A DNA stretch of 64,000 nucleotides from Henckelia pumila (lineage: Eukaryota > Streptophyta > Magnoliopsida > Lamiales > Gesneriaceae). Both the position numbers and the translations under genes were made by a program. The notes below the pieces were generated by a model that had not been told where the DNA came from, did not search any database, and worked only from the letters and a program-made list of their open reading frames with translations. Shown here piece after piece: positions 1 through 64,000 of the stretch (position 1 is its first letter; the number at the start of each line of letters is the position of its first letter). The DNA lies in assembly GCF_033568475.1 (NCBI RefSeq), contig NC_133122.1, positions 181,927,449 to 181,991,448 of the forward strand, given 5' to 3'.

Positions 1-1057
1 TTTCAAGAGAAGAAAAAATCATATCCGGATGGATAATATTCTTTCATTTATACTCAAGATGTGTGTATATTGTGGTAGATCCATTGGTTAATTAAGCAAT
101 TATGGAGGGAGACTCAAATCTTACTCAACGATAATCCTCGTTTCATTAAAAATTGAAACCGATTGATTAGTTTTTGTTTTCTTTTTTGGGTGGGAATGCG
201 TTGGGTTCTTATAACATTGTGTAGCTAAAATTTACTTTTGTTACATAAGATCAATTTCAAACATTCCCTAAGATGTGTAGTTGGTAATGGTACATTTCTT
301 AACCTCTTGGCTAAGATCATTTAAAAGGAAAAGAGAACCAAGTGACCTTAATTATAATAATCGAAAAAATTAATGAAGATAGCGATTATGAATTGGGACT
401 TATCTTTTGGCTAAGATACATTTCTCAACCTTTTGTCGTCATCATCATCGGGGTTTTGGGACAGGTTTGAGGATGAAAATAATATACTTGAACGCATGTC
501 CGAAAGTTTGTACTCAAACCCTCCTGTTTTGGATTTTTCTCGTGATTCTTAAACTTGTTGTAAAAATTATCATCCTGACACGACGTTTATTTTTATTTAG
601 TTTCTATAAGGGTGAATCTGAATTTTCGATTTTCACATGAAGTTGGTGCAAATAACTTCGATTCCGTATAAATTTTATTTAAATTACAAATAAAATAAAT
701 TAGATAATTTCTTTTCTTTTTTTTTTAGGCATAATTTCAAATTGTATTACTAGTCAAGTAAAAAACACAAACGAGATTCATGCCTGGAAAAAAAAAAAAG
801 AAAGGAACATATCATCGTCCAAATAAACTAACACCACTCATAAAAATCTTGCCGTAACTCAAGTGAATCAACCTCGATGACAGCAAACATGAGTTGAGTT
901 GGCTTAATTGATATTTCAATAGTCACCCATTGACCTGCCGGACTTGTGAAGGAAATAGCACTTCCAAATACACCATTGGGGAATGGTGGACTAGCAAACT
1001 AAAGTCAGCCATCATAATCATTCACATTCCCAAAGATATTTCCCCACACAAACAAAT
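1..1057. other. 5' flank of the receptor kinase-HSP70 gene
   Basis: This stretch is AT-rich with homopolymer runs and contains no convincing coding region. Short open frames near 407-640 and 930-1166 have no recognisable domain. It presumably includes the promoter and 5' UTR of the gene starting at 1058, but I see no unambiguous TATA box or transposon end. Confidence 0.5.
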
Positions 1058-4000
1058 ATGTATCCAGATTCAGTTACCTTGGCTACTTTCTGTTTCCTCG
1101 TTGCATTCACGGCTGGTGGTGATCACCTCGCCGGTGATGTTTCGATTAACTGCGGTTCAAAATTAACTTCTGCGGCAAAAAATGGCAGAGAATGGGTCGG
1201 TGATATGCATCCGATGTTGTCTTCTTCATTACAAATAAAGGGCTCCTCAACTGTAGCAAGAAACTCCATCTCAGCTGACACAATTCCTTACACAACTGCT
1301 CGCATCTCTCATTCCGCATTCTCCTACATTTTTCTAGTCAAACCAGGTCAGATATTCATCCGCCTTCACTTTAATCCTGTTCCATATAAAGGTTTCCAAA
1401 GATACAAGGACTTGTTCACAGTTGAAGCTGCTTCTTTCACTTTGCTTCATAACTTTAGTGCTTCGCTCACTGCCGATGCTCTTGGTATGAAATCTTTTGC
1501 CAAGGAGTTCTGTATCAACATTCAAGAAAATCAAATCCTCCATATGGTTTTCTCTAGTCAATCACGACATACTTATGCTTTCTTGAATGGCATCGAGATA
1601 AATTCAGTACCTTCACACCATTCTTATTTACATGGTGGAGGAATCGATAAAACCACTGCACTTGAAATGGTTCATAGACTAAAAGTAAAACAGGATTCTT
1701 TTTGGTCAACTGATGATTCCAATAGCATGTTTGGGATGTGGGAAATGTCTCCCAAAGTAAATGCAGACGGAGTCAACAACGTTACATGGAAAGTATCTGT
1801 GAGCGTGGGATTTAGATACTTGGTGAGACTTCATTTGTCTGAGATGGGACTCAAGATGGCAGAGACAGGAGATCTAACTTTCAAAATTTTCAGTGCCGAA
1901 TTTACGGCTGATGCAGATGTTGTCATGGTTGTTGAGAGGGGTAGCAATGGTAATCTGAGGTACAAGGATTATCTGGCGATGATGAAAGGGCGGAAAGAAG
2001 AATGTAAGCGTGACCTATTGATATACCTCAAATCGAATGATCAACTCCTGGAACCAAATAGGCCCCTTGTGGGATTTGAAATATTTAAAATCAGCAATCC
2101 TGACAATAGCCTTGCTTCTCCAAATCCAATACCCTTAGCACCGGATTCGCCATCCTTGAACATCTTAACTTCTCTATCAGTTCTAGGACACAGAAATGCA
2201 CTTGCAACCATTTTGGTAGCTGTACTTGCTTTGATAAATATCAGTGTTTGTAAGTTGCGAGAGATTTCAGAAGCTAACAGAACAAAGGAGGAAAATAAGA
2301 CATCACCCAGAGCTGGAAGAATCTGTCGTCACTTTTCGTTGGCCGAGATAAAATCAGCAACCAGAAATTTTTCGAGTGAACATATCATTGGAAAAGGTGG
2401 ATTCGGTAATGTTTTCAAAGGCCTCATTGATAATGGCAAAGAGATTGTTGCCATAAAGCGGTTAAAGCCAAGCTCTACGCAAGGAGCACAAGAGTTTTTG
2501 ACCGAGATCGAAACACTTTCTGAGCTGAGACATGTGAATCTAGTACCTCTGATTGGCTACTGCAATGAGCCTGGAGAAATGATTATTGTTTATGAATACA
2601 TGTCTAATGGAACGCTTGCTGACCACCTATACAACCATGTGAGAAATAATAGATCTATTTCATCTCTCAACTGGAAGCAATGCCTTAACATTTGCATTGG
2701 TGCTGCTAGAGGACTAGACTATCTGCACACAGGCCATAGAATTATACACCGTGATGTAAAGGTTTCCAACATCCTGTTGGATGAAAATTTGACAGCTAAA
2801 GTTTCAGACTTTGGCTTGGCCAAACATGAAAACATGACTGATTTGCATAGCTTCGTTAGTACAGATGTTAAAGGAACACATTGGTACGTAGATCCATATT
2901 ATTTGAACAATCGGAAACTAACGAGAAAAAGTGACACATATGCCTTTGGTGTAGTGTTGCTGGAAGTGCTATGTGGAAGACCACCATTCGATCCAAGGGT
3001 TGCACAAGATGAACAGATTCTGATTAAGTGGACTAAAGATAAGATAAGTAAAGGAGAAGTTGATCAGATTGTATCATCGAGTCTGAGGGAAGAAATTTCA
3101 CCAGTTGGCCTCAAAATTTTTGTGAAACTTGCTGAAAGGTGCTTGAATGGTGAACCAAAGAAACGGCCAACAATGGCCCAAGTTGTGCTAAAACTAGAGT
3201 CCATTCTTAAACAACATGAAAGAATGAGACACGTAGGACAAAATGAGACAAGAAATGTTGTTGATGATATCTGTCCACCTAATGATGCAACCAACACAGC
3301 AGTAGACTCAGATGAAGGAATAGAAGAAGCTACAGAGGCTAGAAAAGGAGAAGTTTCAGCGATTGGTATAGATTTTGGGACTTCATACTCTTGCGCTGGT
3401 GTGTGGCAACACGACCATGTCCATGTCATTAGCAATGACCACGGTTACTTAACAACGCCATCTTATGTCGGATTTTCAGAATATGAACAGCTCATCGGTG
3501 ACGCCGCCAAGAAACAAGCCAATAGGAATTCAGCAAACACCGTATTCAACTTTAAGAGGTTGATTGGTGGGAGATTCAATGATGCCACAGTGCAGAAAGG
3601 TAGCGAGTTGCGGCCCTTCAAGCTCGTTGCTGGATACAACGATAAGGCCATGATTGAAGTGAATTACAAGGGTGAACAGAAGCAATTTTCACTGGAGGAG
3701 ATCTCTTCCATGCTGTTATTGAAGATGAGGAAAATTGCTGAAACATACCTTGGTTCATCTGTGAAGAATGCTATAGTTTCTGTTCCTGCTTACTTTAACA
3801 TTTCCCAGCGTAAAGCTATCAGGGATGCTGGAGCAATTGCTGGTCTCCATGTGATTCGTATCATCAAGGAACCAACAGCTGCAGCCCTTGCCTATGGTCT
3901 TGACAAGAAATTAACCACTGCTGATGAGAATAATGTTTTGGTTTTCGACCTTGGTGGTGGTAACGTTAACGCCTCTCTTTTTACAATCGAGCAAGGCATT

Positions 4001-4915
4001 TTCGAGGAGAAGGCAGCCGTAGGCTGCACCCATCTTGGAGGTGAAGATTTTGATGACAGGATGGTGATGCACTTTGTTCAGGTATTTCAGCAGAAGAACA
4101 AGATCAACATTACCAGAAACCAAAGAGCTGTCAGTAGATTAAGGAGCGCCTGTGAAAGAGCAAAGAGAGTACTCTCATCCGTTAATCTAGCCAACATCGA
4201 ACTTGACAGCCTGCATCAGGGTATTAACTTCTATTCCTCCATTTCTCGAGCCAAATTCGAGGAGCTTAACATGGACTTGTTCATGAAGTGTATGGAACCA
4301 GTTGAGAAGTGTCTGAGGGATGCCAAGGTGGACAAGAGCAGTGTCCATGATATAGTACTTGTTGGTGGCTCCACTAGAATTCCCAAGGTCCAGCAATTGT
4401 TGAAGGACTTGTTCAATGGGAAAGATCTGTGCAAGAGCATTAACCCTGATGAGGCCGTCGTTCGTGGGGCTGCTATCCATGCTGCCATTTTATGCGGCGA
4501 GGGAAGCGAAAAGCTGCAGGATGTCTTGCTTCTGGAGGTGACGCCTCTGTCCTTAGGTGTAGAAACTGCTGGCGGTGTTATGACAGTGTTGATGCCCAGG
4601 AACACCATGATTCCGACCAAGAAAGAGCAGATCTTTACTACTTACATTGACAACCAGCCTTCTGTGTTGATTCGGGTGTACGAAGGAGACAGAGTTAGGA
4701 CCAGGGACAACAACTTGATCGAAACCTTGGAGCTCTCAGGGATTCCTCCTGCTCCCAGAGGGGTTCCTAGGATTAGGGTGTGCTTTGACATCGATGCCAA
4801 CGGTATTCTGAACGTGTCCGCCGAGGACGAAAGCACAGGGCAGAAAAGCAGAATCTTTACAGGACACTCTTATGTTTGCATTCCATCCAATTACACAATC
4901 GCTCGAATATGCTGA
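1058..4915 (+). CDS. Receptor-like kinase (malectin/FERONIA type) fused to a truncated HSP70
   Basis: A single intronless frame of 1285 residues joins two families. Residues 1-20 look like a signal peptide. About 25-350 resemble the malectin-like ectodomain of CrRLK1L receptors (INCGS and WVGD near the start, GFEIFKISN near the end). About 380-398 is a short hydrophobic membrane segment. The kinase spans about 435-710: glycine loop GKGGFGNV at 445, VAIK lysine 467, HRD aspartate 566, DFG aspartate 584. The usual DPEY after the activation loop reads DPYY (Tyr614). A linker of about 55 residues leads to an HSP70 of the cytosolic HSC70 type starting at GIDFGTSYS (Asp772), with the lysine equivalent to K71 at 833, VGGSTRIPK, the interdomain linker near 1155-1161, and most of the beta substrate domain to about 1266. 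The alpha lid and EEVD tail are absent, and an unrelated tail of about 18 residues closes the frame. In DLGGGTFD the Thr and Asp are Asn969 and Asn971. CrRLK1L genes are often intronless, whereas plant HSC70 genes usually have an intron, which suggests a retrocopied HSP70. Expression is unproven. Confidence 0.85.
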
Positions 4916-4956
4916 TGGCCCTGTTACACAATCGCTCGAATATGCTGGTGGCCCTG
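4891..4956 (+). repeat. 33-bp tandem duplication at the fusion gene stop codon
   Basis: Two copies of a 33-bp unit (4891-4923 and 4924-4956) differ at one base. The flanking words TATGTTTGCATTCCATCCA at about 4871 and 4959 make a larger imperfect repeat of about 87 bp. The stop codon of the upstream ORF (4913-4915) lies inside copy 1, so the last residues of the protein are repeat-encoded. Confidence 0.9.
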
Positions 4957-4982
4957 TTATGTTTGCATTCCATCCAGTTACA

Positions 4983-5853
4983 CGGATTGCATGTATCCAC
5001 TCGCAGATGTATCAATTCCAACAAGTCATTTCTCTCACAAGTCGAGCTCGACTACTATGATATCATTTTTTGTACTCGGTATATTCACACCAGTTCCGTT
5101 ATTTAAGTGGTTTACACATCAATTTTATGATTTATGGTACCAAAATAAGTTTAGGTCGTATTTGTAAACTCAAAAAATAAGTGATTATGAAGTCCATGAT
5201 AATTTATTTTTAAAATTTGCAAACACTGTCTTGATCCGCTATGAAAATAAGAACGATCTCCTTACTTAACAAGGGAGCAAACGACATTAAGTGTTAACTA
5301 TAGAGCTCACGCAGTGAAACTCAGTTAATAGTAAAATCCTCAAAGTTAATTGTAACTATAACCAACTTTTAGTTGGATAGCAAAATGTTTAACCAATCGG
5401 AATTTCATTTTTTCGATTTGAATTTTGAAGGTTAAAAGAAAAAGAAAAAAACAAAACATTTGGCTTTCTCATGCCAAATTTACTCATTAATCCTCAAAGC
5501 AATAGATGTCAAAAAAAAAAATTTTCTGGAAGTCATAAAACAATATTTATAATTTGAATATGGTCTTTTATAAAACTTGAGTCAAAAGTCAGATAAAACA
5601 AATATATGTGATCAACTAATGTTTCATTTTAGGCATATAAATGGTTTCTCTAATTTCTTAATACTTTTAATAACCATAAAAATTATATATCATTCATTTT
5701 GGTCGGTGTGGTGGCTTCGAGGACAAGTCAAAGCTAGTCACCGCCCCTTGTTTTATATTTCTCCTCCGGGTTCTTCTATGGTGGATCTGGGCCATTCATT
5801 GGCCCGCGCTCCACACACAAATTGTATGGGGCCCGGGCCAATGCATGTTGGAT
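4983..5853. other. Intergenic, no gene seen
   Basis: AT-rich sequence with A- and T-runs. From about 5700 it becomes GC-richer and looks like part of an older repeat, because the same character resumes after the LTR insertion at 7325. The open frame at 5577-5918 has no recognisable domain and overlaps the LTR boundary. Confidence 0.5.
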
Positions 5854-5858
5854 GCTAC

Positions 5859-7319
5859 TGTCATGCCCCGAGATTAAGACGTGTCACCGGCGTTGTTTCA
5901 AATTCACACAAATTATAAAACAACCAGCCTCGTAGTACAGTATAAACCAAACCAGTCTATTATCATAAATAAACTTCAAAACATTGTCTTTACAACTCGA
6001 TAAATCCAAAATAATAAAACGATTGCGGAATCGTCTAAAAATTTAATAACAAAATATTAAAGCAAAAATCCCAATAATAAAAAAACGAAATTTAGTCTTA
6101 TTATTCCTCTATCACCATCCCCAAAACATATCTTGTTCACGATCCTCTAAATCGCCATCTTCATCATCTGGAAGGGGAAAAGTAAGGGGGGTGAGTGTTT
6201 TGGAAAACACTCAGCAAGTGGGGGCCGATCGATCATATCAAATATATACATATATATATTTATCTCAAAACTTATAATATATTCCATAACAAAACATTTC
6301 TTTCATGTCCCAACAAAGCATAACAAAGCATAATATCATCATAACAAAATAGACATGATTTACATACTTTGGCCAGACACTGAAATTCCTCTCATTAATC
6401 GTGGCTAACTGATCAGTCCCCTATATGTAATCCCTCTAAGGGGTGAGGTCATGGAACGGTTATTATTACCCACCGAATCAGGGCCATAACATAACATGGT
6501 TCGGAAATTCCCTTTCCACTCTTAATTTGAGTCATAACAGTGTCAAAACATACTTATAACAAATTCATCAAGAATATCAATTACATAGCGAAATTCGAAA
6601 GAATATCATGAACGATCGAAATTTTAAATCATACATAAGGTTTTAAAACTAAAGCCCACTTACCGTAGATGTGTACAGAAATCAATAACCTTGCAAATCC
6701 TGGACCAAAACTTCAATGGAAATTCGGAAGTACTTCTCGAAACACACTAATCTGTGAACCAACCAAAGCAAGCCCTTTTCTTTCTTTAATTTATTCCCAA
6801 TTCACGAAAGTGATCTGACAAACCTTGAGAAATTTTACTCTCTCAAATCCCTAGGATACGTGTAACTAGGAAAAAGTGGTTGGAAAATCCCTTAGGCCAC
6901 TTGCAACCAAAAGTTGACTAAACCAACCGAAAGAAAATAAGGAGAAAAGTGGACAGAAATTGACTCTATTGCTTAGGCTGCTACACGAAAATATGGAGAT
7001 TAAAAGAGAGAATGAGTGATTTTCCTTAAACTTTGAACCTCTATTTATAGGCACACAATAGGAGTTTGAGATTGACTAGGATAGTGACTTTCAAAATTTG
7101 AATTCAAATCTATCTCCCAAGATTTGACCACACCTAGATCTTGATCACCTATCTTAATAATATTTTATCAAGATACCCAAAATTATATTCTATCTCCAAC
7201 ACTATCTCGATGACATAAAATATACTAATATTAATTATCATAAATTAACTATTATCACAAATAAATAATTAAATAATAAAAGATCCTAAACGTAATTTAG
7301 AAAAATTACGGTTTTCACA
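5859..7319 (+). mobile_element. Solo LTR (1461 bp) with 5-bp target duplication
   Basis: The sequence begins TGTCATGCCC and ends TTTTCACA, the usual TG...CA of an LTR. It is flanked on both sides by GCTAC (5854-5858 and 7320-7324). No internal region or second LTR is next to it, so recombination between two LTRs has probably removed the body. A TATA-like CTATTTATAGG at about 7041 favours the plus orientation. The family is not assigned. Confidence 0.85.
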
Positions 7320-7472
7320 GCTACACCGAGTGAAATTCACCCGGGTTCTCCTCCCATCCATAAGCCGGCCTTTTGGCGATCAAAACCCCATGGTACATTA
7401 AATATTGCATTAGATGACATAAAAATCATTGCATTCTTTGATTTTTTTTAAGCCAATTAATTAACACAAAAA

Positions 7473-7640
7473 CTCATGTGAGACGATCTAACTGATAAAT
7501 TTTATGCGATGGGTCTCCTATTTTGGTCACTCATAAAAAATTCTTATTTTTTATGGTAAAAAAATATTATTTTTTATTGTAAATATAAAAAAAGTTGACT
7601 CATCTTACCTATAAAAATCCGTAAAATCGTCTCACAAGAG
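7473..7640. mobile_element. MITE with GTGAGACGAT terminal inverted repeats
   Basis: The left end reads CTCATGTGAGACGAT and the right end, reverse-complemented, reads CTCTTGTGAGACGAT. The body is about 168 bp of AT-rich sequence. This end type is common in eudicot MITEs. A clean target duplication was not identified, so the exact ends are approximate. Confidence 0.6.
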
Positions 7641-7679
7641 CCATACTCATTAATTAAATAGTATGTCCATAAAAATTAT

Positions 7680-7829
7680 GGGAAAGTCTATGCTACCCAA
7701 GGGAACTGCCATTGGGGTAGCGTGGCAGAGTATGATTGGTTAAAATCAGTGGGCCCCACTAATTTTAACCAATCACGAATTGTCACGCTACTTCAAGGGC
7801 AGTGCCCTTGAAATAACATAGACTTTCCC
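7680..7829. mobile_element. 150-bp Mutator-like MITE
   Basis: Terminal inverted repeats start GGGAAAGTCTATG and end CATAGACTTTCCC, and the inner sequence is also largely self-complementary (AACCAATCA and TGATTGGTT). The flanks AAAAATTAT (7671-7679) and AAAAATTAC (7830-7838) make a 9-bp duplication with one mismatch, the length typical of Mutator-like elements. Confidence 0.8.
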
Positions 7830-7838
7830 AAAAATTAC

Positions 7839-8703
7839 ATACTTATGGGCACATGGTCCCTCTCCTTAATTAAATGAGTAGCTCGATTCCCCAATATCCC
7901 CATATTTGTTTTTATTTCATCACAAAAAGTCAAATATTTTTTTTTTTTTGCATTGATCGATTCTCCTACACACCGACGGGCGGTGCAAAATTCTTCATAT
8001 GGGGCCAACCTCAATTTTATTTTATTTTATTTTAAAAAAAACTGAGGTAGATAAAATCATAAAAGCTCCCAATCATATCTTATGTTCACCATATATTTAT
8101 TAACAATATTAGTTGGATAATTTTTAGGGAAATTGTAGTTTGCCTCCTATATATTTGTTTATCTCTGGGATGCTGACGTGATACTACATAAATTTGAGTG
8201 TTAAAGACAAAAAAATTAAGAGAAAGATCAAAATCACAAATAGAAAAACGTATCGAACCGTAGTAGAATTAACCTCATGCTTGTGCATGCATAATGAAGA
8301 AAACCCACACAAAATTAATCTTGGAAGGAGTACTTTTTGTTGGAAGTGAGAGAGATTAATTAAGGACAAAATTATATTTCTATGCATTCGAAGGAAAATC
8401 ACGTGCTCCACCTCCCCAATATAATTAAAATATTAAAATCAGATCACACACACTGGTGTGTATCTGTGCGTGCTCGATCATCAGTTAATTTTCCTGTTAT
8501 TAATTAATAAATTGTATATATATACGAAGCCTCATCTTCTCCAATTAATCTTCTATCAGTACTACTAATCAAAATTCTCATTAATCTGGATCTGCTCTGT
8601 AAATTCATACCCATGCATGGGTATTAATTAATTAATTGAATTCAGCTAGCATAGTTATATTATATGCTCCATAATTAAATCTATATATATACGATAATTA
8701 AAA
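7839..8703 (+). promoter_or_regulatory. SnRK2 upstream region with G-box and TATA candidate
   Basis: This 865-bp AT-rich stretch precedes the SnRK2 start codon and contains no gene. It holds a perfect CACGTG G-box at 8400-8405, about 300 bp upstream of the ATG, and a run of alternating TA at about 8514-8524 that could serve as TATA box. G-boxes bind bZIP and bHLH factors, including ABA-response factors. That this one is used is inference. Confidence 0.45.
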
Positions 8704-10910
8704 ATGGACAAGTACGAGGTAGTGAAGGATTTGGGAGCTGGAAATTTCGGCGTGGCCAGGCTCTTGAGGCACAAAGAAACCAAGGAACTGGTGGCCATGA
8801 AATACATCGAACGTGGCCATAAGGTACGTATTAATTATACAATTTGTAATATTATATGATCACTCTCATCCCATCATATCTTTTTAATTTTCTTAATTTC
8901 TTGTTTACATGCAGATTGATGAGAATGTGGCCAGAGAAATCATAAATCACAGATCGCTCCGACATCCCAACATAATTCGCTTCAAAGAGGTGCGTACGCT
9001 ACAGATCAAACCATGTTCAATTCTTTAAAATAATTATTTTAAGAATTTTGATTCACAATTAATTGTGTGCAGGTTGTGTTGACACCAACACATTTGGCTA
9101 TCGTGATGGAATATGCGGCCGGCGGAGAATTGTTCGATCGAATCTGTACCGCCGGTAGATTTAGTGAAGATGAGGTCGGTCGTCTGTTATTTTATATTTG
9201 TACGTTTTGACTTACATGAATTGTGTGTATTTTGAGTATTGGGATATATATTGATTGAATTATATATATATATATGGGACTGCAGGCCAGGTACTTCTTT
9301 CAGCAGTTGATTTCTGGAGTTTGTTACTGCCACTCCATGGTGAGTGTACATTAACATGTACAGTCAATTAATTGTCTCTCTCTCTCTCTTTATTGTATAA
9401 TATGATTGTATTTCATCTTTGCAGCAAATATGTCATAGGGATTTGAAGTTGGAAAATACTTTACTAGACGGCAAGCCAGCGCCTCGCCTCAAAATCTGTG
9501 ATTTTGGTTACTCCAAGGTATTCATTTCATCACAAAAACTTTTTTTTTTTTTGGACATATGTTGCTCAACTCGGTCCATGAAAAATATTACTTTTCATTT
9601 TACCCATATTGATCGAGTCACAAATAAATATTCGTGAAACCATTTCAAACTACCTAATTTCATTGTGTTGACTAATTTATTGTTTAAATAAATTTCATGA
9701 AACTAAAAAAAAAATGTTGTTTATCCAGTCATCTGTATTGCATTCGAGGCCCAAGTCAACTGTCGGCACACCGGCATATATAGCGCCCGAAGTTCTCCAT
9801 CGTCGAGAATATGACGGAAAGGTAATCAAGTTTTGCAAGAAAAATATAGATTAAAAAATTTTCAACAATTTTAATAATTGTAGATCCAATACAAAATTTT
9901 ATATTTAAAAATAAAATAAAATCAAAGATTTCTCATTTAGAGATGAGGGGACTGCTCAATAAGGCAGTGTTTCCAAATTCTTAACAAAAAAATTATTATA
10001 GAATTCTTTACAAAGCTTTTAAAAAAGAAAAATACATAATCAATTTCTTTTAAGCATTTTCAAATTACTATCAGCAAACGTTTGTTCAAAGTTTGCCTCG
10101 GCATTGACATGGATGCTTAATAACATTACATTAAAATTCTTTAATTTGGAATAGATGGCAGATGTGTGGTCATGTGGAGTCACACTTTACGTGATGCTGG
10201 TGGGAGCTTACCCTTTTGAAGATCCAAATGACCCCAAGAATTTCAGAAAAACAATTTCGGTACGTGAGTATAATTTGCATTTACAAATTCACAACTATTC
10301 GAAAAATACAATATATCAACTTCAATTCTTCTTACTCTTCAGAGAATTATGGGTGTTCAGTACACAATCCCAGATTACGTCTATATTTCTCAAGATTGTA
10401 GGCACCTATTATCGCGTATTTTCGTCGCGCATCCTTCCCGGGTATGCGTCTACATTCCTCCTCGCATTCCATGATTAGACTGATATTTCATATATGAATA
10501 ACACGTTATTACTAAATCAAGAGTCAATTATCTATACATTAATGATTGCCGTAAAACGACTTTAACAAGTGTAAATTTACATGCAGAGAATCAGCATAAA
10601 AGAGATAAAAACCCATCCTTGGTTCTTGAAGAATTTGCCAAAGGAACTAACTGAAACTAATCAAACAGCATACTACCAGAAGGATGATCCGAGCTTTTCC
10701 CTACAAACCATTGATGAAATAATGAAGATAGTTGCCGAAGCCAAATCTCCACCTCCCTCATCTAGACCAGTTCCGGGCTTCGGTTGGGGAGGAGAAGTTG
10801 ATCAAGAATGGGAGTCAGACATAGAAGAAGAAGATGACAATGAAGATGAGTACGATAAGCAAGTGAAGCAGGCTCATGCAAGTGGAGAGTTCCATCTTAA
10901 TTCAGCATAA
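8704..10910 (+). CDS. SnRK2: SnRK2 protein kinase, subclass I type, nine exons
   Basis: Nine exons read into a 354-residue SNF1-related kinase 2: 8704-8823, 8915-8989, 9073-9174, 9286-9339, 9425-9517, 9729-9821, 10155-10259, 10343-10441 and 10587-10910. All junctions are GT-AG and all introns are phase 0. The protein starts [18 protein letters not shown], with VAMK lysine in exon 1, HRDLKLEN and DFG in exon 5, [12 protein letters not shown] in exon 6, and the helix after the kinase domain ([17 protein letters not shown]) in exon 9. The tail is rich in Glu and Asp ([15 protein letters not shown]) and lacks the extra ABA box, which fits the osmotic-stress, ABA-independent subclass (SnRK2.4/2.10-like). 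These kinases phosphorylate substrates in osmotic and salt stress. All catalytic motifs are intact. An AATAAA lies at 10931. Orthology to one particular Arabidopsis member cannot be settled by eye. Confidence 0.97.
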
Positions 10911-11815
10911 TCTGAATATTGCATTTAACAAATAAATCAAGTTTGGAAGCATGTACGAGTACAATATATAAGCAATAATATTCAGTGTATTTAAATTTCT
11001 AATCTTCCTGCCGTTTCTTAAAAACATGTCATGCAACCTGTTGCATCATGCTATCCTGATAGATTACATGTATATGTCATTTTTTAAAATCTCTCAAAAT
11101 GTTCACAATAATCTGTAACAACTACTCGATGTTACGATGTACTGCATCAAAGTTACATTATGCATAGAAATTTACAACAAAGACTACTAACAAAATGAAT
11201 GAAGCATATGTTTAAAACAAAACAACAGAACAGCTACATTGTCCTTCATCGCAGATATATATATCGTGGATGAATTAACATAATGTCCCTGTAAATTTGT
11301 ACATAGAAATTCCTACAGTATAGTAAGTAGGTTCATAGTCTGTTGCCAATTTGTGAAGAGAACAAACAAAAACGAGAGGAAAACTTTACACAAAATCTCA
11401 ATGTCGGCAAGCCGAGCATGTTTGAACATACCTTTCGCAAGATTTCCTCAAGGTCAAACATTCTTTGATACATTAGATGTTTTTCTTCCCAATTTTATAG
11501 TAATTTATAATTCCTTCTAACCTCTTCCTATGGCCTTTTTTTCAACCCCTTCTCTTCTTTGGCACTCATTTAGAACCAAGTATCACAAGTCGTTAGTGTA
11601 TTGATACTATGAGCCAAGAATCTCGGCAGAAGCTTCAGATAGATAGCGACACGACACAACTTCAAGAATCAGAGGCCCGGTATATCACGGTCGTTCTCGA
11701 AATATTAGTATAATACTATGTTGAGGACTTGATTTCTTCAGTTTCACGCAAGCTTCTCAACAAATGTTGGTAGGAATTCATATATGTATATAAGCATTTG
11801 ATGGACAGGTTTCTA
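10911..11815. other. Convergent 3' intergenic region
   Basis: About 900 bp separate the stop codons of the SnRK2 gene (+) and the ferrochelatase gene (-). The region should contain both 3' UTRs. I see no further gene and no transposon ends. AATAAA at 10931 is a candidate poly(A) signal for SnRK2. Confidence 0.6.
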
Positions 11816-14800
11816 TCATCGAAACAAGGGCAATACACCCCACTGATGTAAAAAACCTTCTCCAGTGGTCACTTCAAGCACCAGGAGAACAAGTACAGCC
11901 AGCATTGCTGCCCTTCCATTCCATGTTTCTGCACTTTTTGTCCAACCCCATTCCCAAACAACAATAGGGGGAGGCAACTCCCTACGCTGTGAATCATATG
12001 CAGCAAGAAGCTCTTCCACACTTCCAAGTGGAACCAATGACTACAGTAAACATAAGAAACATACAAAGTAACAACTGAAATCATAAAAAGAATAGAAAAT
12101 AAAAAGAAACATAAAATAAGCCAAATATCTCAAGCAACAACCATCAGCCTTCCTCCAACTTTTGACAATAGATTAGCCAGTTCCTCCAACTTTTGACAAT
12201 AGATTAGCCAGATAAAAAAAACCACTTAATGCGTAAAATTGAAACGTTTTCACTCACCTGTCGAGCTTCAAGATTGGAGACAGCCATAGCTCCAACATAT
12301 GGAAGACTTTCAATTACTGCATCAGCCAAATCCAAAATGAAAGTAGGTTCACAGCCAAGCGCTGGAACCCGTCCCCAGTTCTCTATGCCAGATTCTAAAG
12401 CCAACTCCTTGTATTCAACATCGATTTCCTCTAATGTCTCAATGTGTTCGCTCACAAAACTGTGTATTGATATCAGTTGAGACACTTATAAAAAAATACA
12501 AGATTAAGGAAAAAAAGACATTTGCAGCTAAAACCAGTAAAGCTAAGCTCAGGGTAATTTCAGACACCGACATAGGTGGTGAAATGATGATTATTAATAC
12601 CTAATTGGGACAGCCAAGAGACTCTTCACTCCTTTCCTTCCAAGCTCAATTATAGTCTCATCCGTGTATGGCCTCAACCACTCTACTGGCCCAACCCTAC
12701 TCTGCAGCAAATTAAACCAAGCAAACCAAATCAATATAACAATATGATATTCACTTAAAAGTAATATAAGCACTAGGGGCTATGTTTGCAAGGTTGAAAA
12801 AGATCAAAGCTCGAAAATAATGAAGTAACTGGTTCCAATAGCAAATAGAAGACCAAAACTGGAGGCATCTACATAAGCTAAGATGCATTGTATCTGACAA
12901 TAATTTTCTAGCCCAGAAAGGAAATTCATATCACCTCACACGTGGTGCATTAAATAATTTGACTAGATTGTCTATGGCAAAAGAGAACAGTAGATAGCAC
13001 CTGATAGGCAAGAGTATATGCATTGTTTATCCTTCTCTTTTCCAGTTCTTCCATGATCAAGTCCACACATTCCTCCATTTCAGCCTTGTATGGATCACCA
13101 GCATCCTCCACGTATGCAAGAGGTACCCCGTGAGCACTAAAGAAAATCATCACCTATGACAAACAAAGATAGCAGACATTAAATATATAGTCATATCCAG
13201 GTTAATGGTCGGGGCATGCCATCAAATTTTTAAAGTTTCATATGCATGGTACAAATACGAAGATGTGCATGTTTCGGAGTCATCGTTAAAATTGTTAGAC
13301 ATGATGGTTGTACCATCAGACTCGAGTTTCAGATAGGGGCAAGCCTGTCAACCACTCTCAGCTTTATAGGCTCCTAGATAGCTACACAATTATTTAAGGC
13401 AGGGAAAATTCCCCACCCTCAAATTCTTATAGCCCTAACAAGCCTAAAGGAAAAAAGAATGATCTTCTGACTATGTATAAGTGCAGTGACCTATTTAGGA
13501 GAGAAAGACCATCATTCATGTGCACCACATAGCTACTCTTTGCTTCCCTCATCCAAATGACCGCCACTGGGCCTTCAGTCCTAAATTCATTCCTATTCCC
13601 TTCAAACGAATGAAGTTCCTGAAATTTCCATTCCTATTTAAATCTACCTCATCCAACACCAGCTCAGTAACTATGGGATTGTGGCAGGTTCATCAGACTG
13701 CGAGTTTCAGTTTGAGGACTTTATTTATGTGTTTAAGAGTTTTGCAACAGTTATGGCAGGAATAGAGAGGCAGAAGGGGGGATATATCAATATCAGTAAT
13801 GATCTTAGAGCGGCAAGTCATTTTCTAGGGACAGAACAAATGAAATGCTCAAGAATGACCATTGCTCATCGAAGGGTGAAATTGGGTATATCTTAGAAGA
13901 AGATCCAGAGATCGGAAAATCTTATCAGATCCCTCATCCCAACTTCTCATCGTCAGGGTGAAATCCCCCTTGAAGATGAATGTAAGTCATTCCACAGATG
14001 ATGAAGCGAACAGCGACATTAGAGTTTCAGCTTATCTGATCAGGTCAATGATATCCAATATGCCTAGCTATTAAGTTTAGTTATAACAATTTGCATATAA
14101 ATTCCACGGGGATGAACATGTGGTTCATGATTCAATACAAGTCTTGGACAAGTGAAGGCGAAGGATGTTTCAACTTTCAACAAAAGCATAGCAAACCACC
14201 AGTCGGATTACCTCCTCTGGGCTATCAAAATTTCCCAACTCTTTCTCAATCAAGTCTCCCATAGCTTTTATGTATCCTTCACGCTGATACCACGAAGGAA
14301 TGACAGTATGTTGCATGTTCACTAGATATTCGTCCTCCCTGTATATTTACCCATTCAAGAATCAAATTTTAACATTGATAATAAAAAATATCATGAGAGA
14401 GTCACGTGCAAACAGCTATACCTGAATATATTCTCCAGAAGTCGAAGGCTTGAACCACTAGTTGATATTGAAAATTGGGGGTATAGAGGAAGTACAACGA
14501 GTTTTGTAATTTTGTCTTGCTTTATCTATCCATAAATAGAAAGCAAAATATCACAATCATATCCGAAATTGACCATAGCAAATAAAAATACCTCATTACT
14601 CATAAACTGGCCACATCAAACATGAGAAAATCGACAACACAGTGGAAGGGGAGCAAAAGTCATGCTATCATAGATTAGTTTTTTTGAATTTTTCAGTCAC
14701 AAATTGAATGGCCTATTGACTTTTGGGGTAAACCAACCAATTTTTATTTATGTTGTCCATTTGAAAAAGGCGTTAATACTAAAACATACTTATTATTTAT

Positions 14801-17597
14801 TAAGTCTCAAATCCAAATTATGACAAACAGTCTGATTAGCAAAGAGAAAGGGAATGGAAAAAATACTTGTATCTTGCACACAAAAAAACACAAGTCTAAC
14901 AGCGCATGACACTTGGACAAACATCAAAATATGACAAACCCCATGTGCAAGGAAATAGTCTCTAAACACCCAGAATGCCACCCATCCCCAGGCTTTCCCA
15001 TACGCTTATATCCAGATTATCAAAAAATAGTTCCAATTTAAATTTCCACTCTAAAACTTCGGTGCATGGTTATTCACCCACTTCATGAAATCTCTGCATC
15101 TGCAGGCTTTTAAAAATCACGTGAACTAAAACCATCTGTAGCACACAACAAGACACAATTGTTTCCGACAAATTATTCAAAGTTAATGTCAAAGGCATCA
15201 TAATCCAGGAACAAAAGAATAATGTGAAACATGAGAGAGTACAATCATAAAACAAATTTGTATCAACAAACCATTCAGTAATTTCAGCTTATTTAACTTC
15301 GGAAGTGTGACAATAGAAAAATATTGCCAGAGTTATTGACTTAAGACCGAGGGAAGGTGGATGGGGATTTCAATTAAGGACAAACAGGCAGAGGATTACC
15401 TGTTCAATAGCTTCTTCGGTAAATGGATGCCAGTAACGCATACCAACATACACATTTGCAGGTACATTTTTAGCACATAGTGCTTTTTTCAACTCCTCAG
15501 CCTGGAAAAAACAACCTATCCAGATTCACTTGTAGAACCAGATCTTTAAAATATTATGGGGAAAAAAAGGATTAAAACCACTAGCAAAATTATTTTTGGT
15601 TTTTCTCATTTGCAGTTTTTAGCACAGAAATTAAAGAAATGAAGGTGAACATAGAGGGAACATTACAAAAGAGACTATTATTCTATCAATATTTATATGC
15701 CACAAAATCCATTGATTTATACAAGCTAGTAAAGGCTGACAGCTCAAAAGAGAGAATGTTTAAAAGTCCAGGGAGGTTAATCCACATGCCATCTTATTTA
15801 CCCCCACCCCCCCCACCCCCCACCACCACCACCCCACCCCACCCCCCCCCACCCCCAAAAAAAAAACAAATTCTCTTCACATTAATCATCAATCACCACA
15901 GAAAAAGTGTGATAATTCAACCAGAAATTTCTAGGTACTTATCAGGTTAGTGATTCATATGTCTACAAATCAAACGTAAATTAATCTACAATTCTAATAG
16001 TATATGGATCATACACCATTCTCCATAACGAATCATGGACAATCAAATTATATGATAGCACCCTCCTAACAAATTAAAAGAAAACCTACTTTCATATTAA
16101 TCATCAATCACCATAAATGTTAAAATCCATAGCAAGAATTTTGAATTGACTTCGAGAAAATCATGCCTGGGCATCAGTAATACGCCGCAGAGGAGAACCG
16201 CCACCTATTGAAGCATATCCTTCTTTGCTCTTAGGAGATCTGACAACAGATACGAACTGTGCCAAAGGCTTTTGAAGAAAACGAAATGGCCTCGGCAGTC
16301 GAATTATATCCTACATTCCATATTACAATCCAAAATATGACACAAAAAGAAAAAATAACTTCAACATTTCTCCACAGTAGAATCAAAAGAACGATCGAAC
16401 TGAAAGGAACCAACCGGATCAGCAAAAAGGTTAAACAAGAATGGCTGCACATCTTCTAGAGTCTCAGGACCTCCAAGATTGAGTAATAGAACTCCTAACT
16501 TATCATTACCAACAATTGATGTTGAGGATACTTCTTGAGATCCAGAAGTGGTTAGTGCTCCTGGCTGTGATGAGTTTGCATGCAGTGGTCGTGTCGTAGT
16601 CACAGGTGCCCTGGACCATCCCAGGTAACATCTTGTAGCCACTGATCGCTTTGCCAAATTAGAATTGGACAAAGCCTCCAATTGCACTCTAGTGCAAGGA
16701 CATGTCTGCTGGGAAGAAAGTTTGGCCCGTGGCAGTAGTCTAAGAAAAAATGCATTAAAGCAAATAATGTTAAAATCACTCGATCATTCGAACAAACAAC
16801 AATTCACCAGAATTCCGATGCACTGAATGATACCGTTCAGCTTACAGAATCAAAGGCTTAAATCTTTAACAAGATAGAAATTTCAAAAGCAGAGCAAAGT
16901 GATATGCCTTATCATCTCTCAAGCCTTAACCTACTTAGCGAGTGACATAAAACAACAAATTATATGAGAATATCAAGCAGAAACATAAGATTCAGAGGTG
17001 GAGACACAAAGATAATCGAAAAGATGACTTAGTATGCAAAAACTTATAATTTAGAAAACTTCTATATGAAATTTAATACATTTTTTCAACTGAACGGGCT
17101 ACTTAATTACCCCCAACCACCTCCACTGTTAAGCAAGGCACGGGCAGGCATTAAACTCATTCTAAATGAAACCATTCATGCTGTTAAGTGTTAACATCCT
17201 AAAACATTTCTTGCTCACCTACATCACAAGAACGTCCACAAATATAGCATCCAGGTAAAACCTAGTTTCTTAGCCAAATCCCAAGCAGTCTGCTCTAAAT
17301 CAAGCCCACGGCCCCGTCCGATTGGACAAAGGAGTGGTACCCAGTACCTACTTACTAACAATTCACCCCAATGATGAATCTTACCCATGCACAAAGTCTA
17401 TTTACGCACAAGAGCAGATGAAATACCAGTTCAATTTCACAAACCACAAAATGAACAAAAAATTTAGACGCAGTCCTATCTGTAAATCACAGTAAGCACA
17501 GATACTGGGAGCTCAGTAGTGACTAAACAAGAAGAATGAATCCTTACAGTGGAGGAGAAGGGGTCTGAATTCGTATATTCATTGATGATTGGTTCAT
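11816..17597 (-). CDS. FC2: Chloroplast ferrochelatase 2 (HemH), ten exons
   Basis: Ten exons on the minus strand encode 510 residues: 17597-17548, 16739-16415, 16310-16167, 15501-15400, 14525-14422, 14338-14212, 13153-13001, 12701-12601, 12459-12258 and 12040-11816. The enzyme inserts Fe2+ into protoporphyrin IX, the last step of haem synthesis. The Ser- and Arg-rich first 90 or so residues look like a plastid transit peptide. The core follows with [20 protein letters not shown], the strand and loop [34 protein letters not shown] with the catalytic His, and the late [14 protein letters not shown]. The last exon adds a Pro-rich linker and a chlorophyll a/b-binding-type helix ([17 protein letters not shown]), which marks the FC2 isoform of photosynthetic tissue. 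Intron 3 (16166-15502) has a GC donor (CAG|GCATGA); the others are GT-AG. The ATG at 17597 was chosen because exon 1 joins exon 2 in frame across a good GTAAGG donor. Confidence 0.96.
12150..12211. repeat. 31-bp exact tandem duplication in FC2 intron 9
   Basis: The 31-bp unit beginning TTCCTCCAACTTTTGACAAT occurs at 12150-12180 and again at 12181-12211 without difference. It lies within intron 9 of the ferrochelatase gene, about 50 bp from the end of exon 9. It is likely a recent slippage or repair duplication. Confidence 0.95.
15801..15856 (-). repeat. C-rich tract, G-rich in FC2 intron 3 transcript
   Basis: About 56 bases of nearly pure C with single A interruptions on the plus strand. The host gene is transcribed from the minus strand, so the pre-mRNA carries many consecutive runs of three to nine G separated by single U. 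That is a strong potential G-quadruplex. A run of ten A follows on the plus strand. Confidence 0.9.
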
Positions 17598-17777
17598 TCC
17601 CAAAATTGGATTAGGGATTCCTCCAGAATCAAAGGCGAATCAAGCTAAACAACAGCAATTTGTTTGTGTAGAGCGAGTGGCCACGTATTCCTCAAATTAT
17701 CCTCTGACCTCGTCCTCTCGATAACATAAAGAAACCCTCAAATACAATTATTATCACTAACTCTCTATAACTATTTA
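17598..17777 (-). promoter_or_regulatory. FC2 proximal upstream sequence
   Basis: Only 180 bp separate the FC2 start codon from the first MITE upstream. The segment must hold the 5' UTR and may hold the core promoter unless the MITE is part of it. No unambiguous TATA box was recognised. Confidence 0.35.
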
Positions 17778-18155
17778 GGGTCGGTTTGAATTTATAAATT
17801 ATTAATTTATGTATTAATAATTTTATCTAATTTTACATTTTTTTATTATATTATTTATACATTTTTCAATTATTTATATCATATAAATCAAATCATTAAT
17901 TATTTATATTACATCAATCAAATCATTAAATTTAAATTATTATATTACCCTTTATAAATAATATTATTTATCAATTTATTAATTATTAAAAAAATAAAAT
18001 GATAATTTACTATTTTTATATAAAATATAACCAATCAAATCAAACAAACCATAATCAATCAAATCATATATTAACTATTTTTTTAAATTTATTTTTATTA
18101 CAATATATTACTTATCTTTATATTATTTATCTCATCTCTCACTTCAAACAGACCC
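17778..18155. mobile_element. Harbinger/Tourist-like MITE, 378 bp
   Basis: The ends GGGTCGGTTTGAA and TTCAAACAGACCC form terminal inverted repeats. TTA flanks both sides (17775-17777 and 18156-18158), the duplication typical of PIF/Harbinger elements. The interior is very AT-rich and non-coding. Confidence 0.8.
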
Positions 18156-18269
18156 TTAATATTTAATAAAGCAAATGAAATCATAGAAATCATATTTGGT
18201 ATTTTTCGTCATTTACCTAATATATCTTTCATATCAATAATAAAAAAAATAACTTCTTTGGATTATTGT

Positions 18270-18764
18270 TAGAGCCGTCAATTTGGGTTAGACCCGCCGG
18301 GTTTGCCCGGCCCGCCACATAATTTAAGAAGGTTCAACAAAAGGTGGCCTATATGGGCCAACCCGCCTAGGCCCGCGACCCGCGCGGGCCTGAAAAATTA
18401 ATAATTTATTTTTATTTTTATTATTATATATGTATTTTTTAATAAAAGTTGTGATTTTTTTGTATTAATTACTTTATATAAAATTTACACACATGAAATC
18501 AATAACTAAAATTTTTATTAATATGTTTCTATTAATATTTATTTATGAAATAATATCTATAATTAATTATAATATTTTATATTTATTTTTATTTGTCGTG
18601 ATTCAACCCGCGGGCCGGCCCGCCTAACCCACAACCCACTTTGGGTTGGGTTGAGGATTTTCAGCCCGCCAAGATGGTGGGTCGGCCCGCCATCAACCCG
18701 CCAAAAGGTGGATTTTTGGTGGGCCGGCCCGTCCCGCCATGAGTTGGCCCGTTTGACAGCTCTA
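18270..18764. mobile_element. hAT-type MITE, 495 bp, with 8-bp target duplication
   Basis: The left end TAGAGCCGTCAA and the right end TTGACAGCTCTA are inverted repeats. The 8-bp ATTATTGT flanks both sides (18262-18269 and 18765-18772), as expected for hAT transposons. About 100 bp at each end is GC-rich with repeated GGCCCGCC words; the centre is AT-rich. There is no transposase, so it is non-autonomous. Confidence 0.88.
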
Positions 18765-18772
18765 ATTATTGT

Positions 18773-19386
18773 GTAAATTTGAAGATCTCTCGACCTCCAA
18801 TACACACGTTCTCTCTCTTCAACTTCTCAATCAAATTATCTCCAACTCTATGTAATTTTATTTCATCACTCCTTCTCAACTTTTCAACCAAATTATTCTT
18901 TACACTCTGTACGTGCATTTTATTATATGATGATATAACAAAATTATGTTACGCGTGACATGTGCGTGACCGCTAGTTTTTATTATACCATTAATTTAAT
19001 TCTTCCTCACTTTTATTTGTTATTAAAAAAAGAACATTCATTTTCTCAAACCAATAAGTAGAGCTGAAGTTTTTTTAGGGTACAATTACAATAAGAAGCC
19101 AGAGTACAATGATATAATGAAATTGTCTGCACACCAACAGGACTTGAGCATGCATGAATGGAACCGCACATGTCACTGCCATTGTGTATGTACTAGATTA
19201 TTATATATGCCTATAAATTAGACTAGCAAAATCATAGTACTTTACAAACTACACTAGTTAATTAAAATAGTTGTCTGTAAATCATAATAACGTCATTGAA
19301 CAAATCATGCATGTCTAATAGGCTAAGGGTTCGTTTGGTAAGGGAGAAAGATAAGTAAAAGATACATCTTTTGGTGGATTATTTTA

Positions 19387-19448
<62 letters not shown>

Positions 19449-20249
19449 TTATATATACATAGATATTTATTATTGATTATAAAAATGAAAAATCGAATCT
19501 GTTTGATAAGTTTTTTATTTGATAGATAAAAGTGTGTATGTATTTTTACCTCAACAAATATCGCTACTTATATCTCTAAATTACAAAATGTAATATCAAT
19601 GTATTTGGAGTTCTGTCTCCTTCTAATCTTCTCATCCACCATCTACTTCGCCAATCTCGAAGGTATTTCTTGTGAAACCCATCATTTCCCTCAAATGCCC
19701 GCACATATTTCACGCATATTGATGCCACACGATAGGGTTCCAATTGTTCTCTTCCAAACTTAAGCGATGGTGAACTTTTTTCATATCTGGTGTTGGTCTT
19801 AAAATTTCTGTTTTGATGTATTTATGAATTTCACTATTCATTAGGGGTGAATTTGATTATATTTAGGTTGGTTAAACTATTTAAGTGTTACTATTCATTT
19901 ATAAACCACTATGAATATTATCATGATTGTGTTCAAATAATTATTTTTAGTTATTAGTTTATTACAACAACTAATTTATTGGTTGAGGTACAAAAAAAAT
20001 GTCGTTTTCTATGATCCTTTAATTTACTTGATACGTGCGCATTATTTTTGTGTTGCTTACCATTAAATATCTTCGAAATGTAGCCTAAGACGCAAACCGG
20101 ACTCTAAGACAAATGGTCCAATGCAAACGCACAAGTTAGTCGATTTTCCAACGCTTTTCACAAAGATTACGACACTAAGAATGGGGCAGAGCCAGCTTCC
20201 AGCGACCAAAAAGTTCCACGTCAACTCCAACTACAAGTTCTACTGATGA
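18773..20249. other. Intergenic AT-rich sequence
   Basis: No gene or complete transposon is seen. It contains a long TA microsatellite (19391-19449). The ACGCAAACCGG-type words near 20090-20140 lie just upstream of the LTR that starts at 20250 but are not part of it. Confidence 0.5.
19391..19449. repeat. (TA)n microsatellite
   Basis: About 59 bases of almost uninterrupted TA dinucleotides, followed by imperfect TA-rich sequence to about 19475. Likely length-polymorphic. Confidence 0.97.
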
Positions 20250-21598
20250 TGTAGTAACCCGTATCCGAAATTAACGATTAATGAGTATATTAATCAAGTG
20301 ATCATGTTTAGATTAATTAAACCGTGATTAAGGGAATTTCTAATGGATTAACGGAGTCCAAAAATGGACATAGAATGATCAAAAATAACCCAGAGGGTCG
20401 GATAGAACGGACGCAACGTTCGTGAAACGGACGCAACGTTCTGGTTAGCTGATGTCATCCGTGACATCAGCAAGATGATGTCATTTCTTACGAACATGAT
20501 GGGACATCGGACGCAACGTTCGTCGGATGGACGCAACGATGGCGAACGGACGCAACGATGGAGGAACAGACGTTCCGTTCTCTGTCTATAAATAGAGGAG
20601 CCGATGCCTCATTTCAATTCGCACCTTCCTCTCTTCTTTCTCGATTCCTTAGCCTTATAACTTAGATCTAGGGAATTCTAGGCGTCCCATTGGGAATCCG
20701 GAAGTGGCATCGTAGCGGAGATGTGGCCTAGTTTTGAGGCAAGCGACAGCAACGGGCTGACGACGGACGCATGTATAGCTTTTGCTTCCTAAAAATATTT
20801 AGGAGTATGAAATAGCTTATTTATGGATTTTGGAGTAATATAATGATATTAGTATCATTTCGCTGTGTAGTGCGGACTATAGGCGTGAACCTAGAGCTGG
20901 TAGAGCTTGCCTAGTAGTTGAGGTACGAAAGTACTGTTCGATATATCCTGACTGATTATGCATGTATTATGTGACTGCATGATTTATATGACATGATTTT
21001 ATGTTGTATACATTTGCATATTGAGCTATCTCTTTTGAGATGTCTGGTAGTAGGGTTTTGCCCTATCTTGTTAGTGGATGGACTTCCATCGATTTGGGTC
21101 CGGAGTATCCACTGGTATTTGGTATGGGAGCCACCTCCTGAGGTGACGGCACAACGTGCTACATACCAGGGCCCGGTCTGTCTTTGTTATCTGATCCTTG
21201 GCCTTTAGTTTCAATAGGCGGTACACTTGCATTCATGTATTTATATAATACGGTATACTCATACTTTCGTGTTGAGCGTTTTATGCTCACGTATCGTACT
21301 TTGTGTATCTGGAAACCCTATTCCATGGGGCAGGTTTGCGATTGGATGAGGCGGGTAGATCCAGGAGGGACTAGGCAGTGGATGGCCAGCTGGGATTTTT
21401 CTTAGGTTTTATTTTGATGTATTGGGGTATTACAGTATTCGATATGGTTGTATAATTATTTGGGTATTTGCAGATTTCTTTCCTTGGGATTGTATAATGT
21501 TTTATGCTTCCGCTGTTTAATTCTGGTTTGTTGTTTTATTAAGTTAATTGCATGCTTAAGTTTCTGATTAGTAGGTGATCTCGGTAAGGGTCACTACA
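20250..21598 (+). mobile_element. 5' LTR of a Tekay-like Ty3/Gypsy element
   Basis: The LTR begins TGTAGTAACCCG and ends GGGTCACTACA, with matching inverted termini. It is directly followed by a primer-binding site (TGGTATCAGAGC, 21603-21614, complementary to initiator Met tRNA). A TATA box (TCTATAAATAGAG) is at about 20585. Upstream of it the word GGACGCAACG occurs five times between about 20405 and 20560. No matching 3' LTR follows because the element is truncated. Confidence 0.88.
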
Positions 21599-21673
21599 TT
21601 TATGGTATCAGAGCATGTATAGTAATCTTGGGATTTAGATTCTGCATAAGCTAACCGTGAGTTAATTTTGTAG

Positions 21674-23455
21674 ATGGCGGTTCACGGTGATCAGAGTAGT
21701 CATGGTAGTGGAGGTGGACGCTGGGGAGACGGTGATCGTGATCATCGTCGGGAGTGCCATCATCGTCATCGTGATGATCATCGTCGTTTCAGTATGCATC
21801 GGTTCATGCAGATGGATCCTAAGCCCTTGGGTGGAGGCGAGACTCTTGAGGATGCTGAGAACTGGTTAAAGCGCATGGAGAGTTGTTTTAAGACATTCCA
21901 TTGTATCGAGGAGTATAAGATGGAGACGCTTGGTTATCTATTGGAGGGACGAGCCCGTAAGTGATGGAGGTTCACTTCTGCACCGTTCATTGCGGCGAGA
22001 GGAGTTGATATTTGGTCCGAGTTCTGCATAGCTTTTCAGAAGCTATATTTTCCTCCTGCACTTTGCCAGGAGAAGGCGAGCGAGTTGTTGGGTCTACGTT
22101 AGAGAGCCATGTCAACTGACGAGTACCAGCAGAAGTTCTTCGACTTGTTATCCTATTGCCCTGAGATTGCTGTCAACTCCGAGATGAAGTATAATCTGTT
22201 TATTCAAGGCCTTAATCCAGAGATTCATGACCGGGTAGCAGTTGGTGATGATATGACTTATGAGGGATTGGTGAGCCGAAATCACCAGGCGGAGGATAAC
22301 ATTCGGCGTAACAGGTATTTCTCTCAGTCTAGGCCTGCGAGTTCTTTGGATCCCCGTGCTCAGTCTTTCAAGAAGTCTGGATCTACTTCTTCTTCCTCTG
22401 GTTCCGGTGGTGTTGTTCATTTTGGGAAGAAGGAGAAGTGCGATCATTGTGAGAAGAATCATCCGACAGACAGATGTCGTAAAGATTCTGGGGCATGCTT
22501 TCGTTGTGGAGAGGTTGGTCATCTTCAGAGAGATTGTCCACTAGCTGGGGGAGGCGGTTCTGGTTCAGGATCGGGTTCTCAGGCTACCGTTCAGCAGAGG
22601 TCGCAGGGACAGTCTGCTGGGAGTTCTCATCTGAAGCTGCGGACTTTTGGTCAGGTGTTTGCCTTGAGACATGATCAGGCAGTGGAGGAGAATGAGAAGG
22701 TCATCGCAGGTACATTTCTGTTATATGACATACTTGCTCTTGTACTCATTGACAGTGGTGCATCTCATTCCTTCATTTCTGCACATTTTGTTAAGAAACA
22801 TAAGTTACCATGCATTGCACTAGACGTAGTGATTTTTGTTTCTACTCCGACGGGTCAATCTGCATTGGCTAAGCGTCTAGTGATGAGTTGCCCTTTAGAG
22901 TTTGAAGGGAATATTCTGGTAGCGAATCTCATGGTTCTTACGATGGAAGACTTTGATTGTATTCTGGGGATATAGATGTTGACTACCTATCGAGCTTCAG
23001 TGGACTGCTATCAGAGATTAGTACGCTTTCATCCAGTTGGGAGTGATAGTTGGTTTTTTTATGGTGAGGGAGCGCGACCTTCGATGCCGTTGATATCAGC
23101 TTTGAGAGCCCGTCGAGCTCTAGAGTCTGGCGGGGAAGGCTACCTCATCTATGTAGTTGATTTGTCCGCTGAGAATGTTGGTATAGAAAGTCTGCCAGAT
23201 GTGAATGAATTCCCAGATGTATTTCCAGATGAGATTCAGGGTTTTTCGCCTGTTAGGGAAGTCGAGTTTGACATAGAGTTAATGTCGGACACTTCGCCTT
23301 TTTCTCGAGCACCATATCGTCTGGCTCCGTCAGAGATGCGCGAGTTGAAGAATCAGTTGCAGGATCTTTTGGATAAGGTATATATTCGTCCTAGTGTATC
23401 TCCTTGGGGAGCTCCTGTTCTCTTTGTGAAGAAAAAGGATGGGTCTATACGTCTC
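21674..23455 (+). pseudogene. Truncated gag-pol of a Tekay-like Ty3/Gypsy element
   Basis: One frame with three internal stops (about 21962, 22100 and 22973) carries the gag domain (WLKRMESCFKTF, then the part from 22109), a CCHC zinc knuckle (CFRCGEVGHLQRDC at about 22498), the aspartic protease active site (LIDSGASHSFIS at about 22745), and the start of reverse transcriptase (FPDVFP at about 23212, APYRLAPSEM, WGAPVLFVKKKDGS). Homology ends abruptly near 23455, before the RT catalytic YxDD. RNase H, integrase, chromodomain and 3' LTR are missing. All three stops lie in the same frame, so decay has been by substitution. The sequence beyond 23455 is unrelated. Confidence 0.88.
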
Positions 23456-24090
23456 ACAAGTCAAAGCCACCTCTGCGTGAAGAATAATAAGAAAAATAAT
23501 TTTTTTAAAAAAATCACAAGAAGGAAGAAAAATACAAAAGAGTAGAAGGACAAAGTAGAGGCCTTTTCATTATTAGGGTTTGAATAAATTTTTATTTTTT
23601 TTTAGAAATTTGAACCAATTCCTCTACCTCAAATCTTCCGAGGTGCTATGAATATAATTTTTTCTTCAAATAAGCTCCAGATCCAAATGATCAAAGTTGA
23701 ATATTCTGGAGTTGACTTCAAAATAAATAACATATATATATTTCTTGAGTGGATCTCACGCTCACCTCTTTTGAGACGAAATGATCGAACCTTTTTGATG
23801 GGTTTGGTGAGAGAAATAAGTTAAATGAATTTTATTCTTTTTGTTGGTTTAATGATGTGGAATTTTCAAGAATTGATTTTAGTATTTTAGATCTAGTTGG
23901 AATTTAGATTGAGCCACACAGATTCCAAAAACACAAGATTCTCATTTTTAAATTCCATGTCAACACATGCAGTGGACAACTAAGCATTTTTCGACAATAT
24001 AATAGGATTCCAACAAAACAAATATCGAAATCGAAAAAAATTTGCAAGTTAGTGCATGAATATTGGAAATTTTGAGATAGCAGGACTAAG
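23456..24090. other. Sequence beyond the retroelement break
   Basis: AT-rich, with T- and A-runs. No gene is recognised and the break at about 23455 shows no target duplication. It looks like ordinary intergenic or old repeat DNA. Confidence 0.4.
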
Positions 24091-25446
24091 AGGGTGTTTG
24101 ACTAAACTTATTAAAAAAAGCTCAGGGGCGGTCCTGAGAGAAATTAGGCCCAGGGAGAATAAAAAAATGGTCTTTCAATAACTTGAACAGTGTGATATAT
24201 ATAAAATATTATAATCAAAGTAAACCATAATATGTAATTAATAAAAATACACATCATAAATGTCTACATAATTTCTCAAAAAATAACCTATTCAACAACT
24301 AATATTATTTAAAATGTACTCTTCTTTCATTTTTTGAAGCAAATTCGTCATTTTTTTTCATTTTATGTACGATCAATAATTGTGCAAAAATAAAAATATT
24401 TTAACTAAACTCATGTGCAATATAAAATATTACTAAATAATGAAATAAAAAACAAATAAAAAAACATATATATGATAATAATAATAAATTAGCGTAATAT
24501 GAATTAATAAAATAACAATGCAATAATCAATTAGTAAATGAAGAAAATGAAAAAAAAAATTACATTTTTTGTAAAATCACACGATTTTAAATTTGTAATC
24601 TGAGTAATCGTCATGGTTTAATTGTATAAGTAAGAAAAACTTGACGATATGCCTACCTATGAAGCAATTGAGGTTTGCGATAAATTTTCGTGTTTAGAAT
24701 AAATTGTTTGCAGGGCCGCATGAAGAAAGAAGATGAAATTAAAAACAAATTAGTGGGGTACGAGAGTTTGTGATGATTTAACTCAATTCAAGAAAAAGTT
24801 TTGCCATAAAACCCTAGAATAAATTTTTTTAATAATTTTTTATTTACTAAAATTATATAAATATTAATATAAATACTAATTTAAAAATAATTTGAGGCCC
24901 GTCTGAAGGTGGGGTCCTGGGCGATCGCCCGGCCCGCCCTACGTCAGGGCCGCCCCTGAAAGAGCTTATAAGCTCCTAGAGCTTAAAAGCTGTTTTACGA
25001 GCTTATAAGCTGTTAGAACTTATTTTAAAAATAAGCTATTAAAATGTTTGGGTAAACTTATTTTAAACAATTTAAACTTAAAAATGTTGATATGTTTGAT
25101 ATTATAAGATTTTTTTTATTGTCAAAATTACCAAAAAGGATATAATTATATGAAAATAATATTTCGAATTATACATATACGAAAAAAAATTTAGTATTAA
25201 AATATAAAATTGTTTTAATATTTTATTTTAGAAAAATTTATGTGATTTGTAATTTTTTTAAAATAATATTTAATATTTAATGAGTAGAGGATATGATGAA
25301 GATTTATGAAAAATATTCAAGGATATTTTAGAGAGATAGAATATTAAAATAAGATATTTTTGAAAAAAGTACATCCCTTTACTTTTTTAAAAACAGCTTA
25401 TAAGCTTAAAAACTCTAAAACATCTTATAAACTGTTTGACACCCTC
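24091..25446. mobile_element. Candidate older MITE that hosts a hAT insertion
   Basis: The outer ends AGGGTGTTTGAC (24091) and TGTTTGACACCCT (25433-25445) share only the terminal AGGGTGT as inverted repeat. Next to each end are several copies of AGCTTATAAGC-like words. No clear target duplication is visible. Removal of the nested hAT element (24123-24958) would leave about 510 bp. Tentative. Confidence 0.4.
24123..24958. mobile_element. Non-autonomous hAT element, 836 bp
   Basis: The ends CAGGGGCGGTCCTGA and, reverse-complemented from the right, CAGGGGCGGCCCTGA are terminal inverted repeats. The flanks AAAAAGCT (24115-24122) and AAAGAGCT (24959-24966) form an 8-bp duplication with one mismatch. 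The interior is AT-rich and non-coding. Confidence 0.85.
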
Positions 25447-26549
25447 GAAAAGTAGAAATAGGGCAACTTACGAACTCAAATATATATTTCTCCCGGTCAC
25501 CGCCTAGTTCGAATTTCGAACTTTGGAGTGCTCGAGATTCAGAATGTTGTTTCTTTTTTATTCTTTTAATACAATGATTGAATTATTATTTTATAGCTGA
25601 TTCTAGTGTAAATTATATATTTTACAAGATTCCATTTTTTGGAAAATACGTATATAATAACTATATATACATATCCTTACTACGTTATAATAGTAAGTTC
25701 ATTAGAGAAACTATTTTTGGTCATTTTAATAGATTTTTAAATTTATTTTATTATTATTTCAACGTATTCAATAATTAAGAGACAAAAAATTAATTTATCA
25801 TTCAAAAACTTCACACCTCCTCTTTCCACTATCTCATTATCCTAATTTATAATTACTACTATCCTTTTACCCATTATCCTAATTTATAGATTCATAAATA
25901 AATTTAAATTTATAAAAATATATTTTTTACCCATTATCCTAATTTATAAATTCATAAATAAATTTAAATTTATAAAAATATATTTTGTACGCATACAACG
26001 CATGTGCTTGGGTATACTGATATATGTATATGACATTGTCTTGTAACTTAATATTTCAATTTAGTATTCAAGTTCAAATAACTAAAAAATTACTCCATCC
26101 GAGCTCCGCTTACAGGTTACTTTGAACATTTAGTTATTCAACAATAAATGAACAAAAAGTTTACTGACCCAAAAAATAAAAATAAAAAAATAGATCTGTA
26201 ACATCTTTTCTCCCCTCAAAAGAAGTACTATAATAGGAACTTTTACTTACGTAGATGAAATTTTAAAAATTGTTTCTGCCATTTCGACGAAATATTAATA
26301 TTAATATAACACAAAATATGAAGATGAATAGACAAATTACTTTTCAAATTTTAAACAGTAAATCATTTAATATATTTTAGTCCAGAAATATGAGTTTTCA
26401 CATATGTTCAAATTATACATCATCAAAAGAAATTCAGCTACTAAATACTTCTTCCAACCAAGCAAATCTCACATGAAAACCAAAACATCCACATCCGATT
26501 CATAGATAAAATAGCTAACAATATGGTTTCTAACAAAAGAAATACCATT
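25447..26549. other. Intergenic, includes the TOL 3' flank
   Basis: AT-rich; no gene. It holds a 60-bp tandem duplication (25867-25986). The last few hundred bases before 26550 probably contain the 3' UTR of the minus-strand TOL gene. Confidence 0.5.
25867..25986. repeat. 60-bp tandem duplication
   Basis: Two consecutive 60-bp copies (about 25867-25926 and 25927-25986), each starting TTACCCATTATCCTAATTTA, differ at only a couple of bases. The unit is AT-rich. Confidence 0.92.
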
Positions 26550-29500
26550 TCAGTCACTGAAATCCATACTTCCACTGCGAGAGCTACTGGCATTTCGACT
26601 GTGTAATGAGAGGTTTCTCATATGGCCATTAACGGCGGTAGAGCCGTCTGGTTTATGCTCTTGGAAGAACTTCTCACGCTCCACATGCTTAGCTGGTGGC
26701 GGTGGGATTGTGACCGTGGGCTTACCTGTAATGACTTCTTGTTTCGACTCCACAGGGGATGGCCGGTTAACCATTTCTTGCTGTGGCTCAAGAGTTAGAG
26801 GTCGTATGAGGGGACGATGGAGCATTTCAGATGGCACGGAACGCCCAATCAACCCCAATGGTCTATCTATGGGGTGGTCTCCGTCATCTTCTGGCCGTAT
26901 ACAAGCTTTTCCTTTCCTTATCCTGTTCAAGAATGGGGAGTTTTTAGGATCAATTCGGATACGCGAAGCCAGAGGTGGCTGTCGCGATACAATCTTTTTA
27001 TAACATGACTGAATAAGGAAAGAGTGACCATGAAAATAAAACGGTATTTGTACCACTGTATCAAGATCTAATGTTAAGCTAGGAGCTTAAGCGGAAAATC
27101 CAAATATAAAGGAGTATTTGCAAACTCTAAAAATATCTATTGTATGAGACAGCCACTCAATCTTGGTTGTGCTTGTCACTCTATTATTAGTTGGTGGAAC
27201 CATATGAAACAGTAACTTAACTACCTAAACAAAAATCAGCTCAAGTATTTACATATTAATTGATAAGCCTTCAGAACAGGGACAGCAGTTGTTAATCATG
27301 TAGAGTAACATACCTTCGAAAAAGTTGTTCTGCTTCTTCCTCTTCTTCTACCTCTGTTTGTTGATGGTCTATATGATTTGGGGTCGACATTGTCCTGCAA
27401 GCTAAAAGAGCATCATGCCTTCGTAACACTCTTTCTAGCTGCTCATTAAGCTCGATTGCTTGTGAAACCACCTTTTCATCCCTAAAAGATACATAAGAAA
27501 GATATATTACAGCACCGCAAAAACTAGGAATAGATTCTTGATATTAAAAATATGCCATGGTTACTCCTGGTCTACCTAAATCAAAGCCTTCATATTGTTT
27601 GGGTTAATACAGTATTTGACCAGTACAACGTACACCACAAGTTTTTTTCTGGATGGAGTTTATGCCATACCAGAAATAAAAGCCAAAAGTTCACAAAATC
27701 GAGAGCAGACGAGGATGACCTTTGATACAGAATTAGAACTATAAAAGGAACCAAACATCCAATCTCATTGCTATGAGACTACTCCTGTCAATAATTTTTT
27801 TTCTTTTTGTGACTGTCTCTCGTATATATGATGAACCTTTGACGGGGTGAACGAGATATAGCTAGACCATTATGTCATACGATGTCAGGAGTGGAGGACA
27901 TACTCCTCTGCAGACCTTTTTTTTCAGGGTAGTAGCTAAATAATTCAACAAGTTTTACAATAAAGCAGGTCGACAACAAACTTCCAGCACACTTGCCTAA
28001 TATGCGTCATAAATTGTTGTCAGTTTTTATCGAGTGAGTATAAGACTTTACATGAAGGTGCTCTTACCTAGAAGTCATAGCAAGATGCATTACTCGTTGC
28101 TTTTGAAATGAACACTGTTCCACAAGGTCAAGTGTAAACTCATCCTTAGCTCCCTGAAAGGAAAATAAAGTCAGAACAATTGGCCGTCGAGTAACCAGGA
28201 AGAAAATTACAAACATTTTGCGGTGGCTAACAAACTGTACAAAGACTAACAGCAAACTTATCAATACAAAGACTAAAAATAGCAGTCTAATCATTGTTGA
28301 TAGGAAAATACGAATTTCTACAAATATTAAATACCTCAGGATGTTGAGTATCAACAGCATTGAGTACGTCCCTCAAAACCTCTAATGCTGTACCAGCCTT
28401 TTCAAGAATACTGTGAGAGGTAATAAATTAAATTGTTTTAAGACAAGAAACAAAGACGAGCCAGAATAGAGATGCTTGGAAAAAACCATGTTCAGCTTCT
28501 AGTAGGACAAATAAACACTAAAAACTCATTCATTTGTAACAAAAAATACCTTGATCCAGAAACATTCTCATCCCGTGCTTGTGCTGTGTTTCTTTCACTT
28601 GTAGGAGCAGCAGATTCCTTATCTGGTGGATTATTCTTATCCACATTTGATGAATGAGGTTTCGGAACATCTTGAGGCCTCTGAATCTCTTGAGTCCTCT
28701 GAGGAAATTGCACACCTGAATTCTGAAACAGAGAGACAATCCTAAGGTCATGTATCCAAAAAAACCAGAAATAAATTTTTGAGTATTTGCTTCTCGCCTT
28801 GTTAAGGGGTATTAACAGTTCCAATGGACCAGAATCTCCCTCACTTCAACTGATTTTATTTACATATTTTCCAAATACTGCAATAATGGGAACACCTCTA
28901 CAATTTTCCTATAGTCGAACACTTTTAAAAAAGTGGAACAAAATGTTCAGTCGACCGTCGATATCAGAATACAATGGATGCAAAATTTCAAATTCTTTCA
29001 AGCACTAAAGAACAGTAGTATTGTTCTCTGGCAATGTTAAAATTGACCAACTACAATTGATTTTGAATCAATTAAACAAGCTGATTGAGAACAGGTTTAC
29101 CCAAGGACTTTAAAAGTAAACCACGATGTAAACATTTAAAAATTCAGCATAAGTCAGCGATGACCTACCACTAATTCAAAGTAAGCATTATAATACTGAG
29201 GAAACCTTCCAGAAGCTCCACCAAGAGATGTCTGAGCTGCATCTAGCAGAAGAAAAATCTTTTCCCGTACGGGAAGATCCGACTGTGAAAGAGACAGAAG
29301 AATTAGTTAATGATCCAATTTAATCAGCCAGCAACTGAGAAACAGAAATTGCATAAAAGCCTACCTTTTTCTTAACTATTTTAACAAGTACAGGAAGAAT
29401 TCCCATCTCTATGACCTGCTTGTGGACAGAGTCTCCAACATTATTCATTAACATTTCCAGCAACTGACAAATACCAGTTTTAAAGAACAAACATGTAAGT

Positions 29501-30164
29501 AAAGCTAGCATGGTCAGAAGATAAATCATTGAAGGACAATAAAGTTCTTATCTAACAAAAATTAGGCAGTTATTTTCAAAGTACAAAAGTACTCACCATA
29601 ACGGAAAAGAGTTGAGTGTTTGAGTTTTTGCTTCCAAGACGTTTTTTAATTGCTTTTATGACAACTTTAGCTTGTCTGCATGAAAAAATGGACAAATAGT
29701 GGTGAATGTATAGCTTGAAGTCTTCAATGCATATCATCTGCCAAATACAAGATTCTTCTGTATTTTAAGAAAGATTAAAATATAGTGATACGGTCAAGCA
29801 CATTATCCAACCATCAAAATGATCCAAGCGCAAAAACAAGTTTCATGACAACTAGGGACATATCAAGCATCATGGATAATTAGGAAGAATATTTGTGTGT
29901 GACGATGAAGGGGAAAAAAGACTAGAGAAAATCGTCCGTGATAACTGAAAAGAATGACTACAAATGAGCATAGCAAAATCCCAATCAGCACCAGAAAGAA
30001 TAGCATAACAGCACACATACAACACATCCACATCAACAGCTAAACTTTAGTACTAAACCTTACTTGTCATCGTGGACGACTAGTTCGCAGATTTCGATAT
30101 TTTTTGTCCAATCGGTATCAGTAAGTTTGTCGCTTGTTGCAGAACTAACAAGTTCGGCAGCCAT
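26550..30164 (-). CDS. TOL: TOM1-like (TOL) VHS-GAT protein, nine exons
   Basis: Nine exons encode 422 residues: 30164-30064, 29675-29597, 29463-29365, 29282-29169, 28722-28550, 28410-28335, 28153-28068, 27481-27314 and 26922-26550, all GT-AG. Residues about 5-140 are a VHS domain ([49 protein letters not shown]). After a Pro/Ser-rich linker, about 190-270 is a GAT helical bundle ([54 protein letters not shown]). The charged segment [20 protein letters not shown] and a Pro- and Ser-rich tail follow. Plant TOL proteins bind ubiquitinated membrane cargo and stand in for ESCRT-0 in sorting to the vacuole. Exon 9 was started at 26922 because AG|G there restores the frame and the conserved arginine/lysine motif. 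The short tail without clear clathrin boxes suggests a short TOL1/2-like member. Confidence 0.95.
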
Positions 30165-31260
30165 ATCTATTTATGATCCTTTCTGCAAGTAAGAACATGA
30201 AGTTAAAATCATCGAATGAAATCTTCGTCTCCATTTAACTTAAAGTACAAGACATGTCCACTTGGACAGGTTCAGCAAGTGGCAAGGGAGGAGTAAGGTC
30301 CCCAAAGTCGAAAATTTCAAATTACTTTTTCTGATGTTTGTTAACTGTGAGTCTCACTCCCACAATCCAGTTAATCACACACCTCATCACTCCTCTCCGA
30401 AATGCTTGGATCCGCCCTCACCGACCCTAAGCTACCATTAAGATACGCGTGCACTGTTTCTTAAGTCACCACTTTTAAACAATATTTTCATTATGCTTTC
30501 AGAAATCTCCTTATGCACACAAATCCGCTGTAATTAACTATTATGCCATCTGTAATTACTTATGCAAGAATTTAACCAAATCTCGCAATGAAATAGAATG
30601 AGGTTGATAGACTGGATTTGACTATTATCCTGTCTCCTAAATTGTATCGTTCTGGTCGCTATCCGAGCATGTAATCAAGGTCAACTGATATGATTGAAGT
30701 TTCTACGAACAATAACTAAGTCGAGATTAAAAAACCAAGAGATTGAAAGTGACATTTCTTAACAATTTTTTCAATTGACAGTCGCAACAGCTTCTGCTCG
30801 CCGCAGTTCAATTCCTTTCTTACTACAAACTAGAGAAACTTAAAAAAATCATCTTTCTGATTAATTTTGATAAATTTATTTTTTGCTGATAATCCCCAAA
30901 TTCAAATAATCAATCAAAAGAAAACAGATGGGTCTTCATGAATTCCTTAGTTCATCCTTTACTTTCTTGACACTGATCACAGTAAACTAAAAGATAAATA
31001 AAATAAAATAAAATAAAATAAAATAAAAATTCACAATATTTGCCTTCAGATCTCGTACAAAAATCCCTACTCAGGATCCCATTAAAATTGAAAACATTTG
31101 CATTCTTCATCGACAAAGAAACAAAATGTAGTCCCCGAAGTTTGCAGGCAAAAACCCTTCAAACAGGATGAAATCAGTACCAAAAACAAACACCACCAAG
31201 ATTTGGAAATACCCACCTGGGAAACCAGCAAAAAGTAAAACCAGAAGCTGCAACACTCCA
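30165..31260 (-). other. TOL 5' UTR with 1-kb intron
   Basis: An acceptor (TTGCAG at about 30183-30188) 18 bp upstream of the start codon and a donor (CCAG|GTGGGT at 31217/31216) bracket an intron of about 1034 bp in the 5' UTR. The interval has no coding potential. Leader introns are common in plant genes of this kind and often raise expression; that effect is not shown here. Confidence 0.65.
30996..31030. repeat. (AAAAT)n pentanucleotide microsatellite
   Basis: About seven copies of TAAAA in a row inside the TOL 5' UTR intron. Confidence 0.95.
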
Positions 31261-33679
31261 ATCCACTCCAATCTGTGTGTATGTATGCGTGTATGTATCT
31301 ATAGTTCTAACAAGTGGTGACACGTATATACAACTGTCTGCATATGATGCTAATCATGAAGAAATGAAGTAAATTTTTAGATTCCTAAACTCTTGTTTTT
31401 TTAATGGGTTTATTTCATTTTTTTTCCTCCTTCGTTTAACTTTTTCTATTTCTAAATTCTATCAATAATAATAATAATAAATATTAAAAAGTGCAATTGG
31501 AGAATCTATGTTTATAGTTTTTTCTCAATCAAAAAACTAGTGTGTCCGGGTTTCTTTCCTTTATAGCAGAAATGTGAAATGAAAGCGATGCTGTGTATCA
31601 AAGAGGCGCCTGTTTATGCTATTAGTTCTCCAATAATTGCTTGGACCACTTTACTCATCATTTGTATGACGAAAATACCCTTTCTCTACTAATTTTTGGA
31701 TGTTTTATGTTTGCTAGTACTTCGTACACCTTGTTTTTTTAAAACAAAAATATTTTTGTGAAATTAAGAAAAAAGATCATAACAACCTGCCATTTTTGCC
31801 TCTATTCTGTAGTAAAGATACATGTGTATGTGTTGGGTGCTTGTACGCTTCATTTTTAAGCATAATTATTTTCAATTAAATTGATAACCGTAAAATAATA
31901 AATACCAAAACAAACTTGGGTGATTGTGCAAATAAGAAAAACTAGAGGAATTTTTAATGTTAAAAAATTGAAATATTGTCAAACTTTATTCTTAGTATGC
32001 TTGCTATTTGGGTCATTTGGACAATTTTAATCATTTATTCGATGTGTGATTAACATGAGTGACATGTGCTGTGTCATGTTAACACTCTCAATAAAAATTA
32101 ATAATAAATAAAATTATAAAAAATCTGAAGATATGTGACTATTACTAAAATTTGATACATAGATAACCACAATCACAAATAAATCCATAGACTTGTGATA
32201 TCAAAAATATAATGTTTTCTTTTAATACATCATTTTATTACTAGTGAAAAAATAAATTTTATAACGAGAGATAATAATAAATGTTAATTTGCGATATGAC
32301 ATAATAAATATAAATTTATGCACATAGCAAATTATAACACTTTGACAAGTTGATTGCATAATTCAGTATCAACATATAAAATGGAGAACGAATTCAATTT
32401 AAGATAATTGATCTTTTGGATATCTACCTTGGACATTTGCTTGAGCATTAAGGTATCATCCGTATGTTAGATATATAGTTTCATCACACTTAAATATATG
32501 AGCGTCACATCAGTGATGTTTACAAAATTTTTTATGTTTGTCATGAATGTTTACAAAATTGCTTTATGTTTATCATGAGCATTCAAAAAATTCAACTTCG
32601 TCGATCTAAAAAAAAAAAAAAAAAAAATAGATAGTAATGATCCATTAAATGAAAATTAATTACAATTTTTTTAAATTATTTAAATTAAATTAATGTTTTA
32701 TTCTTAAATTTATTAATTTTTCTAAATATGTGCGTACTTTTTAATAATATATATTCTCCTATTTTTAAAAAATATTAAAACATTATATTATTAATTATAT
32801 ATATGTAAATCTATATTTTAATAATAATAATAATAAACAAAAAAAAGGAGTGGAAATACCAATTGGAGAGTGGCACCGCCATAAACTTATTTCGATAAAT
32901 AAAGGGTACGTGGCGGAGGATGAGTGGATAGGAAAAAGCCCGCAAAGATACAAGCGGCGCAGATTAATAAAAGGCAGTGGTTAAAAACAATTGCTTTCCA
33001 CGTGTCTAAATGGGACCAGCGAGTGATGAGCGTGGCTGCAATCAAACTATAGGCGCGTGGAAAGTTTCCAATAAGGAAGTAAAGAGAGGCCGACAACCCA
33101 ACAAAGGTTCATTGTTTGCTTTGCTGGACTGGATTATTCTTGCAAATGGATTGACACCACATACATCACGCTTTCTATTTTCTTTTCTTTTCTTTTTTTC
33201 TTTTCTAAAAAAAATCATTTTATTATTATTATCATATTATATATATAAGAAATTTCAATAATAATTTTTCTTGATTTCAAATATATATACATATTGTGAA
33301 AAGATTATCATTTCAAATCAATTTCTCAAAATCATTCTATCTGAATCAAATTACCTAGAGGTGCGGTTAAATTGCTATGTTTGCAAAAACAAAATATTTA
33401 CCCAATCTAATATATGAAAAATAATATTTTTATGTCAAAATATTACTTTGAATTATATATACAGATCGAATCGACGTGTTTCACGATCGTGAGACACACA
33501 TTTAAAAATATTATATTTATTTCCAATATATTATAGTTTATTTGGTTATATTTAATGAAAAGAATTTCAAAATCCATCTCCTTCCAATATAGTAGTTATA
33601 TTATAACTTGATGCGTTCCCAATTAATTTTATTCCTTGATCTTTGTTATTCTTTCGTATGTCTTTTCCTGAAAACCACG
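31261..33679. other. Intergenic AT-rich region
   Basis: About 2.4 kb between the TOL gene and the nested transposon block. It contains poly-A (about 32610) and TAA/ATA microsatellites (about 31466 and 32822). The open frames around 32887-33261 have no recognisable domain. The part near 31300 probably includes the TOL promoter. Confidence 0.5.
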
Positions 33680-34627
33680 TGTAGCAACCTGATTTTAGAA
33701 ATAATCAATTAAATGTATAAGCATGTTTAAAATAGTCAAAAAATGATTTAAGAAATTCTCGGATGAGATTAATAAGTAGAAAATCGAATTCAGAACGTTC
33801 GAAAATGGTCTGGAGGGTTCCAAGTGTTCGAGCAGTTTAAAAGGTTCGAACTTGAACAAGTTGGAGATCAAAAGTGCCGATCCCTTCGGAAGCAAGAGTT
33901 AAAGTTCGGAAGCTCCGATCCTGAGTTCGGAAAATCCGAACGTTCCCTGACAGACAGATATGGGCTTTTTGAGTTGTGATTAGACACGGTGGAGATCGGT
34001 GGTTCCGATCCCCTAGTTCGAAAGTTTCGAACGTTGTCAGTAGCTGTGTTGTCCAATCAAAAGACAGGTGTTGAGAGACTAATGAAGCACGATCGAAAGC
34101 TCTGAAGTCCGATCTGTAGTTCCGATCGTGAGGTCGGTAGTTCCGAGCGTGGTCTATAAATAGGGGTTCCGAGGCTTCATTTCATTTGCTCATTTCCTCT
34201 TCACTTTCTCTCGACCTAGGTGTTTCTAATGGGATTTTAGGCCATTTTAGGCATCGTTTTGGATTTCGGACGATAGCGACGTGCTACCGGGATCGTTGCG
34301 GAGTTGTGCCTAGGTTTTGAGGTCATCGCCATCAAAAAGCTAACGACGGATGCATGTATATTTCTAGACTTTGATTAGATTCTGTGAGTAGCTATTAGTG
34401 ATTATATGCTTACAGGCTTGGACTCGAGTACCTGGGTAACTAGGTTGCTTAAGTTGCGTGATTTGAGGTACGGACGTACTATCCGAGATACCCTGGTTGA
34501 GTATGCATATTCTATGTTTGCATATTTTATGTGACATTACTGATATATGCATTGATTATGTCACGGATATTATGCTGCATGCATTATCATGTTGGGCCTT
34601 TTACCATTGATATTACCTATTGAGGGG
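33680..34627 (+). mobile_element. Left part of a Tekay-like LTR, split by insertion
   Basis: It begins TGTAGCAACCTG and matches the 20250-21598 LTR in layout: repeated self-complementary words (GTTCGGAA and TTCCGAAC types, 33850-34150), a TATA box (TCTATAAATAGG at about 34153), then GGTTCCGAGGCTTCATTTC and AACGACGGATGCATGTATA, close to the first LTR. It stops at AGGGG (34623-34627) and resumes at 55607. It is a diverged relative of the first LTR, not a copy. Confidence 0.82.
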
Positions 34628-34961
34628 TGTTATTTAGTTTTGTTTCATTCATCATTGTATTTTGCATTCATTTGGTTTTGTTTATTGCATCTAGTTCGTA
34701 CTCATGCATATCATTTTGTTTTCTATTTGTGTTATGTGAATAAGAAGAATGATGAATGTTGGTCGATGATGATAGAGTTGTGAATTTTTTTTTTTTGTAA
34801 AAATGTTGCTTTTGATTGAACATAAGAACCTGTTGGTTGAATCGTGAATCTTTTTAAGCACGCATGTTAGACTAGTGTAGTGTAGCGAAGTAATTGATGA
34901 CATTCGTGTTTGTTTGACCATTGCACGACAATAGGTGTTTGTTGTTCATGATAGTGCTTTG
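34628..34961 (+). mobile_element. Tat-A left arm, first piece (3' internal region)
   Basis: This piece is the reverse complement of about 52836-52507, the internal 3' region of the minus-strand Tat-A element. It is interrupted at CTTTG (34957-34961) by the Copia insertion and continues at 44286. No coding sequence is seen. Confidence 0.85.
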
Positions 34962-36806
34962 TGAAAGAGTGGATGCCCGGTGAGCCAATTTGTGGCTAAG
35001 GGCTTTTATGACTCTATGTATAAACAATCTTTTGTTTAATATAATTTATACTTTTATAATGGCGTTTACTTTATCTTTTATCATATTATTATGTTGTGAC
35101 ATACTATAAGATGTTTAGACGAAGACCTTGAATATACTATAGTGTATGTAAGATGTGGTGGCACATGGGGATGGCTATCATGAAACACATCTTATAGTCA
35201 CTGTATATTCTAAACAGTTCCTAGTCGATTGAGCCGTCCGTTAATAAGGATAAGGATCGCTCGAGATTGAGACTAGCATTTGCGATTCCGAGTACCACGT
35301 TTCATTGGTATGGAACATAGAGATGTTCAAAGCATGCAAATGGATATTCATACGATGAATGATCGAACTACCCTATCCGGACTTTCCAAGTGGTTATCAC
35401 TTATCGAGTGGATAAAGTCCGCGGTTTTGGTTGTACACCATTAGTCCTTACTACTTGAAACATCATTGAGACTCTATATGCTAGTACTGTACTTTGACTC
35501 GTTTACCGACTCTATTGAGGTCATCAGGTGTCGGGATTGGGTGCAGTTACGACACATATAGGAGTCGATGCTTTGTTGTCAAGGATTCACCACATACTTA
35601 CTAGTGTGGATATCCTATGCAATCTGAGGAGATATTAGTGTGACGAATCTCTGGCCAGAGTACATGATGTGTTTTAAGAAATGGTTTCTTAGTAGCACAT
35701 GTGATGTCACTATTTGATCTTCAAGATGCATTGCATAGTTATCGAATCTCGAACGACTCTCAATTTACCAATAGTTGTTGATTCGATCGGGATATATGGA
35801 TGAAGGGACCGTACTGTACGCTAACCAAAATCTATTGGTTCTTGCAGGCACTATCAGTGATACCTAGGGAATCATGGGGCGATGTTGCTAGGCGCTCTTA
35901 CCATGATTCCATGGGCAAGTCGGAAATTGTTGTTTCGAGTCACAAGGAGTTGTGAGCCCACGACTAGCTGTATCCCTGAACCATTGAGGGTCACACAAGT
36001 AATGGATTTTTAATCCCCGTTGAGATAATTAAATTTAAAGAGTTAAATTTAGTGAATAAAGAAGTGGGACTTCTTATATCAGAGTAGAGGAGTAAGATTT
36101 CCTAAAATGACATAGGGATGGGCATTTTTGGAAACCACTGAATTCGGATTCAGAAAATTTATCTTGACTTTAAAAGATGCAGAAATGGTTTCTGTACACA
36201 TTGGTGAAATTGGTTTATCAATCTGAGTCACGATGAATTTTATATTAATTTCTGAACATGCGGGCTTTGCTTGTCAGGCTTGAACTTATGACTAATGGGC
36301 CCTAAGCTGTTAGCAGCCCACATTATAAATAAGTTATTGCAGTACAGAAATTACACAACAGAGGCTCATAATTTCGAACACTAGGGTTTTTGAGACCTAT
36401 AGTGGCCGCCACCTCTCTGTGTTTTCTCTCTGAAAATTCCAGCGTATGAATTTTGAATTTGCAGTCTGGTTTAACAGATCAAATTCGTTAATTCTCTTCG
36501 TAGAAACTTCTGATAGATTTTCTAGTGCAATCTATCAGAGGGATTAAACTTCTGTTCGTGGACCTGATTGAAGAATTGTTCGTCCATCAGTTCCTGAGAT
36601 ATACAACAAGAGCAGAGTAATCTGTTGGTGTCCATAATCTCGTTTCGAGATTTCAAGGTAAAAATTTAATTGTTATTTAATTTTTACACGCACAATTTAA
36701 TCGTAAAGTTTTGATACCCATGATATGGAATTGTTCCATATAAAATTTTAAAACTTTCGCTGCATCGGGTATCAATTCTGATTGATCTGATCACAGTTTT
36801 CCAACA
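34962..36806 (+). repeat. 5' LTR of the Copia element
   Basis: 1845 bp, TG...CA. A TATA-like TTATAAATAAG lies at about 36323. The partner at 42436-44280 has the same length. Confidence 0.95.
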
Positions 36807-38506
36807 GTGGTATCAAAGCCAGGTTGTTCAGATCAAGCGATTAAATTAATCAATTGTACAAAAATTTTTAAGCCTCGGTTTTTTGAAACAAAACAAATTT
36901 TAAAATTAAATTTTTCGACGGGCAAAACACGGGCAGCGAGGGGCAACGACGGGCTGCCCGGGATCGTCCCGGGCGGCTCGGGAAAATTTATTTTTAATTT
37001 TTTAATTAAAATTTTAATATGTTAAAATTCTATTTTTGGTCCGATCGAAAATTGTTTTTGATTGGTCCACGAGGCGTCGGATCGAATTGTTCGAGTCCGA
37101 AAATTTTAAAATTGATTTTGGATAAATTTGAATTTTTGGAAAATTTATAGATTTTATCCGTTAAATCATATTTTATGAAATTAATTATTTTTGGTACAAT
37201 TGATGATAAGATACGATCTTATGGAAATATTGAGTAAAATATGATTTTATGTATAAAATTGGATTTTATATGTAAAATATGATTTTATTTGATAAAAAGA
37301 TAAAATATGATTTTGTATGTAAAATAAGATTTTATATATGGAATATGATTTTATCCTTTTTAAATTTAATTGCCATTGCATGTTATCCAATAAATTAATT
37401 TTGAATTAAAAATTATTGGATAAGGATGATCGATTGCCATGACCAATTTTGTAGGTGTATGTTAGGAATTTACATTTGTTTTTATTGTTGTTGGGTTTAT
37501 TAATGGGCCTGGTTTATGACCCAATATGAATTGTCATATGTAATAAAAGTGGGCCTGGTTTATGGCCCGTTCCCACCCCTTAAAATGTATCCCCTACTTG
37601 TCATAGTTATTTATTGTAAATACATTAAACTTAGTGGGAGACAAAGATTTGAAGAAATGGTGGGCCCAGCAGACAATGAAGACTGAAGAAATATAAATTG
37701 GAAGTTCAATGTAATAGGATTGCATTGCATACCTGCATATTACCTAGGATTGGACTTAGACTCGTGATTGGCAACCACGGGTCGATTAGTAATGGAATCG
37801 ATCATCCTAAAATATAATATATGATATTATCATTGTATGCATGTTTAGACTAAATTGTATGAATCCCGCAAGCATACAAATTTTAAATGATGAGACAAAT
37901 TTTCAAAATTAAAATCCCTCATTTTAAATATGATTTAAAATTGATATCAAGATTAAAAGGAAATTTAAATATTGTTTAAATGTTCCTACCTTCCATCAAC
38001 GATCAATGTATGAGATGCTACCCGCGGATACGGTCCGGCTCATATTATTGGGGGGGCCCGTTCGTCGGAAAGCTGTACATTGGATCAACACATGTTGTAA
38101 GTTGGGTGGAACTCCCATGGGATCGGCTCATATTATTGGGGGATCCACATGGCGACCGTCCATCACAACTTAATATTGATGGGTCATCTTGACGTGTCAC
38201 AATAAACGGCGTCATATTATTGGGCCCTTATTGGACATGAGGTAAAAACGTGGAGGTTGCTTTGGAAGCAATTGGGCTCTACCTTTTGAAAATTATGGTT
38301 GGCTGATATTATTCGGGACCATAGTTTGTCAATTGGACTCCATGTTCCCACTAAGGAAAACAGTTTCCCGTTTTCACTAGAGGGTAGTGAAATCGTTAAA
38401 ATAGTGGGAGTGAGATTCATAAAATAAATTTCGCCTATTTTATGTCTTAGTAAATTAATTAAACAATCACTGATTATTGTATGTTTCTTTTCAGTATTTC
38501 ATTAAG
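36807..38506 (+). other. Copia leader with four spaced copies of a TCATATTATTGGG motif
   Basis: This 1.7-kb untranslated leader between the primer-binding site and gag holds no gene. From about 38034 to 38318 a motif of the form GGCTCATATTATTGGG recurs four times at 85-92 bp spacing (about 38035, 38124, 38208 and 38301), the last two degenerate. The open frame 37980-38192 is not a recognisable protein. Confidence 0.75.
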
Positions 38507-39640
38507 ATGAATTCGCGCAATCCACTATTCTCTATTCTCGAACAAAATAAACTGACTGACGCAAACTATACGGAATGGTTCCGTAAGTTGAAGATTGTCT
38601 TAACCTCGGAGAAGATGCTCTACGTGTTAGAAAAATCTCCTCCGAAGGAAGCACCAGCTGATATAAGTCCGGAAGAGTTGGCCAAACTTTATATATGGTG
38701 GGACCATGATATCAAGGCCAAATGCTATATGCAAGCTTCGATGTCTGATGAACTCCAGAGGCGATTTGAGGATACCGTGAATGCTGCTGACATTCACGTA
38801 CAACTCAAGGAACTTTTTGGGGCTCAATCAAGAGCTGAAAGGTTCGCTACTGTAAAAGAGCTAATGACGTGTCGCATGCGTGAAGGGACTTCGGTCCGTG
38901 ATCATGGGGTACGAGTGATTTGGCTCATTCAGAAGTTGGTAATGCTTGATTTGGTATTGGAGCATGAACTCAATGTGGACTTATTACTTCTCTCTCTTCC
39001 TTCATCGTTTGACGGTTTTGTGGTGAATTTCAATATGAACAAGATAGAGGCCTCCCTTGAAGAGATGGTCAATATGCTTGTAACATATGAAGCCACTTTA
39101 AAGAAGGATAAACCAGTTCTCTTGGTAGGCTCCTCTTCTTCAGCTAAGAAGGGGCCAAGTACAAAGGGTAAGAAACGTTCTGCCCCATCCAAGAAAACCG
39201 GACCCGAGAAGAAGAACAAGAAAAAGGCTTCAAACATGGAAAAGTCCAAGGATGTTTGCCATCACTGCAAGAAACCCGGTCATTGGAAACGTAACTGCAA
39301 GGAATATCTAGAGCAGTTGCGAACTGCGAAGGGTATGTTCTATATTGAAATAAATGTTTCACTTAATACTACTTCTTGGGTATTGGATACCGGATGTGGA
39401 TCTCACATTTGCAATGATTTGCAGGTGATGACAAGAAGTCGCAAGCTTAGAATGAGTGAGACCCAGCTGAGGCTCGGAAATGGTTCTAGAGTTGAAGCCA
39501 AAGCTGTGGGAGACGTTTATTTAATTTTGCAGAACGATTTTAAGTTACTTTTGAGAGATGTTTTATTTGTTCCAGATTTGATTAAAAACATTATTTCTGT
39601 TTCTATGCTTGATAGAGATGGTTTTTCTTGCAATTTGTGA
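38507..39640 (+). pseudogene. Copia gag and protease start
   Basis: The start was set at the ATG at 38507 (MNSRNPLFSILEQNKL). The gag domain is followed by a Lys-rich stretch, a CCHC zinc knuckle (CHHCKKPGHWKRNC at about 39257) and the protease motif WVLDTGCGSH at about 39380. The frame closes at 39640 after a frameshift near 39620-39640, where the related sequence continues one frame over (39628 onward). Confidence 0.9.
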
Positions 39641-41395
39641 ATGGGATTTGCAATATTTACAAGAATGAATGTTTGATTGAAAATGGACAACTTGAAAACA
39701 ATCTATATAATTTAAAATTAAAAGACGTTCCAATAAATTATGTTGATAAACCGGTAACAACGAACAAAAGAAAAATCGATAGTCAAAACCCGGCAAACCT
39801 TTTGGCATGCTAGGCTAGGTCATATTTCCTCAAGGAGGATGAACAAGCTAGTGGGAGAGGGCATGTTTGATATGTCTGATATTAACTCTCTACCTACTTG
39901 TGAGTCCTGCCTGAAAGGAAAAATGACTAAATCTCCTTTTAAGGGGAAACCTGAGCGTAGTCAAAATCTGTTGGATTTGATCCATACAGATGTTTGTGGT
40001 CCATTTAGAATTGGTACTCAATTTGGCCACACCTACTCCATTACCTTTACTGATGATTATTCAAGGTATGGGTATTTATATTTAATGAAATATAAGTCTG
40101 AAGAATTTGAAAAGTTCAAAGAATTCAAGGCTGAAGTAGAAAACAAGCTAGGTAAAAGTATTAAAGCACTTTGATCGGATCGAGGTGGAGAATACTTAAG
40201 TACCGAGTTTTTGGACTATCTGAAAGAGAATGAGATTCTCTCTCAGTGGACTCCTCCTATGACACCTCAGTTGAATGGTATATCGAAGCGTCGTAATCGA
40301 ACTTTGTTGGACATGGTTCGATCCATGATGAGCTTCACTGAGCTTCCACCTTCGTTTTGGGGCTACGCGCTTGAAACGGCGGTGTTGTTGTTGAACAACG
40401 TCCACACCAAAGCAGTGGATAAAACACCATACGAGTTATGGAATGACAAAGCTCCTAAGTATTCGTACTTGAGGATTTGGGGATGTCCTGCTTACGTGAA
40501 GCAGACAGTGGGAGATAAGTTGGATAGTCGATCCACCTTATGTTATTTTGTAGGATATCCAAAGAATTCAATCGGATATTATTTCTATCATCCTACTGAA
40601 ACAAAAGTGTTTGTTTCAAGGAATGCCATCTTCTTGGAGAAGGAGTTCTTATTGGATAAGAAAGGCGAGATGATAGAACTCGAAGAAATTCGAGAAGAAC
40701 CCAAGATACAAAATAATGATCCTTCACCTCAGGAACCATTGATGGACACGCCTATACCTAGAAGATCCGAGAGGACTTCTAGACCTCCTATTCGATATGG
40801 TCTTCTTCTTGAAGGGGATCAAGATGAACCCGACGTTGGATGTGATCCAAGAAACTTCAAGGAAGCAATTTCTGATGCGGATTCAAATTTATGGCTTGAA
40901 GCTATGCAGTCGGAAATAGATTCGATGCATACAAACCAAGTTTGGTCTTTAGTAGATCCTCCCGATGGAATTGTTCCAATAGGGTGTAAATGGATCTACA
41001 AGAGAAAGCTTGGGCCTGATGGTAAGGTATTGACCTACAAGGCACGATTGGTGGCGAAAGGTTATACTCAAAGACAAGGAGTTGACTATGATGAAACCTT
41101 TTCACCAGTTGCAATGTTCAAGTCCATAAGAATCCTTATTGCCATAGCTTCTTGGTATGACTATGAGATATGGCAAATGGATGTGAAGACTGCATTTCTT
41201 AATGGAAACATTAAGGAAGAGGTCTATATGATGCAGCCTGAGGGATACACATCCATGGGAAGCGAGCATAAGGTATGCAAGCTTCAGAGATCGATCTATG
41301 GTCTCAAACAAGCATCAAGAAGTTGGAACCAGAAATTTGATGAAACAATAAAGGATTTTGGTTTCATCAAGAACCCGGAGGAACCATGCGTGTAA
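39628..41395 (+). pseudogene. Copia integrase and first half of reverse transcriptase, broken
   Basis: The pre-integrase segment from 39628 shifts frame again at a run of T at about 39800. The integrase zinc-binding part (HARLGHIS, CESCLKGK) and the D-D core follow, interrupted by a TGA at 40172-40174 just before SDRGGEY. The third catalytic position of the D,D,E triad is lysine (codon at 40286) instead of glutamate in the NGISKRRNRT context. RT follows (WKWIYKRKLGPDG type motif at about 40985, ARLVAKGYTQ, QMDVKTAFLNG), and a TAA at 41393-41395 ends the frame. Confidence 0.9.
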
Positions 41396-42421
41396 AAGAA
41401 AGTAGTTAAAGATGCAGTGACATTCTTAGTACTTTATGTTGATGACATCTTACTCATTGGGAATGATGTAGGGATGTTGCAGTCAACAAAGATATGGTTA
41501 TCAGGTAGATTCTCGATGAAGGATTTGGGTGAGGCATCCTATATTCTAGGGATACAGATCTATAGAGATAGATCTAAGAGAATGATAGGACTCACTCAAG
41601 CTACCTACATCGACACTATATTGAAAAGGTTTTCAATGGATGGGTCCAAGAGAGGACATCTACCTATGTGTCATGGAGTTTCTCTATCCAAGTCCATGTG
41701 TCCCAAGACTGATGAAGAGATAGAGAAAATGATACATGTACCATATGCGTCAGCCATATGTAGTATCATGTATGGGATGATATCTACCAGACCGGATGTA
41801 GCATTTGCTCTGAGTGTCACGAGTAGATATCAAGCCAATCCCGGTCAAATGCACTGGAAAGCCGTGAAGGACATTCTTAAGTACTTACGAAGGACTAAGA
41901 ATATGTTCATGGTATATGGAGGAAGAGAACTGAAATTGGAAGGCTATACCGACTCTAGCTTCCAAAGTGACGTGGATGACTCGAAGTCAACCTCTGGATT
42001 TGTGTTCATGCTCAATGGCGGTGCTGTCTCTTGGAAGAGTTCCAAGCAGAACACCACAGCGGATTCCACCACTGAGGCAGAATACATTGCGGCATCAGCT
42101 GCTGCTAAAGAGGCCGTTTGGATGAGGAATTTCGTCCAAGAGTTGGGCGTTATTCCTGAAGTTGTTGGTCCAGTCCCGGTGTACTGTGACAACACGGGTG
42201 CCGTTGCTCAGGCAAAGGAACCAAGGTCTCATCAAAGATCCAAACACGTACTGAGGAAATACCATATCATCCAGGAGATCGTGGAAAGAGGAGACATCAC
42301 TGTCGAGAGAGTGGCCTCTGCAGACAATATCGCTGATCCACTTACTAAGCCCTTGCCAGGACCATTATTTGACAAACATCGCGAAGCAATGGGACTGTGT
42401 AGTATGACTAGTTGGCTTTAG
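41396..42421 (+). pseudogene. Copia reverse transcriptase end and RNase H
   Basis: After the TAA at 41393 the same frame continues with the RT active site LYVDDILLIGND (about 41435), ASYILGIQIYRD, and the RNase H part (GYTDSSFQSD, SVSWKSSKQ-like, STTEAEYIAAS, DNTGAVAQAK). The stop at 42419-42421 is the natural end, directly before the polypurine tract. Confidence 0.92.
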
Positions 42422-42435
42422 GGCAAGTGGGAGAT

Positions 42436-44280
42436 TGAAAGAGTGGGTGCCCGGTGAGCCAACTTGTGGCTAAGGGCTTTTATGACTCTATGTATAAACA
42501 ATCTTTTGTTTAATATAATTTACACTTTTATAATGGCGTTTACTTTATCTTTTATCATATTATTATGTTGTGACATACTATAAGATGTTTAGATGAAGAC
42601 CTTGAATATACTATAGTGTATGTAAGATGTGGTGGCACATGGGGATGGCTATCATGAAACACATCTTATAGTCACTGTATATTCTAAACAGTTCCTAGTC
42701 GATTGAGCCGTCCATTAATAAGGATAAGGATCGCTCGAGATTGAGACTAGCATTTGCGATGCAGAGTACCACGTTTCATTGGTATGGAACATAGATATGT
42801 TCAAAGCATGCAAATGGATATTCATACGATGAATGATCGAACTACCCTATCCGGACTTTCCAAGTGGTTATCACTTATCGAGTGGATAAAGTCCGCGGTT
42901 TTGGTTGTACACCATTAGTCCTTACTACTTGAAACATCATTGAGACTCTATATGCTAGTACTGTACTTTGACTCGTTTACCGACTTTATTGGGGTCATCA
43001 GGTGTCGGGATTGGGTGCAGTTACGACACATATAGGAGTCGATGCTTTGTTGTCAAGGATTCACCACATACTTACTAGTGTGGATATCCTATGCAATCTG
43101 AGGAGATATTAGTGTGACGAATCTCTGGCCAGAGTACATGATGTGTTTTAAGAAATGGTTTCTTAGTAGCACATGCGATGTCACTATTTGATCTTCAAGA
43201 TGCATTGCATAGCTATCGAATCTCGAACGACTCTCGATTTACGAATAGTTGTTGATTCGATCGGGATATATGGATGAAGGGACCGTACTGTACGCTAACC
43301 AAAATCTATTGGTTCTTGCAGGCACTATCAGTGATACCTAGGGAATCATGAGGCGATGTTGCTAGGCGCTCTTACCATGATTCGATGGGCAAGTCAGAAA
43401 TTGTTGTTCCGAGTCACAAGGAGTTGTGAGCCCACGGCTAGCTGTATCTCTGAACCATTGAGGGTCACACAAGTAATGGATTTTTAATCCCCGTTGAGAT
43501 AATTAAATTTAAAGAGTTAAATTTAGTGAATAAAGAAGTGGGACTTCTTATATCAGAGTAGAGGAGTAAGATTTCCTAAAATGACATAGGGATGGGCATT
43601 TTTGGAAACCACTGAATTCGGATTCAGAAAATTTATCTTGACTTTAAAAGATGCAGAAATGGTTTCTGTACACATTGGTGAAATTGGTTTATCAATCTGA
43701 GTCACGATGAATTTTATATTAATTTCTGAACATGCGGGCTTTGCTTGTCAGGCTTGAACTTATGACTAATGGGCCCTAAGCTGTTAGCAGCCCACATTAT
43801 AAATAAGTTATTGCAGTACAGAAATTACACAACAGAGGCTCATAATTTCGAACACTAGGGTTTTTGAGACCTATAGTGGCCGCCACCTCTCTGTGTTTTC
43901 TCTCTGAAAATTCCAGCCTGTGAATTTTAAATTTGCAGTCTGGTTTAACGGATCAAATTCGCTAATTCTTTTCGTAGAAACTTCTGATAGATTTTCTAGT
44001 GCAATCTATCAGAGGGATTAAACTTCTGTTCGTGGACCTGATTGAAGAATTGTTCGTCCATCAGTTCCTGGGATATACAACAAGAGCAGAGTAATCTGTT
44101 GGTGTCCATAATCTCGTTTCGAGATTTCAAGGTAAAAATTTAATTGTTATTTAATTTTTACACGCACAATTTAATCGTAAAGTTTTGATACCCATGATAT
44201 GGAATTGTTCCATATAAAATTTTAAAACTTCCGCTGCACCGGGTATCAATTCTGATTGATCTGATCACAGTTTTCCAACA
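42436..44280 (+). repeat. 3' LTR of the Copia element
   Basis: 1845 bp, nearly identical to 34962-36806, ending at the second CTTTG duplication. Confidence 0.95.
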
Positions 44281-44285
44281 CTTTG

Positions 44286-46037
44286 GATTCATGATAGTTG
44301 TTAGACATTGCATGTATGATCTAGGGCGTACCTATAAAATTTTTTGAAAAACTTTTGTTGAAAATTAAGTTAACTCCATCCGGGTTACGGGCAAGGGATT
44401 GAAATCCGAATCTCTTGTTCTTGACTAAGTATGCGGATTCCATGGGGTTAATAATTTTGAAATTTTAAAAAACAATTCCATCAGGGCCTGAAAAATGATT
44501 GAAATCCTAATCTTTGTTCAGTAGCTAAGTTTGCGGGTTAAATGAGATTGATGCTCCATCCGAGCTATAGACAAGGGGATTGAAATTCGAATCCTATCTT
44601 AGTTATAGGTAAGTTTGCGGGTAATTATTGTGGCTTATTAAAAATACCGGGTGCAAAATCCGGAGGTACGTAATTACTCTCAAGAAAGTGCATGTTTTTG
44701 TTTGGGATTGTTGGAGATGAAGGAGTGCTGGATTGTGACACTTACACTGATTTGTCATAGGTCGCTAAGCATTCTTAGGACAGATTCTTTTGAAATTGCA
44801 CGAAACTGAAATGACATGACACACACACACGTTTACGTTAAACTGACAGTGTATTGTGAACAATCAGAAGTTTTTGTGGTTTTTAGTTGTTGAAGTTGAA
44901 ACTTATCGGAGGCTATGTTGTTCATGATTCATTCTTACTTATATCGTTGTTTGCATTTTGTTTTTGCATATCTTGCTCGAGGGCGAGCAAGGTTTAAGTA
45001 TGAGGGTGTTGATAAGTGCATTTTGTGTGCATTATTTCATGTTATTTTTATGTCTATTTTGTGTGCTTTCATATTGTTTTATGTATATGTTTATGTGTTT
45101 TAGTTTATGTGTGTGTATTTCACTCCTCGGGTTAATTTTGTATGAAAATGAATTGTTGAAGAGTGAATTACGGAGCAGCTTTGGTTGAAAAATCAAATTT
45201 AATTTTAGATAGATCCAAATCCGATATCAACCGTTCAGAATGAATTTCAAGATGTTTTGAAGCTGCTGTCAAAATTTCAGTTCGATCCGACGGTGAACTT
45301 GATATATGAATTTTTCAAAATCGTCTCTCCCAGCAAAAATTTTGTGTGGCGCGCGAGCGAGATTTGAGCTCGCCCGCGCGCGAGTCAGAGGTCCAGAATT
45401 CTATTTTTTTGTTCTGCACACGCGCGGGACTTATTCCATGCGCGCGCGCGCTCGTGTTTTGGCGTCAGATTTATGCGAAAAGTCCTTGTATTGGAAGAAA
45501 ATTAATTGGTAGGCATTTCGGACCATATAAATAAAAGATATAACATATTTTTGGGGGTCCCGAAGTTCCAGAAGGAGAGAGATTGCACAAGGGAGAAGGC
45601 GGCTACTGTAGGCTTGGGAGAGAAGATTTCTTTTCTTTTTTTTGTTCTTTTTTCTTAATTTTTGTTTAATTATTGTTTTAAATTATTGAGTAGTTTGTTT
45701 TCAACCAAGAATTGGGTCGTGCAGAAAACTTGGATGTTTGTTTGGGATTTTTCAGAGTTGATTTTATTTTATTGATTGCCAGATTTATATTTGTCTTGTG
45801 AATAGTTTGATCAACTGTTTGCTTGCATGTCAATTGATTTCAAGTCGACAGAGGAGGTTTTGATTTTGATCACTTTGATAATCAACATATTGTAAAACCG
45901 ACTAAAAATAGAATTCGGTTTCAGTGTGCGGTTTGGGTGTAAATTGAATTTTCACAAATATTTCATGCATTCAAATTTGATTAGAATTACGAAAGATTAA
46001 TCCGTCAATATTTGAGTAGGTTTGATTGTTCTAGAAA
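44286..46037 (+). mobile_element. Tat-A left arm, second piece with truncated 3' LTR
   Basis: It continues the left arm after the Copia insertion. Three imperfect repeats of about 90-100 bp (starting near 44374, 44476 and 44563, each with CCATCNGG and GATTGAAAT) precede a polypurine tract (AAGTATGAGGGTGT) and an LTR start TGATAAGTGCATTTTG at 45010. The LTR carries a CG-rich inverted module (45346-45460) and a TATA box (CCATATAAATAAAAG at about 45523). It breaks at about 46037. The whole piece is the reverse complement of about 52500-50745. Confidence 0.88.
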
Positions 46038-46819
46038 TAGAAAACTGAAAAAGAAGAATATAGAAAATCTCAGCGATGGTGCCGAATCTTGCTTGTGTTC
46101 TTCAATTCTACTCTCCCAAGCTCTCAGCCGTCAAATTCTGAAAATCTGGCTCAAACGTCTAAGAGTCAAAAAGTCCTCTCCAATTAGGGTTTGTCTCTAT
46201 TTATATGTCTCTCAAAAAGCCCTTTTTTTCGTCCAAAATAATGTCAAATATTGCCCAAAATAATCAAAGTTCCAAAATTCCCAAATTCTGCGCGAATTAA
46301 TTTTTCCATATCTGCGGCATACACGGACCCCGAACATGGTCCGTGTCTAGGTCTGTGTATTAAAAACTCCAGCCCAAACATTTTGCAAAGGTGCACGGAC
46401 CCTCTTCCAGACGCTACACGGGGTCCGTGCATTTTCCTGGAACAAACGTCTCAAAAGTCGATGGTACACGGACCCTTTTCCAGATGGTACCCCGGTGTCC
46501 GTGCATTATTTTTCTTCAACTATTTAATGCTTCGAAGGTGCACAAACCCTCTTCCAAAGTATGCACAGGGTCCGTGCACTAAATTTCTTCTCAATCTTCT
46601 TGACCTCTTATGATTTTTCCGTGTCTTTCGGTCAATTTCCAACGTGGCATCGAATTGTTTGACTTTTTCTTCAATATTCAATTCTTCAAAAAATCTTAGT
46701 CAAACCTACAAACACAGAAAATATGACGATTTAAGCGCAAAACTCGGAATACAAATGCCAAACAAGCACGAATACGACAAAATAAAATGCCAAATAAGCT
46801 ATAAGATTCGTGCTTATCA
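46038..46819 (-). mobile_element. Partial LTR of a second Tat-like family (Tat-B)
   Basis: Read on the minus strand it begins TGATAAGCACGAATC at 46819, just after the purine tract GGGGGATT (minus strand, 46820-46827). It has a TATA box ATATAAATAGAG (about 46195-46206), and between them four hairpin-forming units built on TGCACGGACCC and GGGTCCGTGCA (46321-46579). The end distal to the start is cut at the join with Tat-A near 46038. Confidence 0.75.
46321..46579. repeat. Four hairpin units in the Tat-B LTR
   Basis: Units at about 46321-46347, 46391-46430, 46464-46505 and 46539-46579 each pair a CACGGACCC arm with a GGGTCCGTG arm across a short loop, often CTCTTCCAGA-like. They lie upstream of the LTR TATA box on the minus strand. 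Confidence 0.85.
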
Positions 46820-48611
46820 AATCCCCCACACTTAGCTTTTGTTCGTCCTCGAACAAATCAAAAGAAATTTGAAATGAAAAATATCAATGATTTACAACAC
46901 ATAGTGGCACAATCAAAACCTTTCAATCTACCAAATCTCGTCACACCCAATCAAAAGCTCATACTTCAAAAATCACAGGCTTCGATTTCGTCGCAATTCA
47001 AAACTCGAACACTACCCAGAAAAGATCAACAGAATGAGACGTGTGTAGTGTGAGTGTCAGAACTTATACTCCTCAAAATTTATTCGGTTCAAGGATCTCT
47101 CATGTTTATTCATCAATAAAAAAATTTTCTTTCTTTTTCTTGCCTTATATGCTTGTCTTTCATATCCCTCTCTACTAAATGTGGAACAATTATGACTCGA
47201 TCAATAGGTCTTTTAAGCTTATAACGTTAGGCTACGGCTCACGGCTACAATAAAGGATAGGAAAACACAAATGAGAGACAACAAAAAATTTCTCCTCTAG
47301 CGCAATTAAAAATCTCTCCTTTCCATCAATTATTGAATTTCATCACTTTCTTTTGATTCATCAATACAACCCCTTCTTATTCTTTTTCCTCTTTTTTTTT
47401 TCAATATCTCTTGAATTTTTTTTGGGTACTTTCTTTTCTTTTTTATTTTTTTTTCAACTCAACCCTTCTTTTCATTCAAAAATAATTTGCCAACTCCTTC
47501 AAATGTTTTTCTATGAATACTTGGAGTTTTGTATATTTAAAAGCGCCAAAGGATTTGTTTTTCTCAAAACTTAGGTAGAAAAAATAGTGTATAGGCTAAA
47601 AAAATCAGGTGGTCAATGTAGGACAGAAGAAATGACGAATGTGGTTTAATTGTGTGTCATTGGCACACACCATTCGATTTTTATCAAGCTCAATGGGGTT
47701 ACTAGGGAAAAAAGTGACGCATCAGTTAGGCTTGAAAGGCTCAAACGGCCCAAAGATCGCCTAAATCATCCCTAAGTCATAATCATTCAAATTTTCGCTT
47801 CGAGGACTAATCAGACAAGTTCTAGGGATAACTGCTTCAAAAACTCCATTTTTTTTTTCATGAGATCACCCCTTACCAATTCACAATTAACTTGCATAAG
47901 TCTGACAAAAGTGCATGAAGGATGTCTCATAAAGTCAATGTAAAACTAGTTCATATCAAAGTCTCTCCTTGCAACTACAACTAATCTCATTTAGTTCTAG
48001 GAACAAAACAATTTCTCAGACGATAAAAAATCTAGCAAACTAATTGGTATATCATGTAAACCACAAGTGCGGTGCCTCAAATGATACTCATCTCTTATTT
48101 TAAAAGTGTTTCTAAGTGATATGAAACAGAGTGCAATGAACCTATCCCCCCCACACTTAGAGCGCGACACTGTCCGCAGTGTTAAGCTAATAGAAAAATA
48201 AAGCAAGACAAATAGCAGTAGCAAAAACACTTCCTTGAAAAATGTCAACGACCATGCAAACACAATGAGCGGGTGTCAGCCTGAGCATAGAAACCAACAA
48301 AACCAACCATAATGCGTAAAATAGAAAAAATAAGCACACAATCACACAATTAAGCTCCCAAACTAAATGCAACATGAATAAGCACAACAGAGGGAATAAC
48401 CACAATATCCATTAAAACAACGCCAACTAATAAAAGTGATAGAGTGAAACAACAGTTAAGACACACGACATAACTAAAATAGGCTAGAGTATCCGCAAAA
48501 CATGCCAAAAGAGATGCTACACAACAAATAAACTCCACAACACACATAGTTCAAAACCATAACAAAATACCAAACATATCCACAATAACCACAGCAGAAA
48601 ATATCTCTAAA
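46820..48611 (-). other. Tat-B 3' internal region, non-coding
   Basis: Minus-strand sequence between the decayed ORF and the LTR. It contains T-rich runs and two CCCCCACACTTAG sites (about 46825 and 48150), the first at the polypurine tract. No intact gene is seen. Confidence 0.6.
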
Positions 48612-49844
48612 CTATTCCTCCTCCGAAGCAGAAGCTGACTTGGCAAAGTCATCAAGGGCCGAACGATCAAAGGGCGGCACACGTATGTCAGTGGAGTAGG
48701 ATTGGGAAGTGGCATGATGCTCTAGTCGAGCCATACTGGTGCGAAGATCATCCAAGAAGTCAAATATGGCAGAGAAAATGCGACGTGTCCCCCTCGGAGC
48801 TCTGGCGTGTACAGGGGCACCTGCGGGATGATCTTCAGCCTGATCTAGAGCTGCCTCTTCTTGAACTCAAGCCTCCCTGGCTTCATCTGCAACTGTAGGT
48901 GGTGGAACTGGGGGATCTCGTGCATGATAGTGAATGTTGCGGCTTGCACGGTTCTTATACCATCCACCTGTCAAAAGATAAAATACATACCAGTCATAGC
49001 ATGGGCAGTGAGCACGTGCTTCGGCGTTGGTGCAAAAGATGCCTTGCCAGTCAAATCGATGCCGCAAGTAGCCAAAATCCGCGAAACTTTAATGGCGAAA
49101 GGAGCGTGCTGCTTAGCATTCGGAGCGCAAGCCAACTGAGCGACAGTGCACATATGTGAGATCAAGATGCTCGCCAATGGAATCGCACTGATATCTCCCA
49201 ACCCGTACAACATCTTATGAATCAAATACATATCCAGGTCACGCACTCATTGTTTCCAGACTTCCGAGGGATGATGTTTGCACTGATGAAGTAGCAGATG
49301 AGGCAATCAATCAAAGGGAGAGTGGTAGGGAGGATGCTGTAACGAGAACCAGTTTTGACCCTACGGTAGGTGAGGCACGACATAGCAAGGTTGAAATTGT
49401 AGGCAGGTCAGACAATATAGCATCATATTGGTTGTAAACAACCGGAGGGCCCTCATTAGGAATGTGCAAAAGCTGGGCCAAGAACTCACTCGTCACCTCG
49501 ATACGAACACCCTTCACAAAAGTTTGAATGGTTTTCATCCCTGTCTTGTCTTTTTCCTTAATATTGGCATAAAACTGCCATAACAACTCAGGAAAGTAAT
49601 CACCTCGGATGTCCAGAATGGACCCCCAGCTGAATCTATCAAACTTTGCTCGCAGTGGTACCTGAGCATCAATGGTGGGATGGATCGATTTCTTAACAAT
49701 CATAGACTTACCCTTCATCTTCTCGTACCACTTATAATTTTCCAAACTAGTGAACCTAGAATCATAAAAAACAGCCCCTTGACCACTGCGAGAGGACGAA
49801 GCGCCGCCCCTCGCATGCTTACTAACTGATTTTCTCGGCGCCAT
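48612..49844 (-). pseudogene. Decayed plant-transposon-protein (Transposase_32-like) ORF of Tat-B
   Basis: The ATG at 49844 (MAPRKSVSKHARGG) opens a frame with FTSLENYKWYEKMKGK, FDRFSWGSILDIRGDYFPELLWQFYAN and VRIEVTSEFLAQLLHIPNEGP-like sequence. This resembles the putative plant transposon protein domain carried by some Tat/Ogre-type elements. The frame then shifts: the part at 49246-48971 continues in another frame, and a TGA follows EAREA near 48868. The last piece ends ASASEEE with a stop at 48612-48614. Several lesions make it non-functional. The biochemical role of this domain is unknown to me. No gag or pol of this family is present, so the element was deleted or non-autonomous. Confidence 0.75.
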
Positions 49845-50433
49845 ATCAAACGAGCAACTAACAGACAACGATAACACTTCACAATATCGAAGACAAAAAC
49901 ACAACTTCCAAATACAAAGAAACTCCTTCACAATCACAGTCTAATCTCGCAACTTAAACCGTTCAAACAACACAGTCAATAATAGTGCACGCACAATCAC
50001 CAATAAATCAACTCCTTTGATAATTCACAAACAATCGATTTTAATCAAGAAGCCCAATAAACAATGAACCATGTTTCGAACACAAGCACGATATCAATGA
50101 CCACTTTAAGAATCAACAACAATAACCCCAGTCAAATGCCCAACACAATCTTCAACAAGATTCGTCCAACGACACAATCTCAAACCAAATCCAAAAACAA
50201 TCGAGAAACTATAAATATCAAAGCCAAAGAGGAAAGGAAAGCCATGCTTACCCAAAGGAAAACCAACAAGATGCCCGAAGAAATTTTTAGAACAGGAGAA
50301 ACAGGGGCGGCCGGAAGAACTAGAGGCGGCGCGGAGCAGAGGTTCACAGTGGTGTGGAGTGGCAACCGAACAGAGGTGTCTGGGTGTAAGGTGGTGGCAC
50401 GGAGGTGTATACGGGTGAAGGATACGAAGGTGA
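49845..50433 (-). other. Tat-B internal sequence upstream of the decayed ORF
   Basis: No recognised gene. The minus strand contains a CT- and GC-richer stretch (about 50290-50430) that could belong to the element's leader. It ends where Tat-A LTR homology begins at about 50434. Confidence 0.45.
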
Positions 50434-51781
50434 TAATAGTAAAGTGAACAGAAAGTCCAAATATCGATCCCACAGAGACAGCAGTCAATTCTCAAGAATT
50501 AATTATTTTACTTAATCTAGACACAATCATAAAGTGAAATTTGATTTAAAATAAAATAAGAATATAAAATAAAAAAACTGCTTAACAAATAAGAATTAAA
50601 ATAGTTGAAATTTTTTTTTAATTAAAATGAGACAATCAAGACACACCCAGGTACCGAACAAATCATGTAACATGTAGTTGATTCAGGACTAAGATTTAAT
50701 CTTAGATCACGGGAATTCTCCTATCTTGTTCAAAGGTCTATTTCTAGAACAATCAAACCTACTCAAATATTGACGAATTATTCTTTTGTAATTCTAATCA
50801 AATTTTAATGCATGAAATATTTGTGAAAATTCAATTTACACCCAAACCGCACACTGAAACCGAATTTTATTTCTAGTCGGTTTTACAATATGTTGATTAT
50901 CAAAGTGATCAAAATCAAAACCTCCTCTGTCGACTTGAAATCAATTAACATGCAAACAAATAGTTGATCAGACAATTAAAAAGACAAATATAAATCTGAA
51001 AATCAATAAAATAAAATCAACTCTGAAAAATCCCAAACAAACATCCAAGTTTTCTACATGAATTTGCTCGATCCAATCACGTTGTCTTGGTTGAAAACAA
51101 ACTACTCAATAATTGAAAACAATAATTAAACAAAAATTAAGAAAAAAGAACAAAAGAAAGAAAATAAATCTTCTCTCCCAAGCCTATAGTAGCCGCCTTC
51201 TCCCTTGTGCAATATCTCTCCTTCTGGAACTTCGGGACCCCCAAAAATATGTTATATCTTCTATTTATATGGTCCGGAACGCCTACCAATTAATTTCCTT
51301 CCAATACAAGGACTTTTTGCATAAATCTGACGCCGAAACATGCGCGCGCGTGAAAGAAGTCCCGCGCGCGCGCAGAACAAAAAAACAAAATTCTGGACCT
51401 CTGACTCGCGCGCGGGCGAGCTCAAATCTCGCTCGCGCGCCACACAAAATTTCTGCTGCGAGCGACAATTTTGAAAATTTCATATCTCAAGTTCTAACCG
51501 TCGGATCGAGCTGAAATTTGGACAGCAGCTTCAAAACATCTTGAAATTCATTCTGAACAGTTGAGATCGGATTTGGATCTATCTAAAATTAAATTTGATT
51601 TTTCGACCAAAGCTGCTCCGTAATTCACTCTTCAACAATTCATTTTCCTACAAAATTAACCCGAGGAGTGAAATACACACACATAAACTAAAACACATAA
51701 ACACACACATAAAACAATATGAATACACACAAAATAGACATAAAAATAACATTAAATAATGCACACAAAATGCACTTATCA
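50434..51781 (-). mobile_element. Tat-A 3' LTR (minus strand), truncated at its 3' end
   Basis: On the minus strand it starts TGATAAGTGCATTTTG at 51781, preceded by a purine tract GTATGGGGGTGT. It matches the LTR at 54205-55606 but lacks the last 50 or so bases at the join near 50434. It contains the CG-rich module (51345-51445) and a TATA box (minus strand, about 51255-51275). Confidence 0.88.
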
Positions 51782-53268
51782 ACACCCCCATACTTAAACC
51801 TTGCTCGCCCTCGAGCAAGATATGCAAAAGCAAAATGCAAACAACAACATAAGTAAGAATGAATCATGAACAACATAGCCTTCGATAAGTTTCAACTTCA
51901 ACAACTAAAAACCACAAAAACTTTTGATTGTTTACAATACACTTTCAGTTTAACGTAAACGTGTGTGTGTCATGTCATTTTAGTTTCGTGAAAATTCAAA
52001 AGAATCTGTCCTAAGAATGCTTAAAGACCTATGAGAAATCAGTGTAAGTGTCACAATCCAGCACTCCTTCATCCCAACAATCCCAAACAAAAACATGCAC
52101 TTTCTTGAAAGTAATTACGTACCTCCGGATTTTGCACCCGGTATTTTTAATAAGCCCCAATAATTACCCGCAAACTTAGCTATAACTAAGATAGGATTTG
52201 AATTTCAATCCCCTCGTCTATAGCTCGGATGGAGCATCAATCTCATTTAACCCGCAAATTTAGCTACTGAACAAAGATTAGGATTTCAATAATTGTCCAG
52301 GCCCGGATGGAATTGTTATTTTAAAATTTCAAAATTATTAACCCCATGGAATCCGCATACTTAGTCAAGAACAAGAGATTCGGATTTCAATCCCTTGCCC
52401 GTAACCCAGATAGAGTTAACTTAATTTTCAACAAAAGTTTTTCAAAAATTTTTATAGGTACACCCAAGATCATACATGCATTGTCTAACAACTATCATGA
52501 ATCCAAAGCACTATCATGAAAAACAAACACCTATTGCCATGCAATGGTCAAACAAACACGAACGTCATCAATTACTTCGCTACACTACACTAGTCTAACA
52601 TGCATGCTTAAAAAAATTCACGATTCAACCAACAACTTCTCATGTTCAATCAAAAGCAACATTTTTACAAATTTTTTTTTTCACAACTCTATCATCATCG
52701 GCTAACATTCATCATTCTCCTTATTCACATAACACAAACAGAAAACAAAATGATATGCATGAGTACGAACTAGATGCAATAAATGAAACCAAATGAATGC
52801 AAAACACAATGATTATTGAAACAAAACTACATAACACTCCCCATACTTATCCAAAGCATTGCCCTCAATGCTCTAGAAACACAAACAGTATGCACAAACA
52901 AAGAAAAAAAATGCAAGACGAACAACAAAAACAAAATGAAACTGAAAACTGAAACTCCCCTGGTTAATTTGCTGGAATCTCCATCATTCTCTTCCTCTTC
53001 ACCCTCTAGCAGCGAAATCTTTTGAGGTTACAGTAGCAGACTGGCTATAACGGCATTCATGGCAAACTGGCATGGGAAAGAACAAAAATCAAATAGAAAT
53101 AAACAAAAACCAAAAATTAAACTAAAATATCAAGGGAAAGAATACTGGGTTGCCTCCCAGTATGCGCTAATTTTATAGTCTACAGCCCGACTATGCAGAA
53201 GCAACCATCAAAGAGCGGCTGCCGCCCATAGTAAGAATCATATGACTCTACGTATGAGTCTTGATTTT
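51782..53268 (-). other. Tat-A internal 3' region, non-coding
   Basis: It is the inverted counterpart of the left arm (34628-34956 plus 44286-45009). It includes the triplicated CCATCCGGG-type repeats (52130-52430) and the empty site for the Copia insertion (about 52507). A stretch reading GGTTGCCTCCCAGTATGCGC near 53149 is typical of Athila/Tat internal ends. No gene. Confidence 0.7.
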
Positions 53269-54075
53269 TTATGCCCTCAAGCTTGGTAAGCTCGTCGGTC
53301 GAGCAATACTCGATATGAATTTTTTATTTTGGAAGGAGACTCCAAATCTTGGCTGAAGCTCATAGAGGATGGAATACTTTGGAGTTGGCGCCAATGGACA
53401 GAATGGATATTCAAGTGGTGTACATGTAAAGGCCACTAACGAGGTCAAATCTTTTGCCTTGTATAATTCCTCCTCCTCCACGGTCACTTCTGTCTCATCC
53501 TCACAAGAAGATTCCTCAAAAATTATTTCATCTTGCTCTGGCTCAATTACTTCATTCTATTGGCAGATCTCAAAAAGTGGTTCTCTAAGAAGCGCAATCT
53601 GTTCATCGAAAAGACTCAAAGAGTTGATGCGGCTTTCTAAGAACTGATTTGTCGTTGTATGCCGTCGCACAATGTTCTCCAAATGAGTCACATGATCCTC
53701 AAAATGCCCTATAGACTCTTCTTGATTTGTGGAGTTGAATTGTGGAGGATATTGGTGACTCCAACTCTGTAGTAAAGGATCACAATGCCAATGGTAGTCG
53801 AAATCTGCCATATCATTTAACAAGCACATCGCACTATCGTAATCTCTGTTGAACAAATGACTGCCAGTAGCCAAAGCTCCATAATCAACCCAACTCTTTG
53901 TTGGCTCATTCAAACCACCATAAAAAATTTGAACTAGAGTGTAGTTTGAAAAATCATGGCATCGAAATCTGTTGGCCAAATCATTGAATCTCCCCCAAGC
54001 ATCATATAAAGGCTCTGAGTATTGTTGGCCAAACCTTGTGAACACCTGTCGATGATCCATCTCCAAGTACCTCAA
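53269..54075 (-). pseudogene. Athila/Tat-type gag remnant
   Basis: The frame reads a partial retrotransposon gag domain (YDAWGRFNDLANRFRCHDFSN, VQIFYGGLNEPTKSWVD) and a coiled-coil-like segment (EESIGHFEDHVTHLENIVRR). It is interrupted by a TAG at about 53557 and then continues in the same frame through an acidic stretch to a stop at 53269. The N-terminal part of gag and all of pol are missing. Confidence 0.8.
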
Positions 54076-54180
54076 AAGTAAGAAACAATAAAATTAAAAT
54101 AAAAAAATAAAAAAAACAAAAGCAAGAAAAAAAAATGTCTAGTCTCAAGCAAATAATATATCCTAATATTAACTAAACAG

Positions 54181-54202
54181 TCCCCGACAATGACGCCAAA
54201 AA
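54181..54202 (-). promoter_or_regulatory. Tat-A primer-binding site
   Basis: On the minus strand TTGGCGTCATTGTCGGGGA follows the LTR end directly. This resembles the TGGCGCCGTTGCCGGGGA site of Athila/Tat lineages, with two or three substitutions. Confidence 0.8.
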
Positions 54203-54204
54203 CT

Positions 54205-55606
54205 TGACCGGCTAAATCGGTGTGATATGAATCTACTGGCAAGATACCAGATCAAGTAATTGTAAAGTGGACAGAGAGTCCAAGTATCGATCCCAAATGA
54301 ACTGCATTCAATTCTCAAGAATTAATTATTTTACTTAATCTAGACACAATCATAAAGAGCAATTTGATTTAAAACAAAATAAGAATATAAAATAAAAAAA
54401 CTGCTTAACAAATAAGAATTAAAATAGTTGAAAGAAAAATTTAATTAAAACAAGACAACCAAGACACACGCAGGTACCGAACAAATCATGTAACATGTAG
54501 TTGATTCAGGACTCAGATTTAATCTTAGATCATGAGAATTCTCCTATCTTGTTCAAAGGTCTATTTCTAGAACAATCAAACCTACTCAAATATTGACGGA
54601 TTAATTTTTCGCAATTTTAATCAAATTTTAATGCATGAAATATTTGTGAAAATTCAGTTTACACCCAAACTGCACACTGAAACCAAATTCTATTTCTAGT
54701 TGGTTTTACAATATGTTGATTATCAAAGTGATCAAAATCAAAACCTCCTCTGTCGACTTGGAATCAATTAACATGCAAGCAAACAGTTGATCATACTATT
54801 CACAAGACAAATATAAATCTGACAATCAATAAAATAAAATCAACTCTGAAAAATCCCAAACAAACATCCAAGTTTTCAACATGAATTTGTTCAACCCAAT
54901 CACACCATCATGGTTGAAAACAAACTACTCAATAATTAAAAATAATAATTAAACAAAAATTAAGAAAAAAAACAAAAGAAAGAAAAGAAATCTTCTCTCC
55001 CAAGCCTACAGTAGCCGCCTTCTCCCTTGTGCAATCTCTCTCCTTCTGGATCTTTGGGACCCCCAAAAATATGTTATATATTCTATTTATATGGTCCGGA
55101 ACGCCTACCAATTAATTTCCTTCCAATACAAGGACTTTTCGCATAAATCTGACGCCGGAACATGCACGCACGCGTGGAAGAAGTCTTGCGCGCGCACAGA
55201 ACAAAAAAAAAACAGAATTTTGGACCTCTGACTTGCGCGCGGGCGAGCTCAAATCTCGCTCGCGCGCCACACAAAATTTCTGCTACGAGCGACGAATTTA
55301 AAATATTATATCTCAATTTTTAGCCGTCGGATCAAGCTGAAATTTGGACAGCAACTTTAAAACATCTTGAAATTCATTCTGAATGGTTAAGATCGGATTT
55401 AGATATATCTAAAATTAAATTTGATTTTTCGACCAAAGTTACTCCGTAATTCACTCTTCAACAATTCATTTTCCTACAAAATTAACCCGATGAGTGAAAT
55501 ATACACACATAAACTAAAACACATAAACACACACATAAAACAATATAAATTCACACGAAATAGACATAAAAATAACATGAATAATGCACACAAAATGCAC
55601 TTATCA
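54205..55606 (-). mobile_element. Tat-A 5' LTR (minus strand), 1402 bp
   Basis: On the minus strand it runs from TGATAAGTGCATTTTG (55606) to GCCGGTCA (54205). It has a CG-rich inverted module (55165-55270), a TATA box near 55085-55095 and the GCCGTCGGATC block at about 55324. At its outer edge AGGGG (55607-55611) matches AGGGG at 34623-34627. Confidence 0.88.
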
Positions 55607-56264
55607 AGGGGTCGCTCAGCCCCGTGATATTTTGTGGATCGATGCCATGGTTTTGGATTCGGATAGTCCACTGTTAATGGTATGAGAGTGCCTTCTGATG
55701 CGACAGCCCAATGTACTACATACCAATGTGTCTTTGACTGAGAATTATTCTATCGATGATAGGTTCCCGATACCTTTCACTTGCATTACGCATTCATAGG
55801 ATGTGTATAGCCCAGCGTACTACATACCATGGCGCCTTTGACTTAGCAGTATTCTATCGATGATAGGTTCTCAGTACCTTTCACTTGCATTATGCTTTCA
55901 TAACATATGTATACTTATACATCTATACTGAGCGTTGTTAGCTTACATCCGTGTATTTTTATTGGACACCCCATTCGACAGGGCAATTGCAGGTTTCCCA
56001 GGCTAGGGAAACCAGTTTGTAGTTGGTGACCAGGGAGTTGTGGACTCAATTGGTGCCAGCAGATATAGTTAAAATTGACCCTCTTGTTTGTGGGTTTTAG
56101 ATTGGGTTGTATTATTATTTTTGAGGTTGTAGTTATTTACCGGTTGTATTTTGTCGAGTTAGCATCGATTTAAGTTTTCGCATTTTTATCTGGTTAATTG
56201 TTATTTAAGTTTAATTTTATGCTTAAGTCTATGTTATTAGGTGATTCTGGGATGGGTCATTACA
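55607..56264 (+). mobile_element. Right part of the split Tekay-like LTR
   Basis: It resumes with AGGGGTCGCTCAGCCCC after the composite insertion and ends GGGTCATTACA, followed by TGGTATCAGATC (56270-56281), a primer-binding site like that of the first Tekay element with one change. Together with 33680-34627 it gives an LTR of about 1.6 kb. Confidence 0.82.
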
Positions 56265-56311
56265 TTTATTGGTATCAGATCATGCATTAGATCTTTGGGA
56301 TGTAGAACATT

Positions 56312-59300
56312 CACTACAAGAAAATTAAATTTTCGCAGCATGGTATCAACGACGTAAATTAAAAGCACGCTGGGGATATAAATTTTTACGGCTTGCACTA
56401 ATATGCGAGCTGTTAATATTGTCAAACCTTATAAAAACAACAGTGTGCATTAAAAGTATGCTGCGAATATTATTTTTTACGGCGTTCATTTAAACGTGTG
56501 CCGTTGATAATATTATATTAGCTACAACTTGCATTAATACACGCTGCTAATATTTGTTTTACCGTGTGCCCCAGTTATCACACTGTTGAAATTTAATATT
56601 TAATATTGAAACAAATACACGCAAGAAATAACATTTTCTCAGTCCGAAGATTTCTTTTCCGCTTCCCGATTATCTTCTTCCTTTTTTCTCACCATTTTTG
56701 GTGACTTGAATTGGTCCTATATTCTTTGTTTGTTGCCGGTTTTCTAAAGAGAAAGTAGATTCGGAATCCTATCGGCGAGATCTATCTGGTGATACCCATT
56801 TTTATAAGTTTTAAGCGTAGCCTATCCGATCGATTTCCGACAGCCGCTCGTTCCGCCGCCCCTTGCCGTCTCCGACCACCGTCTAGCTTAGGAGAAATGT
56901 TTCTAGGTCTTTGGAGCTCTATCTCGTAGCCTAGAATGTATTATTCGAATTGTAGGGTTTTGAAATTTGAGGCTTTTGTTTCATTCGAATTTATACGTTT
57001 GATATTTGTTTACTTATTGGTTTTAGGTACCATAATTGAGTTGATTGAAGGTATTGGTTATTTTTCATAATTTATTTGGACATAATTTCGAATTTCCAGA
57101 TTTATTAAGTTGGGATTTTCGAATTTTAGAGTTTCTTAAAATCATTATTTAGATGTTTAGATGCTCTAGAAAATATAAATGTAATTTTCGAAATTTGTAG
57201 GAATTTTTGTGCTTTTCATTTAGAAAAAAATATGTGCTTTGCATTTGGAAATCTGTTTAGATGTCTAGTCAGTTTAGAAATGGGGGGGATCCCTTTTGTT
57301 TTGTTTCTGCGCATTAATGGATTTTATTCATATCATATTGACATCTATACATTTTGAATAGTTGTAATGTTGTTTGCTTATCTTCGTAGTTTCTGGTTCT
57401 AAAAGAAAGGCGTGCAACTTCCAAAAATATGAGAATTTTATTAGTTCAGTGCCAACAAATCAGGTGGATTATTACCTTCTCCTTCTCCTTGTTACTTTTT
57501 CTTTCACTTTCACTAGTTTAACTCCTAATATGTGTGTATACAGTTTTCTTTCGTGGAACACATGATTTCCATATTTGGTTCGATTCGGACCCGCCAAACT
57601 ATAGAGCCACAATTATGGACAATTAATCCCTTGATATAATTCAAGTTGTTTTTGTTTTTGTTTTTGTTTTATCAGATTCCAAAAGAGGTGGACTTGGTGA
57701 ACAAAGATAATATTTACATCGCAAATGTAATCCCGCAGCAGGTGATCGACACATACTACAATAAATTTCAGATTGATATTGAACGTACAATATTCTATAG
57801 CTTTTTTATTTACTATAAATCTGAAGGTTCGGCAGACAATTCCAACACCATATCAAATTGTTGTTGAGAAACAGAACTGCAACAACAAGAATTCATACGA
57901 ATTGCGTGCACTGTGTTTTCCTATAGATCTGGTATTAACTCGTCCCTAATTTGGATGTGGTGTCAAAATAAAAAATATAGATCTCTTTGATAGCTTTGAA
58001 ACTAATCTAAAATCGCTCGGTTTTGTTTTTGTTTATGTTAGGAGGATGAATTCTTGTTCGTGTTTTTGTAGGGAAATGTATGAATCTTCAAAACATGGTG
58101 AATATTGTTATATGAGTGCAGGGAATGTGTGCGAGAAATTAACAAAGAGAACAGTTTCAAACGCAGGCCTCCGTTGGATTACTACAAGAAAATAATTGTC
58201 GGATTGCCAATAATAAGTGAAAATGAGGATTTTGATTTTGTAAGTTGGTTTGTGGTGTTTTTTTTTTTTTTTAATCTCTTTTGAATATTTTGCTTATTTT
58301 CTCGAGCACATATTATCCTAACTTGCGTTTCTGATGTTATATGAATCTGTCTCGTTGGGTGTGATATCTAGATTTAGAACTTTTTATAACACACGATGGT
58401 TTCTAGGTTTCCTGTCAATATGAATTTTTTGTACGATATCAGCTACGGTAGCAGCATGCACGATGCTAGAGCCTAGAGATAAATGAAATTTATAGGCCAA
58501 ATAAGAAGGCATGTTTATACATAATTGATAATTGCCACGAGACTTCACTATACGTACCCTATATGTGTGTAAAAAAAAATTATTCAAGGAAACCCTTTGG
58601 AATCTGTACCATAGAACTTGATTCATACTAAATTATTGATTATCATATTTTTACAGATAGATTGATGGATGGTGATAGGCAAAAACAGTTGAATAAAATA
58701 GACATTATAATCTTAGACAGGGAACCCTTATTTCTCACCACTTTCCTCTAAATTCCATTCAATATTTCGAGCTAATATATAAGTATATAAATATATATTA
58801 TATATATATATTCTCTGGTTATATATATATATTATTCTCACAACAAACACACAATATGTTCCACTTGAGATTTCAAGAATTTATTACTCTCCGTGCTCTT
58901 GATGATCTTGTTTATTAATTCATCTCATGTGTTCCACACGAACCCTTTCAACTAGTCTAGATCATTTCGTTTTTTTCATCTAAGCTTTGATCTTGCATTT
59001 GCTATATAAGATTTGGATTTTTTAGAATGGCAGGTGACCATTGCTTTTAACCATTTTGGGGAGAAACTCATATAGAGAATGCCGAGGTGTAGAAGAGGGT
59101 ACATACATGTCGTGAACAATGACTTCACTAGGTGGGAAATGTATGCCATTGGAGGTGGTGGGAATCCTACCATAAATAGCCAAGTATAGGGAGAAGGCAA
59201 ACTGCATGCATTGTGTTTTCCTTTACTTATTTACAAGTTAGTTTACAATTGTAATGTAGAGGAATGTTTTATTAACTTTATATTTATATGAGCTAAACTT

Positions 59301-59783
59301 GCACGCAGTTTGGTGTAAAGATCTTATTTTTCTTCTTTTCATAAATGAAATTGGAATATTTTGTTTAGTTTTTCAATTAATTTTCCTTTTTTTATTTGGT
59401 TGAATTTTTGTTGCATAGAATTGTAGGAGGCAAAAAATAATTCTACGGCTTGCATTGTTGGTGGTGAAAATAATTTTGCGGTGTACGTTATAGGCTGCAA
59501 CAGATATAATCATAGCATACAAATTCTTTCCGCAGCGTGCGGTGTGAGCTGCGGATGCACGTTTCCGCAGTGTGCATTGCAAGCTGCGGAAACATGAATC
59601 CACAGCGCGCTGTGGATTGTTACATCCGCAGCGTTCAATACACGCTGCGGATTCAACAATCTGCAGCGCGCTGTATGCGCTGCGGATACTCCATTAGTTT
59701 CTACAGCTTACTACTTTGCAGCATGCAATGCACGCTGCGGATAGCTAATTTGCACGCTGCGAAAACACACTTTTGTTGTAGTG
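56312..59783. mobile_element. Non-autonomous CACTA (En/Spm-type) transposon, 3472 bp
   Basis: The left end is CACTACAAGAAAA and the right end, reverse-complemented, CACTACAACAAAA. ATT flanks both sides (56309-56311 and 59784-59786), the 3-bp duplication of CACTA elements. Subterminal zones carry many short GCAGCG, GCTGCGGA and ACGGC words (56330-56560 and 59440-59765), where CACTA transposases bind. No transposase is recognisable. The centre contains exon-like fragments. Confidence 0.92.
57378..58240 (+). pseudogene. Exon-like fragments inside the CACTA element
   Basis: Three segments look like coding exons bounded by splice-like AG and GT: about 57389-57461 (SGSKRKACNFQKYENF), about 57676-57790 (IPKEVDLVNKDNIYIANVIP) and about 58122-58240 (CVREINKENSFKRRPPLDYY). 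They are in the same orientation with introns between them. I do not recognise the protein. They could be pieces of a captured host gene or of a decayed element gene. Confidence 0.4.
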
Positions 59784-60483
59784 ATTCTATTAGGTTTGAT
59801 TTCCGTTGGGACATTATAGTGATGACTGGACTCGACGACAAGAGTTTCCATACTAGAGACGAATGTTGGGGCAATTACCAGAGGCATCCTCGAGACCATC
59901 GGCACTAGAGCAATCGTCGAAGAATTGATCTGCGAGGATCTATCCGGGTGGAGCCTAGACCATCGGTGGGCAATGAAACACCGGAGGTTGCAAAGGATGG
60001 GTTGGAGGACATGGAGTGGTGCCTCCAGTCATTTCCAGATCAGAGGAGTAACCTTTGAAGATTCTCCACAAGCATTTGGAGAGATTGCCATGGAGATTCT
60101 GCCTCATCTATCAGATAATTGACCCAACAATATTGGAAGGATCCGTTAGATTGGTAAGATCTTTGTAGATCTTGTGTTGAAGGGGTTCTGCGAGGAGTCT
60201 ACATGGACACCTGGTAGGGACAGTGATCAGTGGATACCAAGATGCATAAGGCGACAAGTTGTATGGGGCATATTAGACAGAATGTAAGATTTTCGCATTT
60301 TGCCAGATTATAAGTATTTTGCTGTTGTAAGCAATTGAATCATGGTATACAGGCTTTTGGGAATTTCTTAGTGGTTGTAACTAAGAATTTTTAATATGAA
60401 TTTTATTAAACCTGGTTAAGTGGTTTAATGTTTGTTATCAGTGTTGGATTGATCGGGTAATTCTAGTATTTATTATTAATTGA
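59784..60483 (+). mobile_element. Degenerate internal region of the split Tekay-like element
   Basis: This continues the sequence after the primer-binding site, interrupted by the CACTA element. Fragments resembling a Tekay gag N-terminus are readable near 59950-60060 (VGNETPEVAKDGLEDMEW), but frames are broken. Confidence 0.5.
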
Positions 60484-60563
60484 TTAGTGTTCATGATATG
60501 AATCTAAAAAGCTATCAAAGATTCATATTGTTCCAAGATTTTTCTCATAATTTGCCATCGAGA

Positions 60564-61139
60564 TTAGAAGGAATTGGGATCCATGACAATCAAGTTGGGG
60601 AGCAAGAGAGCCAAGTTGGAATGCATGGAGTTCGTGGTGGAGTACTGAAATTTTATGAAGCTTCTAGATAGATCAAAATCCAATCTCCACCGTCCATAAT
60701 GTATTTTAGGATGTTATGAAGCTACGGTTAAAATTTTGGCTCAATCCGACGGCTAGATTTTGAGATATGAATTTTTGAAGAATAATGCACAATTCGGACA
60801 GCTTCAGAGCCTAGGCTCCAGTTTTAAGCGCCTAGGCGCCAGTACGGGATTTTAGAAGGAATTGGGATGCATGACAATCAAGTTGGGGAGCAAGAGAGCC
60901 AAGTTGGAATGCATGGAGTTCGTGATGGAGTAATGAAATTTTATGAAGCTTCTAGATAGATCAAAATCCAATCTCCACCGTCCATAATGTATTTTAGGAT
61001 GTTATGAAGCTACGGTTAAAATTTTGGCTCAATCCGACGTCTAGATTTTGAGATATGAATTTTTGAAGAATAATTCACAATTCGGACAGCTTCAGAGCCT
61101 AGGCTCCAGTTTTAAGCGCCTAGGCGCCAGTACGGGATT
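60564..61139 (+). repeat. 288-bp tandem duplication
   Basis: Copy 1 (60564-60851) and copy 2 (60852-61139) are near-identical, differing at only a handful of positions. Each starts TTAGAAGGAATTGGGAT and ends GCCAGTACGGGA. Both contain a CCTAGGCTCC...CTAGGCGCC inverted pair. Confidence 0.95.
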
Positions 61140-61534
61140 TACATACAGTACGACGTGTACTGTGTGTTTTCAGATTTTTGATTAATTTTTTATATTTTGT
61201 GTTATTTTTGAGTATTCTAAGCCTATCAGGAAACTTTTAGATAATATCTTTTGATATATTTTATATTATTTTGCGTTATCTTTTAATATTTTGTATTTGT
61301 ATTATAAATACAACATATACATTCATTATTGAATACAATACAATAAAGATTATTGAGTATTGATTTTTATCAATTATAATTCTTTATAGAATTATGTCAA
61401 AGCTTTGATTTGTTTATTCAAAAATAAAACTTATCAAAGTTTTATAAACTTTGTAGCGTTTTTCGATTGTTCTTCTTCGTGAATTGTCAGAAACAAGTTT
61501 TTTGAAGGTTCCGTTGAGATCGATTGTTTATCTC

Positions 61535-61644
61535 GTGATTATCTGTTGCTGGTTTCAATGTAAATTAGAGGTGGATATCCAAAAAAACTGTGATTATCTA
61601 TTGCTAATTTCATTGTAAATTAGAGGTGGATTTTCCAAACTTAT
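61535..61644 (+). repeat. 55-bp tandem duplication
   Basis: Two copies (61535-61589 and 61590-61644), each starting GTGATTATCT and containing GTAAATTAGAGGTGGAT. They differ at several positions, so this duplication is older than the 288-bp one. Confidence 0.85.
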
Positions 61645-61789
61645 TTGTTTCAAAAGATCGGGATAACATTATTGAGTCTTTTTGTTATTGAACCGAGGGT
61701 GCGATTTTAATATAGTCGTGTTTGCCTTTCATGACATCCAAGATTCTTATCAGTTCAACTACTGTGACTATTGAGTAAAATGATTGTTA

Positions 61790-62548
61790 GTACTTGTCAT
61801 GTGATTAGTTTTAGGAGTTTCCCTAGAAGGGTTGGGTAAGTATGTGACCTTGAGATTGATGTCATGGATGATGTGTTTCGTCAAGGGCATGGTTCATATC
61901 GGTTGCCGTATGATTTGATCTGGACAGTTTTCTCTAGACCAGATGACTTAGATTGAGACCTTATAGGTTGTTTCCAGGGATGGAGAGTTAATCAGGGGCA
62001 AGGTGGTGGTTTATACCAGGAGTTTTAGATTGTGTTGGGCATGATTGAGATGGGTGAGAAAAGGCTACCCTATGCCGGTGTTTTCTGGAAGGGCTTATTC
62101 CATATGGGCTTTCAGGGAAGGCTACCTCAGTCTTGATATTTTACGCAGTCGCAACATGGGGTATAACTACCAGGAGGATTTTCAGTGATATCTGAACTAT
62201 TTTGATTTAGTTTTGGTACAGGGCTAGTACCAAGGGATTTTAATATATTTATCATTTGATTTAGTCAAGGATACATATTAAGGTTTCTTTTCACGGTAGT
62301 GTCTGAGATAGAGGGTTATTTCTTGATTAGGGTGATTTCAGAACTTTGTATGTGATACAGTATCTATCGCAGATAGGACTGGGATAGTTCTGATGATTTG
62401 ATTCAGACTGGTACAGGATTCGTGCCAGTGGTTACTCGCGGTTATCGTCTGATTTTGTCAGAGGTAGGAAAGATAAATCTTTGGTATAAAATTTATGTGA
62501 TTCCAGCAATCTTGGGGAATAACAATCTCGTTAATTGATCAAAGGAAC
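61790..62548. other. Degenerate retroelement-like sequence
   Basis: No open gene. GGAAGGCTACC-type phrases recur. It may be more of the internal region of the Tekay-like element beyond the LTR at 60484-61789. Assignment is tentative. Confidence 0.35.
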
Positions 62549-64000
62549 TGTTGCATATTTTTGTGCCCGCAAGTGCACGGTGTCAAGTTTTAATATATGA
62601 TGAGTAAAGTATCGTTCCCACGAGGATTGAAAATTTATATTCACACCAAGTCCTGTAATTAAAATAATCACAACTTTGTTTAGAAAATCAAAGTTTAAAA
62701 TTTAATAAACTAAAATAAAATAAAATAAAAAATCCAAAATTTGAAGGATGGATTTGGGTACACGATCTGAGACGGGTTCTAGATACAAGATATCACTCGA
62801 TTTTCATTAATGCAAATCATATCAATTGATTATATCATCTATTCCAATTTATAGGCCAAGAACCCTTAATTGTTATTTACTGCCTCTCTCAAGTGCCGAG
62901 TAAATGTTATTATTCTAATGATAATTTCGATATCCCTATCAAAAATCAAACAACAAAACAATTTAATCAAGTTCGATGGTTCTCTTTCAATGACCTCAAA
63001 GGAACTTGTAAGCCTCTCGAACTCTACAAAAAACCTAGGTTGTGTTTTCCTATGATCCTATTCAAAATCGCCTCTCTCGAGTGCTAGATTTCAAATAAAT
63101 ATAAAAATTCAATTATTGATAAAGTAATTGAAAGACAATCAAAGTAGGAATACACAAATAAATTGTTAAGAACAAATAATATTAGGCAAAATAATAGTCA
63201 AAACATTAAACTCCAATCAAGATCCGTCAATCTCTAAAAACAACTAATAAGTTTATAATAAAATAATTAAACACATAGACATATTCAAAAATCTCATAAT
63301 AAATCAAGGAAGATAATAAAAATCACAGTCCATCCCCAGATGAATTTCCTCTGTCGTGTGATTCGATTATCCCTTGTCGTTCGCTCCCACGTCTCAAATC
63401 CGTGTCCCAAGCCTACTTGAATGCGTAGTTGTGTGTGGTTCTCTTGTTTGGGTGCCGCTTTTTCTCCTCTCGATTATCTCCAAAAAGTGTGGCTGATTTG
63501 TGCGGCCCTCCTCGTTGTGCGCGTGTGTTCTCCCCTTTTATTGCTCCTCGAAGCCCGTCAAATAAAGCCTGTGAAATCGAGACTTTTAAGATTTCAAAAT
63601 TTTGTTGGTTTTTCATACAGACGGCGCTGGAGCGCTAGTATCTGGCGCTGTGGCGCTAATCGACATAAAAATTTCTCGGAAAAAAAAGTAGGGCGCTGGA
63701 GCGCTAGTTTTATGGCGCTGGGGCGCTGCAGCTTGTGTCCAGCGCGCAACATTCTTGAAAAAATCATATCCAAAGTTCTAGCCGTCGGATCGAGCTGAAA
63801 TTTTGACAGCAACTTTAAAACATCCTAAATTAAATTAAAATGCTAGAGATCGGTTTTGGATATCTGTAGAAGCTCTAGTAATTTTGTAAACTTTGCTATC
63901 TATAATTCGTCTTTTCGCTTCTTTTTGCTACTTTTCTTCAAATACTTGCAACACACAAAAGCAACAATAAATATGCATAATATCCACTCAATACATCACA
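62549..64000 (-). mobile_element. Tat-like LTR (family C), runs off the window
   Basis: The plus-strand edge TGTTGCATAT corresponds to a minus-strand LTR end reading ATATGCAACA, after CACCGTGCACTTGCGGGCAC. A minus-strand TATA-like CAATAAAAGGGGAG is at about 63530-63545. Repeated GGCGCTGGAGCGCT words lie at 63622-63735, and the GCCGTCGGATCGAGC block at about 63781. The start of the LTR is at or beyond the window edge. Confidence 0.6.

What the first reader, a model, noticed from the sequence alone, without database searches (positions are those of the whole stretch)
1058..4915. A receptor kinase fused in frame to an HSP70
One uninterrupted frame encodes signal peptide, malectin-like ectodomain, membrane segment, complete kinase domain, then an HSP70 nucleotide-binding domain and most of its beta substrate domain. 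I know of no described plant receptor kinase with an intracellular HSP70 module. If expressed, it would place a chaperone-like nucleotide or peptide sensor on a cell-wall receptor.
Basis: partly seen in the sequence, partly recalled or inferred. Interest (0 to 1): 0.92.

Follow-up and report, generated by a model that had tools for sequence, protein, structure and literature searches.

The report
Cell-wall receptor kinase fused to HSP70
A plant gene joins a FERONIA-like cell-surface receptor kinase to most of an HSP70 chaperone in one protein; two other sequence assemblies hold diverged copies of the same fusion with the same altered ATPase site, so it is a real gene and may be an immune receptor carrying a built-in bait.

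Summary
Confirmed. ORF 1058-4915 (1285 aa, no intron) encodes signal peptide, FERONIA/ANXUR-type malectin ectodomain, membrane segment, intact RD kinase, then HSP70 from its codon 2 to the end of the beta substrate domain; lid and EEVD are missing. It is not an assembly join: two other full-length fusions (P0081, P0086; 84% and 83% identical) were found among 5.77 billion proteins, with the same junction and 3' cut. Both halves of the three form one clade (support 100), so one fusion event preceded their split. All three carry T204N/F205V/D206N in the ATPase site while keeping D10, T13, K71, E175, D199. Residue changes avoid HSP70-invariant columns when the lineages are pooled (p 0.0006), not significantly in the window's own branch. 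Two of the three nearest unfused relatives end in a RIN4/NOI-like tail (sub-threshold); 99 of 107 compared receptors carry a second kinase there, mostly without canonical motifs. Best reading: a receptor clade with an exchangeable C-terminal slot, here holding an HSP70 that binds ATP but hydrolyses it poorly, used as effector bait or sensor. The gene is well supported; the mechanism is inference. Expression was not testable; the species was not identified.

The parts
1058..4915 (+). single-exon ORF of the fusion protein, 1285 aa plus stop
   Evidence: homologous full-length fusions P0081, P0086
1058..1117 (+). signal peptide, about residues 1-20
   Evidence: read from the sequence; no predictor run; the N-terminus is among the most hydrophobic windows of P0081 and P0086
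1136..2152 (+). malectin-like ectodomain, residues about 27-365 (boundaries approximate)
   Evidence: FERONIA/ANXUR structures, best E 2.3e-44; PF11721 weak; PF12819 in P0081
2195..2263 (+). membrane segment, residues about 380-402
   Evidence: Kyte-Doolittle maximum 2.32 at 382-400
2372..3196 (+). RD protein kinase, residues 439-713; K467, HRD 564-566, DFG 584-586
   Evidence: Pfam; motifs
3197..3328 (+). receptor C-tail and junction, residues 714-757; homology to unfused receptors' tails ends about residue 750
3329..4858 (+). HSP70 module, residues 758-1267, from HSP70 codon 2 to the end of SBD-beta
   Evidence: AF2 model and Foldseek to Hsc70
3359..4501 (+). HSP70 nucleotide-binding domain, residues 768-1148
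3962..3970 (+). codons for N969 V970 N971, in place of the conserved T204 F205 D206 of Hsc70
   Evidence: 3 of 3 fusions; references T 27 of 28, F 28 of 28, D 28 of 28
4520..4540 (+). interdomain linker DVLLLEV, residues 1155-1161 (canonical DLLLLDV)
   Evidence: D1160E in 3 of 3 fusions
4541..4858 (+). HSP70 beta substrate-binding domain, residues 1162-1267, no lid
4859..4915 (+). 18-residue tail differing between the three fusions, and TGA stop
4891..4956 (+). 33-bp tandem duplication (97% alike) at the ORF end; the TGA lies in the first copy

Best explanation
This is a genuine gene, born once when a cytosolic HSP70 copy was joined in frame to the C-tail of a malectin-type (CrRLK1L) receptor kinase, and kept open since in at least three sequenced lineages or paralogues. 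SHOWN: architecture, single origin, shared junction and 3' cut, absence of lid and EEVD, shared T204N/F205V/D206N with the other tested nucleotide-contact residues kept, and, for the lineages pooled, avoidance of HSP70-invariant columns. INFERRED: the protein sits in the plasma membrane with kinase and HSP70 in the cytosol; the module binds ATP but hydrolyses it poorly, so it tends to stay in an ATP-bound conformation. Most likely mechanism: it is an integrated bait. The receptor clade has a C-terminal slot filled by different domains (a mostly degenerate second kinase, a RIN4/NOI-like tail, HSP70), of kinds that pathogen effectors are reported to attack. An effector or a J-domain protein that docks on the HSP70 module would change its conformation and switch the neighbouring intact kinase, starting defence signalling.
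For: Three full-length fusions, scoring 2931, 2417 and 2405 bits against 1918 for the next protein, among 7981 scored candidates; they are the only ones with both halves among the 179 proteins listed. Same junction and 3' cut. One clade on the receptor half (support 100; sister to P0163, P0164, P0181 at 99) and on the HSP70 half (100). No gap among the three over 501 HSP70 residues. Active-site changes 3 of 3. Changes at HSP70-invariant versus variable columns: pooled, window branch polarised by the consensus, 20 of 197 vs 66 of 299, p 0.0006; P0086 4 vs 26, p 0.002. Neutral simulation to 134 residue changes: mean 5.2 stops, none in 6 of 2000 runs; to 100 changes: 3.9, none in 29 of 2000. Slot exchange: 99 of 107 receptor rows have a second kinase; 9 of 114 second kinases read K/HRD/DFG against 110 of 122 first kinases; P0163 and P0164 tails have PF05627 AvrRpt-cleavage as only Pfam hit, E 0.0068 and 0.0065. 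Cytosolic HSP70s are effector targets (HopI1, Pi23226; PMC8982422 section 13). RGA5-like NLRs exchange C-terminal domains in a similar way (PMC4246468 passages); Lr9 and Sr43 kinase fusions are proposed decoys (PMC10260399 passages). HSP70 is also joined to TIR-NLR domains in the gene models P0064 and P0019. DnaK T199A keeps allostery but greatly lowers ATPase (PMC12406271 passages).
Against: No transcript, protein, localisation or effector-binding evidence. P0081 and P0086 are unnamed Logan contigs of 4086 and 4465 bp; RNA or genomic origin, and whether they are species or paralogues, is unknown. Constraint is weak one lineage at a time: window against the pair p 0.005 unpolarised but 9 of 197 vs 22 of 299, p 0.26, on its own branch; P0081 p 0.29; shared departures on the common stem 19 vs 46, p 0.077. 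Between P0081 and P0086 the module (87%) is less conserved than the ectodomain (92%). The NOI-like match has 16.2 bits, below Pfam's 20.3, is absent in P0181's tail, and with the whole proteins is E 0.18 for P0164 and not listed for P0163. The PDB title of 1ATR says T204 is not essential for ATP hydrolysis in Hsc70 (listing), so weak hydrolysis rests on D206N and the triple change. D1160E sits at the linker position whose D393A change stops DnaK adopting the ATP-bound state (PMC12406271 passages). Second-kinase motif counts come from BLAST alignments and may misread gapped sites. The HSP70-NLR proteins may be gene-model read-throughs.
Confidence: 0.4

Rival explanations
1. Endogenous in-cis sensor: the HSP70 module is not a bait but a regulator of its own kinase, sensing ATP, unfolded peptide or J-domain proteins at the membrane, for example coupling cell-wall or heat stress to kinase output.
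For: ATP-contact residues D10, T13, K71, E175, D199 are kept and the linker is nearly intact; the NBD models fairly well (pLDDT 62-93 by blocks of ten) and matches Hsp70 NBDs (rmsd 2.6-3.1 A in several rows). DnaK T11 and K70 are the gamma-phosphate sensors (PMC12406271 passages); their counterparts T13 and K71 are kept.
Against: Lid and EEVD are missing; sister receptors do without HSP70 and carry other tails or domains in the slot. SBD-beta models poorly (blocks 40-61).
Confidence: 0.24
2. Passive fusion: the receptor works alone and the HSP70 is tolerated baggage or a membrane-tethered platform under weak constraint.
For: The HSP70 module evolves fast (stem 0.26, tips 0.08-0.14, against 0.012-0.018 for the canonical plant copies in P0005, P0008, P0012 and P0083); constraint is not significant on the window's own branch (p 0.26) or in P0081 (p 0.29); the module (80-87% between fusions) is less conserved than the kinase (91-95%).
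Against: No stop or gap in the module in three lineages; pooled changes avoid invariant columns, p 0.0006; in the window comparisons the module is about as conserved as the ectodomain (80-82% vs 82-83%).
Confidence: 0.23
3. Decoy for the plant's own HSP70 cochaperones: the ATP-trapped module titrates J-proteins or nucleotide exchange factors at the membrane.
For: ATP-state mimic by sequence; the NBD is the docking site for such partners in solved complexes listed.
Against: No interaction data; D1160E lies in the linker that J-domains contact (contact described in PMC13012618 passages).
Confidence: 0.1
4. Assembly join or pseudogene.
For: The window copy lies in a stretch with retrotransposon remains and its 3' end carries a tandem duplication.
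Against: Two other fusions with the same junction; open frame against 3.9 to 5.2 stops expected without selection.
Confidence: 0.03

Closest known systems
CrRLK1L receptor kinases (FERONIA, ANXUR)
   Same: Malectin ectodomain matching solved FERONIA/ANXUR, one membrane segment, RD kinase, uninterrupted reading frame
   Different: A 510-residue HSP70 module follows the kinase
Lamiales malectin receptors with a second C-terminal kinase (e.g. P0166 Primulina, P0135 Paulownia, P0129 Buddleja)
   Same: Receptor half 57-62% identical; extra domain attached after the first kinase
   Different: The extra domain is a kinase, mostly without canonical motifs, not HSP70
Primulina P0163/P0164 and Henckelia P0181 single-kinase receptors
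   Same: Sister group of the fusions (support 99)
   Different: Tail ends in an AvrRpt-cleavage/NOI-like motif in P0163 and P0164, sub-threshold; first kinase reads HGD for HRD
Kinase fusion proteins with proposed integrated decoys (Lr9 WTK6-vWA, Sr43)
   Same: Kinase fused to a non-kinase domain, decoy proposed (PMC10260399 passages)
   Different: Lr9 has tandem kinases and vWA/Vwaint, Sr43 domains of unknown function; here a transmembrane receptor with malectin ectodomain and HSP70
NLR-ID receptors, RGA5-type C-terminal exchange
   Same: C-terminal domain replaced between relatives by kinase or AvrRpt-cleavage domains (PMC4246468 passages)
   Different: Those are intracellular NLRs
TIR-NLR proteins with HSP70 (P0064 Medicago, P0019 Trifolium)
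   Same: HSP70 joined to an immune-receptor domain set
   Different: NLR scaffold, HSP70 keeps the canonical GGGTFD (sequences); may be gene-model joins

Membership tests
CrRLK1L receptor kinase | malectin-like ectodomain | tested here: met
   9 FERONIA/ANXUR chains, E 2.3e-44 to 1.6e-28
CrRLK1L receptor kinase | membrane segment and kinase with intact K, HRD, DFG | tested here: met
   (hydropathy only for the membrane segment)
CrRLK1L receptor kinase | protein ends soon after the kinase (recalled) | tested here: not met
   550 residues follow the kinase match; it is therefore a variant
HSP70 chaperone | complete nucleotide-binding domain fold | tested here: met
   Pfam 1-495 of 599, Hsc70 alignment, Foldseek
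HSP70 chaperone | active-site residues D10, T13, K71, E175, D199, T204, D206 | tested here: not met
   five kept, T204N and D206N in 3 of 3 fusions
HSP70 chaperone | alpha-helical lid and C-terminal EEVD | tested here: not met
   frame ends 18 residues after the HSP70 match
HSP70 chaperone | ATP hydrolysis and client binding | not testable with these tools
   needs purified protein
Integrated-decoy receptor | extra domain is a copy of a reported effector target | tested here: met
   falls among cytosolic plant HSP70s; effector targeting from PMC8982422 section 13
Integrated-decoy receptor | extra domain exchanged between close relatives | tested here: met
   second kinase in 99 of 107 rows, HSP70 in 3; the NOI-like tail is sub-threshold
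Integrated-decoy receptor | effector binds the domain and triggers defence | not testable with these tools
   no assay
Integrated-decoy receptor | original biochemical activity of the target lost or altered | tested here: inconclusive
   active-site changes suggest it; 1ATR title warns that T204 alone is not essential

The most novel reading that the evidence does not exclude
Transmembrane malectin receptor kinases of Lamiales form an integrated-domain receptor class with an exchangeable intracellular C-terminal slot (degenerate kinase, RIN4/NOI-like tail, catalytically altered HSP70), the cell-surface counterpart of NLR integrated decoys, and this HSP70 member is a membrane-anchored, ATP-trapped bait that reports on pathogen attack on the chaperone system.
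Probability: 0.3. Interest if true: 0.92.

Novelty: new variant of a known kind. Interest (0 to 1): 0.73.

Why it matters
Receptor kinases are thought to read signals outside the cell and NLRs those inside. A receptor kinase carrying a swapped-in, altered copy of an effector target on its cytosolic side would join both jobs in one protein and would name HSP70 as an evolutionary battleground. It also gives a natural membrane-tethered HSP70 with an altered ATPase site. The prediction is directly testable in lab plants.

Tried and rejected
Assembly artefact or one-off join: rejected by P0081 and P0086. Pseudogene by drift: disfavoured. Independent fusions: disfavoured by both trees. A first conservation test with 41 mixed references at >=60% identity gave p 0.004, 0.013 and 0.16 for window, P0081 and P0086; I replaced it by 30 references >=80% identical to a Salvia copy because the first set held odd tandem gene models; this gave Fisher p 0.005, 0.29 and 0.002. 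The two sets disagree on which of P0081 and P0086 is significant. On checking I saw that the window's 134 private changes also cover the stem of the P0081/P0086 pair; polarised by the consensus, the window branch alone gives p 0.26, pooled lineages p 0.0006, P0081 and P0086 alone p 0.001. For this I lowered the best explanation from 0.42 to 0.40 and the in-cis rival from 0.25 to 0.24, and raised passive fusion from 0.20 to 0.23. Seven of the module's 503 columns were dropped (fewer than 20 references). One search was the same script stopped by an error before any test. The 30 references include several copies of one protein and some animal and algal sequences.

AlphaFold2 of the whole cytosolic part with 19 rows was poor (mean pLDDT 53.5, pTM 0.44; kinase mostly under 50) and is not used. 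The HSP70-only model is moderate (71.7, pTM 0.68; SBD-beta blocks 40-61); over its whole length it superposes loosely on Hsc70 (rmsd 10.4 A). I considered that the second kinases are PTI1-like: 7 of 114 hold the motif GYHAPEYA, a signature recalled from memory, so this is not claimed in general. The receptor rows are those of the listed hits with at most 1310 residues, first kinase match starting at 380-460 and at least 60% identical. No RNA family at gathering score and no tRNA in the window. Alignments A1 and A3 were not used. Species identity was not settled: the tree puts the receptor half with Gesneriaceae and the window's contig is 204,334,071 bp. Henckelia pumila has contigs of 201 and 234 Mb, but Phlomoides rotata has one of 201 Mb.
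Full report
OBSERVATION. The frame 1058-4915 is open from ATG to TGA, 1285 residues, without intron. Pfam finds kinase 439-710 and HSP70 768-1267, covering profile positions 1-495 of 599. The ectodomain hits solved FERONIA and ANXUR chains, best E 2.3e-44. The kinase keeps K467, HRD and DFG. GC at third codon positions is 0.36 in the kinase and 0.52 in the HSP70 part, as expected if the halves have different histories.

IT IS NOT A LOCAL ACCIDENT. Two searches of 5.77 billion proteins, restricted by length to about 707-2250 residues, listed 179 proteins; three of them have both a receptor kinase and an HSP70: the window itself (P0022, on a 204,334,071-bp contig), P0081 (1291 aa) and P0086 (1302 aa). 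One search lists the best 120 of 2892 matches from 7981 scored candidates; the fusions score 2931, 2417 and 2405 bits and the next protein 1918, so another full-length fusion of similar divergence among the scored candidates should have been listed. Shorter fragments would be missed. A third search with the receptor half (404-1286 residues) added no further fusion among its 120 listed proteins by their precomputed Pfam domains. P0081 and P0086 come from Logan contigs of 4086 and 4465 bp without names; whether they are transcripts is unknown.

JUNCTION AND END. Receptor-tail homology to unfused relatives runs to about residue 750; then, after some seven residues, the HSP70 begins at its second codon (EATEAGKGE in P0086 against MAGKGE). 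All three fusions part from canonical HSP70 just after ESTGQKS, where it continues to TITNDKGRLSK, and then have short tails that differ. The absence of an intron in the HSP70 half suggests that a processed copy was captured; that plant cytosolic HSP70 genes usually have one intron is recalled, not tested.

ONE ORIGIN. On the receptor half (107 rows, FastTree, local SH-like support) the fusions form one clade (100), sister to P0163, P0164 and P0181 of Primulina huaijiensis and Henckelia pumila (99), inside a Gesneriaceae group with dual-kinase receptors (98). On the HSP70 half (105 rows) they again form one clade (100) among plant HSP70s with a stem of 0.26. The window is 83% and 82% identical to P0081 and P0086 in the ectodomain, 91-92% in the kinase and 80-82% in the HSP70 parts, with no gap in the HSP70 module; P0081 and P0086 are 92%, 95% and 87% identical to each other in these parts.

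THE HSP70 MODULE IS ALTERED, AND CONSTRAINED OVERALL. With Hsc70 numbering from the alignment, D10, T13, K71, E175 and D199 are kept and T204, F205, D206 are N, V, N in 3 of 3 fusions; among 30 references T204 is T in 27 of 28 readable rows, F205 and D206 are kept in 28 of 28. Private changes fall on invariant versus variable columns as 12 of 197 vs 43 of 299 (window, p 0.005), 7 vs 18 (P0081, p 0.29) and 4 vs 26 (P0086, p 0.002); shared departures 19 vs 46 (p 0.077). The window's set also holds the stem of the other two; on the window's own branch, polarised by the HSP70 consensus, it is 9 vs 22 (p 0.26). Pooled with that polarised set the lineages give 20 of 197 vs 66 of 299 (p 0.0006). An earlier, looser reference set gave p 0.004, 0.013 and 0.16 by a related test. 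A neutral simulation to 134 residue changes leaves 5.2 stops on average and none in 6 of 2000 runs; to 100 changes, 3.9 and 29 of 2000; to 80 changes, 3.1 and 75 of 2000. In DnaK, T199A (the counterpart of T204) greatly lowers ATPase without harming allostery (PMC12406271); the PDB title of 1ATR states that T204 is not essential in Hsc70. That D206 matters for hydrolysis in Hsc70 is recalled. I infer binding with weak hydrolysis; it is not proven.

THE SLOT. 99 of the 107 receptor rows carry a second kinase after the first. By BLAST alignment 9 of 114 second kinases keep K/HRD/DFG against 110 of 122 first kinases. The tails of P0163 and P0164 hit PF05627 (AvrRpt-cleavage, the RIN4/NOI signature) as their only Pfam match, E 0.0068 and 0.0065, under the curated cut-off; P0181's tail does not, and with whole proteins the match is E 0.18 for P0164 and not listed for P0163. 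So one receptor clade appears to hold three different C-terminal partners. A similar exchange in RGA5-like NLRs, with kinases and AvrRpt-cleavage domains, supported the integrated-decoy idea (PMC4246468 passages). Cytosolic HSP70s bind HopI1 and Pi23226 (PMC8982422 section 13). Dual-kinase CrRLK1L-1 proteins without ectodomains are resistance candidates in sunflower (PMC8866362 passages), and unusual receptor-kinase architectures are noted in wheat (PMC11968617 passages). The passages seen of the NLR integrated-domain survey PMC4759884 name RIN4 and Exo70; its main text does not mention HSP or heat shock.

VERDICT. The gene is real (about 0.95). That it works as an integrated bait is my leading mechanism (0.40); passive fusion (0.23), an in-cis sensor (0.24) and a cochaperone decoy (0.10) remain. 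No report of a receptor kinase with HSP70 appeared in the listings and 80 of the held library. Rated a new variant of a known kind: kinase fusion or integrated-domain receptors.

Noticed in passing
P0163 residues 824-850, P0164 residues 841-852: Primulina receptor kinases, sister to the fusions, end in a RIN4/NOI-like AvrRpt-cleavage motif (IPRFGTWD, sub-threshold in Pfam); their first kinase reads HGD instead of HRD.
   Followed up: partly
114 dual-kinase relatives, e.g. P0166, P0135, P0129: Lamiales malectin receptors commonly carry a second C-terminal kinase, mostly without canonical catalytic motifs by BLAST alignment: a possible large tandem kinase-pseudokinase receptor class.
   Followed up: partly
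P0064 (1029-1406 and a second copy), P0019: Medicago and Trifolium gene models join HSP70 to TIR-NLR domains.
   Followed up: partly
window 4891-4956: 33-bp tandem duplication, 97% alike; the fusion's stop codon lies in the first copy.
   Followed up: partly
window 22109-22975 and 38477-42421: Remains of two LTR retrotransposons (aspartyl protease with zinc knuckle; copia-type gag and RVT_2).
   Followed up: no
window 49311-49937 (-): ORF with a below-cut-off match to Putative plant transposon protein (PF20167, 36.3 of 45 bits).
   Followed up: no
window 7698-7810: Inverted repeat, 56-nt arms 80% complementary, 1 nt apart; looks like a foldback or MITE-type element.
   Followed up: no
P0145: Sesamum alatum gene model with Exo70 ahead of a malectin receptor kinase; perhaps a gene-model join, but Exo70 is a known NLR-integrated domain.
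   Followed up: no
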